Part shown: in pieces, positions 1-44,992 of the stretch | Position numbering within the stretch: position 1 is the stretch's first letter | Layout: each line of letters starts with the position of its first letter | Source: Bacillota bacterium | Lineage (GTDB): Bacteria; Bacillota; Sulfobacillia; JAJZYS01; JAJYTV01 | Direction of reading: 5' to 3' | DNA length: 44,992 nt | Assembly (NCBI GenBank): GCA_021793645.1 | Contig: JAJYSJ010000003.1 | Span: 1 to 44,992, forward strand | Position numbers and translations under genes: made by a program | The notes under the pieces: model-generated | What the model saw: the letters and a program-made list of their open reading frames with translations, nothing else | Told to the model about the DNA's origin: nothing | Databases searched by the model: none

Positions 1-160
1 GCCGGTGGTTCGGGTTGGTGTGTTCAATGGACAGATAGACGGCGATGAGTCCGTAGAGAACCGCGGCATGGCTGCTGATGGCGGGATTCCGAAGAAGTGC
101 CGTAGGGGTTTTCACCATAGGTTCGTTCCCGTACTTGCGCACGATGGCTCCCTGCGACAC
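1..160 (-). CDS. Winged-helix / GIY-YIG-like protein, copy 1, N-terminal part only
   Basis: This is the first ~53 codons of a gene that runs off the left edge. The GTG start (158-160) sits behind a GGGGGTGA ribosome binding site, and the same arrangement precedes the full-length paralog ending at 5510. After a divergent first ~30 residues, the stretch around HAAVLYGLIAVYLSIEHTNP aligns with HAVRLYGLIASCLSIERTNP of the paralog, the start of a winged-helix DNA-binding domain. It lies downstream of the HTH gene at 260-592, separated by a hairpin, exactly as in copy 2. The C-terminal GIY-YIG-like domain is not in the window, so only its presence in the paralog suggests it. Confidence 0.7.
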   Translation of the reverse strand, partial: MSQGAIVRKYGNEPMVKTPTALLRNPAISSHAAVLYGLIAVYLSIEHTNPNHR

Positions 161-175
161 CGCGTCACCCCCTCG

Positions 176-214
176 ACAAACAGAAACCAGGCCCCGCCGG
201 CGGCGGTAGCCTGG
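176..214 (-). terminator. Hairpin between HTH gene and winged-helix gene, copy 1
   Basis: The arms CCAGGC (187-192) and GCCTGG (209-214) enclose a GC-rich interior. On the minus strand the hairpin is followed by a T-rich stretch. The arm interiors differ from those of the copy-2 hairpin (6488-6514), yet the outer pairing is kept. This supports a real RNA structure, acting as terminator or attenuator after the HTH gene. Confidence 0.55.
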
Positions 215-259
215 CACTAATACCGTCTCTCGCGTTCGTGGCGGCTGCCCGCACCTGCT

Positions 260-592
260 TCAGGCAGGGTCAGGGTGTTGCTGAAATGCTTCCTGCTCAT
301 GCTCTTGGAGGATCCGTTTGACACGCCGAGGATGGGTGTCCAGCGCTGTAGCGATCTCTTGTAGGGATCTTCCGGCCTCTCGCATCGCAAGCACCGTGCT
401 GAGTGCCTTGTGTCGTGTTTGGCGCTGGAAGTCGCTGCGGCTGATCCATGTGGCTCCGTGGCCCCTGAACATTCTGCGCACCGTGTCCCAGCTCATCCCG
501 TACTCGTGGGCAATTTCCTTCAAGGTCAGCCCTTGTTCATGGTTGAGCCTGTAGACCTCATCGAACGACGGAGGCTGCAGCTCGGGGTCCAA
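260..592 (-). CDS. Small double-HTH DNA-binding protein, copy 1
   Basis: A 110-residue protein with two helix-turn-helix-like segments: residues ~20-45 (TLKEIAHEYGMSWDTVRRMF) and ~62-96 (LQEIATALDTHPRRVKRIL). Each resembles the HTH of resolvases and sigma-like or transposase N-termini. The only usable start is TTG at 592, without a convincing ribosome binding site, so translation may be coupled to the ATPase fragment, whose stop (558) lies 35 nt inside this gene. The copy at 6563-6877 is about 91% identical in DNA over 300 nt. The C-terminus carries a six-residue insertion relative to copy 2 (EQEAFQQHPDPA against EHPDPA). I do not recognise a named family. It could be a regulator, or the DNA-binding part of a mobile element. 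Confidence 0.65.
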   Translation of the reverse strand: MDPELQPPSFDEVYRLNHEQGLTLKEIAHEYGMSWDTVRRMFRGHGATWISRSDFQRQTRHKALSTVLAMREAGRSLQEIATALDTHPRRVKRILQEHEQEAFQQHPDPA

Positions 593-1622
593 CGGAAGGC
601 TTGCTTCTGCTGATATAAACTGAGTGTCCTGCTTTGTCTGATGCGATTACGGTGGCTGACCCTAGCGTCTCCACGGCCGGTAGGTGGCGGACCAGGGCGT
701 GGCGTCGGAGCATGCGTTGCACCCCGACCGCCAGCGCGATCGTGACTATGGCGGGGAGCCCTTCCGGGATCGCCGCGACCGCAAGGCTGACGCCCGCGAG
801 GAACATGTGGAAGAGGCTCTCGCCGCGCAGCACACCCGCGACCACGACGACTGCAGCGATGCCGAGGCACGCCCACACAAGTGTCTTGCCAAGCCCCTCC
901 AGGCGCTGCTGCAGCGGCGTCGCCTCCGCCGCCTGCTCAGTGAGCAGGCGCGCGATGCCGCCCATCGCCGTGTTCGTACCTGTCTGGGTCACGAGGCCGA
1001 CGGCGCGGCCGCGGATGATGGTGGTGCCGGCGAAGACCATGTTCTTGCGCTCGCTGATCGGCTCCCGGCCGCGACCTACCCATTCTGCGGACTTCGTCAC
1101 CGGGACGGACTCGCCCGTGAGGATCGCCTCTTCGACCCCGAGTTCCGTCGCCTGCAGGAGGCGGGCATCGGCGGCTGGCTTGTCGCCCGCCTCCAGCAGG
1201 AGCACATCGCCGGGAACCACGTCGGCGGCCGGGATCCTGACTTCCTCCCCGTCTCTGCGGACCCGGGCCGTCGGCGCCGACATCTCCTTTAGCGCTTCCA
1301 GGGATCTCTCCGCGCGGAACTCCTGCAACGATCCCAGCACGGCGTTGACGATCACGATCAGGATGATGGTGACCGCGTCGCCTACCTCGCCCAGCACCAG
1401 CGAAACTGCAGTGGCTCCGAGAAGGACAAGGACCATGAAGTCACGGAACTGTTCGAGGAAGACGCGGAAGAAGCTTCGCCGCTTCGGTTTGGGGAGTTCG
1501 TTTGGACCGTACTGGGCGAGGCGCCGCTTCGCTTCATGCTCCGAGAGTCCTTGAACAGCGTTGCTGGAGAGCTGCGCGGCCACTTCCGGCACGGACAGCT
1601 GGTGAACATCCAACTGAAGCAT
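558..1622 (-). pseudogene. P2-type cation ATPase truncated at the phosphorylation motif, copy 1
   Basis: The 354 residues match the N-terminal third of Ca2+-type P-ATPases (~900 residues). They include the cation-ATPase N-domain (residues ~8-75), two transmembrane segments (~60-100), an actuator domain with ILTGESVPV (TGES 169-172), and two more membrane segments with PEGLP (286-290) of helix M4. The catalytic DKTGT has become DKAGH (329-333), followed by 21 unrelated residues and a stop. The P and N domains are absent, so it cannot be a working pump. ATG 1622 has a strong AGGGGAGAGG site. The second copy at 6843-7907 is ~85% identical in protein and cut at the same codon. The reading frame is otherwise intact, so expression as a membrane protein remains possible. 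Confidence 0.8.
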
Positions 1623-1655
1623 GACCTCTCCCCTTTGCGCTGGGAGAAGCCTATG
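1623..1655 (-). promoter_or_regulatory. Invariant 33-nt leader of ATPase fragment, copy 1
   Basis: These 33 nt directly upstream of the ATG are identical to 7908-7940, and similarity stops abruptly beyond them on the upstream side. In the mRNA, TCTCCC can pair with GGGAGA, part of the ribosome binding site, across a 9-nt loop. The leader could therefore hide the site and control translation. Identity is perfect here although the adjoining coding parts are only ~79% identical. Confidence 0.45.
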
Positions 1656-1897
1656 CGTGCGTCGCGCCGGGTAGGAGCGGCCTCCGTGTGGTCAATTACG
1701 TTGCCCCGCCATGTCGCTGAGCAGACAGCGCAGTCGGCAACGCTGCGTATCACCTACACTGAGTCTCAGGTATGATTGGGCGTCGTTAGCCACACGGCCC
1801 GACTGTCATTGATCTCCTTCGACACTTCGTAAGGTATACTTAGCGCACCAGCCCGGCTGTTCCACCGGCTTCCCGCGGCCGACTAAGCTGTGAGCGC

Positions 1898-2673
1898 TTG
1901 CGGTACAGGAGACAGACAGACAGTGTATCGTTCGGGGTATTCGAGACCGGAGGACAGACAAGGCGCCTGCCATGGGGAGCAGCAGGCGTTTCGTGCAGGT
2001 GGGTCGACGGCGAGCGAGTAGTCCAGCCAGTGACGGGTTCGTTGCAAGGAGAAGCGGTGCGACGGGGCTCTTCTCTGGCGATGGACGTCAGCGGTGTGCC
2101 GCTCGGCCTGCTGACGTCGCGATTCTGGGCACGGGATGGCGAGAAGACAGCCGAGAAGGAAAGCCGCCGCTGGGTCGAGACGGTGCGTGAGGTGCGAGCG
2201 ATCGTGCCGGAGGACACGCGCGTCGTCGTCATCGGTGATCGAGAGAGCGACATCTTCGCGGTGTTCTCCGAGGCGAGGGCGGTGGGCGCGGATGTCCTAG
2301 TGCGCGCGACGCACAACCGAAAGCTCGCCGACGGCTGGCCGGATCTTCCGCGGCACTGGGGCAGGCCCCGCTGCTCGGCACGCTGGAGGTGGACATACCT
2401 CGCGGCCATGAGCATCCGGAACGCCACGTCACGCTCGCCCCTGCACGCCCAAGAGGTGCAGCTGCACCCACAGCTGGACCTCAGCGGAGCGAATCCCGTC
2501 CAGATGACTGTGGTCTCCGCATCGGAGATCGCTCCGCGGATGGCGAGACGCCCGTTGGCTGGGTGCTGCTCACTACGCTGCAGGCGCAAACGGCGGAGCA
2601 GGCCGCGGCCGCGGCCGTGGTGCGCTGGTACTCCTACCGCTGGCGCATCGAGAGATTCCACTACACCTTGAAG
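1898..2673 (+). pseudogene. Decayed Tn5/IS4-type transposase
   Basis: The remnants follow the order of an IS4-family (Tn5/IS50-like) DDE transposase. First comes GVPLGLL with a tract of R/E-rich sequence. Next is GDRESDIF with the second catalytic Asp (~2240). The C-terminal signature Y-x2-R-x3-E-x6-K follows, as YSYRWRIERFHYTLK (2629-2673). The similarity changes frame at least three times: frame 1 to ~2358, frame 2 at ~2365-2440, frame 1 at ~2453-2537, frame 2 after ~2540. The N-terminal DTT motif is not recognisable and the tail after the YREK lysine is lost. It is therefore an old inactive insertion. No terminal inverted repeats were found. The 240 nt before it hold nothing I can identify. 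Confidence 0.8.
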
Positions 2674-2751
2674 TTATCCGGCCAATCCTCGCTCAGATCA
2701 CCCCGCACGCGTTTAGACGCCCATTTTCAGATACTCGGCGGGCTTGAACGG

Positions 2752-2946
2752 TCAGGCAGGGGATCGCTTCCTCGGCGTCTGTTCACGCCCTGAGGTCTCA
2801 TTCAAGAAGCGCTGCAGCCGTTCTACGAGGTCGCGATGACGCTTGATCTCCTCGGTCCAGCCCCTGGCTTGGGCATGCCGGGCGTGAAGGTCCTCTGGCG
2901 CGGCTTTCAGCGCATGGAGATCTTCACCGCCTGGATCGTTGCTCAT
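2752..2946 (-). CDS. Possible small hydrophilic protein (64 aa), unsupported family
   Basis: An ORF of 64 codons starting ATG 2946. It is charged and helical in character (TEEIKRHRDLVERLQRFLNE). Only a weak AGG directly touches the start codon. It sits between the transposase remnant and the secreted protein gene. No family is recognised. It may be chance, or part of a broken mobile element. If it is not a gene, 2674-2978 is an intergenic stretch with no other signal I can see. Confidence 0.25.
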   Translation of the reverse strand: MSNDPGGEDLHALKAAPEDLHARHAQARGWTEEIKRHRDLVERLQRFLNETSGREQTPRKRSPA

Positions 2947-2978
2947 CCTAGGCGTGATGTGGGTAAGGGGTAGCCTTT

Positions 2979-3782
2979 TCAATGAGCGCGGACAACCGCG
3001 TTCGTTCGAACTCCTGTAATAGAGGTTATGACACGCCATAATCGTAAATTTTTGTCCCACAACCGAACACCGCTTGGAGCAATAACGCTTGCACAGGCAG
3101 GATCCTCCGAAAATGAGTATGAACCCTTTGTTGTCGAGAAGCGCACGGTTGCCGATGCCCCATCGTTGCCCAGACAACCGAGCACTCCTCGTACATCCAT
3201 CGGCAGAGTGTTCACAACTGTGAGCAGACCCCGCCATGATCGCGGGGATCTTAGCGTTCGAGCCGTCCAGAACACCTCCCCCGACGAACGAGATCTGACG
3301 AGGACCTTCTTCACCGCATACTCAACCAGAGTGGTCTTCGGTCTGGGTGGCGCAAGGATGACCTCACTTGCTAATGAATATAGACTGGTCGATCCCGATG
3401 GTTTCACAGTTAGAACGATAGTCATGTGGTCGCTTGAGCCCTTACTAAACTGCCAGCCCCAACCTTCGATCCCTTCTGTGAGGCTCGCGGTATAACCTCC
3501 AGCAACTTCTTGAAATCCTAACTGTCGCAATTTTGGCGAATAGTACGCGTAAATAGAGCGTGCCGACAGTGGGACTACGTAGCTTGTCATCTTAACGTGC
3601 AGAAGAGGGGATGTCGCTGTCACGAATGGCGCCAGCTTTCTGCTGCTGACGTGCGCTCCTGGAGGAGGTGGAGGAATGACGAATGGGTGATCCGCTGCAG
3701 CGGGCGTGGACAAGCGCCACATGACGGTAGCCCCCGTAAGCAGCAGGCCAAAAAATATAAAGGAGAGACTCCTTTTATACAT
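2979..3782 (-). CDS. Secreted protein of unknown function (267 aa)
   Basis: The ATG at 3782 is preceded by AAGGAG eight nt upstream. The N-terminus is a classic signal sequence: MYKR, a hydrophobic core FIFFGLLLTGATVMW, then a polar/Ala stretch TPAAADHP. The mature part begins with a proline run (IPPPPPG) and holds tyrosine-rich segments around residues 80-110. A second basic segment at ~155-180 is followed by a Gly/Ser-rich region with two cysteines (CLGNDG and DPACAS) that could form a disulfide. No family is recognised. Base composition here is less GC-rich than in the core genes further right, which suggests acquired DNA. It lies downstream of the G1 peptidase on the same strand, separated by a terminator-like hairpin, so it is probably transcribed on its own. 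Confidence 0.6.
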   Translation of the reverse strand: MYKRSLSFIFFGLLLTGATVMWRLSTPAAADHPFVIPPPPPGAHVSSRKLAPFVTATSPLLHVKMTSYVVPLSARSIYAYYSPKLRQLGFQEVAGGYTASLTEGIEGWGWQFSKGSSDHMTIVLTVKPSGSTSLYSLASEVILAPPRPKTTLVEYAVKKVLVRSRSSGEVFWTARTLRSPRSWRGLLTVVNTLPMDVRGVLGCLGNDGASATVRFSTTKGSYSFSEDPACASVIAPSGVRLWDKNLRLWRVITSITGVRTNAVVRAH

Positions 3783-3984
3783 GTCATATTCTCCTTCCTC
3801 GCCTCGCGCGCGTTGGGTGGCATAGCACGACAACATCAACCAAGCGATAGCAGCGGGTTGTGGGCACTCGTCCTGTAGCGTCTCCCTCCTTGGTCTCTTC
3901 TTGCTGAACCCCTATGGGCCGACTCCGTGACATGTGGAACGAAGACGCCATGCCATCCAGGCGGTCCTCGTCGGTGTAGAACTT

Positions 3985-4013
3985 GGAGGCGGCGAGCTAA
4001 TCTCACCGCCTCC
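3985..4013 (-). terminator. Hairpin after the G1 peptidase gene
   Basis: 12-bp arms (3985-3996 and 4002-4013), GGAGGCGGCGAG against CTCACCGCCTCC with one G-T pair, and a 5-nt loop. It lies 25 nt past the peptidase stop. There is no long T run, so termination may be weak. The rest of 3783-4037 shows no gene. Confidence 0.5.
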
Positions 4014-4037
4014 CGGGGCTACGTTATCCAGGCTGCG

Positions 4038-5009
4038 TCAGTGCCATGTCTCGGTAAAGCTTTCGTTGTCACTGCCCACAGCGCTTGGTTGGGAGAGGAC
4101 AGAACCTGTGCAGTTCGATCCCGAGTACATAGTAATCTTCGTGTAGTTGAAATCTGCGAACGGACCGTCAGTGTTGCCTCCCGTAAGTTGCGCGTAAGTG
4201 AAGGGCACAGAACCAAAGTCCGGGAGCGTACCCGGTCCGTTTGGCATCTCATTGATATAGTCAGCGCTCGACCCGTCGTAGTATGGAGTGGACGCGGGCC
4301 ACGGAGTGTACTTACCAGTAGACTCGTTCTCTAAGTAGTACTCGGTTTGTCCGTTCCCTTCGTAGTATACGGACACGTACACTGTGTTGCCCGGGGAAAT
4401 GACTGGTCCGACGTATTGGGGAGGGTTCGGGTAGTCTTCCACCCACATACGATATGATGGGGTCGGAGAGTTAGCGATCGACACCGTTCCGGCTTGGTCT
4501 ATGACATTGGACCCCGATGGGCCCCAGCCACCGATTCCCGTCCAGAATGCTGCTGCGGGCACAGGAGAGCCGCCGAGAGCCGGAACAGCCGCTATGACCC
4601 AGTCAGCGGATGTCTGAGTGTACGCTACCCCACCGTTATTTGCCGACTGATCCATATACCCTGCCCAGTTGGTAGAGCATGTTCCAGTCTCCGTTGCTGG
4701 TTGGATCTCAGGACTAACCCACGCAGGTGCCCAGACCGGGCTTGGGGCCACGTACGTCTTGGCGTGCTCCATTGCCTGAGTCCAGGCAGCCAACGCTGAT
4801 GCACTCGTGGGACGTGGCGGGAACCCATAAGCCTTGAGGGCCGCAGCCGAGGCAGTGAGAGGATTAAAGCCCGCCGGAGGAGCGGACACGCGCGCCGATA
4901 AACCCTGAGTGGCGTTCGCTGCTGCAGCATAAGTCACTGCCAAAGACCCTGATGCCAGTAAGAGTATGCCAGCAGCTCCAATTGCCAAGCCGATTCGACT
5001 TATGCGCAC
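4038..5009 (-). CDS. Secreted G1-family (eqolisin) glutamic peptidase
   Basis: A predicted 323-residue exported peptidase. The GTG at 5009 is chosen because GGAGG lies seven nt upstream; an in-frame ATG at 5024 overlaps that site. A signal peptide (IGLAIGAAGILLLASGSLAVTYAA) is followed by a ~70-residue propeptide-like part. The mature domain then starts near CSTNWAGYMDQ and carries G1 hallmarks: AFWTGIGGWG, IDQAGT (the region of the catalytic Gln), MWVEDYP, GSSADYINEMP (the region of the catalytic Glu) and FGSVPFT. G1 peptidases are acid-active and pepstatin-insensitive as a family. This suggests extracellular protein breakdown at low pH. It stands alone, 67 nt downstream of the small-gene operon. 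Confidence 0.85.
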   Translation of the reverse strand: MRISRIGLAIGAAGILLLASGSLAVTYAAAANATQGLSARVSAPPAGFNPLTASAAALKAYGFPPRPTSASALAAWTQAMEHAKTYVAPSPVWAPAWVSPEIQPATETGTCSTNWAGYMDQSANNGGVAYTQTSADWVIAAVPALGGSPVPAAAFWTGIGGWGPSGSNVIDQAGTVSIANSPTPSYRMWVEDYPNPPQYVGPVISPGNTVYVSVYYEGNGQTEYYLENESTGKYTPWPASTPYYDGSSADYINEMPNGPGTLPDFGSVPFTYAQLTGGNTDGPFADFNYTKITMYSGSNCTGSVLSQPSAVGSDNESFTETWH

Positions 5010-5076
5010 AAGGGCACCTCCCAAATGTGAATCGAACCCTCACTCCACGGGACTGACGCCTAATCTCGTCGCACCA

Positions 5077-5289
5077 TCACCCCCATTTTCTCCAGTATAT
5101 TCCTGCTCCCGTTGCGGTAGAGTTCACCAAAGGGGCCACCGATTCCTTCCATGCCCGATGAAACATGGGTGCCCTAGGATGGAACAGACCAGCGGACTGC
5201 GCCACCCCCTCCACCCCGACCTGCACGATGAAGCCGTCCAACTCGGGGAATCTGCACTTAGCCTGACCTCCCGAGAAGAAGCCGCTCAT
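5077..5289 (-). CDS. Unknown 70-residue protein, last gene of the copy-2 unit
   Basis: The ATG at 5289 overlaps the TGA of the previous gene (ATGA), so translation is coupled. The product starts MSGFFSGGQAKCRFPEL and is rich in Gly, Val and aromatic residues, with no clear signal peptide or membrane helix. It ends in the basic tail YWRKWG. No family is recognised. The tight overlap with two upstream genes, the first of which is the winged-helix/GIY-YIG-like protein, is the main reason to believe it is expressed. Confidence 0.5.
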   Translation of the reverse strand: MSGFFSGGQAKCRFPELDGFIVQVGVEGVAQSAGLFHPRAPMFHRAWKESVAPLVNSTATGAGIYWRKWG

Positions 5290-5495
5290 GACTCGACCCT
5301 CGGCAGCGGCCGTGCAACCAGGAACGCGGCGCCGCTCTCCAGCAGGCTCTGCACCGCGTTGTGCAGGCCGCCCGGCAAGGCAGTACGCTCGCGCGCGTCC
5401 CGCCAATAGCCGACCATCCAGTCCATGCGGATCAGGCCGGGCCACACGTTGTCAGGAATGATGCCGGGGAGAGGATTCTTCGTCTCCGTCAGCAT
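5286..5495 (-). CDS. Unknown 69-residue protein in the copy-2 operon
   Basis: Starts at ATG 5495, 14 nt after the stop of the winged-helix/GIY-YIG-like gene, and overlaps the next gene by four bases. The protein starts MLTETKNPLPGIIPDNVWPG and has a central aromatic segment (RMDWMVGYWRDARER), then LHNAVQSLLESGAAFLVARP, probably helical. No family is recognised. Its placement suggests it works with, or is regulated together with, its neighbours. A longer start upstream in this frame would overlap the previous gene and is less likely. Confidence 0.5.
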   Translation of the reverse strand: MLTETKNPLPGIIPDNVWPGLIRMDWMVGYWRDARERTALPGGLHNAVQSLLESGAAFLVARPLPRVES

Positions 5496-5509
5496 GTTCG
5501 GTTGGAGCG

Positions 5510-6463
5510 CTATCGCCCCCGGCGTGTCGCCGGCATCGACGTGCCCCCAAGGCCACCCATGAAGAGGCCCGCGGTCCACATCATCTGCACGAGCGCGTTC
5601 AGGCTGTCGCCCTTATCCAGGTAAGGCTCGAACGCCGCGCGCAGATCATCGACGCTGACCGGGTTGCGGTAGGCGTCGAGCCAGAACTGGTAGAGGGCCT
5701 CGGGCAACGGCACGAGCGCGCTGCCCGTCCACGCCCAACGCTCGCCAGGGTGCGCGGGCGGCAGCGGCGTCGTGATCAGCCAGTCCGGGTAGTCAGCGCC
5801 GAAGGCTGTGTTCCACCACTGTATCCTTGTAGAGGCGAGATGCTCTCCCCCACATGCCAGCCGCAGCGGCTCAGGCGAAGGACGGAACCATTCGCCACGA
5901 ACCCTCTGATCGCGGGAGCGGTCGTGGAGGGCCCGCTCGAGATCCGCCCCACCTGGATGTGTGCCGAGAAGCACGAGACGTTCCGTGGAGGCAGCCTGAA
6001 GCATTCGTAGTCGGCCTGCTACATCGGCGCTTACACCGATCTTTATTCCTCCGCCTTCGCGTTGGATGAAGTGCATCGACCGTTTCGTCTCTCCATCGAA
6101 CTTGTCATCACTCGATTGGAGAAGCGGATCTCCCTGCTCTCGCAGTAACGTGTAGACGCTGCCGATACGCAGCCCGCGAACGTCCACAATCGGCCTCACC
6201 TGGACCAAGCCAACAGCGACCAGCTCCCTAAGCGCCCGTCCCACAGTTGGCATGCTGACGCCCATGTCTTCGGCCAAGTGTCGCCGACTAGGGTTGGTGC
6301 GCTCGATGGAGAGGCAGCTGGCGATGAGCCCGTAGAGGCGCACGGCATGGCTGCTGAGGGTGGCGGACTCAAGGATCTGGACAGGGGCCGTAACCACAGC
6401 AGCGTCGCCATACCGGCAAACCACGCGGTCGCCACGCTGGCCGGGTCCTGTCTGTGTGGACAC
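5510..6463 (-). CDS. Winged-helix protein with GIY-YIG-like (T5orf172/MUG113) domain, copy 2
   Basis: 317 residues from GTG 6463, which follows a GAGGGGGTGA site shared with copy 1. Residues ~38-105 form a winged helix (RRHLAEDMGVSMPTVGRALREL, then a wing RPIVDVRGLRIGSVYTLL). Residues ~130-205 match the T5orf172/MUG113 branch of the GIY-YIG superfamily: HFIQREGGGIKIGVS, RLRMLQAAS, LLGTHPGGADLERALH, GEWFRPSPEPL. The C-terminal ~110 residues are unassigned. Members of this branch occur in phage and mobile DNA proteins. Whether this one cuts DNA cannot be told from sequence. It heads a three-gene overlapping operon and sits downstream of the HTH gene and the truncated ATPase. Confidence 0.75.
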   Translation of the reverse strand: MSTQTGPGQRGDRVVCRYGDAAVVTAPVQILESATLSSHAVRLYGLIASCLSIERTNPSRRHLAEDMGVSMPTVGRALRELVAVGLVQVRPIVDVRGLRIGSVYTLLREQGDPLLQSSDDKFDGETKRSMHFIQREGGGIKIGVSADVAGRLRMLQAASTERLVLLGTHPGGADLERALHDRSRDQRVRGEWFRPSPEPLRLACGGEHLASTRIQWWNTAFGADYPDWLITTPLPPAHPGERWAWTGSALVPLPEALYQFWLDAYRNPVSVDDLRAAFEPYLDKGDSLNALVQMMWTAGLFMGGLGGTSMPATRRGR

Positions 6464-6477
6464 CGCGTCACCCCCTC

Positions 6478-6514
6478 GAAAAGAGAACCAGGCTCCCCGG
6501 CGATGGGAGCCTGG
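6478..6514 (-). terminator. Terminator-like hairpin between HTH gene and winged-helix gene, copy 2
   Basis: Perfect 10-bp arms, CCAGGCTCCC (6488-6497) and GGGAGCCTGG (6505-6514), with a 7-nt loop. On the minus strand TTCTCTTTTC follows. This is a textbook intrinsic terminator shape for the upstream HTH gene. It lies only ~15 nt before the next start codon, so an attenuator role is possible. Confidence 0.7.
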
Positions 6515-6562
6515 CACTAATAACGTCGTCTCTTCCGTTGGCGGTAGCCGCCCGCACCTGCT

Positions 6563-6877
6563 TCAAGCAGGGTCGGGGTGTTCATGCTCTTGGAGGATCC
6601 GTTTGACGCGCCGAGGATGGGTGTCCAGCGCTGTTGCGATCTCTTGTAGGGATCTACCGGCCTCTCGCATCGCAAGCACCGTGCTGAGTGCCTTGTGTCG
6701 TGTTCGACGCTGGAAGTCGCTGCGGCTGATCCATGCGATTCCGTGGTCCCTGAACATTCGGCGCACGGTGTCCCAGCTCATCCCGAACTCGCGAGCGATT
6801 TCTTTTAGGGTCATCCCCTGCTCGCGGTTAAGCCTGTAGACCTCATCGAACGACGGAGGCTGCAGTTCGGGTTCCAA
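6563..6877 (-). CDS. Small double-HTH DNA-binding protein, copy 2
   Basis: 104 residues from TTG 6877, the position equivalent to the copy-1 start. HTH-like segments are TLKEIAREFGMSWDTVRRMF (~23-42) and LQEIATALDTHPRRVKRIL (~77-95), joined by a basic linker (SRSDFQRRTRHKALS). It overlaps the end of the truncated ATPase by 35 nt. In this copy the frame stays open further upstream, but only because it shadows the ATPase coding frame. DNA identity to copy 1 is ~91%. The family is not recognised. A DNA-binding role is inferred from the HTH motifs alone. Confidence 0.65.
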   Translation of the reverse strand: MEPELQPPSFDEVYRLNREQGMTLKEIAREFGMSWDTVRRMFRDHGIAWISRSDFQRRTRHKALSTVLAMREAGRSLQEIATALDTHPRRVKRILQEHEHPDPA

Positions 6878-7907
6878 CGGAAGGCTTGTTTCTGCGGATA
6901 TAAACTGATGTTCCAGTCTTGTCGGAGCAGATGCAGGTGGCTGAGCCAAGCGTCTCCACGGCGGGCAGGCGGCGTACCAGCGCCTTGCGGCGCAGCATCC
7001 GCTGGACCCCCACGGCCAGCGCGATCGTGACGATCGCCGGGAGCCCCTCCGGGATCGCAGCGACAGCCAGGCTGACGCCTGCGAGAAACATGTGGAACAG
7101 GCTCTCGCCGCGCATGACTCCCGCAACCACAACGACTCCCGCGATGGCGAGACAAGCCCATACGAGAGCCTTCCCGAGGCCCTCCAGCCGCTGCTGGAGC
7201 GGAGTCGCCTCCGTCTCCTGCTCTGTCAAAAGACGCGCAATCCCGCCCATCGCAGTACCACTGCCCGTCGCGGTGACGAGACCCACCGCCCGGCCACGGA
7301 CGACCGTCGTGCCGGCGAAGACCATGTTCTTGCGCTCGCCGATCGGCGCTCTGGCATCGCCAAGCCACTCGGCCGACTTCATCACCGGCACGGACTCGCC
7401 GGTCAGGAGAGCCTCCTCCATGCCAAACTCGGTGGTTTGCAGCAGGCGCGCGTCGGCCGCCGGCTTGTCGCCTGCCTCGAGCAGCAGGATGTCGCCTGGA
7501 ACAACCTCCGCTGCCAAAATCCGCAGTTCTCCACCCTCGCGCCGCACGCGGGCCGTGGGCGCCGACATCTCCTTCAGCGCTTCGAGGGACCGCTCTGCAC
7601 GGAATTCCTGCAAGGCGCCGAGCACGGCGTTCACGACCACGATCAGGAGGATCGTGACTGCGTCGCCCACTTCGCCGAGCACCAACGAAACACCAGTCGC
7701 CGCCAGCAGCACGAGCACCATGAAGTCGCGGAACTGCTCGAAGAAGACTCGCAGAAAACTGCGGCGGCGGGCCTTGGGCAGTTCGTTCGGCCCGTACTGT
7801 TCGAGGCGCCGCTTGGCCTCGCGTCCCGAAAGTCCCGCGCTCGCATTGCTGGAGAGCTGCGCGGCCACCTCGGGCACGGGCAGCTGGTGCGCATCCACCT
7901 GAAGCAT
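6843..7907 (-). pseudogene. P2-type cation ATPase truncated at the phosphorylation motif, copy 2
   Basis: 354 residues with the same domains as copy 1: N-terminal cation-ATPase domain, LTGESVPV in the actuator domain and AAIPEGLPAIV in helix M4. Here the phosphorylation motif is intact (CSDKTGT). The next codons leave the family and match the copy-1 tail (SVYI-R-KPSVG), ending after 21 residues. All of the nucleotide-binding part is missing, and it is not found anywhere down to 5077. It cannot complete the catalytic cycle. The ATG at 7907 has the same strong ribosome binding site as copy 1. Differences between the copies are mostly synonymous or conservative, which suggests protein-level selection at some time, before or after truncation. 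Confidence 0.8.
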
Positions 7908-7940
7908 GACCTCTCCCCTTTGCGCTGGGAGAAGCCTATG
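7908..7940 (-). promoter_or_regulatory. Invariant 33-nt leader of ATPase fragment, copy 2
   Basis: Identical to 1623-1655, with the same possible pairing of TCTCCC with GGGAGA of the ribosome binding site. Sequence similarity between the two copies ends exactly at 7940, so this is also the upstream boundary of the duplicated unit. Confidence 0.45.
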
Positions 7941-8433
7941 AACACTTGCTGAGCCGTAGCCCCGTGCAGGCTACATGCGCTCCCCTCCAGTCGAAGACCG
8001 GTGCGGCTTCCCCGAGAGCCCCCGTACGGAACGCGAGACCAGACTCCCGTCGCGCAAGGTCTCTACCGCAGGCCTGGCATCCGTGGTACCCGGGTTCAGG
8101 AGGTCGCTGGCATGCGCTTGAATTTCCGTGGAAGCCGTCTGCAAGCGCGACGCGTGACCCGCTAAGAAGCCTGATGCGGGAACGAACACCCGGGCCGCTG
8201 GCGGAAACCCACCAATCCGCATGGTGCAGTGCGCGCGACATAACCGCGCCAACTGGCCCCTGCCGCCTGGCCGTTCCTCATTCCGATCTTGCGCTAGCCT
8301 AGTGTGTAGTTCGTCGGCCCATTGCGACGTATGCCGCAGCGACGAATGGCAGGGGTTGTGAACGCCATCACACCCCTGCCATTCCCCTGGCACGTCTGCG
8401 GCCGACGACATACTCCTGGGAGGTGTGTACACG
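7941..8433. other. Divergent intergenic region upstream of the cytochrome operon
   Basis: About 490 nt without a convincing gene. ORFs exist on both strands (for example 7971-8444 minus) but lack ribosome binding sites and the strong GC third-position bias of the real genes. The only clear structure is the palindrome at 8345-8383. Promoters for the ATPase fragment (leftward) and the cytochrome operon (rightward) must lie here, but I could not fix their boxes. Confidence 0.5.
8345..8383 (+). promoter_or_regulatory. Long palindrome in the leader of the cytochrome operon
   Basis: Arms AATGGCAGGGGT (8345-8356) and ACCCCTGCCATT (8372-8383) pair perfectly. Three more pairs follow after one bulged T, with an 8-nt loop. 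It ends 50 nt before the first start codon and has no T run after it. An mRNA leader hairpin or a regulator binding site is more likely than a terminator. Confidence 0.5.
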
Positions 8434-8529
8434 ATGGTCAACAACGTCTGGCCGAACTATATCGTCGAGGGGCTCCTGCTCATCACCATCGTCGCTTCGC
8501 TGATTCTCCGGTACCCGCACCATGGGTAG
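8434..8529 (+). CDS. 31-residue single-helix membrane protein before cytochrome b
   Basis: The ATG at 8434 follows GGGAGGT, and the TAG overlaps the ATG of the cytochrome b gene at 8522. The peptide starts MVNNVWPNYIVEG, has one membrane helix (LLLITIVASLIL) and ends in RYPHHG. It is too short for standard gene finders. Good ribosome binding and coupling to cytochrome b suggest a small stabilising subunit of the complex, comparable in kind to the small single-helix subunits of b6f complexes. I see no sequence similarity that proves homology to those. Confidence 0.65.
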   Translation: MVNNVWPNYIVEGLLLITIVASLILRYPHHG

Positions 8530-9163
8530 CCGGCAGACCGGTCCGACAAACTGGACAGCGGCAGTACGCGGGCGGCTCGAGGACATCACCTGGGACTCCT
8601 TGCTGCCCACCGAACAGCCGGTATATGTGCGCTCCGTCGTGTACAGCTTCGGTGCCCTGACGCTCGGATCACTCGTGATCGTGATCGCCAGTGGCATCCT
8701 CCTCGCGGCCAATGGACCGTTCTGGTGGCAGACGCCGGGTGCGGGAGTGTTCGTACGTGGCCTCCATTTCTGGGGAGTGCAGACGTTCTTCTTCTTCATG
8801 ATTCTCCACCTGACGGCCCAGTTCTTCATGGGCTCGTGGCGACTCGGCCGGGGCGGAACATGGATCCTTGGCGTACTCAGCTTCGCCACATCCGTTATCA
8901 CCGCGTTCACGGGCTACTTGTCGAGGGGAGACTTTTTCTCCCAGTGGAACCAGGTGCAATCCAAGGATGCCTTCAACGGCGCCGGCATCGGCGCTTGGTT
9001 CAACGTCCTGAACAACGGCCAGATCTATGGGCTACATATTGCGGTGCTTCCCGCGATACTGGTTGCACTCGTCAGCCTGCACCTGCTGCTCGTGCGACGG
9101 CTCGGCGTGGTGCCGCCCTATCCGGCCGACAACCAGCTTGAAGAGAAGGAGGCGGAGCGATGA
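8522..9163 (+). CDS. Cytochrome b6-type membrane subunit of a quinol oxidoreductase
   Basis: 213 residues, the size of a split (b6-like) cytochrome b N-terminal part with four transmembrane helices. The two heme b groups would be held by four histidines in two helices: GLHFWG and ILHLTAQF in one, GLHIAVLP and SLHLLLVR in the other, all present. The GYLSRGDFFSQWN stretch corresponds to the quinone-site loop after the second helix. Role: electron transfer from a quinol, probably menaquinol, across the membrane. Its stop overlaps the next start (ATGA). No Rieske protein gene is in the window. Confidence 0.88.
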   Translation: MGSRQTGPTNWTAAVRGRLEDITWDSLLPTEQPVYVRSVVYSFGALTLGSLVIVIASGILLAANGPFWWQTPGAGVFVRGLHFWGVQTFFFFMILHLTAQFFMGSWRLGRGGTWILGVLSFATSVITAFTGYLSRGDFFSQWNQVQSKDAFNGAGIGAWFNVLNNGQIYGLHIAVLPAILVALVSLHLLLVRRLGVVPPYPADNQLEEKEAER

Positions 9164-10146
9164 GGCGCTACGAGACCGATCCTGCGGCGTACTCGCAGAC
9201 GAGGTTTGACCTTGTCAAAGAGGCGGTGATCGGCGGCGGCATCGCGGCACTGCTCATCGTCGCTGCCGCGCTGGTCTTTGGAGTTCCATACGTGAAGCCT
9301 CTGACGATCCAGAAGGTGGCGACGACGCAGCCGGTCTTGTTCCTGCGGACGGCTGCCCGTGAGCTTGGCGGGACGTCGACCATCGCGCAGTACGGTCCGC
9401 CCTACAACCACGGAACCGGAAGCGTGCAATCGCTCGGGCCGCTGCGTCCGCAGATGCTTCTCGGTGTCACCACCCCGATCAACACATCCGAACTCGACGT
9501 CCTCAAGCCGCTGTCGATGGCAATGCCGCTCGACCCGGCCCTCCGGCCAACCATCGCCCTGTGGAGGGGCGCAAGCCATGCCCAGCAGCAGACCTGGGTG
9601 CAGGCGTACCTGGCAGCGCTGTCGGCGGCTACGGCGCATCGCAACACCGTGCATGTCCCGCAGGCTGCGGATGGGCCCGTCCCGGCGATGCTCTCGGCAT
9701 TGCGCAAGTTGGCTGCCGGCGGGCTGATGTCGGGAGCGATCGATCGGTCGACGCCCGTCTACGGCTACGACGTGGCGCCGAGCCTGCTCTTCCTCCAGGG
9801 CGCGGCGCTCCAACAGATGGCGGGTCGCTACGACCTGCTAGGGGGGGAGTGGGGGATCATGCACGATGAGTACAGCTACCCAGGTCCGTGGTGGCTGACG
9901 CCCTACTCCGCCCTCTACCAGATCCCTCCATATTCGACCTCGTCGTCAGGCGACGCGCTGGCAGCCTACACGATGCTTCTGGCGCTTGTGGTGCTGCTCG
10001 CGCTCCCGTTCATTCCAGGGCTCCGCGACCTCCCGCGCCGGCTGCGCGTCTATCGGATCGTCTGGCGGGATTGGTACAAGGCCGAGGAACGCCAAGCGGA
10101 ACCGCACTCCACCGACACCTCGCCGCAGGGGAGAGATGCCTCGTGA
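9160..10146 (+). CDS. Membrane partner of cytochrome b, subunit IV-like at its C-terminus
   Basis: 328 residues, with a GAAGGAGG ribosome binding site inside the preceding gene. One helix near the N-terminus (AVIGGGIAALLIVAAALVFG) is followed by a large region (~50-255) predicted to be exposed outside the membrane, and a C-terminal helix (LAAYTMLLALVVLLALPFIPGL). The end, PFIPGLRDLPRRLRVYRIVWR, resembles the tail of cytochrome b C-terminal subunits in some Gram-positive and related bacteria. No CxxCH heme motif is seen. It probably replaces subunit IV in this complex. The assignment rests on gene order and the C-terminal segment. Confidence 0.65.
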   Translation: MRRYETDPAAYSQTRFDLVKEAVIGGGIAALLIVAAALVFGVPYVKPLTIQKVATTQPVLFLRTAARELGGTSTIAQYGPPYNHGTGSVQSLGPLRPQMLLGVTTPINTSELDVLKPLSMAMPLDPALRPTIALWRGASHAQQQTWVQAYLAALSAATAHRNTVHVPQAADGPVPAMLSALRKLAAGGLMSGAIDRSTPVYGYDVAPSLLFLQGAALQQMAGRYDLLGGEWGIMHDEYSYPGPWWLTPYSALYQIPPYSTSSSGDALAAYTMLLALVVLLALPFIPGLRDLPRRLRVYRIVWRDWYKAEERQAEPHSTDTSPQGRDAS

Positions 10147-10376
10147 AAGGCGCGCGTTTCCCTCTCCTGTGGGTATTGGGCTTGACGTTGGGGACGCTTG
10201 GCACAGGGTTTCTATTCGATGCCATGACGCAAGGCAGCTCCATGGATCTGCTCATCGGCCTCGCGTTGTTCCTTCCTGGGCTGTATCTCGCAGGGAACGT
10301 GCTGGCAAGAGCCCGGCGCATCTACCGGCAATCGGCTGCCCCGCGCCGCTCCCGCAGGTCCCAGGCTCACGGGTAG
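10143..10376 (+). CDS. Small two-helix membrane protein, end of cytochrome operon
   Basis: 77 residues from GTG 10143, overlapping the previous TGA (GTGA), so it is translationally coupled. It has two hydrophobic segments (FPLLWVLGLTLGTLGTGFLF and DLLIGLALFLPGLYLAGNVL) and a very basic tail (RRIYRQSAAPRRSRRSQ) that should stay in the cytoplasm. No family is recognised. Its place in the operon suggests an accessory subunit or assembly factor of the cytochrome complex. Confidence 0.65.
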   Translation: MKGARFPLLWVLGLTLGTLGTGFLFDAMTQGSSMDLLIGLALFLPGLYLAGNVLARARRIYRQSAAPRRSRRSQAHG

Positions 10377-10377
10377 T

Positions 10378-10438
10378 GCGGGGACGATTAGTTAGTTAGG
10401 GCCGCGTTGTGCGGGCCTAATCTCGGCCCCGTCCCTGC
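10378..10438 (+). terminator. Composite hairpin after the cytochrome operon
   Basis: The outer arms GCGGGGACG (10378-10386) and CGTCCCTGC (10430-10438) pair with one wobble. An inner pair GGGCCG/CGGCCC (10399-10404, 10424-10429) stacks below them. It lies between convergent genes. There is no T run, so the call is tentative. Confidence 0.4.
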
Positions 10439-10489
10439 AGACACGTCCGAATGTTCGGGGCGCAGTGCGGAGAAACTCTCCTGGCCGGT

Positions 10490-11680
10490 TCAGATGCGGC
10501 GCTTGAACCGATACCGCACGCGGCGCCTGCGTCGGGAGCGCCAGCGCCAAAGAACGCTCACGAAGCCGACGGCGAACACGGCGGCAATTGTGGACAAGAG
10601 GAAGTGACTGCTCTTCTTGGGCGCTGGAGAAGGCCCGCTCGCAACGAGTGGAATCGTCGCCAGGTCATCCGCTGCAAGTCTCACCAGCACCTGTCCTACT
10701 GGCTGGCCCTTGCGCCAGACTGCAGGCCAGTGAACCGTCGCCTGAATCGCCGGCAGGGTCTGCCCAGGACCGACAAGCCAGGAGTAGCCCGCTGTCGCGA
10801 CAGCGCGCGCACCGTCTGCGGCATGGCCGAAGACATCTCCGCGCTGCACGACCCCCACTTGGCGGTAGTGTGCGAAGCCCCAGTTGAGAAGGTTCTGCGG
10901 GTCGGTCCACATGTGGTAGAAGTCCGAGTGCAGCACCACAGCGATCAGGGTCACGCCGCCACGCGTGGCCACCGTGACGATGGACTGCTTGGCCTGGACC
11001 GTGTAGCCGATCTTGCCGCCAACCGCACCCGGGTAGCGCCAGAGCTCGAGGTTCTGGTTGTACATCGTGTACGGCTTGGGATCCCCGGGGAAGCGAAAGC
11101 TCTTGGCGGCATCGATCTGGCGGAACGCAGGGTAGGTGAAGGCTGCACGGGTGAATAGCGCCAGGTCGTGTGCTGTCGTCAGGTGGCCGGGAAGGTAGAG
11201 CCCGTCCGGGTTCAAAAACGTTGTGTTCGTCGCGCCAAGCTTCTTCGCTTCTGCATTCATCTGCGCAACGAAGCGGGGCACCGAGCCTGCCTCGGCAATT
11301 GCCAGTTCGACGGCGGCGTCGTTGCCTGAAACGAGCAGAAGGCCGTACAAGAGATTGCGGATCGTCAGCTTCTGCCCCGGTACGAGGTACGCTGAACTGC
11401 CCTCGACGCCGTACGCCTGAGGGGATACCGTGACGGTGCGTTGGAGGTCGCCGTGCATCACGGTCAGCAGGGCGGTCATGATCTTCGTGGTGGAGGCCGG
11501 TGCGAGTCTGACATTCTGATTGTGGGCCAAGAGCACTTGGCCCGTCGTCGCATCGATCAACTCATAGCCAATTCCCTTGACCGACGGCAAACTGCTCGCA
11601 GCCTCGGCCCCTTGCGCAGGCAGCGCAATCACGCAAAGCAGCAGCACAGCCGCGAGCGTACGTATAAGTCCTGCGTGCAT
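10490..11680 (-). CDS. dacF: D-alanyl-D-alanine carboxypeptidase (DacF/PBP5 family)
   Basis: 396 residues. It trims the terminal D-Ala from peptidoglycan stem peptides outside the membrane. The signal peptide is LIRTLAAVLLLCVIALPAQGAEA. Active-site motifs are STTK (SxxK, ~63-66) and SGN (~119-121). The third motif reads GGKIGYT where the family normally has KTG. A PBP5 C-terminal domain (~285-350) is followed by a membrane helix (FLLSTIAAVFAVGFVSVLW) and an Arg-rich tail, giving two possible anchors. GGGGGG precedes ATG 11680. It diverges from the methyltransferase gene. The KIG change may alter substrate binding, but the fold assignment is safe. Confidence 0.88.
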   Translation of the reverse strand: MHAGLIRTLAAVLLLCVIALPAQGAEAASSLPSVKGIGYELIDATTGQVLLAHNQNVRLAPASTTKIMTALLTVMHGDLQRTVTVSPQAYGVEGSSAYLVPGQKLTIRNLLYGLLLVSGNDAAVELAIAEAGSVPRFVAQMNAEAKKLGATNTTFLNPDGLYLPGHLTTAHDLALFTRAAFTYPAFRQIDAAKSFRFPGDPKPYTMYNQNLELWRYPGAVGGKIGYTVQAKQSIVTVATRGGVTLIAVVLHSDFYHMWTDPQNLLNWGFAHYRQVGVVQRGDVFGHAADGARAVATAGYSWLVGPGQTLPAIQATVHWPAVWRKGQPVGQVLVRLAADDLATIPLVASGPSPAPKKSSHFLLSTIAAVFAVGFVSVLWRWRSRRRRRVRYRFKRRI

Positions 11681-11730
11681 TGTGTCCCCCCGGGTTTGTA
11701 CCGTTCCCTTTCTTCTTTCCCTCGCAAGCC

Positions 11731-11758
11731 TTGTCCTCCCGGGAAATTCGGGTAGGAT
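11731..11758 (+). promoter_or_regulatory. Probable sigma-A type promoter of the methyltransferase gene
   Basis: TTGTCC (11731-11736), a 16-nt spacer and TAGGAT (11753-11758), about 50 nt before the GTG start. It fits the vegetative consensus moderately. Confidence 0.4.
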
Positions 11759-11805
11759 ACACGGCAGATCACACAGAATGTCAGCCGTCGAGGGAGGGGT
11801 GCGTT

Positions 11806-13359
11806 GTGAACGGCGGGTTGCCGGACATCACAGATGACCTCCAACTGCTGTTAAAGCGCGCCGTCTTCTTCGATCCCTGGCTGGCCGCGTTGACCGAGCA
11901 GGACCTCGAACCGCGGGTCGAACTGGTCCTCGACGAAGGCGTGCGCGATTTGATGCGTCACTTCTGGACTGAACGCGACCGAGCGCAAGCCCTGGGCGTC
12001 CTTCCCGTCTACGACCAACTCGTCTCGGAGAGCCTGCGCACCTGCATCTTGTCGACGGCCTGCCTGCGCGCTGTCTGGGACGGACTGCCGCGCGTTCCCA
12101 ACGAGGCCCGGATGCTTGCACTCCTCAAGGACCTGCACGAGTTCTCCACGTTGCACGGCCTCGGAGCAATCGTGCGTGCGAGCATCGGCGTCCTCGCCTA
12201 CGAGAACATCTCCGCCTTGGACTACTACGACGGCATTCGCGAGGAGGACTTCCTGCAGGGCCGGCTGCACCGTCCCTGGGTCGCCTCCAGTCTATCCAGT
12301 GAACTCACGTTGATGCTGACGCTCGACGCCGCCGCCATCGAGATGAGCCAGGGAGTCCGCTACGTCCGGCTCACGCCGCACGGGCGCAAGCGCGGAAGAG
12401 AACTCGGCGACCAACTGCGCGCCGCCAAGTACATCGACAGGCGCGTCCAGGCGCTCTACGTGGCCCATTTCGACTTAAACACCGACGGCTACGACCACCT
12501 TTTCGATCGGTTCATACCCTCTCTGCCGTTGGCCCGCAAACGACTGCTCGAGATCTTCGCCCCAGTTCAGGGATCGCGAGTGCTTGAACTCGGGTCCGGC
12601 ACCGGCATCTTTACGTTTGAGACAGGGCTCTGCCGGGCGGTCGGGCCGGACGGCGAGCTGTACGCGCTTGAGCCGGCCCAGGAAATGACGACCGTCGCAC
12701 GTCAGCGCGCCCAGATGTGCAGCATCCGAAGTGTGCGATTCGTCCAGGGGCGGGCAGAGTCGACTCCATTCGAGGACGGCCTGTTCGACGGCGTCGTCAG
12801 TTCTCTGATGCTCCACTTCGCCGACGCCGAGCGGACGTTCGCCGAATGCTTCCGCATCCTGCGGCCTGGCGGACGCGTGGCGATGCTCTGGATGTTCGCC
12901 TGGGACATCCAGGAGAGCCGCCCGTTCTTCGAATGGATGGAGCCAATGCAGGCGCTCGTGCAGCGCCCGCATGAGAGCGGGTTCACCAACCGCCGCTTTC
13001 TTACCCTCGAACATGCGCAGGCGCTGCTGACACGTGCGGGCTTTGTCGACGTGCACACGGAGCGCATGGCACTGCCGCATGAACTTTGGCACGTGGAGGA
13101 CGTCGTGCGCGCAACCCTGGCCATGGGGGTGTACCAGCGAGAGTTCGAGCAGCTGCCCTGGGCGGCTCGCCAGGATCTGATCCGTGAACTGATCGCGCGC
13201 GGAGAGGCCGCCCGCCAGCGCTATTCGCATGAAGAACTGACCGCCACGAACTACGCAGGGTTCCTCAGCGCACGCAGGCCTGACGAACCCGGAAGACACC
13301 TGCGTCCGGCGATCTCACTCGAGCGTCGGCGCCGCGTCAGCCGAACAGGCGGCGCATGA
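11806..13359 (+). CDS. SAM-dependent methyltransferase with long N-terminal domain
   Basis: 517 residues from GTG 11806 behind GGGAGGGG; the longer upstream frame has no such site. Residues ~250-400 form a class I methyltransferase: motif I VLELGSGTGIFTFE, then LYALEPAQEM with the acidic residue for the SAM ribose, GRAESTPFEDGLFDGVVSS and a FRILRPGGRVAMLWM strand. The N-terminal ~240 residues are helical. They include EMSQGVRYVRLTPHGRKRGRELG, reminiscent of a winged-helix wing and recognition region, but the fold is uncertain. The substrate is unknown; small molecules or cofactors are typical for this type-11 branch. Its 3' end overlaps the convergent MerR-like gene by 23 nt. Confidence 0.75.
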   Translation: MNGGLPDITDDLQLLLKRAVFFDPWLAALTEQDLEPRVELVLDEGVRDLMRHFWTERDRAQALGVLPVYDQLVSESLRTCILSTACLRAVWDGLPRVPNEARMLALLKDLHEFSTLHGLGAIVRASIGVLAYENISALDYYDGIREEDFLQGRLHRPWVASSLSSELTLMLTLDAAAIEMSQGVRYVRLTPHGRKRGRELGDQLRAAKYIDRRVQALYVAHFDLNTDGYDHLFDRFIPSLPLARKRLLEIFAPVQGSRVLELGSGTGIFTFETGLCRAVGPDGELYALEPAQEMTTVARQRAQMCSIRSVRFVQGRAESTPFEDGLFDGVVSSLMLHFADAERTFAECFRILRPGGRVAMLWMFAWDIQESRPFFEWMEPMQALVQRPHESGFTNRRFLTLEHAQALLTRAGFVDVHTERMALPHELWHVEDVVRATLAMGVYQREFEQLPWAARQDLIRELIARGEAARQRYSHEELTATNYAGFLSARRPDEPGRHLRPAISLERRRRVSRTGGA

Positions 13360-14083
13360 CGCTTCCGCGCTTGCGGTCCCGCCGCGACTTCAAGGTGCCG
13401 AGCTCGCTGCGCAGGTGGCTCACCTCTTGCTGCGTACGCACCAGAGCCATCAGCACGCGATCGCGATCCTGACGCTCCCGTTCGACGTTTTGCATGATGA
13501 CGTCGCGCAGTTTGCCGATTTCGTCCGCGAGCGGTTCTTGGGTAGCGGCAGCCGCAACCTCCGCCTGGCTGTGCCTGGTCGGCGCGATGGTGGGGGCTGT
13601 CTCATTTTGCCCAGCCATGCGATCAGCGGCGGCCTCCAAACCGGGATCGGCCACCTCGTTCAGCGGGGTATCCTCCCGTCCCATCGCGGGCTCACCTTGC
13701 GCTGCGCGATGCGCTGCGCCCTCTTCCCCACCGCGCTCTTCGTCCGGTGGTCGATGGGGGGCGCCGGCAGGGCTGCCTGCTGCATGGGGTCTAGGGCGCG
13801 CACGCCGCTCCGCGAGCGAAACGGATTGCGCGGCTGTCGCCGCCGCATTCCGCTCTTCAATCGGGCGCGTTGTCGCCAGGGCATCGAGAATCGCACTGCG
13901 TGGGCGCCCTGCCAGCGACATGCGCGCGGCGATCTGCAGCCGCGCCAAGTCCAGCGCGGTGAAGCGGCCGCTCTGCGGCGCACTCAACCACTCGTGGTAG
14001 TTCTCGACCAGACGTCGCACTGTGCGCGGGGGCAATCTGAGTTGATGCGCAAGTTCCTGTCGGTCGAACACGCGGTCCGCCAT
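13337..14083 (-). CDS. MerR-like HTH protein with coiled-coil C-terminus
   Basis: 248 residues from ATG 14083 (GAGGTG upstream). The N-terminus is a MerR-like winged helix (FDRQELAHQLRLPPRTVRRLVENYHEWL, then FTALDLARLQIAARMSLAG). The middle ~100 residues are a low-complexity Ala/Arg/Glu/Pro linker. The C-terminus (~185-240) is a predicted coiled coil (EIGKLRDVIMQNVERERQDRD and following), ending in the basic tail RRDRKRGSVMRRLFG. The layout recalls RacA-type chromosome-anchoring proteins and other MerR-coil proteins of Firmicutes, but no sequence signature ties it to RacA. It is the last gene of the long minus-strand series. Confidence 0.6.
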   Translation of the reverse strand: MADRVFDRQELAHQLRLPPRTVRRLVENYHEWLSAPQSGRFTALDLARLQIAARMSLAGRPRSAILDALATTRPIEERNAAATAAQSVSLAERRARPRPHAAGSPAGAPHRPPDEERGGEEGAAHRAAQGEPAMGREDTPLNEVADPGLEAAADRMAGQNETAPTIAPTRHSQAEVAAAATQEPLADEIGKLRDVIMQNVERERQDRDRVLMALVRTQQEVSHLRSELGTLKSRRDRKRGSVMRRLFG

Positions 14084-14152
14084 CTCAACACCTCGGCCCA
14101 TGCCTTCGCAGCGTGGGCCTGGGCTTCCTGCGCGGATCTTGCCAGCTCGTGT

Positions 14153-14311
14153 CTAGCGTTCGACATGCAACCGCTCTGCCTGTTGCAGGGCGCTTTGCAG
14201 CGCCCGACACTGGTCGAGGGACTCCTCCAGAAGGCGTAGCAGGAGCGTGCGGCTACGTCGCAGGCGCATGAGTTCTCGGTGCAGCTGCCGGACTCGCATT
14301 TCCTCGTCCAT
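14153..14311 (-). CDS. 52-residue helical protein
   Basis: The ATG at 14311 has GGGGG six nt upstream. The protein starts MDEEMRVRQLHRELMRLRRS and is almost entirely heptad-like charged/leucine sequence, probably one long helix or short coiled coil. It lies between the PHP gene and the MerR-like coiled-coil gene on the same strand. It could interact with the latter, since both have coil-forming parts. No family is recognised. A second overlapping ORF (14166-13984) lacks a ribosome binding site. Confidence 0.45.
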   Translation of the reverse strand: MDEEMRVRQLHRELMRLRRSRTLLLRLLEESLDQCRALQSALQQAERLHVER

Positions 14312-14338
14312 TCGAACCCCCGGCATTACGTGTACGGG

Positions 14339-15175
14339 CTACGAACCGACGCTATGCCCGAGCAGGCGTTCTACAAATCGCTCGGTGTCCGCTCGCCCCA
14401 GTGCGGCGTCACCCGGTGCCGCACCCTGTACCCCGTGAAAGTCGCTCCCCCCGGTGACAAGCAGGCCTAGGCTGCGCGCCTCCCGACGCAGGGCCTGCCT
14501 CTGTGCCCGCGACGCACTTGGATGATTCACCTCCACCGCGTCGAGACCCGCTTGGGCGAGATCCCCTAGGTGGCGAAGGCGATAGTGTGCGGGGTGTGCA
14601 AGCGAGACAATTCCCCGCTCCGCGTGCACCTGTTCCAGCGCATCCACAGCGTCTGGTCGGAAGCGCTCCACATACGCTGGCGTGCCAGGCGTCAGGTAGC
14701 GCGAGAACGCCTCGGCTGTGTCGCGCGCGAGGCCGATGCGCACGAGCGCGCGGGCCACATGCGGCCGGCCCACCTGGGGATGGGCGAGGATCTCGCCCGC
14801 ATCCGGAAGTGCGATGCCGATCTCTCTAAGACGGCGGAGCATCTCTTCGGCGCGTGTCCGCCGTTCTTCAGACAGCTTGTCGAGCAGCGCTGCGAAGATG
14901 CCCGCAGGAACCGCAGGAAAGTAGGCGAGGAGATGTATCTCCTCGCCTGCGTGCAGCGTCGCGATCTCAGCGCCCGCGATCGGCAGGATGCTGAGCGGGC
15001 GGGCAGCGGCCGCAAATGCAGCGTAGCCCGCCGTCGTGTCGTGATCGGTGATGGCCGCGACGGCGATCTGCGCCTTGTGGACGGCAGAGGCGAGGACGTC
15101 CGGAGGCAACAGCCCATCCGACGCCGTCGAGTGGAGGTGCAGGTCGGCGCGCTGGCTGCGGCTGCGCTCAGCCAC
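14339..15175 (-). CDS. PHP-domain phosphoesterase (TrpH/YciV-like)
   Basis: 278 residues. The metal-binding PHP motifs are in order: DLHLHSTASDG (~11-21), ITDHDT (~43-48), GAEI (~68-71), GRPHVA (~136-141), SLAHPAHY and GGSDFHG (~240-246). Family members hydrolyse 3',5'-nucleoside bisphosphates or the 5' end of short RNAs. Which applies here cannot be told. The GTG at 15175 lies inside the last codons of pepA (8-nt overlap), so the two are translationally coupled. Confidence 0.85.
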   Translation of the reverse strand: MAERSRSQRADLHLHSTASDGLLPPDVLASAVHKAQIAVAAITDHDTTAGYAAFAAAARPLSILPIAGAEIATLHAGEEIHLLAYFPAVPAGIFAALLDKLSEERRTRAEEMLRRLREIGIALPDAGEILAHPQVGRPHVARALVRIGLARDTAEAFSRYLTPGTPAYVERFRPDAVDALEQVHAERGIVSLAHPAHYRLRHLGDLAQAGLDAVEVNHPSASRAQRQALRREARSLGLLVTGGSDFHGVQGAAPGDAALGRADTERFVERLLGHSVGS

Positions 15176-16634
15176 CCTGGGCGAAGCGCACCAACGTTTC
15201 GACGCCGAATCCGGTCGCGCCGTGGCCGAGCGGACCGCTTTCGCCGTTGAAGGCCGTGCCTGCGATGTCGAGGTGCACCCAAGGAGTGTCGCCTGCGAAG
15301 TGGTGGAGGAACTCTGCCGCGGTCGACGCGCCGCCTTCGCGGCTGCCCGTGCTCTTGATGTCCGCGGTCGGGCTCTTCAGTGCTTCCTTGTGCTCCGGGT
15401 CGAGCGGCATCCGCCAGTAGCGCTCCGCAGCCTGTTCACCGGCGGAGATCAACGTCTGCGCGTGTGCGTCGTCGTTGGAGAACAGGCCCGCGCGGTGCGC
15501 GCCGAGCGCTACAACGATCGCGCCCGTCAAGGTCGCAAGATCGGTAATGTCGGCGACCTTCTCCCGTCGGAGCAGTTCCAGCCCGTCCGCGAGGACGAGT
15601 CGTCCTTCTGCGTCGGTGTTCGACACCTCGACGGTCGTTCCGGAGAGCATCTTCAGGACATCGCTTGGCCGGTAGGCGTCTGCACCAGTCATGTTTTCCG
15701 CGATCGACAGGACGCCGATGAAGCGGCCGGGCAGGTTCAAACGGTGAATGGCCCGCATCGCGCCCACGACTGTGCCTGCACCTGACATGTCGCTCTTCAT
15801 CCACAGCATGCCGGGCGCGGGCTTCAGGTCGATCCCGCCGGAGTCGAACGTCATGCCCTTGCCGAGGAAGCCGTGCCAAGGCCCCTTCCCTCCGTCGTGG
15901 CGCAAAACCACGATGGCCGGTGGATGTGCGGATCCCCGTCCGACCGCAAGAATCCCGCCCGCTCCCATCTTCTCCAGTTCAGCATGTCCGATGGTCCTGC
16001 AGTCCAGGCCCTCCGCCCGGGCCATCGCCTCGACAGCGGCGACCAGCTTCTCCGGGAGCTTCTCGTTCGGCGGCATGTTGATTAGATCGCGCGTTGTCTC
16101 CACACCCGCCGCGATCGCCGCCGCAGCACTGTGTGCTGCACGCGCCGCCGCTTCGCCGTCAGGACGCCCGCAAATCAGGCTGATGGCCGTCGGGCCTTCG
16201 CCCTTCTCCTTCTGGTAGCGGTCGAATCGGTAGGCTCCCGATGCCGCGCCGAGCAGCGCCGCCTCCATCGCCTGTTGCGGCCCCAGGCCGTCCGGTGCCC
16301 CGAAGGGCGGAAGTCCGATGCGTGCGAGGTGCATCTGCTGGGCGCGGCGCGCCGCAAGCGCTGCAGCCTGTTTCGCCTGGGCATAGCCGAAGTCTGCGCG
16401 CGTGCCTAGTCCGACAACGAGCGCGAGGGGAGCGCCCGCGCCCTCCAGGGGCAGCGGCAGCACCTCGCCGATCGTTCCGCGAAACGCCTTTCCGCGCAGG
16501 CGAGCAAGCGCCCCTCCACTCAGGCGGTTGGCGCCCTCTCCAGCCGGCGTCAGCTCGCCGTCCGAGAAGACCGGCACGACGACCGCGTCACCCGTGTAGC
16601 TCTCGAACGTTCCAAGGTGCAAGAGTAGTTCCAC
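15168..16634 (-). CDS. pepA: Leucyl aminopeptidase, M17 family
   Basis: 488 residues, the usual length of cytosolic M17 aminopeptidases, which remove N-terminal residues using two metal ions. The catalytic domain (~165-485) has KGMTFDSGGIDLKPAPGM with the catalytic Lys and a metal Asp, MKSDMSGAGTV, and the signature NTDAEGRLVLAD. The N-terminal macro-like domain spans ~1-150. GTG 16634 follows TAGGAGG by 10 nt. In series with an M19 dipeptidase upstream and a PHP phosphoesterase downstream. This pairing suggests peptide recycling. Confidence 0.92.
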   Translation of the reverse strand: MELLLHLGTFESYTGDAVVVPVFSDGELTPAGEGANRLSGGALARLRGKAFRGTIGEVLPLPLEGAGAPLALVVGLGTRADFGYAQAKQAAALAARRAQQMHLARIGLPPFGAPDGLGPQQAMEAALLGAASGAYRFDRYQKEKGEGPTAISLICGRPDGEAAARAAHSAAAAIAAGVETTRDLINMPPNEKLPEKLVAAVEAMARAEGLDCRTIGHAELEKMGAGGILAVGRGSAHPPAIVVLRHDGGKGPWHGFLGKGMTFDSGGIDLKPAPGMLWMKSDMSGAGTVVGAMRAIHRLNLPGRFIGVLSIAENMTGADAYRPSDVLKMLSGTTVEVSNTDAEGRLVLADGLELLRREKVADITDLATLTGAIVVALGAHRAGLFSNDDAHAQTLISAGEQAAERYWRMPLDPEHKEALKSPTADIKSTGSREGGASTAAEFLHHFAGDTPWVHLDIAGTAFNGESGPLGHGATGFGVETLVRFAQGG

Positions 16635-16648
16635 GTCAAGATGTCCTC

Positions 16649-17602
16649 CTAACCGAGAATGGTCTCGAGGGCGTGCCGCAAGTTGCCCCCTAGGATGCCC
16701 GCTGCCTCCTCGGCAGTAAAGCCCGCCGCGTCGAGCGCCTCTCGCAGGTTCGGATAGTCCGCTACGGTTTGCAGGCGGTCCGGTGCTGACGAGATGCCGT
16801 CGAAGTCCGATCCGAGTCCCACATGCTGTGGTCCGACGAGGTCCGCGATGTGGCGGATGTGCCGCAGGAGGTGTCCAAGCGTTGCCTGCCCATCGTCGAC
16901 CAGGAACTCCGTGTAGAAGTTCATGCCGATCACGCCGCCGCGCGCCGCGAGAGCCTTGATCTGCTCGTCTGTCAGGTTTCTCGGATGGTTGCGCAGCGCC
17001 CTGACGTTGGAGTGCGACGCAAGCACCGGTCCCTCGCTGATCTCCAGGAGGTCCCAGAACCCGCGTTCACCCAGGTGCGAGACATCGAGCGCCATTTTGA
17101 GCCGCTGCATCGCAGCGATGACCCGCTTGCCTTCGGCACTTAGCCCGCCGCTGGACTCCTGGTCCATGGCGCCGTCGGCAAGGCTGTTGCGCTCGTTCCA
17201 GGTGAGCATCGCACTGCGCACGCCAAGGCGGTGCAGCACCTCGAGGATCTCGATGGAGCCTCCGATCGCGCTCATGCCTTCGACTGCGAGAAGGCCGCCG
17301 ACTCGTCCGCCCTGCGGGGCGACGTCGGCGGCCTCGAGGACTGGGTAGAGTCGTCCGCCGCTTGCCTCGACGGAGCGGTGGAACTGGGCGATCATCTCCA
17401 GGATGCGCCGCAGGTTCACCTCCGGGCCATTGCTCGGGTATGTGAACAGCGCAAAGAACTGAAGTCCGACGCCCGCCGTCAGCAGACGCTCCAGGTCGAG
17501 ATGCCCAGGGAGCGTCTCGGTCAGGGACTTGCCCTTCGGGCGATCCCCGACAAGCAGCATGAGTGTGTCACAGTGGGCGTCCGCAATCGATGGGATTGCC
17601 AA
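16649..17602 (-). CDS. Membrane dipeptidase-like metallopeptidase, M19 family
   Basis: 317 residues from TTG 17602, one base after the ymdB stop; longer in-frame versions would overlap ymdB. Zinc-ligand motifs of the renal dipeptidase family are present: IADAHCDTL (HxD), LLAVEGM (bridging Glu), ALDVSHLGERG, VLASHSNVRAL and GLGSDFDG. There is no signal peptide, so it should act in the cytoplasm on dipeptides, possibly including D-residue substrates known for the family. The next gene is pepA, 14 nt away. Confidence 0.88.
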   Translation of the reverse strand: MAIPSIADAHCDTLMLLVGDRPKGKSLTETLPGHLDLERLLTAGVGLQFFALFTYPSNGPEVNLRRILEMIAQFHRSVEASGGRLYPVLEAADVAPQGGRVGGLLAVEGMSAIGGSIEILEVLHRLGVRSAMLTWNERNSLADGAMDQESSGGLSAEGKRVIAAMQRLKMALDVSHLGERGFWDLLEISEGPVLASHSNVRALRNHPRNLTDEQIKALAARGGVIGMNFYTEFLVDDGQATLGHLLRHIRHIADLVGPQHVGLGSDFDGISSAPDRLQTVADYPNLREALDAAGFTAEEAAGILGGNLRHALETILG

Positions 17603-17603
17603 T

Positions 17604-18383
17604 TCACTCGCGGATGAGAATCCGCTGCACCTCCGTCGCGAGGCCGGATTCGGGATCCGTTGCAACGACTACCGCACTGATCTGCCGTTTTCCTTCTGCA
17701 ACCTCAAAACGTGCCGGCATCTGGCTGAGGAAGCGGCCGATGACAGCCTTGCGGTCCATGCCCAGCACGGACTCCGAGGGTCCGGTCATGCCGACGTCGG
17801 TCAGATATGCTGTGCCGCCGGGCAGTACGCGGTCATCGGCCGTCTGGATGTGGGTATGGGTACCCACCACCCCGGCTGCGCGGCCGTCAAGGTACCAGCC
17901 CATCGCTTCCTTTTCGGAGGTTGCCTCGGCGTGGAAGTCCAGGAAGAAGAGGTCGTAGCGACCGGACTGCTCCTCCAACAGCGCATCCACACCACGGAAC
18001 GGACAGTCGAGGTCCATCGGCAGGAAGACACGGCCCATCGCATTCGCGACAAGCACCCTCTGGCCGCCCGCCTGCACGATGCAGTACCCCTGGCCCGGCG
18101 TCCCTGGCGGGTAGTTGAGCGGTCGAAGCAGACGCGGCTCCTCGTCGAGCAGCGAGACCGCCTCGCGCTTGTCGAAGGTGTGATTGCCCAGGGTCACAAC
18201 GTCCGCACCCGCTGCGAGGATCTCCTCGTAGATCGGGCGAGTGACGCCGAAGCCCGCAGCTGCGTTCTCGCCGTTGACGATCGTCAGGTCGATCTTGTGT
18301 GCGCGCTTGAGCTGCGGCACTTGCTCACGCAGCATTTGCCTGCCAGGACGCCCGCAGACGTCGCCAACCATCAGGATGCGCAC
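17604..18383 (-). CDS. ymdB: YmdB-type metallophosphoesterase (TIGR00282 family)
   Basis: 259 residues from GTG 18383, nine nt behind AGGAGG. The family hydrolyses 2',3'-cyclic nucleotides and in Bacillus influences RNase Y-dependent RNA levels and biofilm decisions. Metal-site motifs: MVGDVCGRPGR, VNGENAAAGFG, TLGNHTFDKRE, LDFHAEATSEK and VGTHTHIQTAD, all intact. The stop is followed after one base by the M19 start. Normally ymdB lies next to rny; here a tandem thyX gene sits between them. Confidence 0.9.
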   Translation of the reverse strand: MRILMVGDVCGRPGRQMLREQVPQLKRAHKIDLTIVNGENAAAGFGVTRPIYEEILAAGADVVTLGNHTFDKREAVSLLDEEPRLLRPLNYPPGTPGQGYCIVQAGGQRVLVANAMGRVFLPMDLDCPFRGVDALLEEQSGRYDLFFLDFHAEATSEKEAMGWYLDGRAAGVVGTHTHIQTADDRVLPGGTAYLTDVGMTGPSESVLGMDRKAVIGRFLSQMPARFEVAEGKRQISAVVVATDPESGLATEVQRILIRE

Positions 18384-18385
18384 GT

Positions 18386-19789
18386 CTACTCGCCTCCTTC
18401 GGGCTGGGGCAGCCAGGCGAACGGATGCACCCCCTGCACAAGCCCCCGCAAGAGGAGTGTCGCCTGCCGGATCTCCCACTGTGCATCGGGTTTGCCGCGC
18501 TGGCGCACGAGGTGGCAGACCTCCGCAAGGTCCAAGGACGCCTGAATGCTGCGACGGTGGGCGTTGAGGATCAGGTAGCGGCCAGCAGAGTGCCCCTCGC
18601 CCAGGCTGGCTGCGGCCTCACGTGCGATCTCCTCGGCACGATGCAGCGTCTTTGCAGCGCCTGCTTCCACGAGGAGCGGCGGGATGACGATGCCCCCGTC
18701 GAACCCGGGCTCGGACCAGGTGAAGTCGATGCGCCTGCGGTGGCGCAGCAGCTGATGCCACGCAGCCTCCGAGAGATCGAAGGCAACCTCGTAGCGCAGG
18801 ATCTGGTACGAGGCTGGCGGGACGTCGTACGGTCCATAGGGCGTGAAGGACTGGAGGACCGAGATGAGTTCCACTTCGGTGCGCCGGGACATGTCCTCCC
18901 CCGGTCGCGCAGCGGACGCGAGGCGCCGCAGGGCAGCACCGGGCGGAGCGGCGCTGAGAAGGCGCACCGGCGTTGTCGCTTGCGCCGAGGGTGTGCCGCC
19001 GTTTGGGCGGGCGCGCACGGCTTCCGACGCATCAGCGTGGCGCAGGAGCGTCGGCGCAACGACCGACGCTTCGCGCAGCATCGCCTCGCCAAGGGCGACC
19101 TCTTCGGCGTGCGGCGAAGAGCGCAGGAGCACGATCGCATCGCGCAGCGCGCGCGCATTGCCCGATAACCCGAGGTTCGTCTCCATGCCGAGCGGCAGCA
19201 CGTAGCGCGCGTCTTCGAAGGAGAGCCGCTCCAGGCGACGACGGACCTTCGGATCAGAGAGGTCCAAGCCGTCCCTCTCGGCAAGATGCCGAACGATGAC
19301 CTCCTTGATCTCCTCGTATGCGTCGTAGAGGGCGTCCATCGCGCGAAGGTAGACCGTCTCCTCCGAGGGCGTCATCTCCGGGCGGTAGAAGGCGCCGCGG
19401 CGTGGCTGCTGGTAGCGCTGCGAATACTCCGTAAAACTCAGGTAGGGGTTCGCCAGTTCTAGGGTTGCGGACGCGAGGCGCGAGACCCGCTCAATGCCCA
19501 GATGCACGGCGGCGTGCTCGGCGACAGAGGCGTGGCCGTAGCCGACGACCCACTTTTCGTGGAAGGCCGCAGCCGTGGCGGCCGCCTCGTGTACGGCTAG
19601 GCCGTTGCCTTCAAGCCAAGGGCTGATCGCCAGCTCGTCGCCGGCGATCAGCTTCTCAAGATTCTCACGAAAGGAAAGCGGACTGCGGGACACATACGCG
19701 AAGATGACTGCGACTACTTCTTCGGGCAGGTTCAAGATGGCGTAGACGTCGCGGTCCAGGTTGCTCACAAACCGCTCCAGCGGCTGCAA
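18386..19789 (-). CDS. Tandem ThyX (FAD-dependent thymidylate synthase-like) protein
   Basis: 467 residues from TTG 19789 behind GAAGGAGG. It has two ThyX-like halves. The first (~25-240) has KWVVGYGHASVAEHAAVHLG and SFTEYSQRYQ, like GHxSxxEH and the SxNExSxRY part of the ThyX motif, but its RHR is replaced (LASATLELANP). The second (~270-450) has WHQLLRHRRRIDFTWSEPG, keeping RHR but not the typical ExS. One complete active site could be shared between halves, or the protein may have lost synthase activity. ThyX is normally a ~220-residue homotetramer with sites between subunits. It is packed between rny and ymdB. Confidence 0.75.
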   Translation of the reverse strand: MQPLERFVSNLDRDVYAILNLPEEVVAVIFAYVSRSPLSFRENLEKLIAGDELAISPWLEGNGLAVHEAAATAAAFHEKWVVGYGHASVAEHAAVHLGIERVSRLASATLELANPYLSFTEYSQRYQQPRRGAFYRPEMTPSEETVYLRAMDALYDAYEEIKEVIVRHLAERDGLDLSDPKVRRRLERLSFEDARYVLPLGMETNLGLSGNARALRDAIVLLRSSPHAEEVALGEAMLREASVVAPTLLRHADASEAVRARPNGGTPSAQATTPVRLLSAAPPGAALRRLASAARPGEDMSRRTEVELISVLQSFTPYGPYDVPPASYQILRYEVAFDLSEAAWHQLLRHRRRIDFTWSEPGFDGGIVIPPLLVEAGAAKTLHRAEEIAREAAASLGEGHSAGRYLILNAHRRSIQASLDLAEVCHLVRQRGKPDAQWEIRQATLLLRGLVQGVHPFAWLPQPEGGE

Positions 19790-19826
19790 AGGGCTGCCTC
19801 CTTCTCGGGCCGCCGAGGGCCGCAGG

Positions 19827-21455
19827 CTACTTCGCGTAATCGACGGCGCGCGTCTCCCGCACGACGGCCACCTTGATCTGGCCGGGGTAGGTAAGCTCCT
19901 CTTCGATGCGCCGGGCGATATCATGAGCCATGCGCGCAGCGGCCAGATCGTCGACGCGCTCCGGCTTGACGATGATGCGCAGTTCGCGGCCCGCTTGGAT
20001 GGCGTAGGTCTTCTCAACGCCCTCAAACGAGTCGGCGATCTCCTCCAGCTTGCGCAGGCGCTTGATGTACAGTTCCAGGCTCTCGCGGCGGGCACCGGGC
20101 CGTGCCGCAGAGATCGCGTCGGCTGCCGTGACGATGACCGCCTCCACCGAACGGGGATCCCCGCCGTGGTGTGCCTCCATCGCCCAGATCACTTCCTGCG
20201 TCTCCTTGTACTTGCGCAAAAGGTCGATGCCGAGTTCGAGGTGCGTACCCTCCATCTCGTGGGTGAGGGCCTTGCCGATGTCGTGCAGGAGTCCGCCGCG
20301 CTTCGACACCTGGACGTCCGCGCCGAGTTCAGCTGCGATCATCCCGGCGATAACCGCCACTTCCACCGAGTGCTTGAGCACGTTCTGGCCGTAGCTGGTG
20401 CGGTAGCGCAGGCGGCCGAGCAGCCTGACGAGCTCCGGGTGCAGGTTGTGCACGCCGACGTCGAAGCATGCCTGTTCGCCCTGCTCGTGGATGCGCTCCT
20501 CCATCTCCTTCTTGACCTTCTCGACGACTTCCTCGATGCGTGCGGGATGGATGCGGCCATCGGCAACGAGGCGTTCCAGCGAGATCCGTGCGATCTCCCT
20601 GCGGATCGGGTCGAAGCCGGAGATCAGGACGGCCTCCGGTGTGTCGTCGACGATCAGGTCGATGCCTGTGGCGTTTTCGAGTGCGCGAATATTGCGCCCC
20701 TCGCGGCCGATGATCCGCCCCTTCATGTCGTCCGAAGGGAGTTCGACGACGGAAACCGTCGACTCAGCCACGTGGTCCGCGGCATAGCGCTGGACTGCCA
20801 GCGCGATGATGTTGCGCGCCCGCTTCTCCGCCTCTTCCTTGGCGCGCTGCTCTGTCTCACGGATGCGCAGCGCGATCTCTCGGCTCATCTCCTGCTCGAC
20901 CTGGGACATGACCATTTTGCGCGCCTCGTCAGCGGAGAGGTTCGCCATGCGCTCGAGCTCCCCGAGCGCGCGCTTGCGCACCTCTTCAACCTCCACGCGC
21001 TCACGGCTCAGCCTGCGCTCGTCATCATCGAGCGCTTCCTGCCGATGGTCCAACTGCTCCGTACGACGCTCCAGGTTCTCTTCGCGTTGCATCACGCGCC
21101 GCTCGATCTCTTGCACATCGCTGCGTTGCTGCTGTAACTCACGCTCGGCTTCGCTGCGGAGCCGATGCGCTTCCTCCTTCGCCTGCAGGATCGCCTCGCG
21201 CAGGTGGGCCTCCGCGTTGCGCTGCGCCTCTTCACGGATGCGCTTGGCAGCCTCTTCTGCTGCCCGAAAGCCGCCTTCCCCGATGACGCGCCGCACCATG
21301 TAACCGCCCAGACCCGCGACGACTGCGACCAACACAACGAGGAGGACGATGACCGGTGTTCCCGTCTCGCCACCCCCGTCGAATCCGCGGTAACCCCGTA
21401 GTTTCCTAGTTCTCTCGTAGCTTGCAGGGAGAGTCGAGTCACCCTGACTCGACAA
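19827..21455 (-). CDS. rny: Ribonuclease Y
   Basis: 542 residues. This membrane-anchored endonuclease starts mRNA decay in Firmicutes. Order: one transmembrane helix ([20 protein letters not shown], ~34-55), a long coiled coil to ~210, a KH domain ([19 protein letters not shown]) and an HD domain with LLHDIGKA. The only start allowed in frame is TTG 21455. This leaves an unusual ~30-residue leader before the helix, while RNase Y normally begins almost directly with it. The TTG touches a perfect hairpin (21433-21453), and a good promoter lies just upstream. The neighbours recX upstream and ymdB downstream fit the usual order. Confidence 0.92.
21433..21453 (-). promoter_or_regulatory. Perfect hairpin on the rny start codon
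   Basis: The 9-nt arms GTCGAGTCA (21433-21441) and TGACTCGAC (21445-21453) are exact complements around CCC. The last base of the TTG start is the first base of the stem. In the predicted rny mRNA the hairpin would begin about 13 nt from the 5' end. It could shield the transcript or its start codon, or be a dimeric protein binding site. Confidence 0.6.
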
Positions 21456-21472
21456 GGCGCATTCTCAGCCGA

Positions 21473-21501
21473 TTCTTACAGAGGCGCATGGACGGTGTCA
21501 A
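21473..21501 (-). promoter_or_regulatory. Sigma-A type promoter of rny
   Basis: TTGACA (21501-21496), a 17-nt spacer and TAAGAA (21478-21473). The -35 box overlaps the recX stop codon. The expected transcription start is near 21466, giving an 11-nt leader before the TTG. This is the best promoter match I found in the window. Confidence 0.65.
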
Positions 21502-21959
21502 GCACTTCCGTCGGGCAACTCGATCCCTTCAGCTGCCAGCACCTCCCGCACGGACTGCTCCGCATACCCCTTTTGAGCCAGGAAGGAAAGCAGGCGACGG
21601 AGTTCCTTCCGTTCCTGGGGCCTGCCGCGCCGGGCGATGTACGCCCGCAGTGCGGTATGGCAGCGTGCGCGGTCGTCCACCTGGGCGAGTGCTCGCTCGA
21701 TCAGGCGTTCGTCGACACCGCGCCGCGCAAGGTCGTCTGCGACACGGACGATGCCGTGCTGGGCGCCTTGCGTCGTGCGTTCGCGCACCGCCTGCGCGAT
21801 GCGCGCATCGTCAAGAAGTCCCAGGCGACGCGCCTGCCGCACCGCCGCTGCGGCACGCGTCTTCGTGTGGCCCCTGCGCTGCAGCGCAGCCTGGGCCTCG
21901 GCGGCGCTCAGGTCGCGATGTTCCAGCAGTTGCAGGAGAGCCTCCCAGGCCTCATCCAC
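21498..21959 (-). CDS. recX: RecX family regulator of RecA
   Basis: 153 residues of three-helix repeats typical of RecX: ALLQLLEHRDLSAAEAQAALQRRGH, VRQARRLGLLDDARIAQ with the conserved LLDD/A core, GIVRVADDLARRGVDERLIERAL and RRLLSFLAQKGYAEQSVREVL. RecX binds RecA filaments and limits their growth. GTG 21959 follows the recA stop with no gap, so the two are coupled. Its stop lies in the -35 box of the rny promoter. Confidence 0.9.
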   Translation of the reverse strand: MDEAWEALLQLLEHRDLSAAEAQAALQRRGHTKTRAAAAVRQARRLGLLDDARIAQAVRERTTQGAQHGIVRVADDLARRGVDERLIERALAQVDDRARCHTALRAYIARRGRPQERKELRRLLSFLAQKGYAEQSVREVLAAEGIELPDGSA

Positions 21960-24074
21960 CTACTCGTCCGCTTCCTCGCTGCGCCCGGCCACGGGTGCCT
22001 CCACCTTGCCCTGCAGCAGGGCTTCGCGGATCTTCACCTCGACCTCCTGCGCGATCTCCTTGTGCTGCTTGAGGTAGTCTCGGACGTTCTCGCGCCCCTG
22101 CCCCAGGCGTTCACCGCCGTAGGAGTACCAGGCGCCACTCTTCTGGATGATGTCCATCTCGGTTCCGAGATCCACCAGGCTGCCCTCCTTCGAGATTCCC
22201 TCGCCATAGATGATGTCGAACTCGGCCTGCTTGAAGGGCGGCGCCACCTTGTTCTTGACGACGCGCACGCGCGTGCGGTTGCCGACCACCTCAGTCCCTT
22301 GCTTGAGGGATTCGGTGCGGCGCACCTCCAGGCGGACGGAGGCGTAGAACTTGAGGGCCCGTCCGCCCGGAGTCGTCTCTGGGCTGTTGTGCACGATGAT
22401 GTTGTCGGCAAGGAAGTTGTGTGAGTCGGCGACTTCGATGTCGAACCGATTGAAGCCGCGACGAACGGGCTTGTCGTGGATATCGAGGATCGGCGCAGGG
22501 ACCGGTTTCATCGACGCTGTCACGAACTCCGGACGCGGATCTGTGAACATGCCACGATGCTCCGGCAGGAGCTTGTAGTCCATCGAAAGGTGGACAAAGG
22601 GGGCGATCAGTGCGCTGAGGCGGTGGGTGGCTGCCTGATCGAAGCGAAGGTAGGCCTTCTGTGCGCGTCCCCGCAGGGTAAGCGTGACCTTGGCTTCAAG
22701 CTTCTCCGTCAGCCAGGCGGCCAGCCGTTCGCGGGTTCCTGCATCCATGGCTTCTACTCCGACATCGTACCTGCCCGCCGTCCTCGCCTTGCTCTGCAGC
22801 GTGAGCGTGGCGTCGTCCATGATCCAGATCGCGAGGGCAAAGGGCGTCAGGGCGTCGATATAGCGTGCACTGAAGTGTTTTCCGCCCTCGCGGTAGACCT
22901 CGCTGTAGAGCGGCTGGAGCTCAGGCAGAGGGCTCGTGTCGACGACCTTTGCCCCCTTGGCCGAGACCGACTCCCTTCGCGGGATGTTCGCCAGGAACCC
23001 CGACTTCCAGTCGAGGTACGGGATCTGCCGCGCATTGTGTCCCAGACGGAAACGGACCGGTCGGTGAAATCCCTCCGAACGCCTTGTAGGAGCCAGACAG
23101 CCATCGCCAAGCAGGCTGCCCTTGATCACTTCGATCTGCTGCGCGCTGAGGCGGTGCTCCACGGCGACCATCACCTCGTCGCCGACCCGCAGTTTGCCTG
23201 CGCGGCGCCATCCGCGCGGCGTCAGAACGGGGTGGTTGTCCGTGCAACTCACCTGCGAACGCCCGTTGCCGCCGGGGTAGTGCGCGCTGATCTGCAGGAA
23301 CCGGTCCGTCCTGCCGTTGTTGTACCAGTTCAGCACCGGCCTCGGCACGACCTTGCCAACCGCAGGGTCCCACGAGAGGACTTCGACCGGCATCCGGTGG
23401 TTGACGATCTTGCCGATGTACTCTGTCGTCCCATCCGCGAGTCGCACCTTGCTCCTGTAGGAGAGGCAGCCGAACATGACTCCGACCTTCTCGCGGAGCT
23501 GGTTGATGAAGATCGCGGACGTGTTGCTCTTCGAGATGACGCCCGTGAGCTTGCGCAGCGCCTGCGACATCAGCCGGGCCTGCAGTCCGACGTGGGTATC
23601 CCCCATCTCGCCCTCGATCTCGGCCTTCGGCACAAGGGCCGCCACCGAGTCGATGACGATCACGTCGATCGCTCCGGAACGCACAAGCGCCTCCGCGATC
23701 TCCAGTGCCTGCTCGCCCGTGTCCGGCTGAGAGATGAGCAGTTCGTCGGTGTTCACGCCGAGGTTCTTGGCGTAGACGGGGTCGAGTGCGTGCTCCGCGT
23801 CGATGAACGCGGCATAGCCGCCGGCCGCCTGGGCCTCCGCGATGATGTGCAGCGCAACCGTCGTCTTTCCAGAGGATTCCGGACCGTAGATCTCGATCAC
23901 GCGCCCGCGGGGCACCCCGCCGATGCCGAGCGCCACGTCGAGCGTGATCGCGCCAGTCGGGATCGCCTCGATCTGCATCGCGGCGCCCGCCTCGCCCAGC
24001 TTCATGATGGAACCCTTGCCGAACTGCTTCTCGATCTGGGCCAGAGCGATGTCAAGTGCCCGCTCGCGGTCCAA
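21960..24074 (-). CDS. recA: RecA recombinase interrupted by an intein
   Basis: The precursor is 704 residues from TTG 24074: 343 residues of RecA plus a 361-residue intein. The TTG is preferred because it lies one base after the thpR stop with AAGGTGGGG upstream, and because [21 protein letters not shown] then aligns with normal RecA starts. An ATG at 24116 would add 14 residues overlapping thpR. Walker A is [10 protein letters not shown]1/L2 regions and INQLREK are intact, and the C-terminal part ([14 protein letters not shown] onward) is complete. RecA drives strand exchange and SOS induction. Function requires removal of the intein. No LexA-type box was recognised nearby. Confidence 0.95.
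22386..23468 (-). other. LAGLIDADG intein in RecA, inserted after GVMFG
   Basis: 361 residues between GVMFG and SPETTPGG, in the loop-2 region of RecA. The first residue is Cys (CLSYRSKV), block B is CTDNHPVLT with the TxxH pattern, the end is IIVHN with the terminal His-Asn, and Ser is the +1 residue. All splicing residues are present. The central part carries two LAGLIDADG-like motifs, GSLLGDGC and IWIMDDAT, each with its Asp, so the homing endonuclease may be active. The insertion site appears to be that of the Mycobacterium leprae RecA intein rather than that of M. tuberculosis. Confidence 0.93.
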
Positions 24075-24075
24075 C

Positions 24076-24660
24076 CTAATCCCCACCTTCTCCAGACTCA
24101 GGGCCCGGGTCGACATGGAGCGCGGTCGATAAGGGCCAAGTTTCCAGTACCGTATAGTGCGCTCCTGCGGACAGAAGTTCGCTTTCGTAGAGGTGAATCT
24201 CCTCTGCCTGGCCGAGAACCTCTTGAATCGGCTGCAGAGGAAGCACCGCGGGTGCGCGCAAGCGCCCGACGGTCAGGTGCAGTCGCAGGGGTTTTTCGTC
24301 TGACGGCACACCGATTGCCCTCAGCCGCCGAGCGAGGTCCAACGAAAGCGCCGCGAGTGCCGGCGGCGTAGGGCCCACCACCGCGAGGATGCGGGCGCCG
24401 CGTCCCGGAAACCCGCCCAGCCGGTCGAACGCATAGGGGATCTGCGCGAAGGCGTGCGCGGTCTCCCGTGCGGCAGCCTTCACCGCCGCGATCCGCCCGT
24501 CCTCTACGTCCCCGAGGAACGCCAGCGTGATGTGGCGCGCGGCCTCGCCCGTGCGGCGCGCGCCTGGAATCCCCCGCAAGGCGGCGTCGATGCGCTGCTC
24601 CAGTTCGAGCGGAAACGGCGGCGCATAGAGCGCCAGAAAGAGCCTGCGGGTCTCAGTCAT
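24076..24660 (-). CDS. thpR: RNA 2',3'-cyclic phosphodiesterase (2'-5' RNA ligase family)
   Basis: 194 residues of the 2H phosphoesterase fold, with both HxTx motifs: HITLAFLG (~43-50) and HLTVGRL (~127-133). The family opens 2',3'-cyclic phosphate RNA ends and can form 2'-5' links. Its ATG directly follows GGGAGG (a GTGGGG further upstream may be used), and its stop lies one base before the recA start, so recA translation is coupled to it. A terminator-shaped hairpin lies just upstream. Confidence 0.88.
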
Positions 24661-24674
24661 CCTCCCACCCCACT

Positions 24675-24715
24675 GACGAAAAGGCGGCCGCCCGCAAGAT
24701 GCGAGCGGCCGCCCT
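24675..24715 (-). terminator. Intrinsic terminator or attenuator between DEAD-box gene and thpR-recA
   Basis: 9-nt arms GGCGGCCGC (24683-24691) and GCGGCCGCC (24705-24713) with extra CGC/GCG pairing in the loop. On the minus strand TTTTCGTC follows. Only ~15 nt separate the T run from the thpR start, leaving no room for another promoter, so thpR and recA would depend on readthrough or on a promoter inside the helicase gene. Confidence 0.75.
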
Positions 24716-24724
24716 GGTCGTCTA

Positions 24725-26344
24725 CTAGTTGCGGCGACGGGCGGGTTCGACGTTCACGGACCGCCCCTTGATCTGTCCAGACTGCAGCGCGTGCATGACG
24801 CGGCTTGCTTCCGCCTTCGGCACCTCGACGAAGGTGAATCGGTCGTAGATGTCGATCAGGCCGATCACGTTCCCTGCGATGCCGGAGAGATTCGCAACCG
24901 CTCGCACGACGTCCGCGGGAAGGATGCCCTGCGCGCGACCGACGTTGACGAACAGGCGAACCATGCCGGGTTCGGCTCCGGTGTCGCCGAAGTCCTCCTC
25001 GACCGGAACGACCTCAGCCCCTGCGACGTGCAATTGCAGCGCAGCCGCCGCAACGTCGAGAGAGTCGAACTCCGCCTCGTCCTCCAGTAGTTCACGAACG
25101 AGTTCGCGAAGTTCCGTGAGCGAGCGCCCAGAGCGCAACACGCCGCGCAGTTCCGTCTTCACACGCTCTCGTCGCTTGTCCCAGAGGTCCTCCAAGGAAG
25201 GCAGCTCGCGACGCTGGATGCGCTGTCCGATGCCGCGCTCGAGGTCGCGCAGCTGGCGGAATTCCTTCGGCTCAATCAGCGTGATCGCGACGCCGGAGCG
25301 GCCGGCGCGACCGGTACGTCCAATCCGGTGTACGTAGGCTTCGGCATCTTGCGGAATCTCGAAGTTGATCACGTGGCTGACGTGTTCGATGTCGAGGCCG
25401 CGCGCCGCCACGTCCGTCGCGACCAGCAGTTCGATCTCGCCCTGCCGGAAGCGGCCGAGCACGCGCTCTCGCTCGCGCTGTGTCAGATCACCGTGGATCC
25501 CGGCAGCCATGTAGCCGCGTGCACGCAGCGCTTCGGAGAGTTCGTCGACCTCCTTCTTCGTGCGGCAGAAGATAATCCCGCGTTCGACGGACTCCATGTC
25601 GAGCACGCGCGACAGCGCTTCAATGCGGTCGTGCCCGCGGACCTCGTAGAAGGCCTGCTCGGTCTGCGGAACCGTGACCTGCTCGGGTGCGATCGCAATG
25701 CGGGCCGGGTCCCTCAGGTATCTGCGGGAGAGCCGCTCGATCTCTGACGGGAAGGTCGCCGAAAAGAGCATCGTCTGGCGTTCCTGGGGAGCACTCGCAA
25801 AGATCTTCTCGATGTCGTCGATGAACCCCATGTCCAGCATTTCGTCCGCCTCGTCCAGGACGAGTGTACGGATCTTGCTCAGATCGAGAGTCCCGCGGCC
25901 GAGGTGGTCCAAGAGGCGCCCGGGCGTTCCGATGACGATCGGCACGCCCATGCGCAGCGCCCGAATCTGGCGCTCGTAGGGCTGACCCCCGTAGACGGGC
26001 AGCGTCTTGACGCCGCGGAACTTTCCGATGCGCGCGATCTCCTCGGAGACCTGCAGCGCAAGTTCGCGGGTCGGCGTGATCACGAGCGCCTGCACCCCGA
26101 TGGTTCGGTCAAGTCGCTCGACGATCGGGATGCCGAACGCCGCCGTCTTTCCGGTGCCCGTCTGGGCACGGCCGATGACGTCACGCCCCTGCAATGCGGC
26201 GGGGATGGTGCGCTCCTGAATCGGCGATGGCTCCTCAAAGCCCATCTCCTCAATCGCCTTCAGAACGCGCGACGATAATCCTAGGGCAGCGAATCCGGTC
26301 AGGCCCTCCTGGCGGACTTCGCTCTCCTCATTCACTTCCGACAA
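24725..26344 (-). CDS. DEAD-box RNA helicase with DbpA-type RNA-binding domain
   Basis: 539 residues from TTG 26344, eight nt behind GGAAGGAG; the open frame extends further upstream only inside cinA. All helicase motifs are present: Q motif (FAALGLSSRVLKAIEEMGFEEPSPIQ split by positions ~15-40), AQTGTGKT, PTRELALQ, TPGRLLDH, DEADEML, SATF, ATDVAARGLD and HRIGRTGRAG. The last ~75 residues (MVRLFVNVGRAQGI to FVEVPKAEA) form a DbpA-like RNA-binding domain. This resembles the CshA/DeaD/DbpA group that remodels rRNA or mRNA, often near RNA decay enzymes. The exact subfamily is not settled. Confidence 0.92.
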   Translation of the reverse strand: MSEVNEESEVRQEGLTGFAALGLSSRVLKAIEEMGFEEPSPIQERTIPAALQGRDVIGRAQTGTGKTAAFGIPIVERLDRTIGVQALVITPTRELALQVSEEIARIGKFRGVKTLPVYGGQPYERQIRALRMGVPIVIGTPGRLLDHLGRGTLDLSKIRTLVLDEADEMLDMGFIDDIEKIFASAPQERQTMLFSATFPSEIERLSRRYLRDPARIAIAPEQVTVPQTEQAFYEVRGHDRIEALSRVLDMESVERGIIFCRTKKEVDELSEALRARGYMAAGIHGDLTQRERERVLGRFRQGEIELLVATDVAARGLDIEHVSHVINFEIPQDAEAYVHRIGRTGRAGRSGVAITLIEPKEFRQLRDLERGIGQRIQRRELPSLEDLWDKRRERVKTELRGVLRSGRSLTELRELVRELLEDEAEFDSLDVAAAALQLHVAGAEVVPVEEDFGDTGAEPGMVRLFVNVGRAQGILPADVVRAVANLSGIAGNVIGLIDIYDRFTFVEVPKAEASRVMHALQSGQIKGRSVNVEPARRRN

Positions 26345-26349
26345 TGGCT

Positions 26350-27567
26350 CTACTCCTTCCGTTGCAGCCGCTCCCAAAGAAGGGAGAGGGCTGCCTGCGC
26401 AATGCGCTCGCGAATCTCCTGACGGTCGCCATGGGCACGCAGCTCGCGAACCTTCTCGCCGAGCGCTCCCGCGACCGCGATGTACGAGAGTCCAACCTGC
26501 CGCCCGTCCGGCCCGGCGAAGCCGCAGGTAGCGATGCCGACTTGGGCGGAGAACCGTTCCTTGACCGCTCTGGCCATTTCCAGTGCAAGTTCTGCCGAGA
26601 CCCCGTCGCCGATCCGCTGTGGGTCGATGCCAAGCTGGCGCTCTTTCTCTTCCAACGCGTATACGACGGCAGCTCCGCGCATGTACGCGCTCGCGCCCGG
26701 CACACGCGTCAGCCGCTCCGCAACGAGGCCGCCCGTGACTGACTCCGCAGTAGCCACAGTCAACCCGGCCGCGCCCAGTGCCTTGCCGCATGCGTCGTGC
26801 AACTGCTCGTCGCCTTCCCCGTATACATGGTACCCCAGTCGGCGCCGGACCTCGAGTGCAACCGGCCCAAGCAAGGCCTCGGCTGCGGCGTCGCTCGGCG
26901 CGCGCGCCGAGATGCGCAGCTCGACCTCCGCCAGCTTGGCATACGGGGCAACCGTTGGGTTCTCTGCGGCCATCAGGTCCGAGAGCCGTTCCTGGATCGC
27001 TGCTTCACCGATGCCGGCGATCCGTAGCCGGCGGCTGACGAGGTGTTCGCCGCTGGCGCCGCGAAGGCGAGGGAAGACGGATGCCTCGAAGATCGCCCGC
27101 ATTTCGTTTGGCGGTCCGGGCAGGAGCGCCACCAGCTGGCCGCCGCGTTGCCAGAGGACGCCCGGCGCCGTGCCGCGGGGATTCGGCAGCAGTTCAGCGC
27201 CGTCCGGCTTCATCGTCTGCTTCTCCTGGATGGCGCCGAACGCGACGCCCTTCGCCGCGAACCAGCCCCGCAGCGTGGCAAGGGCCTCCTCGTCCTGCAC
27301 CAGTTGCACGCCGAGCACGTCGGCAAGCACTTCCTTGGTCAGGTCGTCATAGGTCGGACCCAGGCCCCCGGTCGCGATCACCACGTCAGCGCGCTGCAAC
27401 GCTACCGCGTACACGGCGCGCAGCCGCTCCGGATTGTCGCCCACCGTGACCTGATGATAGACGAATACGCCCGCCGCCGCGAGTCGTTCGGCAAGATAGC
27501 GGGCGTTTGTATTCGTAATCTGTCCGAGCAGCAGTTCCGTACCGACCGAAAGGATCTCTCCGCGCAT
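26350..27567 (-). CDS. cinA: CinA family protein
   Basis: 405 residues from ATG 27567 behind TAGGAGG. The N-terminal molybdopterin-binding-like domain (ILSVGTELLLGQITNTNARYL, TGGLGPTYDDLT) is linked to known pyrophosphatase activity on ADP-ribose-type compounds. The C-terminal CinA domain (TVATAESVTGGLVAERL, ATCGFAGPDGRQVGLSYIAV) carries nicotinamide-mononucleotide deamidase activity in several bacteria. In Gram-positive genomes cinA often precedes recA; here the helicase and thpR lie between them. It is five nt from the helicase start. Confidence 0.92.
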   Translation of the reverse strand: MRGEILSVGTELLLGQITNTNARYLAERLAAAGVFVYHQVTVGDNPERLRAVYAVALQRADVVIATGGLGPTYDDLTKEVLADVLGVQLVQDEEALATLRGWFAAKGVAFGAIQEKQTMKPDGAELLPNPRGTAPGVLWQRGGQLVALLPGPPNEMRAIFEASVFPRLRGASGEHLVSRRLRIAGIGEAAIQERLSDLMAAENPTVAPYAKLAEVELRISARAPSDAAAEALLGPVALEVRRRLGYHVYGEGDEQLHDACGKALGAAGLTVATAESVTGGLVAERLTRVPGASAYMRGAAVVYALEEKERQLGIDPQRIGDGVSAELALEMARAVKERFSAQVGIATCGFAGPDGRQVGLSYIAVAGALGEKVRELRAHGDRQEIRERIAQAALSLLWERLQRKE

Positions 27568-27577
27568 GCCGCGCCTC

Positions 27578-29089
27578 CTACGCCGTCGTCGCCTCGGCCT
27601 CGTGCGCATCGACCACAGACAGACCGCAGAGCGTGCGCAGGTCTTGCCCCGTCATCCGCTCCGATTCCGCGAGGCGGTCAGCTACGCGGTGCAGGCCGTC
27701 GACATGCGCAGACAGCACGCCGCGCACACGCTCTTCTACACTATGCACGATTTCGGTAAGGGCACGGTGAAGATCAGCCTCAGGCAGTGTCTGCTCGCTG
27801 ACGACACCGAGCGGCGACATGCCGGAGAAGATCAGCAGCCGTCCACGCTGAAACGCCTGCTCGAAGTCCTGGGCGGCGCCGGTACTCCGCCCGCCGAGCG
27901 TCAGCTCCTCCGATACCATGCCCGCCAGCGCCACGGCGATATCGGTTTCCAGTTCTTGCGTCGTGTGCAGGTACCGGTCGTCATCTGGAGCCTGGCGGAC
28001 GTAGCCAAGGGCTCCGCCGCGCGAGGTGATCGTAATCGATGCAACCGAACCCGGACGTAGAACTTCCGCCAGCAGCGCGTGCCCGGCCTCATGGAGGGCG
28101 ACGCGGCGCATCTCCTCCGGCGTCGGCCGCCGATCGAGCTTCTCGCCCATGATCACCTTGTCGACCGCTTCGACGAAGTTGGCGTGACCGATCATGCGCG
28201 TTCCCGAACGCAAGGCCCCGATTGCGGCCTCGTTCGCGAGACTCTCCAGATGCGCCCCGGAGAATCCAAACGTCTCGCGCGCGATGCGGTCCAGATCGAC
28301 GTCGTCGGCAAGCGGCTTGTTGCGCGTATGCAGGTTGAGGATCTCCCGCCGCGCCTCGCGATCCGGCAGATCGACCCGCACGATGCGGTCGAAGCGCCCC
28401 GGGCGCGTCAGCGCCTCATCCAGCAGGTCTGCCCGGTTCGTCGCGGCCATCACGAGGATCTGGATGTCGTCGCGTACCGGCTTCAGTCCGTCCATCTCCA
28501 CGAGCAGCTGGTTGATCGTCTGATCGTACTCTAGGTGGCCGTGGTTCTGGCCGCGCTTGCCGCCCAGCACTTCAATCTCGTCGATGAAGATGATCGCAGC
28601 GTTCCGGCCCTGATCACGCGCCGCGTCACGCGCTCGGGAGAACAGATCGCGGACGCGCTGCGCACCGACGCCTGCGTACATTTCGATGAACTCCGAACCG
28701 GCGGCCGCGATGAACGCGGAGCCGGTGTACTGTGCAGCGGCCCTTGCGAGCAGCGTCTTGCCGGTTCCCGGCGGGCCCGTCAGCAGGATGCCCTTCAGCG
28801 GACGGATGCCTAGACTCTGCACCGCCTCTGGGTCCTGGATGAAATCGAGCGCCTCGACAAGTTCCTTTTTGGCAGAGGCTTGCCCGCCAATGTCCTGAAA
28901 GCTGATCCCGCTGCCGGCGCCAGCCTTCACAGGCTGCGCGAAGCGGCGCGTCATGCCGCGCAGAGCGGGCATGTTTGCCACCACGGCGAACAGCGCAACG
29001 AGCAGTATCACCGGTAGAAGGTCGATTCCCTGCGCCAGCAGGAACAAGAGCGTTCCGGCGGCAACACCCCCGACGGCCCACTTCCACAT
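27578..29089 (-). CDS. FtsH-like AAA+ membrane metalloprotease with short membrane hairpin
   Basis: 503 residues from ATG 29089. The AAA domain has GPPGTGKT, IIFIDEIE and the second region of homology ATNRADLLDEALTRPGRFDR. The protease domain has HEAGH for zinc, so a working ATP-dependent protease is expected. True FtsH has ~70-100 residues outside the membrane between two helices. Here WAVGGVAAGTLLFLLAQGI and LLPVILLVALFAVVANM are almost adjacent, so that domain is missing. It is therefore probably a paralog rather than the housekeeping FtsH. It starts one base after the preceding gene's stop, which suggests joint work with that anchored protein. Confidence 0.85.
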   Translation of the reverse strand: MWKWAVGGVAAGTLLFLLAQGIDLLPVILLVALFAVVANMPALRGMTRRFAQPVKAGAGSGISFQDIGGQASAKKELVEALDFIQDPEAVQSLGIRPLKGILLTGPPGTGKTLLARAAAQYTGSAFIAAAGSEFIEMYAGVGAQRVRDLFSRARDAARDQGRNAAIIFIDEIEVLGGKRGQNHGHLEYDQTINQLLVEMDGLKPVRDDIQILVMAATNRADLLDEALTRPGRFDRIVRVDLPDREARREILNLHTRNKPLADDVDLDRIARETFGFSGAHLESLANEAAIGALRSGTRMIGHANFVEAVDKVIMGEKLDRRPTPEEMRRVALHEAGHALLAEVLRPGSVASITITSRGGALGYVRQAPDDDRYLHTTQELETDIAVALAGMVSEELTLGGRSTGAAQDFEQAFQRGRLLIFSGMSPLGVVSEQTLPEADLHRALTEIVHSVEERVRGVLSAHVDGLHRVADRLAESERMTGQDLRTLCGLSVVDAHEAEATTA

Positions 29090-29090
29090 G

Positions 29091-29600
29091 CTATTTGGCC
29101 CCCCGGGAATAAATGAAATAAGCAGCTTTGTCGTGGTCGTAGAGAGCGAGGTAGACATTCTGGCTGTCTACGTAGATGCGTGCGGTGACATGAAGGTTCG
29201 ACGCGTCATGCACAACGTCCTGGCGCATTTCCACGAACTGGCCGGTTACCATGCCTTGTTCCACGGGAAAACTGAGCACCTGGGAAGCGTTCGTAAGCGC
29301 CTTGTCGGTTCCGCCTGCGATGTGCAGCGCTGCGCCGGGCGCGAGCTTCTGCACCTTGGCCTCGATCGACTGGTAGGTCGTCTCGAGGTCCGCCACGCTG
29401 CCCAGCACGACGTTCACGCTCGGCGTAGACGACGAAAGGTTGAGCGTCACCCTTTTCACCTGGGACATCCGCTCGAGTTGCGCTTGCAGCGGCATCTTGG
29501 TCTGGGTGAGAAAGATCCAGTGCTGCAGACCGAACAGAACACCTAGGGTGAGAGCCAGTGCGATCGCCAGCACTGCGACGCGGCGCACCTGAAGACGCAT
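29091..29600 (-). CDS. Membrane-anchored extracytoplasmic protein of unknown function
   Basis: 169 residues from ATG 29600 with AAAGGGG upstream. A short basic N-terminus (MRLQVRR) is followed by one helix (VAVLAIALALTLGVLFGL) and an ~140-residue exposed domain of beta-rich character: VKRVTLNLSSSTPSVNVVL, LHVTARIYVDSQNVYLALYD. No family is recognised. The gene is one base from the FtsH-like gene. Since that protease lacks an outside domain, this protein could be its partner or substrate; this is inference from position. Confidence 0.6.
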   Translation of the reverse strand: MRLQVRRVAVLAIALALTLGVLFGLQHWIFLTQTKMPLQAQLERMSQVKRVTLNLSSSTPSVNVVLGSVADLETTYQSIEAKVQKLAPGAALHIAGGTDKALTNASQVLSFPVEQGMVTGQFVEMRQDVVHDASNLHVTARIYVDSQNVYLALYDHDKAAYFIYSRGAK

Positions 29601-29632
29601 GGCAACCCCACCCCTTTCGCATGACATAAGCA

Positions 29633-29641
29633 AATATAGCA
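29633..29641 (-). promoter_or_regulatory. Possible extended -10 promoter for the FtsH-like operon
   Basis: TGCTATATT on the minus strand (29641-29633), an extended -10 form (TGnTATATT), 33 nt before the ATG. No good -35 box was found. Confidence 0.35.
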
Positions 29642-29727
29642 TGTGTCGCGGCGCGTCCTGTAGGGCAACCGATGGAGCGTCTGCCATATACGTTGCATAG
29701 CGTTGTGTCAAGGGGGGAGGCAGCGTC

Positions 29728-29940
29728 TTGTCCGAACGCGATGAACTGCGCGCGGCCGAAGGAGAGTTGGCCGACGCATATCGCCTCTTCAACTGGTCGG
29801 ACGATCCGCGGTTGATCGACGAGGCGATCCACCGGATCCGCATCGCCGAAATGCGGCTGGACTACCTGACCCATCCAGCGGCGCAGTCGAGCGATGGGCA
29901 TCCCGTCCTACCTTGGCTTGTCAGCCCTGCCGACGACTAG
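29728..29940 (+). CDS. DUF2508 (YaaL-type) small protein
   Basis: 70 residues from TTG 29728, seven nt behind GGGGGGAGG. The central pattern LADAYRLFNWSDDPRLIDEAI followed by HRIRIAEMRLDYL matches the DUF2508/YaaL family of short Firmicutes proteins found near recR or the replication genes. The function is unknown. It is single-gene sized and convergent with the fakA gene, with a strong two-way terminator between. Confidence 0.7.
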   Translation: MSERDELRAAEGELADAYRLFNWSDDPRLIDEAIHRIRIAEMRLDYLTHPAAQSSDGHPVLPWLVSPADD

Positions 29941-29946
29941 ACCCAA

Positions 29947-29977
29947 AGGGCCGCCCCGCCAGTGGCGGGGCGGCCCT
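29947..29977. terminator. Two-way terminator between DUF2508 gene and fakA
   Basis: 14-bp perfect arms (29947-29960 and 29964-29977) with an AGT loop, rich in GC. A short T run follows on the minus side (CTTTGGG). The position between convergent stops fits termination from both sides. Confidence 0.75.
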
Positions 29978-29985
29978 GCCTGCCG

Positions 29986-30936
29986 TCAGGACCGTTTGCC
30001 GAAGTCCTTGGCCTGCTCGTCGAGATTCTCGAAGGTAAGCTGCGTCAGGTCTCCGAGCGATGCGAGGTAGTCTACGACGGCCTGCGGCTGGAGGGTGTGG
30101 ACATGCACCTTCGCCTCCTGCTCGTCGCCGACGACCAGCAGTGACTCGCCCATCTCGAGGAGTCTGCTCTGCATCGCCTTGAGATCCAGTTCGCCGCCTT
30201 GCACCAGGCACTGCACCTCCAAGCCGTAGCGCGCGCCTGCCTGCACCGGCGGCGCTTGAACGTACGCTCCCCGCGCCACCGTCTGCCCCCGGGCGGCGGC
30301 TCTGACCTCGCCTGCAGCCTCGTGCCCATGGTCCACGTCATCCCGCATCGCCTCGAGAATGGTTAGAAGACCAAGCCCGCCGGCGTCCACCACCCCGCTC
30401 TCGCGCAGCCGCGGCAAGAGGTCCGGCGTGCGCGCAAGCGCATCGCGCGCTGCCTCGACGACGTGGTCAAGGAAGCGATAGAGGTCCGCCGTCTGCTCAC
30501 TGGCGCGCCTCCCTGCCTCTGCGGCCGCGCGCATCACCGTGAGGATGGTTCCCTCGACCGGCTCTGCCACGCTGCGGTATGCCTGTTCCGCAGCGCTTTC
30601 GAGGGCCTCCGCGAAGTCGCGGACCGTAAAGGTTTCGAGATCTCCCATGCGCCGCGCCAGACCCGCGACGATCTGGGAGAGGATGATGCCGGAGTTGCCC
30701 CGGGCAGCGAGCAGCGCCGCTCGCGACGCCTTCTTGATGAGCTGACCGACGGACTGTGCGCTCCCCTGCGCGGCCTGGGCCGCCGCTTGCCAGGTGAACC
30801 ACATGTTCGTACCGGAGTCACCGTCAGGGATCGGAAACGTGTTGATGCGGTTGATACGCTCTTGCGACCGGCCGAGCTGCACCGATGCCGCGTCGAACAA
30901 TGAGGCGAGAACTGCGCCTTCGTACAGCGGAACCAC
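29986..30936 (-). CDS. fakA: Shortened FakA-type fatty acid kinase (DhaL domain protein)
   Basis: 316 residues. The DhaL/DAK2 ATP-binding domain (~5-200) has NTFPIPDGDSGTNM, LLAARGNSGIILSQI and ESGVVDAGGLGLL. The middle domain (~225-315) has YGLEVQCLVQGG, LVVGDEQEAKVHVHT and ENLDEQAKDF. Ordinary FakA/YloV proteins (~550 residues) continue with a third domain, absent here: the reading frame stops and a terminator follows. FakA phosphorylates fatty acids held by FakB. FakB and PlsX genes lie directly upstream, so the function is likely even without the third domain. The GTG at 30936 directly follows a GGGGGGG tract, so the exact start is a little uncertain. Confidence 0.8.
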   Translation of the reverse strand: MVPLYEGAVLASLFDAASVQLGRSQERINRINTFPIPDGDSGTNMWFTWQAAAQAAQGSAQSVGQLIKKASRAALLAARGNSGIILSQIVAGLARRMGDLETFTVRDFAEALESAAEQAYRSVAEPVEGTILTVMRAAAEAGRRASEQTADLYRFLDHVVEAARDALARTPDLLPRLRESGVVDAGGLGLLTILEAMRDDVDHGHEAAGEVRAAARGQTVARGAYVQAPPVQAGARYGLEVQCLVQGGELDLKAMQSRLLEMGESLLVVGDEQEAKVHVHTLQPQAVVDYLASLGDLTQLTFENLDEQAKDFGKRS

Positions 30937-30959
30937 CCCCCCAATAAGATGAGTACGCT

Positions 30960-31835
30960 CTACGTTGGGGCACCTTCGTGCAGGTAGGCGATGCCGATCG
31001 TGCCAGGGCCGAGGTGCGCAGCCGCGGTCGGAGCCATCTGCCAGATGCCGAGTTCGCTCGGGTTGAACACTTCCTCAACACGCCGCTTCAGGGCCTGTGC
31101 GTCGTCTTCGCACACGACGTGGTCCACGGCGACCCGCAGCTTGTCGCCCGGCTGGTAGCCGAGCGCCTCCAGGTCCGCCTTCATCAGCTCGATCAACCGC
31201 TCCAGGGAGGCGGCGCGATTCGGCGCCCGATCAATTTCGCGCCAGCCCTTTTCCCAGACGCGGAAGACGGGGTTGCCGTCGTCCGTCTCCCTGCCACCCT
31301 CCTCTTGGCTGTAGCGCCCGCCCTGCTTCGTGTAGGCGGCCGTCTGTGTCGTCACGACCATCCGGACGCGGTCGATCAGGCGCTCCGCTGCGGAGCACAC
31401 CTCCGCCTTGTCGGCACCTCGCAGCGCCAGTTCGGCAAGGTGCTCGGCCAAAAGACCCTGCGACGCAGTGACTGTGCGCGTCTCGAACAGAGAGACGTCG
31501 GCGTCCCCCTCCAGGAGCTCGATCGCCGTCTTCGCAGAATTGTAGGTGGCCGAGATGACCGGGGAGATCGAGAGCACGACGAGCGACGGCGCGATCTGCT
31601 GCGCCTTCTCCATGGCGCCGAGGAAGTCGGCCGCAGACGCAGCGGCGGTCGTCAACCGGACATTCCCCTCCAGCATCAGCCGGTTCGCCTCTTCAATCGT
31701 GATGTCGATCCGGTCAAGGTAGTCCTTTCCGCCCCCAAGCACATGCAGAGGTGCAACGGTTATCTTAAGCCGTTCGATTAGGTCATCCGGCAGATCGAAC
31801 GTGCTGTCCGAAACAATGGCCACCTTTTGCGTCAT
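30960..31835 (-). CDS. DegV family fatty-acid-binding protein (FakB-like)
   Basis: 291 residues. DegV fold: VAIVSDSTFDLPDDL at the N-terminus, TTAAASAADFLGAM (the TSqPs-type region, here TTAAAS), VLSISPVISATYNSAK and VTTQTAAYTKQGGR. FakB proteins hold a fatty acid for FakA. ATG 31835 overlaps the plsX stop (ATGA), and fakA follows after 23 nt. The operon order fabF-plsX-fakB-fakA strongly supports the lipid role. Confidence 0.85.
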   Translation of the reverse strand: MTQKVAIVSDSTFDLPDDLIERLKITVAPLHVLGGGKDYLDRIDITIEEANRLMLEGNVRLTTAAASAADFLGAMEKAQQIAPSLVVLSISPVISATYNSAKTAIELLEGDADVSLFETRTVTASQGLLAEHLAELALRGADKAEVCSAAERLIDRVRMVVTTQTAAYTKQGGRYSQEEGGRETDDGNPVFRVWEKGWREIDRAPNRAASLERLIELMKADLEALGYQPGDKLRVAVDHVVCEDDAQALKRRVEEVFNPSELGIWQMAPTAAAHLGPGTIGIAYLHEGAPT

Positions 31836-32842
31836 GCATCCTCCCCCTCTTCGCCTGCTCTACTTGGCAAAACTTCTCCAAGGAAGTGGGCAACCTCCTG
31901 CCGGACCAGTTCAGGCAGCCTTCCACGCACGGCATCCGACGCCCGCATGAGCAGACGCGCTACGTCGGCAGGCTGCGAGCGTCCGTGTCCAGGCATCACG
32001 ACGCCGGGAACCCCGAGCAGCGCGATCGGCAGGCGCGACAGGGTCATATCGCGCATCCTCTCGATCTGCGCCGCAAGTTCCCCAGTGGCGCCGCCAATCT
32101 CGATGAGACGGCGGGCGATGCCCTCCATCCACTTCAGAACGAGGTTGCCGATGTAGCCGTCGGCTACCACGACGTCGGCATCGCCCTCGACCATGTCGTT
32201 GGCCTCACGGTAGCCGATGAAGTTCGGCACCCGCTCCCGAAACAGGTCGTACGCCGCCTGCACGACCCTGGTGCCCTTCCCCCGCTCGCGGCCGTTCGAG
32301 AGCAGTGCGACACGCGGTTGCTCCACCCCTTTAAGCGCCCTCGCGTAGGCGCTGCCGAGTGCGGCAAACGTGAGGAGTTCGCGCGCGTCCGCCTCCGCGC
32401 TCGTCCCCAGGTCCACGAGGACGGGCTCCGCGCCGATCGGCAGTGCGCCGGCTGCCGCCGGCCGCTCGATCCCCGGCAGGGTTCCGAGGATCCAGCGGGC
32501 CGCGATCATCACGCTCCCCGTATGTCCCACGCCAAGGGCAGCGTCCGCTGCGCCTTCCTTTACCTGGCCGACCGCGACCGCGATCGAGGCGTCTGGGTGG
32601 CGGCGAAGGTAGACAGCCGGATGGTCTCCGTCCGGCACTGCGGCGCCGGACGTGACGAACGTGACCTGGCCCGACACTTCCCGCAGCTGCTGCTCAGCAC
32701 GGCGCAGGACATCCGGGGTGGCCACGAACTGCACCGACAGCGCCGTATCCGCCTTCAGCGCCTGCAGCACCCCGCCGATCGCAGCCTGCGGCGCGTAGTC
32801 GCCGCCCAGTGCATCGACTGCGATCCGTACCGGCAGACTCAC
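31832..32842 (-). CDS. plsX: Phosphate acyltransferase PlsX
   Basis: 336 residues, normal family length. The signature IAVDALGGDYAPQAAIGG opens the protein. VGHTGSVMIAARWILGTLPGIERPA and VVVADGYIGNLVLKWMEGIAR are conserved blocks. PlsX converts acyl-ACP to acyl phosphate for PlsY, and also exchanges acyl groups with the FakA/B system. GTG 32842 overlaps the fabF stop (GTGA). Confidence 0.93.
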   Translation of the reverse strand: MSLPVRIAVDALGGDYAPQAAIGGVLQALKADTALSVQFVATPDVLRRAEQQLREVSGQVTFVTSGAAVPDGDHPAVYLRRHPDASIAVAVGQVKEGAADAALGVGHTGSVMIAARWILGTLPGIERPAAAGALPIGAEPVLVDLGTSAEADARELLTFAALGSAYARALKGVEQPRVALLSNGRERGKGTRVVQAAYDLFRERVPNFIGYREANDMVEGDADVVVADGYIGNLVLKWMEGIARRLIEIGGATGELAAQIERMRDMTLSRLPIALLGVPGVVMPGHGRSQPADVARLLMRASDAVRGRLPELVRQEVAHFLGEVLPSRAGEEGEDA

Positions 32843-34044
32843 GCCCGTTCCAGAACGACGCTTGCATTCTGGCCTCCGAAGCCGAAGGAATTCGAAAGGG
32901 CCCGCTTCAGCTGCGCTGGCCGCGGAGTTGGCACGAAGTCAAACCCCTCGGGACCCCCGCCCTGGTAGTTGACGGTCGGCGGAACAACCCCTTGCGCTAG
33001 GGCGCACAGCGTGATCACTGCCTCCGCCGCACCTGCCGCGCCAAGCAAATGGCCAATCGCCCCCTTCTGTGAGCTGACCGGCGGTCGGTTGCCGAACACC
33101 CGCTGCACCGCTTTGCATTCCACTTCGTCGCCGATGGGTGTGGAGGTCCCATGGGCGTTGATGTAGTCGATGTCCTTGGGATCAAGGCCAGCACTCGCCA
33201 GCGCCCGGCGCATCGCAAGCTCTGCACCGCGTCCCTCCGGGTGAGGCTGCGTTGGATGGTGCGCATCGGATGAGGGGCCGTACCCCGTCACCCGTCCCAG
33301 GACATTTGCGTTGCGCCGCGCCGCGTGCGCTTCACTCTCGAGCACGAGGATGCCAGCGCCCTCGCCCATCACCATGCCGTCACGCCCCTCTGAAAAGGGT
33401 CGTGACGCAGTCAAAGGATCGCCATATCGACGGCTCAGGGCGCGGGCAGCGTCCAGTCCGGACATGACCACCGCTGCGAAGAGGGACTCCGCTCCGCCCG
33501 CGATGCAGACATCGACCCGTCCGGACGCGACGGCCAAGAAGGCCTCGCCGATGGCGTTGTTGGATGCGGAGCAGGCGGTGGAGAAGGTGAGGTTGGGTCC
33601 GCGCAGTCCCCAGTGTTCGGCGATCGTCGCGGCCGCCATATTGGGAATCGTCTTCGGCAGCAGGCGAGGGCCAACTCGCGCGCCTCCTGCGTGGGCGATC
33701 GTGTCCGCAGACAGCGTCTCGATGCCTCCAAGTGCACAGCCGATGTAGACGCCGACCGCTTCGGGGTCCGCAGACTCCAGCACACCGGATGCCGTCACGG
33801 CTTCCTGCGCCGCCACCAGCGCTAGGTGGATGAAGCGGTCGTAGTGGCGGATCTCTGCCAAAGGCAGCACGCCATCGACCGGGACTTCATGCACCGGCGC
33901 TCCAAGTGCGGGACCCGCAAGGCCGAACATTCCATCCAAACGCCGCACACCCGTGCGTCCATCCAGTACCCCGCGCCAGAGTGCCTCTACGCCCACGCCA
34001 AGGGGCGTGATCGCACCCATCCCTGTGACCACCACATTCGCCAA
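32839..34044 (-). CDS. fabF: Beta-ketoacyl-ACP synthase II
   Basis: 401 residues from TTG 34044 behind TAGGAGGG; the frame upstream of this is not conserved sequence. Catalytic Cys lies in TACSASNNAIG, His in HGTSTPIGD and His in IGHLLGAAGA, with Lys in SSQKGAIG. It elongates acyl-ACP with malonyl-ACP. It is the first gene of the fabF-plsX-fakB-fakA operon and divergent from the polysaccharide deacetylase gene, with 166 nt between in which no promoter is obvious. Confidence 0.93.
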   Translation of the reverse strand: MANVVVTGMGAITPLGVGVEALWRGVLDGRTGVRRLDGMFGLAGPALGAPVHEVPVDGVLPLAEIRHYDRFIHLALVAAQEAVTASGVLESADPEAVGVYIGCALGGIETLSADTIAHAGGARVGPRLLPKTIPNMAAATIAEHWGLRGPNLTFSTACSASNNAIGEAFLAVASGRVDVCIAGGAESLFAAVVMSGLDAARALSRRYGDPLTASRPFSEGRDGMVMGEGAGILVLESEAHAARRNANVLGRVTGYGPSSDAHHPTQPHPEGRGAELAMRRALASAGLDPKDIDYINAHGTSTPIGDEVECKAVQRVFGNRPPVSSQKGAIGHLLGAAGAAEAVITLCALAQGVVPPTVNYQGGGPEGFDFVPTPRPAQLKRALSNSFGFGGQNASVVLERA

Positions 34045-34210
34045 ACCGTACCCTCCTACAGTCCCGCCTTGTGGGGCGGCGAAGGCTTGTTCGCGGAAAC
34101 TTCGCTGCCAAATGCACCTTTGCCTCCCGGCACGGAGATCGGTCGGCTTGGTGCTCAGCCGGCCCGACTCGCCATAGCCATTGGCGATCAGCCATCGGAG
34201 GCGATGAACG

Positions 34211-34981
34211 ATGTGGACGATCAGCCCCGACCGTACGGTCACGCGGCGGCTCGCAGTCGGCGCAGGTCTTCTGGCGATCGCCGCTGGCCTCTACTTCCTT
34301 GCTCCGGGCAGATCCGCGCCGGGAGCGGCCCCCGAAGGAGCGGTGCCTAAACCCCCACTGCGAACCGTGGCGATTGTGAAGAAGGAGCTCGCCCTGACCT
34401 TCGACATCAGTTGGGGCACCGTGATGCCCCCAAAGGTGATCGCCATCCTGGTGAGGGAAAAGGTTCCGGCGACCTTCTTCCTTTCCGGCCCCTGGTCAGG
34501 GCAGCACCCCGAACTAGTCGCGCTCCTCAAGCGCGACGGCTTCCAGATCGAGAGCCACGGGCAAGCCCACGTGAACTACTCCGGCCTATCGAATGCGCAG
34601 GTTCAGGAGAATATCAGCAAAGCGCAGACGATCCTGGAGCAGGTGGCCGGCACCAAGACGGACATGGTGCGCCCGCCGAACGGGGACTACAACCGCCGAA
34701 CCCTGCAGGTGGCCGAATCGATGGGCTACACGGTAGTGCTGTGGGGAACGGACTCGCGCGATTGGATGAATCCGGGGGTCGGCGCCATCACAAGCCGCGT
34801 CCTGCGCCTTGCGCATCCTGGCGACGTCGTGCTCTTGCACGCATCCGACACCTGCAAGCAGACGGACCTCGCGCTGCCCGCGATCATCTCCGGCCTGCGC
34901 TCGCAGGGATATCAGTTCGTCACGGTCGACCAGCTGCTCCAGGACGCAAAGGCTGCCCAGGAACCGCAGCCCGCCGCGTAG
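34211..34981 (+). CDS. Polysaccharide deacetylase, PdaB-like
   Basis: 256 residues. An N-terminal signal anchor (RLAVGAGLLAIAAGLYFLAPG) is followed by a NodB homology domain (~55-240): ALTFDISWGT with the first Asp, IESHGQAHVNYSGLS for the metal histidines, VRPPNGDYN, VVLWGTDSRDW and VVLLHASDTCKQT. The FDISWG form is typical of the PdaB branch, linked to spore cortex or wall sugar deacetylation. GGAGG lies nine nt before ATG 34211. It opens the polysaccharide locus. Confidence 0.88.
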   Translation: MWTISPDRTVTRRLAVGAGLLAIAAGLYFLAPGRSAPGAAPEGAVPKPPLRTVAIVKKELALTFDISWGTVMPPKVIAILVREKVPATFFLSGPWSGQHPELVALLKRDGFQIESHGQAHVNYSGLSNAQVQENISKAQTILEQVAGTKTDMVRPPNGDYNRRTLQVAESMGYTVVLWGTDSRDWMNPGVGAITSRVLRLAHPGDVVLLHASDTCKQTDLALPAIISGLRSQGYQFVTVDQLLQDAKAAQEPQPAA

Positions 34982-34998
34982 CAGCTCCTCGACCGCGG

Positions 34999-35042
34999 AG
35001 CCGGCTTTGGCTACACTGTCAGCAGCAAGCCAAAGGCCGGTT
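34999..35042 (+). terminator. Possible terminator hairpin after the deacetylase gene
   Basis: GCCGGCTTTGGCT pairs with AGCCAAAGGCCGG except for one bulge, with a loop of ~15 nt. No T run follows and the next gene starts 22 nt later, so it may only weaken readthrough. Confidence 0.4.
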
Positions 35043-35064
35043 AACGCGACGAGGAGTGAACTGC

Positions 35065-36384
35065 GTGCCATCCAACCCGCCCAATCTGCGCATCGCGGTC
35101 GTCGGGCTCGGTTTCGTCGGTCTGCCCCTGTCCCTGTCCTACTGGCAGGCTGGCGCCGACGTGCTGGGCGCGGAGATCGACCCGCAACTGCGCGCTGAAC
35201 TGTCCCAGGCCCTCACCCACCACCTCGAGGCGGATGACGGCAAGCCGATCCGTGACATCCTGGCGGACGCACTGGCATCAGGCCGCTACCGCCTGTTCGC
35301 AAGCGCTGCCGAAGCGACGGCGCAGGCTGACGCGACCATTGTCACCGTCGGCATTCCGCACGGCCCCGAGGGCCTGGACCTCGGACCGCTGCGCGCTGCG
35401 CTCGTGCAGGTGGCCAAAGCGGCGCCCCGCGGACATCTCATCCTCCTGCGCAGCACCGTCCCGCCGGGAACCACTCGCAAAGACCTCTACGACCTCTTGC
35501 GCTCACAGGGCAGAACGGTGGGAGATGACATCTTCGTCGCCTATTGCCCGGAGCGCATCGCGGAGGGTCGTGCCTTCCGCGAGTTCCGTGAGATGCCGGT
35601 GATCATGGGGGCCTTCGATGCGGCGTCCGAGGCGCGCGCACGCTCGGTCATCGAGGTAGTTACCCGCGCCGGAGTCACGACGTCCGCTTCCGTGGAGGCG
35701 GCAGAACTCTCGAAGGTGATCGAGAACGTGCAGCGCGACGTCAACATCGCGATCGCGCAGGAGCTCGCCCGCACCTGCGAGGCGGGCGGGATTGACGTCT
35801 TCGAGGTGATCCGCCTGGCGAACACGCACAGCCGCGTTCATCTCCTGGAGCCCGGACCGGGCGTCGGCGGCTTCTGTCTGCCGCTCGCCCTTTCCTACTT
35901 CCTGCCCTTCGCCCAGGAACACGGCGTCGTAACTCCGACGCTCCTCGCCGCGCGGAGCACCAACGCCAAGGTGCCGCCACTTCTCGCGGAGCGTGCCCTG
36001 GCGCATGCGCGCGCACTCGCGGGAAATGACCAGCCACGCATCGCGGTCTTCGGTCTTGCGATGAAGGACTTCTCCAACGACGCACGGCTGTCGCCCGCGG
36101 TAGAGGTGTGCCAGTATCTCGTAGAAGCCGGAGCCGAGGTGCGGGCAGTTGACCCGGCGGTGCCGACGCGGTTTCCGTTTCAGGGTGAAGACCCCGCCTG
36201 GGCAGTCTCCGGCGCGCAGGCCCTCCTGCTGCTCACGCGGCAGAGTGGCCTCGAAGCCTGGCTCGAGGACCTCTCCCCACTCCAGACGATGCATCGGGGC
36301 GCGCTGGTCGTCGACGCGCGCAACTGGCTGAAGCGCGGAGCGGAAGACCTCGCAGCGCTCGGCCTGCGCTACTGGAAAATCTGA
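35065..36384 (+). CDS. UDP-sugar dehydrogenase (UDP-ManNAc/UDP-Glc type)
   Basis: 439 residues from GTG 35065, eight nt behind GAGGAG. The NAD-binding motif is VVGLGFVGLPLS. The catalytic Lys region is EAAELSKVIENVQRDVNIA and the catalytic Cys is in GVGGFCLPLALS. The C-terminal domain begins near IAVFGLAMKDFSNDARLSPA. Such enzymes oxidise the C6 hydroxyl to the uronic acid. GGFCLPLA differs from the usual GGxCxPxD, so the exact substrate is open. The next gene is two nt away and belongs to the ManNAc-transferase family, which favours UDP-ManNAc. Confidence 0.87.
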   Translation: MPSNPPNLRIAVVGLGFVGLPLSLSYWQAGADVLGAEIDPQLRAELSQALTHHLEADDGKPIRDILADALASGRYRLFASAAEATAQADATIVTVGIPHGPEGLDLGPLRAALVQVAKAAPRGHLILLRSTVPPGTTRKDLYDLLRSQGRTVGDDIFVAYCPERIAEGRAFREFREMPVIMGAFDAASEARARSVIEVVTRAGVTTSASVEAAELSKVIENVQRDVNIAIAQELARTCEAGGIDVFEVIRLANTHSRVHLLEPGPGVGGFCLPLALSYFLPFAQEHGVVTPTLLAARSTNAKVPPLLAERALAHARALAGNDQPRIAVFGLAMKDFSNDARLSPAVEVCQYLVEAGAEVRAVDPAVPTRFPFQGEDPAWAVSGAQALLLLTRQSGLEAWLEDLSPLQTMHRGALVVDARNWLKRGAEDLAALGLRYWKI

Positions 36385-36385
36385 G

Positions 36386-37105
36386 ATGACCGAAACGTTT
36401 CTCGACGTTCCAGTGGATGTCATCACCACCGAAGCCGCGCTTGAGGCGGCGTCGGCCGCCATATCCGGAGGGGCGCCGCTGCTCGTGGTCGCGGTGAACC
36501 CCGAGAAGGTGATCAAGGCCGAGCACGACCCGGACCTGCGCTCGTTCATCGCCCAGGCGGGCCTGCGCATCCCTGACGGTGTGGGTCTGATCATTGCCAG
36601 CCGGCTGCGCGGTGGCAGACTGCGTGAACGCGTGACCGGCATCGATCTCTTCCTCGCCCTATGCGAGCGGGCTGCCGCGCACGGCTGGCGCATCTACCTC
36701 CTGGGAGCCCGGCGCGAAGTCGTCGAAGATGCCGCAAAGGAACTCCAGCACCGGTTTCCGCGGATCACCATCGCCGGCCTGCGCGACGGGTACTTCGCCC
36801 CGGACGAAGCGCAGTCGGTCGCGGACGAAGTCGCCGCAGCGCGAACCGATCTTCTATTCGTGGCGCTTGGATCGCCCCTGCAGGAGAACTTCCTGCGCCG
36901 CTCCGGTGAACGTACCGGTGCCCGTGTGCTGATGGGCGTCGGAGGCTCCTTCGACGTACTCGCCGGGCGCGTGCCTCGGGCTCCCCAGGCGATGCGCTCT
37001 GTGGGCCTCGAATGGCTCTACCGCCTTTACCGGGAGCCCTGGCGGATCCGGCGCATGGCGGCGTTGCCCGTGTTCTTGTTGCGTACCGTACGGCACCGCT
37101 CCTAA
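36386..37105 (+). CDS. WecG/TagA/CpsF family glycosyltransferase
   Basis: 239 residues, usual family length. Family blocks: VVAVNPEKVIKAEHDPDLRS, IPDGVGLIIASRL, YLLGARREVVEDAAKEL, LLFVALGSPLQENFL and LMGVGGSFDVLAGRVPRAP. The C-terminal EWLYRLYREPWRIRRM is the membrane-contact tail. In Gram-positives these enzymes add ManNAc to lipid-linked GlcNAc, an early step of wall polymer synthesis. The start is one base after the dehydrogenase stop. Confidence 0.92.
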   Translation: MTETFLDVPVDVITTEAALEAASAAISGGAPLLVVAVNPEKVIKAEHDPDLRSFIAQAGLRIPDGVGLIIASRLRGGRLRERVTGIDLFLALCERAAAHGWRIYLLGARREVVEDAAKELQHRFPRITIAGLRDGYFAPDEAQSVADEVAAARTDLLFVALGSPLQENFLRRSGERTGARVLMGVGGSFDVLAGRVPRAPQAMRSVGLEWLYRLYREPWRIRRMAALPVFLLRTVRHRS

Positions 37106-37111
37106 GTAGAG

Positions 37112-37143
37112 AAGGCCCCGCCGGCCGACGCCAGCGGGGCCTT
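37112..37143. terminator. Two-way terminator between TagA-like and ligase genes
   Basis: 10-nt arms AAGGCCCCGC and GCGGGGCCTT (37112-37121, 37134-37143), set between convergent stops. The minus side continues CTTCTCTACTT, T-rich enough for termination. Confidence 0.75.
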
Positions 37144-37160
37144 CCCGTATCCGTGCCCTG

Positions 37161-38660
37161 TTAGCTGACCCCGCTCGTCTCGCCGCGCTGTGCCGCGATT
37201 GCAGTGCGCAGCCGCCACGCGACCATGCCGAAGAGCAGCCAGAAGACAATGATCACCTGATGCGTCTCAAGCAGCGACGCGAAGAAGGATTGAATGTACA
37301 GGCCGACAGCCCCGGCCGCGAGACCGAGCCCTAATGCACGCCAGAAAGGATCCAGGTCCTGGCGGTAGAGGCGCAGGCCAGCGCGCACAGCGGCGATGCC
37401 CAGCCAGAGGTAGGCAATGTAGCCGATGGCGCCAAGTTCCACGAGTGTCTGAATGTGCTGGGAATCGATGATCGGATTGTACCCGAGGCCGAGCAGCACG
37501 TAGACGGGCGAGCCGTAGAGGTGCGCGACGCTGCCGCCGAACCGCCCCGGCCCCCAGCCGATCAAAGGGCTCTGGAGGAATGCCTGCAGCCCCTTCGACC
37601 AGAAGAGCAGACGGCCGTAGCTGCTGCTGGCGGCAAGGTAGTTCGAACTGAGGGCGAAGGTGAACCTGGTAAGCAGGTGCGGATCCACGATCGGCAAGAG
37701 CACTACGCCCGCGACGAGGACCAGCAGAAACCTGCGGTCGGCGACGACAGCGATGATCAGCGCGGCTGCGCCGAAGGCGAGCAACGCCTCGCGGGACAGC
37801 GTGAACAGCAGCGCGGGCACGCCGATCGCGATCCCGATCAGTGCGAGCACCCGCAACCCACCGCGCACCTTCGTGAAGAGCATGGCGGTCAGAAGCGAGA
37901 GTGTCAGCATGAGGAACCCACCAAAGGTGTTCGGGTTGTCCATCGTGCCGAAGGAACGCGTCGTCGCCGCTTCTGCAGCCGACAGCCACTGGCGCGGGGT
38001 CGCAACATGCAGGAACTTCTGCGCATCGCCGAATAGCGCGATCGCACCGGCCAAAACGAGGAACCAGATGATCAACTGTCGACGATCCGCATCCGCGAAC
38101 GGGATGTAGGCAATCGCCAGGTAGAGGGCGTAGTACTCCAGGTAGGCCCGCGTGCCGAAGAAGGCGATGTGCAGCGGGACGAAGTTCCACAGCGTCGAGA
38201 CCAAAGCGACGCCCAACAGCAGGATCACCGGCAGATCGGCCGGTGTGCGGCGCAATGGCCACCCGGTGCGGTTGAGGCGGATCGCGACGCTGAGCAGGAG
38301 CAGAACGACCGCAGCATCGCCGAGGTACTTGATCTCCGAGGGCAGCCAGGTAATCAGCCAAAGCTCGATCGGTACGAAGAGCACGACGAAGTAGAGCAGC
38401 ATCCGCTCCCATCGCTGGGCAGGCGCGAGCTCCCCCTCTGTGCCGATGCGGGTCCGCAGGTAGCCGGCGATCGCCGAATTCGACCCAAACGCCCGCCCCA
38501 CGAAGAGGCTCGCGATGTAGCTGTGCCGGATCCAGGCGCCCAGCGCCTCGAACGCACGGCCGACTGCGGAACCCTCCCAGAGTTGCCACAGTCCTGCGTT
38601 GAGGCCCGAGAGGAGTCGGAAGATCGCGCTCTCTTCCACCGTTTGCAAGAACCTATCCAC
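37161..38660 (-). CDS. O-antigen ligase/polymerase-like membrane protein
   Basis: 499 residues with roughly ten or more hydrophobic segments starting near residue 86 (MLLYFVVLFVPIELWLITWL). The Wzy_C-type region lies around 245-400: RSFGTMDNPNTFGGFLMLT and FTLSREALLAFG, then SPLIGWGPGRFGGS, which contains the family's conserved Gly-rich loop. Enzymes of this fold join or polymerise lipid-linked glycans outside the membrane. GTG 38660 is three nt after the DUF4330 stop, so the two form an operon transcribed against the rest of the locus. Confidence 0.82.
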   Translation of the reverse strand: MDRFLQTVEESAIFRLLSGLNAGLWQLWEGSAVGRAFEALGAWIRHSYIASLFVGRAFGSNSAIAGYLRTRIGTEGELAPAQRWERMLLYFVVLFVPIELWLITWLPSEIKYLGDAAVVLLLLSVAIRLNRTGWPLRRTPADLPVILLLGVALVSTLWNFVPLHIAFFGTRAYLEYYALYLAIAYIPFADADRRQLIIWFLVLAGAIALFGDAQKFLHVATPRQWLSAAEAATTRSFGTMDNPNTFGGFLMLTLSLLTAMLFTKVRGGLRVLALIGIAIGVPALLFTLSREALLAFGAAALIIAVVADRRFLLVLVAGVVLLPIVDPHLLTRFTFALSSNYLAASSSYGRLLFWSKGLQAFLQSPLIGWGPGRFGGSVAHLYGSPVYVLLGLGYNPIIDSQHIQTLVELGAIGYIAYLWLGIAAVRAGLRLYRQDLDPFWRALGLGLAAGAVGLYIQSFFASLLETHQVIIVFWLLFGMVAWRLRTAIAAQRGETSGVS

Positions 38661-38663
38661 GGC

Positions 38664-39134
38664 CTAGCGCACCTTCTCGTCGCCGATGATGCCGATGACC
38701 TGCGACCCGCCCTCCTGGAATGTCGACTCCTGACCCACCAGAAACGGGTTCCCGTTGATCTCGACCGTCTTGCCGCTCAGGGTGGACTGACCGAGCACCG
38801 TAAACCGGACCTCCCTCTGCGTCGGGTCCACTACCTTGTGCACGCCGCCCTTTCCGTCAGAGGCGGTGATGTAGTACGGCACGACCTGAACGGATTCCAG
38901 CTTCCCGAACGGAATGAAGGCACCGGACGCAGAAACGGTCACGGTCCCGCCAGCGGACATATGCCCCACGATCGCGGCGGCATTCGTTGTCGGGAGTGAG
39001 GTGACGGTAAAGAGGACGGGGTGGGTCACCGTGAGGGTCCCGGTGTGGTGCAGTCCCCGTCGCGCAAGGAGCAGGAGGCCGATCACCACGATGGCCGCGA
39101 CAAGGATATCGAAGCCGTTGAACCGTCTGCGCAA
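38664..39134 (-). CDS. DUF4330 family membrane-anchored protein
   Basis: 156 residues from TTG 39134, eight nt behind GGAGG; the GTG at 39143 touches that site and is less likely. A helix at the N-terminus (FDILVAAIVVIGLLLLARRG) is followed by an exposed beta-rich domain: HPVLFTVTSLPTTNAAAIVGH, GTVTVSASGAFIPFGKLESV, ending in a Gly/Ile segment. DUF4330 proteins accompany surface polysaccharide genes; their role is not known. Transcription probably starts from the extended -10 promoter at 39178-39186. Confidence 0.72.
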   Translation of the reverse strand: MRRRFNGFDILVAAIVVIGLLLLARRGLHHTGTLTVTHPVLFTVTSLPTTNAAAIVGHMSAGGTVTVSASGAFIPFGKLESVQVVPYYITASDGKGGVHKVVDPTQREVRFTVLGQSTLSGKTVEINGNPFLVGQESTFQEGGSQVIGIIGDEKVR

Positions 39135-39153
39135 GCGGGACACCTCCGGCGAT

Positions 39154-39186
39154 TTGCGATGCAGACAAGCGGATTTTATTATACCA
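39154..39186. promoter_or_regulatory. Overlapping divergent promoters of DUF4330 and csaB
   Basis: On the minus strand TGGTATAAT (39186-39178) is a perfect extended -10. On the plus strand TTGCGA (39154-39159), a 17-nt spacer and TATTAT (39177-39182) face csaB. Both use nearly the same AT-rich bases, so only one can be occupied at a time. The plus-strand start would fall ~5 nt before the csaB ATG. Confidence 0.5.
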
Positions 39187-39193
39187 TAGCCCC

Positions 39194-40264
39194 ATGAGCG
39201 AACGCGGCCTACGGCTTCTCGCTTCCGGTTTTTACGGCGGATTTAACCTGGGCGACGAGGCGGTGCTAGCAGGCCTACTCCGCCTCCTGACAGAAGCGCC
39301 CTGCCACGTCGATCTCACGGTGCTCTCCGGCAACCCCTCGCTGACGTCCAAGTCCTACTCTGTCCACTCGCTGTCTCGGGCCTTGACCAAAGACGTCCTG
39401 CCGCGCGCACTGGCGCTGCGCCGCAGCCAAGCGCTGATCCTGGGCGGCGGCGGACTCCTGCAGGATATCTCTGGGCGCCGGGGGATCCGCGGCACCCTGG
39501 GACGCACCCTGTCTCTCGCAGCGTGGGCAAACCGTGCGGGCGTTCCGCTCCTCTTCTGGGGAGTCGGCGTCGGACCGTTGCAGCCCCAGACCGTACCGCC
39601 CGTCGCGCGAGCACTGCGGCGTGCCTCGCTGGTCGCTGTCCGCGACGAAGCGTCGCACGCACTGTGCCAGGATCTGGGCGTAGAGAGCCGGATCGTACCC
39701 GATCACGCCTGGGCGCTGCAGCTTCCGCTACGCACTGGCGGGGATCGGCTCGGCATCTCTCTGCGGCGCTGGCCCGGTCTGGACATCCCTGCTGTGGCGC
39801 GCGGCCTGCGCGCAGTGCAGAGCCGCTGGCGGCGACCTGCCCTCTTCCTGGCGCTGGAAGCGGAAGACCTGGAGGTTGGGCGCCTGCTGCAGCAGGCCCT
39901 GGGGAGCGGCAACCTTGAAGTACCAGACGCCTTGCCGACGCTGGATGGCGTGATCGATCAGTACCGGGAATGCGCCGGAGTCGTCGCCATGCGCCTGCAC
40001 GCTGGCCTGCTCGCCGCCGCGCAGGGCATCCCCAGCGTCGGCATCGCCTACGACGCGAAGGTATCCGAACTGCATCGCGCACTCGATGGGGGTGGGCTGT
40101 GGCTGCCGGTCTCCGAAGCGGCGCAGGCCCCTGCGCTGCTCGCGCAGATGCTGTCCCAGCGGTCCGACTGGCCTGAGCGTCTGCGCACCTACGCAGCCGC
40201 ACAGCAGCGGGCGGCCCACGATGCGGCCCGCGATATCCTGCGTGGGCTCTGCGAACATGTCTGA
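39194..40264 (+). CDS. csaB: Polysaccharide pyruvyl transferase CsaB
   Basis: 356 residues. Family features: SGFYGGFNLGDEAVLAGLL at the N-terminus, ALILGGGGLLQDISG, LLFWGVGVGPL, LVAVRDEASHALC, VPDHAWAL and VAMRLHAGLLAAAQGIPSVGIAYD. CsaB transfers pyruvate to the secondary cell wall polymer, which then binds SLH domains of S-layer proteins. ATG 39194 has no ribosome binding site, and the predicted transcript starts only ~5 nt upstream, so it may be read as a leaderless message. It overlaps the flippase gene by eight nt. Confidence 0.88.
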   Translation: MSERGLRLLASGFYGGFNLGDEAVLAGLLRLLTEAPCHVDLTVLSGNPSLTSKSYSVHSLSRALTKDVLPRALALRRSQALILGGGGLLQDISGRRGIRGTLGRTLSLAAWANRAGVPLLFWGVGVGPLQPQTVPPVARALRRASLVAVRDEASHALCQDLGVESRIVPDHAWALQLPLRTGGDRLGISLRRWPGLDIPAVARGLRAVQSRWRRPALFLALEAEDLEVGRLLQQALGSGNLEVPDALPTLDGVIDQYRECAGVVAMRLHAGLLAAAQGIPSVGIAYDAKVSELHRALDGGGLWLPVSEAAQAPALLAQMLSQRSDWPERLRTYAAAQQRAAHDAARDILRGLCEHV

Positions 40265-41798
40265 CGAGAGCAGTGCCCGCACCACCGCCACCCTGCGCGT
40301 GATGTCCTGGACGCTCGCTGGCAAACTCGCCGGGGTGCTGCGCGGCACACTGATCGCTGCCCTGCTCGGCGCAGGGGTGTGGGGCGACGCCTATGCCGCT
40401 GCGGTCGCCTTGCCGAACGCACTCTCATCGCTGCTCAACCAGGCGCTCTCCACCGTCACGGTCCCGTACTTCCACGAGCAGCCTGAAGAGGCTCCCCAGT
40501 TCCTGTCTGCTCTAACGCGCCTCGTGCTGATCGTGCTCGTGCCAACGGCATTCCTGCTCGCCTTCCTGGCTCCCCTCTACCTGCCGCATGTCTTCGCCGG
40601 CCGCACGCCCGGCGGCGAGAGGGACGCCGCCGAGATCAGCTGGTTCTTCGACTTGATGCTCGTCCCCCTGGCGCTGGCCTCCGTCTGGACCGGCCGTTTG
40701 AACGCCGCACGGCGGTTCGTGCCGCTCTCTGCCACCAACCTTGTGCGCTCTGGCAGCACGCTCCTCCTGATCCTCGCGCTGGCAAAGCTCCTCAACCTTG
40801 GCCTCTTGGGAGTCGCAAGCGCGTTTTTGGGCGGCTCACTGCTCCAGCTGCTCTACCTCGCGCCTGCCACGGCGCCCTTCCAGCGCCCGTCAGCGGAAAG
40901 CTGGCGGCGGGTCTGGGCGGCAGTGCGGCTGATGCCAAGCCAGATCACCTCCTCGATCGTCGGCCAGGTGAACTTTCTCGTCGACCAGGCGTTCGCGTCC
41001 ACGTTGTCGACCGGCAGCATCTTCGAACTGACCAACGCCGGCGGCTTCCTAGAACTGCCTGTGAGCCTGTTCGGCCAGTCGCTCGCGACGGTGCTCTTCC
41101 CTGACTTCGCCGACCACGCCAAAAACAAGGATCCCGAGGGGCTCGTGCGGTCCGTTGACCGCGCCCTCTACCTCACCTGGGTTGCCACGCTGCCGATCGC
41201 CGCCTTGCTGATCGGCCTTAGCCGTCCTGTTACTGCAGTCGTCTTCGGATACGGCAGGTATTCGCAGCCAGCCGTCGCGGCGACAGCTGGCATGGTCGCG
41301 GCGTACGCCGGATCGCTGATTTTCCGCACGATGCAGCAGTTCGTCATTCGCGCCTTCTACGTCTACAAGAACACGTCGATTCTCGCCCGCGTGAGCCTTG
41401 CCGCGATGCTCCTCAATGCCGGCCTCGACTACCTTCTGATGCAAGTGCTGCGCGGCCCTGGCATCGCACTGGCCACGACGATCGTCGGGGCACTCTACTT
41501 CCTCGTCACACTGATCATGCTCGAACGTCTCCTCTTGCAGCACCACGCAATCGGAGCGGGGCCCTACCTGACTGCCATGCTTGCAGCCTTGCCCCTGGCC
41601 CCGATCGGCTACCTCCTCAGCCACGTCCGCATCTTCCACGGGCGGCTGGAGCAGCTGGCGCTCGTGGTCGTCGCAGCGGTGGTCCTCGGAGCCCTCTACG
41701 TGGCGCTATTGCGCATCGTGGGCGGAAGGCGCGGCAAAGACGCCACCGACCTACTGCGTCGATTGCTGCTTCGGGTGCTGCGGCGCGAACACAACTGA
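40257..41798 (+). CDS. MurJ/MviN-family lipid flippase
   Basis: 513 residues from ATG 40257 inside csaB. It is polytopic throughout, starting with VMSWTLAGKLAGVLRGTLIAA and ALLGAGVWGDAYAAAVALPN, the MurJ-type opening (GxxRdxxlA..fG.s..aDAf). PVSLFGQSLATVLFPDFADHA and LYLTWVATLPIAALLIGLSRPV are typical of helices 7-8 and the following loop. The family flips undecaprenyl-linked precursors. Its location between csaB and glycosyltransferases suggests transport of the wall polymer precursor rather than, or besides, lipid II. Confidence 0.85.
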   Translation: MSDESSARTTATLRVMSWTLAGKLAGVLRGTLIAALLGAGVWGDAYAAAVALPNALSSLLNQALSTVTVPYFHEQPEEAPQFLSALTRLVLIVLVPTAFLLAFLAPLYLPHVFAGRTPGGERDAAEISWFFDLMLVPLALASVWTGRLNAARRFVPLSATNLVRSGSTLLLILALAKLLNLGLLGVASAFLGGSLLQLLYLAPATAPFQRPSAESWRRVWAAVRLMPSQITSSIVGQVNFLVDQAFASTLSTGSIFELTNAGGFLELPVSLFGQSLATVLFPDFADHAKNKDPEGLVRSVDRALYLTWVATLPIAALLIGLSRPVTAVVFGYGRYSQPAVAATAGMVAAYAGSLIFRTMQQFVIRAFYVYKNTSILARVSLAAMLLNAGLDYLLMQVLRGPGIALATTIVGALYFLVTLIMLERLLLQHHAIGAGPYLTAMLAALPLAPIGYLLSHVRIFHGRLEQLALVVVAAVVLGALYVALLRIVGGRRGKDATDLLRRLLLRVLRREHN

Positions 41799-41820
41799 TC
41801 GGATGGGAGGAGACGGCTAG

Positions 41821-42852
41821 ATGCGCATTGTTGAACTCTACGGCGGCGGCACGGGAGGCGGCGCCGCGCGCCACCTGACGGATCTTCTTCCGGCTCTTGG
41901 CGCACGCGGCGACGACGTGCACTATGTCTCGCTCGGGCGCGACGACCTCGCCCCCGAGGGAGCGCAGCGCCACACCGTCACGGGCCTTAGTGCCCTCTCG
42001 CGCCTTCTCTCCCGACTGCGGCCCGACGTCCTCCATACGCATGGCGTCCGTGCAAACTTCCGTGGGCGGCTGCTCGGGAAGATGCAATGCCTTCCGGTCG
42101 TCACCACCGTGCACAGCTTTCTCGCGCAGGACTACCGCTCCCCGCTGCGGGCAGGGCTTGCGTTGCAACTGGACGGCGCGACGCTGCAGTGGAGCGACCG
42201 CCTGATCGCGATTTCGGAATCACTGCGCGACGATCTCGTGCAGCGCGGTGCACTCGCAAGCAGTGTGCGCGTCGTGCAAAGCGGCATCACTCCCCCGCCC
42301 CCGGATGTCCAGACGCTGCGCGAAGCCGTTCCGCAGAGGCCGCTGCTCTGCGTCGCCGCGCGACTGCACCCGACGAAGGGCGTGGACGTCGCCCTGCAGG
42401 CGCTTGCGCTCTTGCCCGCAGCTCACCTTGCCGTACTCGGAGAGGGCCCGGAACGCGCAGTGCTCGAGGCGCTTGCCGTACGCCTCGGCATCGCGCAACG
42501 GGTGCATTTCCTCGGCTACCGCAAGGACTTCGCGGCGATCGTCGCGGGCGCAGACCTATTCTTGGTCCCGTCGCGGGCGGAGGGATTTGGGCTCGCGGCC
42601 CTCGAGGCGATGGCACAGGGTGTTCCTGTCGCCGCAAGCCGCGTCGGCGGGCTTCCTGAACTGATCGGCGACGGCGGGATCTACGCGCCGCCGGAAGATC
42701 CCGCTGCGCTGGCGGAGGCCGTTCTCAGCGCCCTCGGGGAGCGCGACGCGCTGGCGCAGCGCGCGAAGAAGCGCGCCGGCCGCTTCTCCCTTGACGCGAT
42801 GGCGAATCAAACGCGTGCCGTGCTGCGCGAAGCGATGGAGGTGAAGCGCTGA
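41821..42852 (+). CDS. GT4 glycosyltransferase, first of two
   Basis: 343 residues with a GGGAGGAGA site before ATG 41821. GT-B fold: Gly-rich N-terminal loop VELYGGGTGGGAARHLTDLLP, HTHGVRANFRGR, the donor-side motif AARLHPTKGVDVALQAL, and VPSRAEGFGLAALEAMAQGVPV with the E-x7-E pair. Adds a sugar from a nucleotide donor to the lipid-linked glycan on the cytoplasmic side. Its stop shares a base with the next start. Confidence 0.9.
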   Translation: MRIVELYGGGTGGGAARHLTDLLPALGARGDDVHYVSLGRDDLAPEGAQRHTVTGLSALSRLLSRLRPDVLHTHGVRANFRGRLLGKMQCLPVVTTVHSFLAQDYRSPLRAGLALQLDGATLQWSDRLIAISESLRDDLVQRGALASSVRVVQSGITPPPPDVQTLREAVPQRPLLCVAARLHPTKGVDVALQALALLPAAHLAVLGEGPERAVLEALAVRLGIAQRVHFLGYRKDFAAIVAGADLFLVPSRAEGFGLAALEAMAQGVPVAASRVGGLPELIGDGGIYAPPEDPAALAEAVLSALGERDALAQRAKKRAGRFSLDAMANQTRAVLREAMEVKR

Positions 42853-43988
42853 TGCGCCTGGTGTTCGCGACTGTCTTTGAGTACCCGCACCCGGGAGGAC
42901 TCTCGACGCATGTGGACATGCTCTCCGCCGCCCTCCTGCGCCGCGGCCACGAGGTCTCCTTCGCCACGCCGCGCCGGATATCGCCCGTCCGCCTCGAGCT
43001 TGTGGCGCGCGCACCATCGGTGCTCCTTCAGGCTCTCGGCGGCGACCGCGGGCGCATCTGGTCGCACCGTGAGCGGCTGCGCATCCTCACCCAGGGGCTC
43101 GCACGTCTCCCGAAAGACCAGATCGTCATCGCGGAGGACGTGCTGGCCGCGATCGCCGCGAAGCGGGCCGGACTGCCCTGCCTGCTGACCGTCCACGGCT
43201 ACCTGACGCGCGAAGCCCTCTCCCGCCGCGGCATGTTGGAGGGGTCGCTGGGCCAGCGCTACTTCGAGCGGATGGAGCGCGAAGGCTACCTCGCTGCCGG
43301 GCGGATCGTCACAGTGGACCACCGGTTGAAAGAACACGTCCTCACCGTCTCCGGCCGCGGGGATGCGAGGGTGCAGCCGAACTTCATCGACACCGCCTGG
43401 GCCCTCGGACTGCCACCGCGGGATGACTCCCGCACGGCCCTCGGCCTCGGGCAGGTGCCCGTGATCCTCTGTCCGCGCCGCCTCACGCCGAAGAACGGCG
43501 TACACGTCGCCGTGGCCGCGATGGCGTACCTGCCGCATGCCGTTCTTCTGGTTGTCGGGGACGGCGCAGAGAGCGACTCCTTGCAGTCGCAGGCCGCGGG
43601 CCTGGATCTGGGCGATCGGGTGCGCTTCGAGGGCGCGAAGCCCCACGCTGGAATGGCGCAGTACTACGCTGCTGCAGATGCCGTCGTCGTGCCATCCGTT
43701 CCAGTCGCGGGCGTCGAGGAGGCCACCTCGATCTCCGTGCTTGAGGGGATGGCTTCCGGGCGCCCCGTCGTTGCATCGGCGATCGGGGGGCTGCGCGAAC
43801 TGATCACACCCGGAGAGAACGGTCTTCTGGTGCCTCCAGACGACCCGCGGGCCTTGGCGCACGCGGTCCGCGAGGCCCTGTCGGACGCTGGCCCCGCGCT
43901 CGGACGCGCAGCGCAGGACTACGTCGCACGCCACCATTCTGCCGATGCGGCGGCCGAGGCCTTCGAGGACGACCTCTCCGCACTCTAG
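42852..43988 (+). CDS. GT4 glycosyltransferase, second of two
   Basis: 378 residues. YPHPGGLSTHVDMLSAAL gives the acceptor-side loop and LTVHGYLTREALS the middle part. ILCPRRLTPKNGVHVAVAAM and EEATSISVLEGMASGRPVVASAIGG give the donor-binding site with E-x7-E. Overlaps the previous gene by one base. It is the last gene of the polysaccharide operon; a strong terminator follows. Confidence 0.9.
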   Translation: MRLVFATVFEYPHPGGLSTHVDMLSAALLRRGHEVSFATPRRISPVRLELVARAPSVLLQALGGDRGRIWSHRERLRILTQGLARLPKDQIVIAEDVLAAIAAKRAGLPCLLTVHGYLTREALSRRGMLEGSLGQRYFERMEREGYLAAGRIVTVDHRLKEHVLTVSGRGDARVQPNFIDTAWALGLPPRDDSRTALGLGQVPVILCPRRLTPKNGVHVAVAAMAYLPHAVLLVVGDGAESDSLQSQAAGLDLGDRVRFEGAKPHAGMAQYYAAADAVVVPSVPVAGVEEATSISVLEGMASGRPVVASAIGGLRELITPGENGLLVPPDDPRALAHAVREALSDAGPALGRAAQDYVARHHSADAAAEAFEDDLSAL

Positions 43989-44001
43989 CGGAGCGAATGC
44001 A

Positions 44002-44032
44002 AAAGGGAGGGGGCGCAACGCCCCCTCCCTTT
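44002..44032. terminator. Strong two-way terminator between glycosyltransferase and dnaK
   Basis: 14-nt perfect arms (44002-44015, 44019-44032), AAAGGGAGGGGGCG type, with a 3-nt loop. The T-rich ends lie on both strands between convergent stops. Confidence 0.85.
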
Positions 44033-44036
44033 ACTT

Positions 44037-44992
44037 CTACTGCGAGTCGGTGACGTCTCCCTCGACCGTCTCGCCGCCAGCGCTGGCGCCTTCTGGCGGT
44101 GGATCCTGGCCCTCCTGCGGCGCCGCCTGCTTGTAGAGCTCGGCGGCGAACTTGTAGGAGATCTCTTCGAGCTTCTTGGTCGCTTCCTCGATGGGTTCCT
44201 TCGCTTCGCCCTTCAGTGCTTCCTTGAGCGCGGAGATAGCCTGCTCCGCAGCCGTCTTGTCGTCCGCGCTGATCTTGTCCTTGAGGTCGGCGATCGACTT
44301 CTCGGTCGCATAGATCAGGGACTCTGCCCGGTTGCGCGCCTCTGCGAACTCGCGCTGGGCCTTGTCCTCCGACGCCTTCTCCTGGGCTTCGCGAACGAGG
44401 CGGTCCACCTCGTCCCGACCGAGCTGCGTTGACGCCGTGATCGTGACGCGCTGCTCGCGGCCTGTGCCCAGGTCCTTCGCCGAGACATTGACGATGCCGT
44501 TCGCATCGATGTCGAACGTCACCTCGATCTGCGGTACACCGCGCGGAGCCGGCGGAATGCCGTCGAGGTGGAAGCGGCCGAGCGTGCGGTTGCCGGCAGC
44601 CATCTCGCGCTCGCCCTGCAGTACGTGCACCTCTACCGACGTCTGTCCGTCCGCTGCCGTCGTAAAGGACTGGCTCTTGCGCGTCGGAATCGTGGTGTTG
44701 CGATCGATCAGGCGAGTCATGACGCCGCCCATCGTCTCGATGCCGAGCGACAGAGGCGTGACATCCAGGAGGACGATGTCCTTCACTTCGCCGCCCAGTA
44801 CCCCGGCTTGCACGGCGGCGCCGATGGCGACCACCTCGTCCGGGTTGACGCCGCGGTTCGCTTCCTTGCCCGTCAGCCGCTTGACCAGCTCCTGGATCAC
44901 CGGCATGCGGGTGGAGCCGCCGACCAGCACCACCTCGTCGATCTGGCTCTCGGAAAGGCCCGCGTCCTTCAGCGCCTGGCGGAACGGCACGA
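44037..44992 (-). CDS. dnaK: Chaperone DnaK (Hsp70), C-terminal part
   Basis: The last ~318 codons, with the gene continuing past the right edge. The end of the ATPase domain is seen in [20 protein letters not shown] and [17 protein letters not shown]. The linker region is [18 protein letters not shown]. The substrate-binding domain includes [19 protein letters not shown] and [15 protein letters not shown], followed by the helical lid. The C-terminal tail is short and acidic ([13 protein letters not shown]), without a perfect EEVD-like end. It folds client proteins with DnaJ and GrpE, which would lie beyond the window. Confidence 0.96.

Follow-up and report, generated by a model that had tools for sequence, protein, structure and literature searches.

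An integrative phage-like element at the catalytic lysine codon of a P-type ATPase gene, with attP apparently within the integrase reading frame

Two truncated ATPase genes in a bacterium of the Sulfobacillia are very probably attL junctions formed by an integrative element of phage-like character. The element's large serine recombinase (LSR) would target the Lys codon of the DKTGT motif in a P-type ATPase gene, and its attP would lie within the integrase open reading frame. Insertions of this kind are known from other LSR elements that interrupt genes, for example SP-beta in spsM, and the target is new.

Two truncated genes and the missing half

We analyzed a stretch of 44,992 nucleotides (the window), which is the start of contig C28 in a genome of 94 contigs (G000). 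The element belonging to the first gene copy is therefore cut off at position 1 of the window. Two ORFs of 354 codons (1622-558 and 7907-6843), both on the minus strand, start as P2A-type P-type ATPases. Cation_ATPase_N and E1-E2_ATPase are their sole domains, and directly after Asp-Lys both ORFs depart from the ATPase family (copy 1 has DKAGH and copy 2 has DKTGT). The two continue into the same HTH ORF, which is followed by a gene with a wHTH and a GIY-YIG-like (MUG113) domain. The initial annotation had described two ATPase genes cut at the same codon, joined to the same downstream module and differing by about 21% in their DNA. The ORFs, the domains and the HTH and GIY-YIG genes bear this out, and the DNA identity of the two N-halves was measured as 78.4%. 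The features are as follows.

1..217, minus strand: wHTH and GIY-YIG-like (MUG113) gene in the recent element, truncated where the contig ends
260..622, minus strand: double-HTH ORF on the copy 1 side (in the reconstructed circle the putative C-terminal module of the integrase)
606..638, minus strand: attL of copy 1, GAC-AA-AGCAGGACACTCAGTTTATATC in ATPase orientation, core AA at 634-635 within the Lys codon
634..1622, minus strand: N-half of the P-type ATPase gene of copy 1 (Ca2+-type, P2A), running from the ATG to the Lys codon of DKTGT
5292..6517, minus strand: prophage remnant in which decay has fused the GIY-YIG (MUG113) gene to another element gene that carries a frameshift
6563..6907, minus strand: double-HTH ORF of the older element (copy 2)
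6891..6923, minus strand: attL of copy 2, GAC-AA-GACTGGAACATCAGTTTATATC in ATPase orientation, core AA at 6919-6920
6919..7907, minus strand: N-half of the ATPase gene of copy 2, at the ancestral locus; the synteny upstream is common to relatives

The synteny with the relatives G002, G005 and G006 leads into copy 2, which is therefore the ancestral locus. The insertion in copy 2, at this locus, is old and decayed. Copy 1 marks where a recent element ends, and this end is nearly identical to its counterpart in the relative G001. In the copy 2 remnant the second gene carries a frameshift near 5550 relative to its intact homologue on contig C63, and 5839-5528 and 5564-5292 align to two parts of this one gene. 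A degenerate IS-like sequence is found at about 1900-2700. One possibility for the position of the copy 1 N-half is the import of a donor segment, aided by this IS-like sequence.

The C-terminal ATPase domain (PF00689) occurs only once in the genome, on contig C2. The ORF of this C-half begins at the first ATG past the junction (MTVRRLL...), and directly upstream of it lie attR and an LSR ORF. The initial annotation had held that a C-half intact elsewhere, as part of a split gene, would speak against insertion. Such a half does exist, yet it is flanked by attR and the integrase, as insertion predicts.

Alignment of the junctions, proposed earlier as a way to locate the element ends, defined attL and attR with the core AA. 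In ATPase orientation attR reads ...GGATATAAACTGAAGTCCCCACT-AA-GACCGGCACC, and attB is GAC-AA-GACnGGnAC with the crossover dinucleotide AA in the Lys codon (AAG) of DKTGT. The core is common to attP, attB, attL and attR. Rebuilt from the element sides of attR and attL, attP is an imperfect palindrome about the central AA, with imperfect inverted repeats flanking the core. Its arms are symmetric at 12-16 of 22 positions, which was equalled in 0-59 of 20,000 shuffles. An imperfect palindrome around a central dinucleotide is the usual layout of LSR sites.

Both full-length LSRs that we found carry the Resolvase (PF00239), Recombinase (PF07508) and Zn-ribbon (PF13408) domains, and a catalytic-type YTRVSS motif is present. 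A match to phrog_95, a family of phage integrases, was obtained for the LSR with E = 4.8e-107. CcrB and XisF are the curated models nearest to this LSR, and all of these score well below the cut-off (127 versus 375 for XisF).

Occupied, empty and uninterrupted sites in relatives

Three other genomes of this family (G001, G005 and G006) have the same kind of junction on both sides, and in G002 a divergent element sits at the same DKTGT codon. The initial annotation had already thought random deletion a poor explanation, and chance is excluded because the same junction recurs in three further genomes and a divergent relative occupies the same codon in a fourth. Uninterrupted ATPase genes are present in G004 and G008 of this family; the earlier proposal to look among relatives for the HTH segment beside ATPase genes and for intact genes was thus productive on both counts. 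For the intact G004 orthologue the best scores were obtained with the models of PMR1-type and SERCA-type Ca2+ ATPases, and they do not reach the respective cut-offs. G003 was left out of the tally because its contig ends beside the site. Four members of the class with short C-half frames (G021, G024, G103, G137) were rejected as interrupted genes since contig ends cut them, and G028 was rejected as a gene interrupted at DKTGT since there is an assembly gap at this place. The genomes are many-contig assemblies in which single contigs may be mis-binned. Judged from the sequences, these are independent insertions at one codon, repeated by related elements within one bacterial family and in two genera.

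A scaffold of G001 carries an empty attB which reads DKTGTLTRNEMTVRRLL in frame and is intact for 108 bp. The C-half that follows attR on another contig has the identical 108 bp, and the open reading frame at the empty site is the ATPase frame that precise excision would restore. The same scaffold, after a run of N, also carries attL. Integrated and empty states therefore coexisted in the sequenced material.

These observations bear on the suggestion that one ancestral truncated gene was duplicated and retained for another task such as sensing or regulation. Both N-halves are indeed open and their pairwise dN/dS is low (0.08). The intact pair G004-G008 has an equally low value (0.145), however, and selection on the N-half alone is therefore unsupported by the dN/dS comparison that had been proposed. 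Furthermore, intact orthologues exist in two relatives, the C-half adjoins an integrase, an empty attB with an open frame was assembled in G001 and the identity of the elements is far above that of their hosts (see below). We thus abandon the retained truncated gene as extremely improbable and return to integration by the LSR.

Element and host genes are discordant. Between copy 1 and G001 the element is 97.1% identical and the ATPase 80.1%; between G005 and G006 the values are 97.4% and 82.2%, and across genera about 89-91% and 73-77%. Bases 1-127 of the window are the same as a contig end of G006, which belongs to another genus, and at the attR side G001 and G006 have exactly 127 bases in common. 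We infer that these shared 127-bp ends are nodes of the assembly graph of one metagenome (k = 127), in which the element is shared by several hosts.

Nature of the element

In G005 the element extends for at least 14 kb behind attR. It encodes the LSR, an RNA ligase, an RNase H-like protein, an HNH nuclease, MazG, RecT and a RecE-like exonuclease, as well as at least 30 tRNA genes. On contig C63 of G000 a phage-type DnaB adjoins a homologue of an element gene. A phage-like nature is thus well supported. A search for the large terminase in five genomes gave two marginal matches only, the middle of the element being unassembled in the bins, and we found no virion gene on the linked contigs. The term prophage rests therefore on the replication, recombination and tRNA genes. 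In IMG/VR we found no close free phage with this attP, HTH or LSR and no close phage for RecT or the C63 proteins, and the HTH had no match in phage or plasmid records.

Could the element be a non-phage integrative element such as an ICE, an IME or a plasmid-like element? The lack of structural genes on the linked contigs would fit, as would CcrB and XisF as the nearest curated models of the LSR. The combination of RecT, RecE-like exonuclease, MazG, HNH, RNA ligase and a large tRNA array is, however, typical of phages, the LSR matches phrog_95, and no conjugation gene was noticed on the element contigs. In our view a non-phage element is rather unlikely, and we continue to regard the element as phage-like.

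The initial annotation had proposed that an element inserted at DKTGT in the manner of homing elements, which choose conserved codons. The insertion at this motif stands. The agent, however, is the LSR with the conserved codon as its attB, despite the GIY-YIG-like gene. One could argue that this gene drove the insertion, as a MUG113/T5orf172 domain is encoded just inside the element, or that a self-splicing intron or an intein occupies the site. But no Rfam match to a group I or II intron or other RNA was obtained in window positions 1-12000 with E up to 1, and there are no intein splicing residues at the junction. LSR-type att half-sites are found at both ends, the exons are on different contigs and the element far exceeds the size of an intron. 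Homing, intron and intein can hence be given next to no weight against LSR-mediated integration.

The integrase reading frame and attP

The integrated LSRs end in host sequence. On contig C2 the frame extends for about 13 codons into the host gene and then stops, and overall the host sequence terminates the LSRs within about 4-13 codons. In G001, G005 and G006 the stop is a TGA hidden in CTG/TTG-ACG of DKTGTLT. The catalytic domain of the LSR is whole after integration.

At the rebuilt attP the LSR frame runs open into the HTH ORF. The join reads ...GYKLKSPLR-QDTQFISAEASLPLDPELQPPSFDEVYRL... in the type common to G000, G001 and G006 and ...NKPIILPR-QDTQFISAEASLPLDPE... in G005, whose LSR is 60% identical to the former. 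The fused ORF has 657-667 codons, without a stop in any of the joins made with the two full-length LSRs; the odds of an in-frame join by chance are about 1 in 3. No contig spans attP or the complete element, and the LSR-HTH ORF is therefore a reconstruction from the two ends. From this reconstruction attP appears to lie inside the integrase ORF.

The HTH frame itself is under purifying selection, with pN/pS of 0.15 against 1.4-1.7 in the other two frames. Read on in the ATPase frame, the tail of the N-half (SVYISRSKP...) does not correspond to the conserved frame. The HTH ORFs of copies 1 and 2 have 91% amino acid identity, and the residues QFI at the attP arm are invariant in six HTH members down to 42% identity. 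A structure model of the module predicts two trihelical HTH units behind a disordered linker. Foldseek gave no match for it at E up to 0.001. With VIA-align we obtained generic HTH matches with Z under 8, among them the DNA-binding domain of Tn3 resolvase over 40 residues, and these identify no family. Other HTH look-alikes in the class were rejected, being IS3-type transposase proteins.

We favor, with moderate confidence, the reading that attP is part of the gene of this bacterial large serine integrase and that integration cuts off a double-HTH C-terminal module, so that the enzyme that integrates would differ from the enzyme present in the lysogen. Alternatively, the element is inserted by the LSR in the same way and the HTH protein is a separate gene starting at a TTG beside attP, the in-frame read-through being a coincidence. 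The ORF at 260..622 has no ATG or GTG start and only one TTG, at 592, and a TTG is found in five of the six HTH members. Moreover, the model is ordered only from about residue 17-20, past the TTG, and a product starting there is thus predicted to keep the folded part. It also has to be considered that attP beside int is the usual arrangement in phage integration modules. On the other hand, three divergent members (the G000/G001/G006 type, the G005 type and G002) have a frame that is open from the attP core onwards, and G002 is without a start codon before the HTH domain. QFI is invariant right at the arm. Finally, the 11 codons before the TTG appear to be coding when read in the HTH frame, with pN/pS of 0.29 against 0.80 and 1.13, on few sites. 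A separate HTH gene is in our judgement somewhat unlikely, and we prefer the reading with attP inside the integrase gene.

We suggest that the following steps take place. The LSR would integrate the element at the Lys codon AAG (core AA) of DKTGT in the Ca2+-type P-type ATPase gene. Copy 1 would then represent the left end of an insertion of recent date, the right end of which is on contig C2 together with the LSR, attR and the ATPase C-half. In the excised circle attP would lie within the integrase ORF, and integration would detach the double-HTH module from the LSR, while the host gene would give the integrated enzyme a short new C-terminus and a stop codon. Precise excision would restore the ATPase. 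In this scheme recombination is presumably active and the LSR-HTH fusion presumably made, and loss of the module may alter activity or directionality.

LSR elements that split a host coding gene in frame, with precise excision restoring the gene, are known from SP-beta in spsM, skin in sigK, gin in gerE and the A118-type elements in comK (PMC4191935, PMC5595907). In contrast to these the target here is the catalytic Lys codon of a P2A-type cation ATPase. The heterocyst interruption elements, such as the fdxN element with XisF, also interrupt genes by means of serine recombinases (PMC4874684), and XisF is among the nearest models of our LSR, yet with the low score given above; host lineage and target gene differ as well. 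An attP within the integrase gene, which is split on integration, is known from the "suicidal" tyrosine integrases of the archaeal SSV type, and self-disrupting recombinases are restricted to archaea according to a review (PMC8371274). The reconstructed attP resembles this arrangement, but here we deal with a bacterial serine recombinase whose catalytic part stays intact and which would lose only the double-HTH module. In the integration-dependent immunity of mycobacteriophage BPs and its relatives, attP lies in the repressor gene, the integrase is a tyrosine integrase and attB is in a tRNA gene (PMC9262239). As in these phages an attP inside a reading frame would make the protein product dependent on the integration state; the frame is that of a serine integrase and not of a repressor. 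In the open-access literature, with its incomplete coverage, we found no paper that describes a serine integrase with a P-type ATPase attB, or one with attP in its own gene.

In summary, the catalytic codon of a cation pump serves as a conserved attB which is reused by related elements in one family, two genera included. If attP indeed lies within the integrase gene, the element would possess a built-in switch between integration and excision and would be the first example of a self-splitting serine integrase. For phage biology and genome engineering alike, the central question about serine integrases is how their direction is controlled, and an integrase with two forms would be a natural test of the role of the C-terminal module in direction.

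A possible leader of the ATPase gene

In all eight orthologues, that is, the two window copies and six further loci, the ATG of the ATPase gene is immediately preceded by a hairpin (CAUAGGCUYYUCCC...GGGGAGAG..AUG) of -17 to -24 kcal/mol.

1619-1655, minus strand: hairpin before the ATG, copy 1
7904-7940, minus strand: hairpin before the ATG, copy 2
L021, L022, L036, L072, L073, L177: hairpin before the ATG, other loci

The ribosome site lies within the hairpin and in most orthologues the start codon is itself base-paired. Rfam gave no match in the window. The hairpin is a possible leader for translational control.

Elements in the source genome and its relatives

L018 1-40 (start of contig C2, source genome): attR-arm-like sequence
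L022 9478-10033 (contig C339, relative G002): transposase-like ORF
L035 12612-13975 and L039 507-5219 (contig C49, relative G005): tRNA array

Directly upstream of the large serine recombinase (LSR) gene in the source genome we find GGTTATAAACTGAACATCCCG, which is similar to the attR arm GGATATAAACTGAAGTCCCC. It may be where a second LSR gene ends, or else another att-like site. The divergent element of G002 may be broken, because its HTH is followed by the transposase-like ORF. The G005 element carries a large array of at least 30 tRNA genes, Met, Trp and Tyr among them, accompanied by an RNA ligase gene.

Surroundings of the two ATPase copies

4038-5024, minus strand: protein of the Peptidase A4 (G1, eqolisin) family
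1898-2700: degenerate transposase-like frames

The peptidase gene is located between the two copies. The transposase-like frames, read from translations, lie upstream of copy 1 and are possibly linked to the arrival of the extra ATPase N-half.
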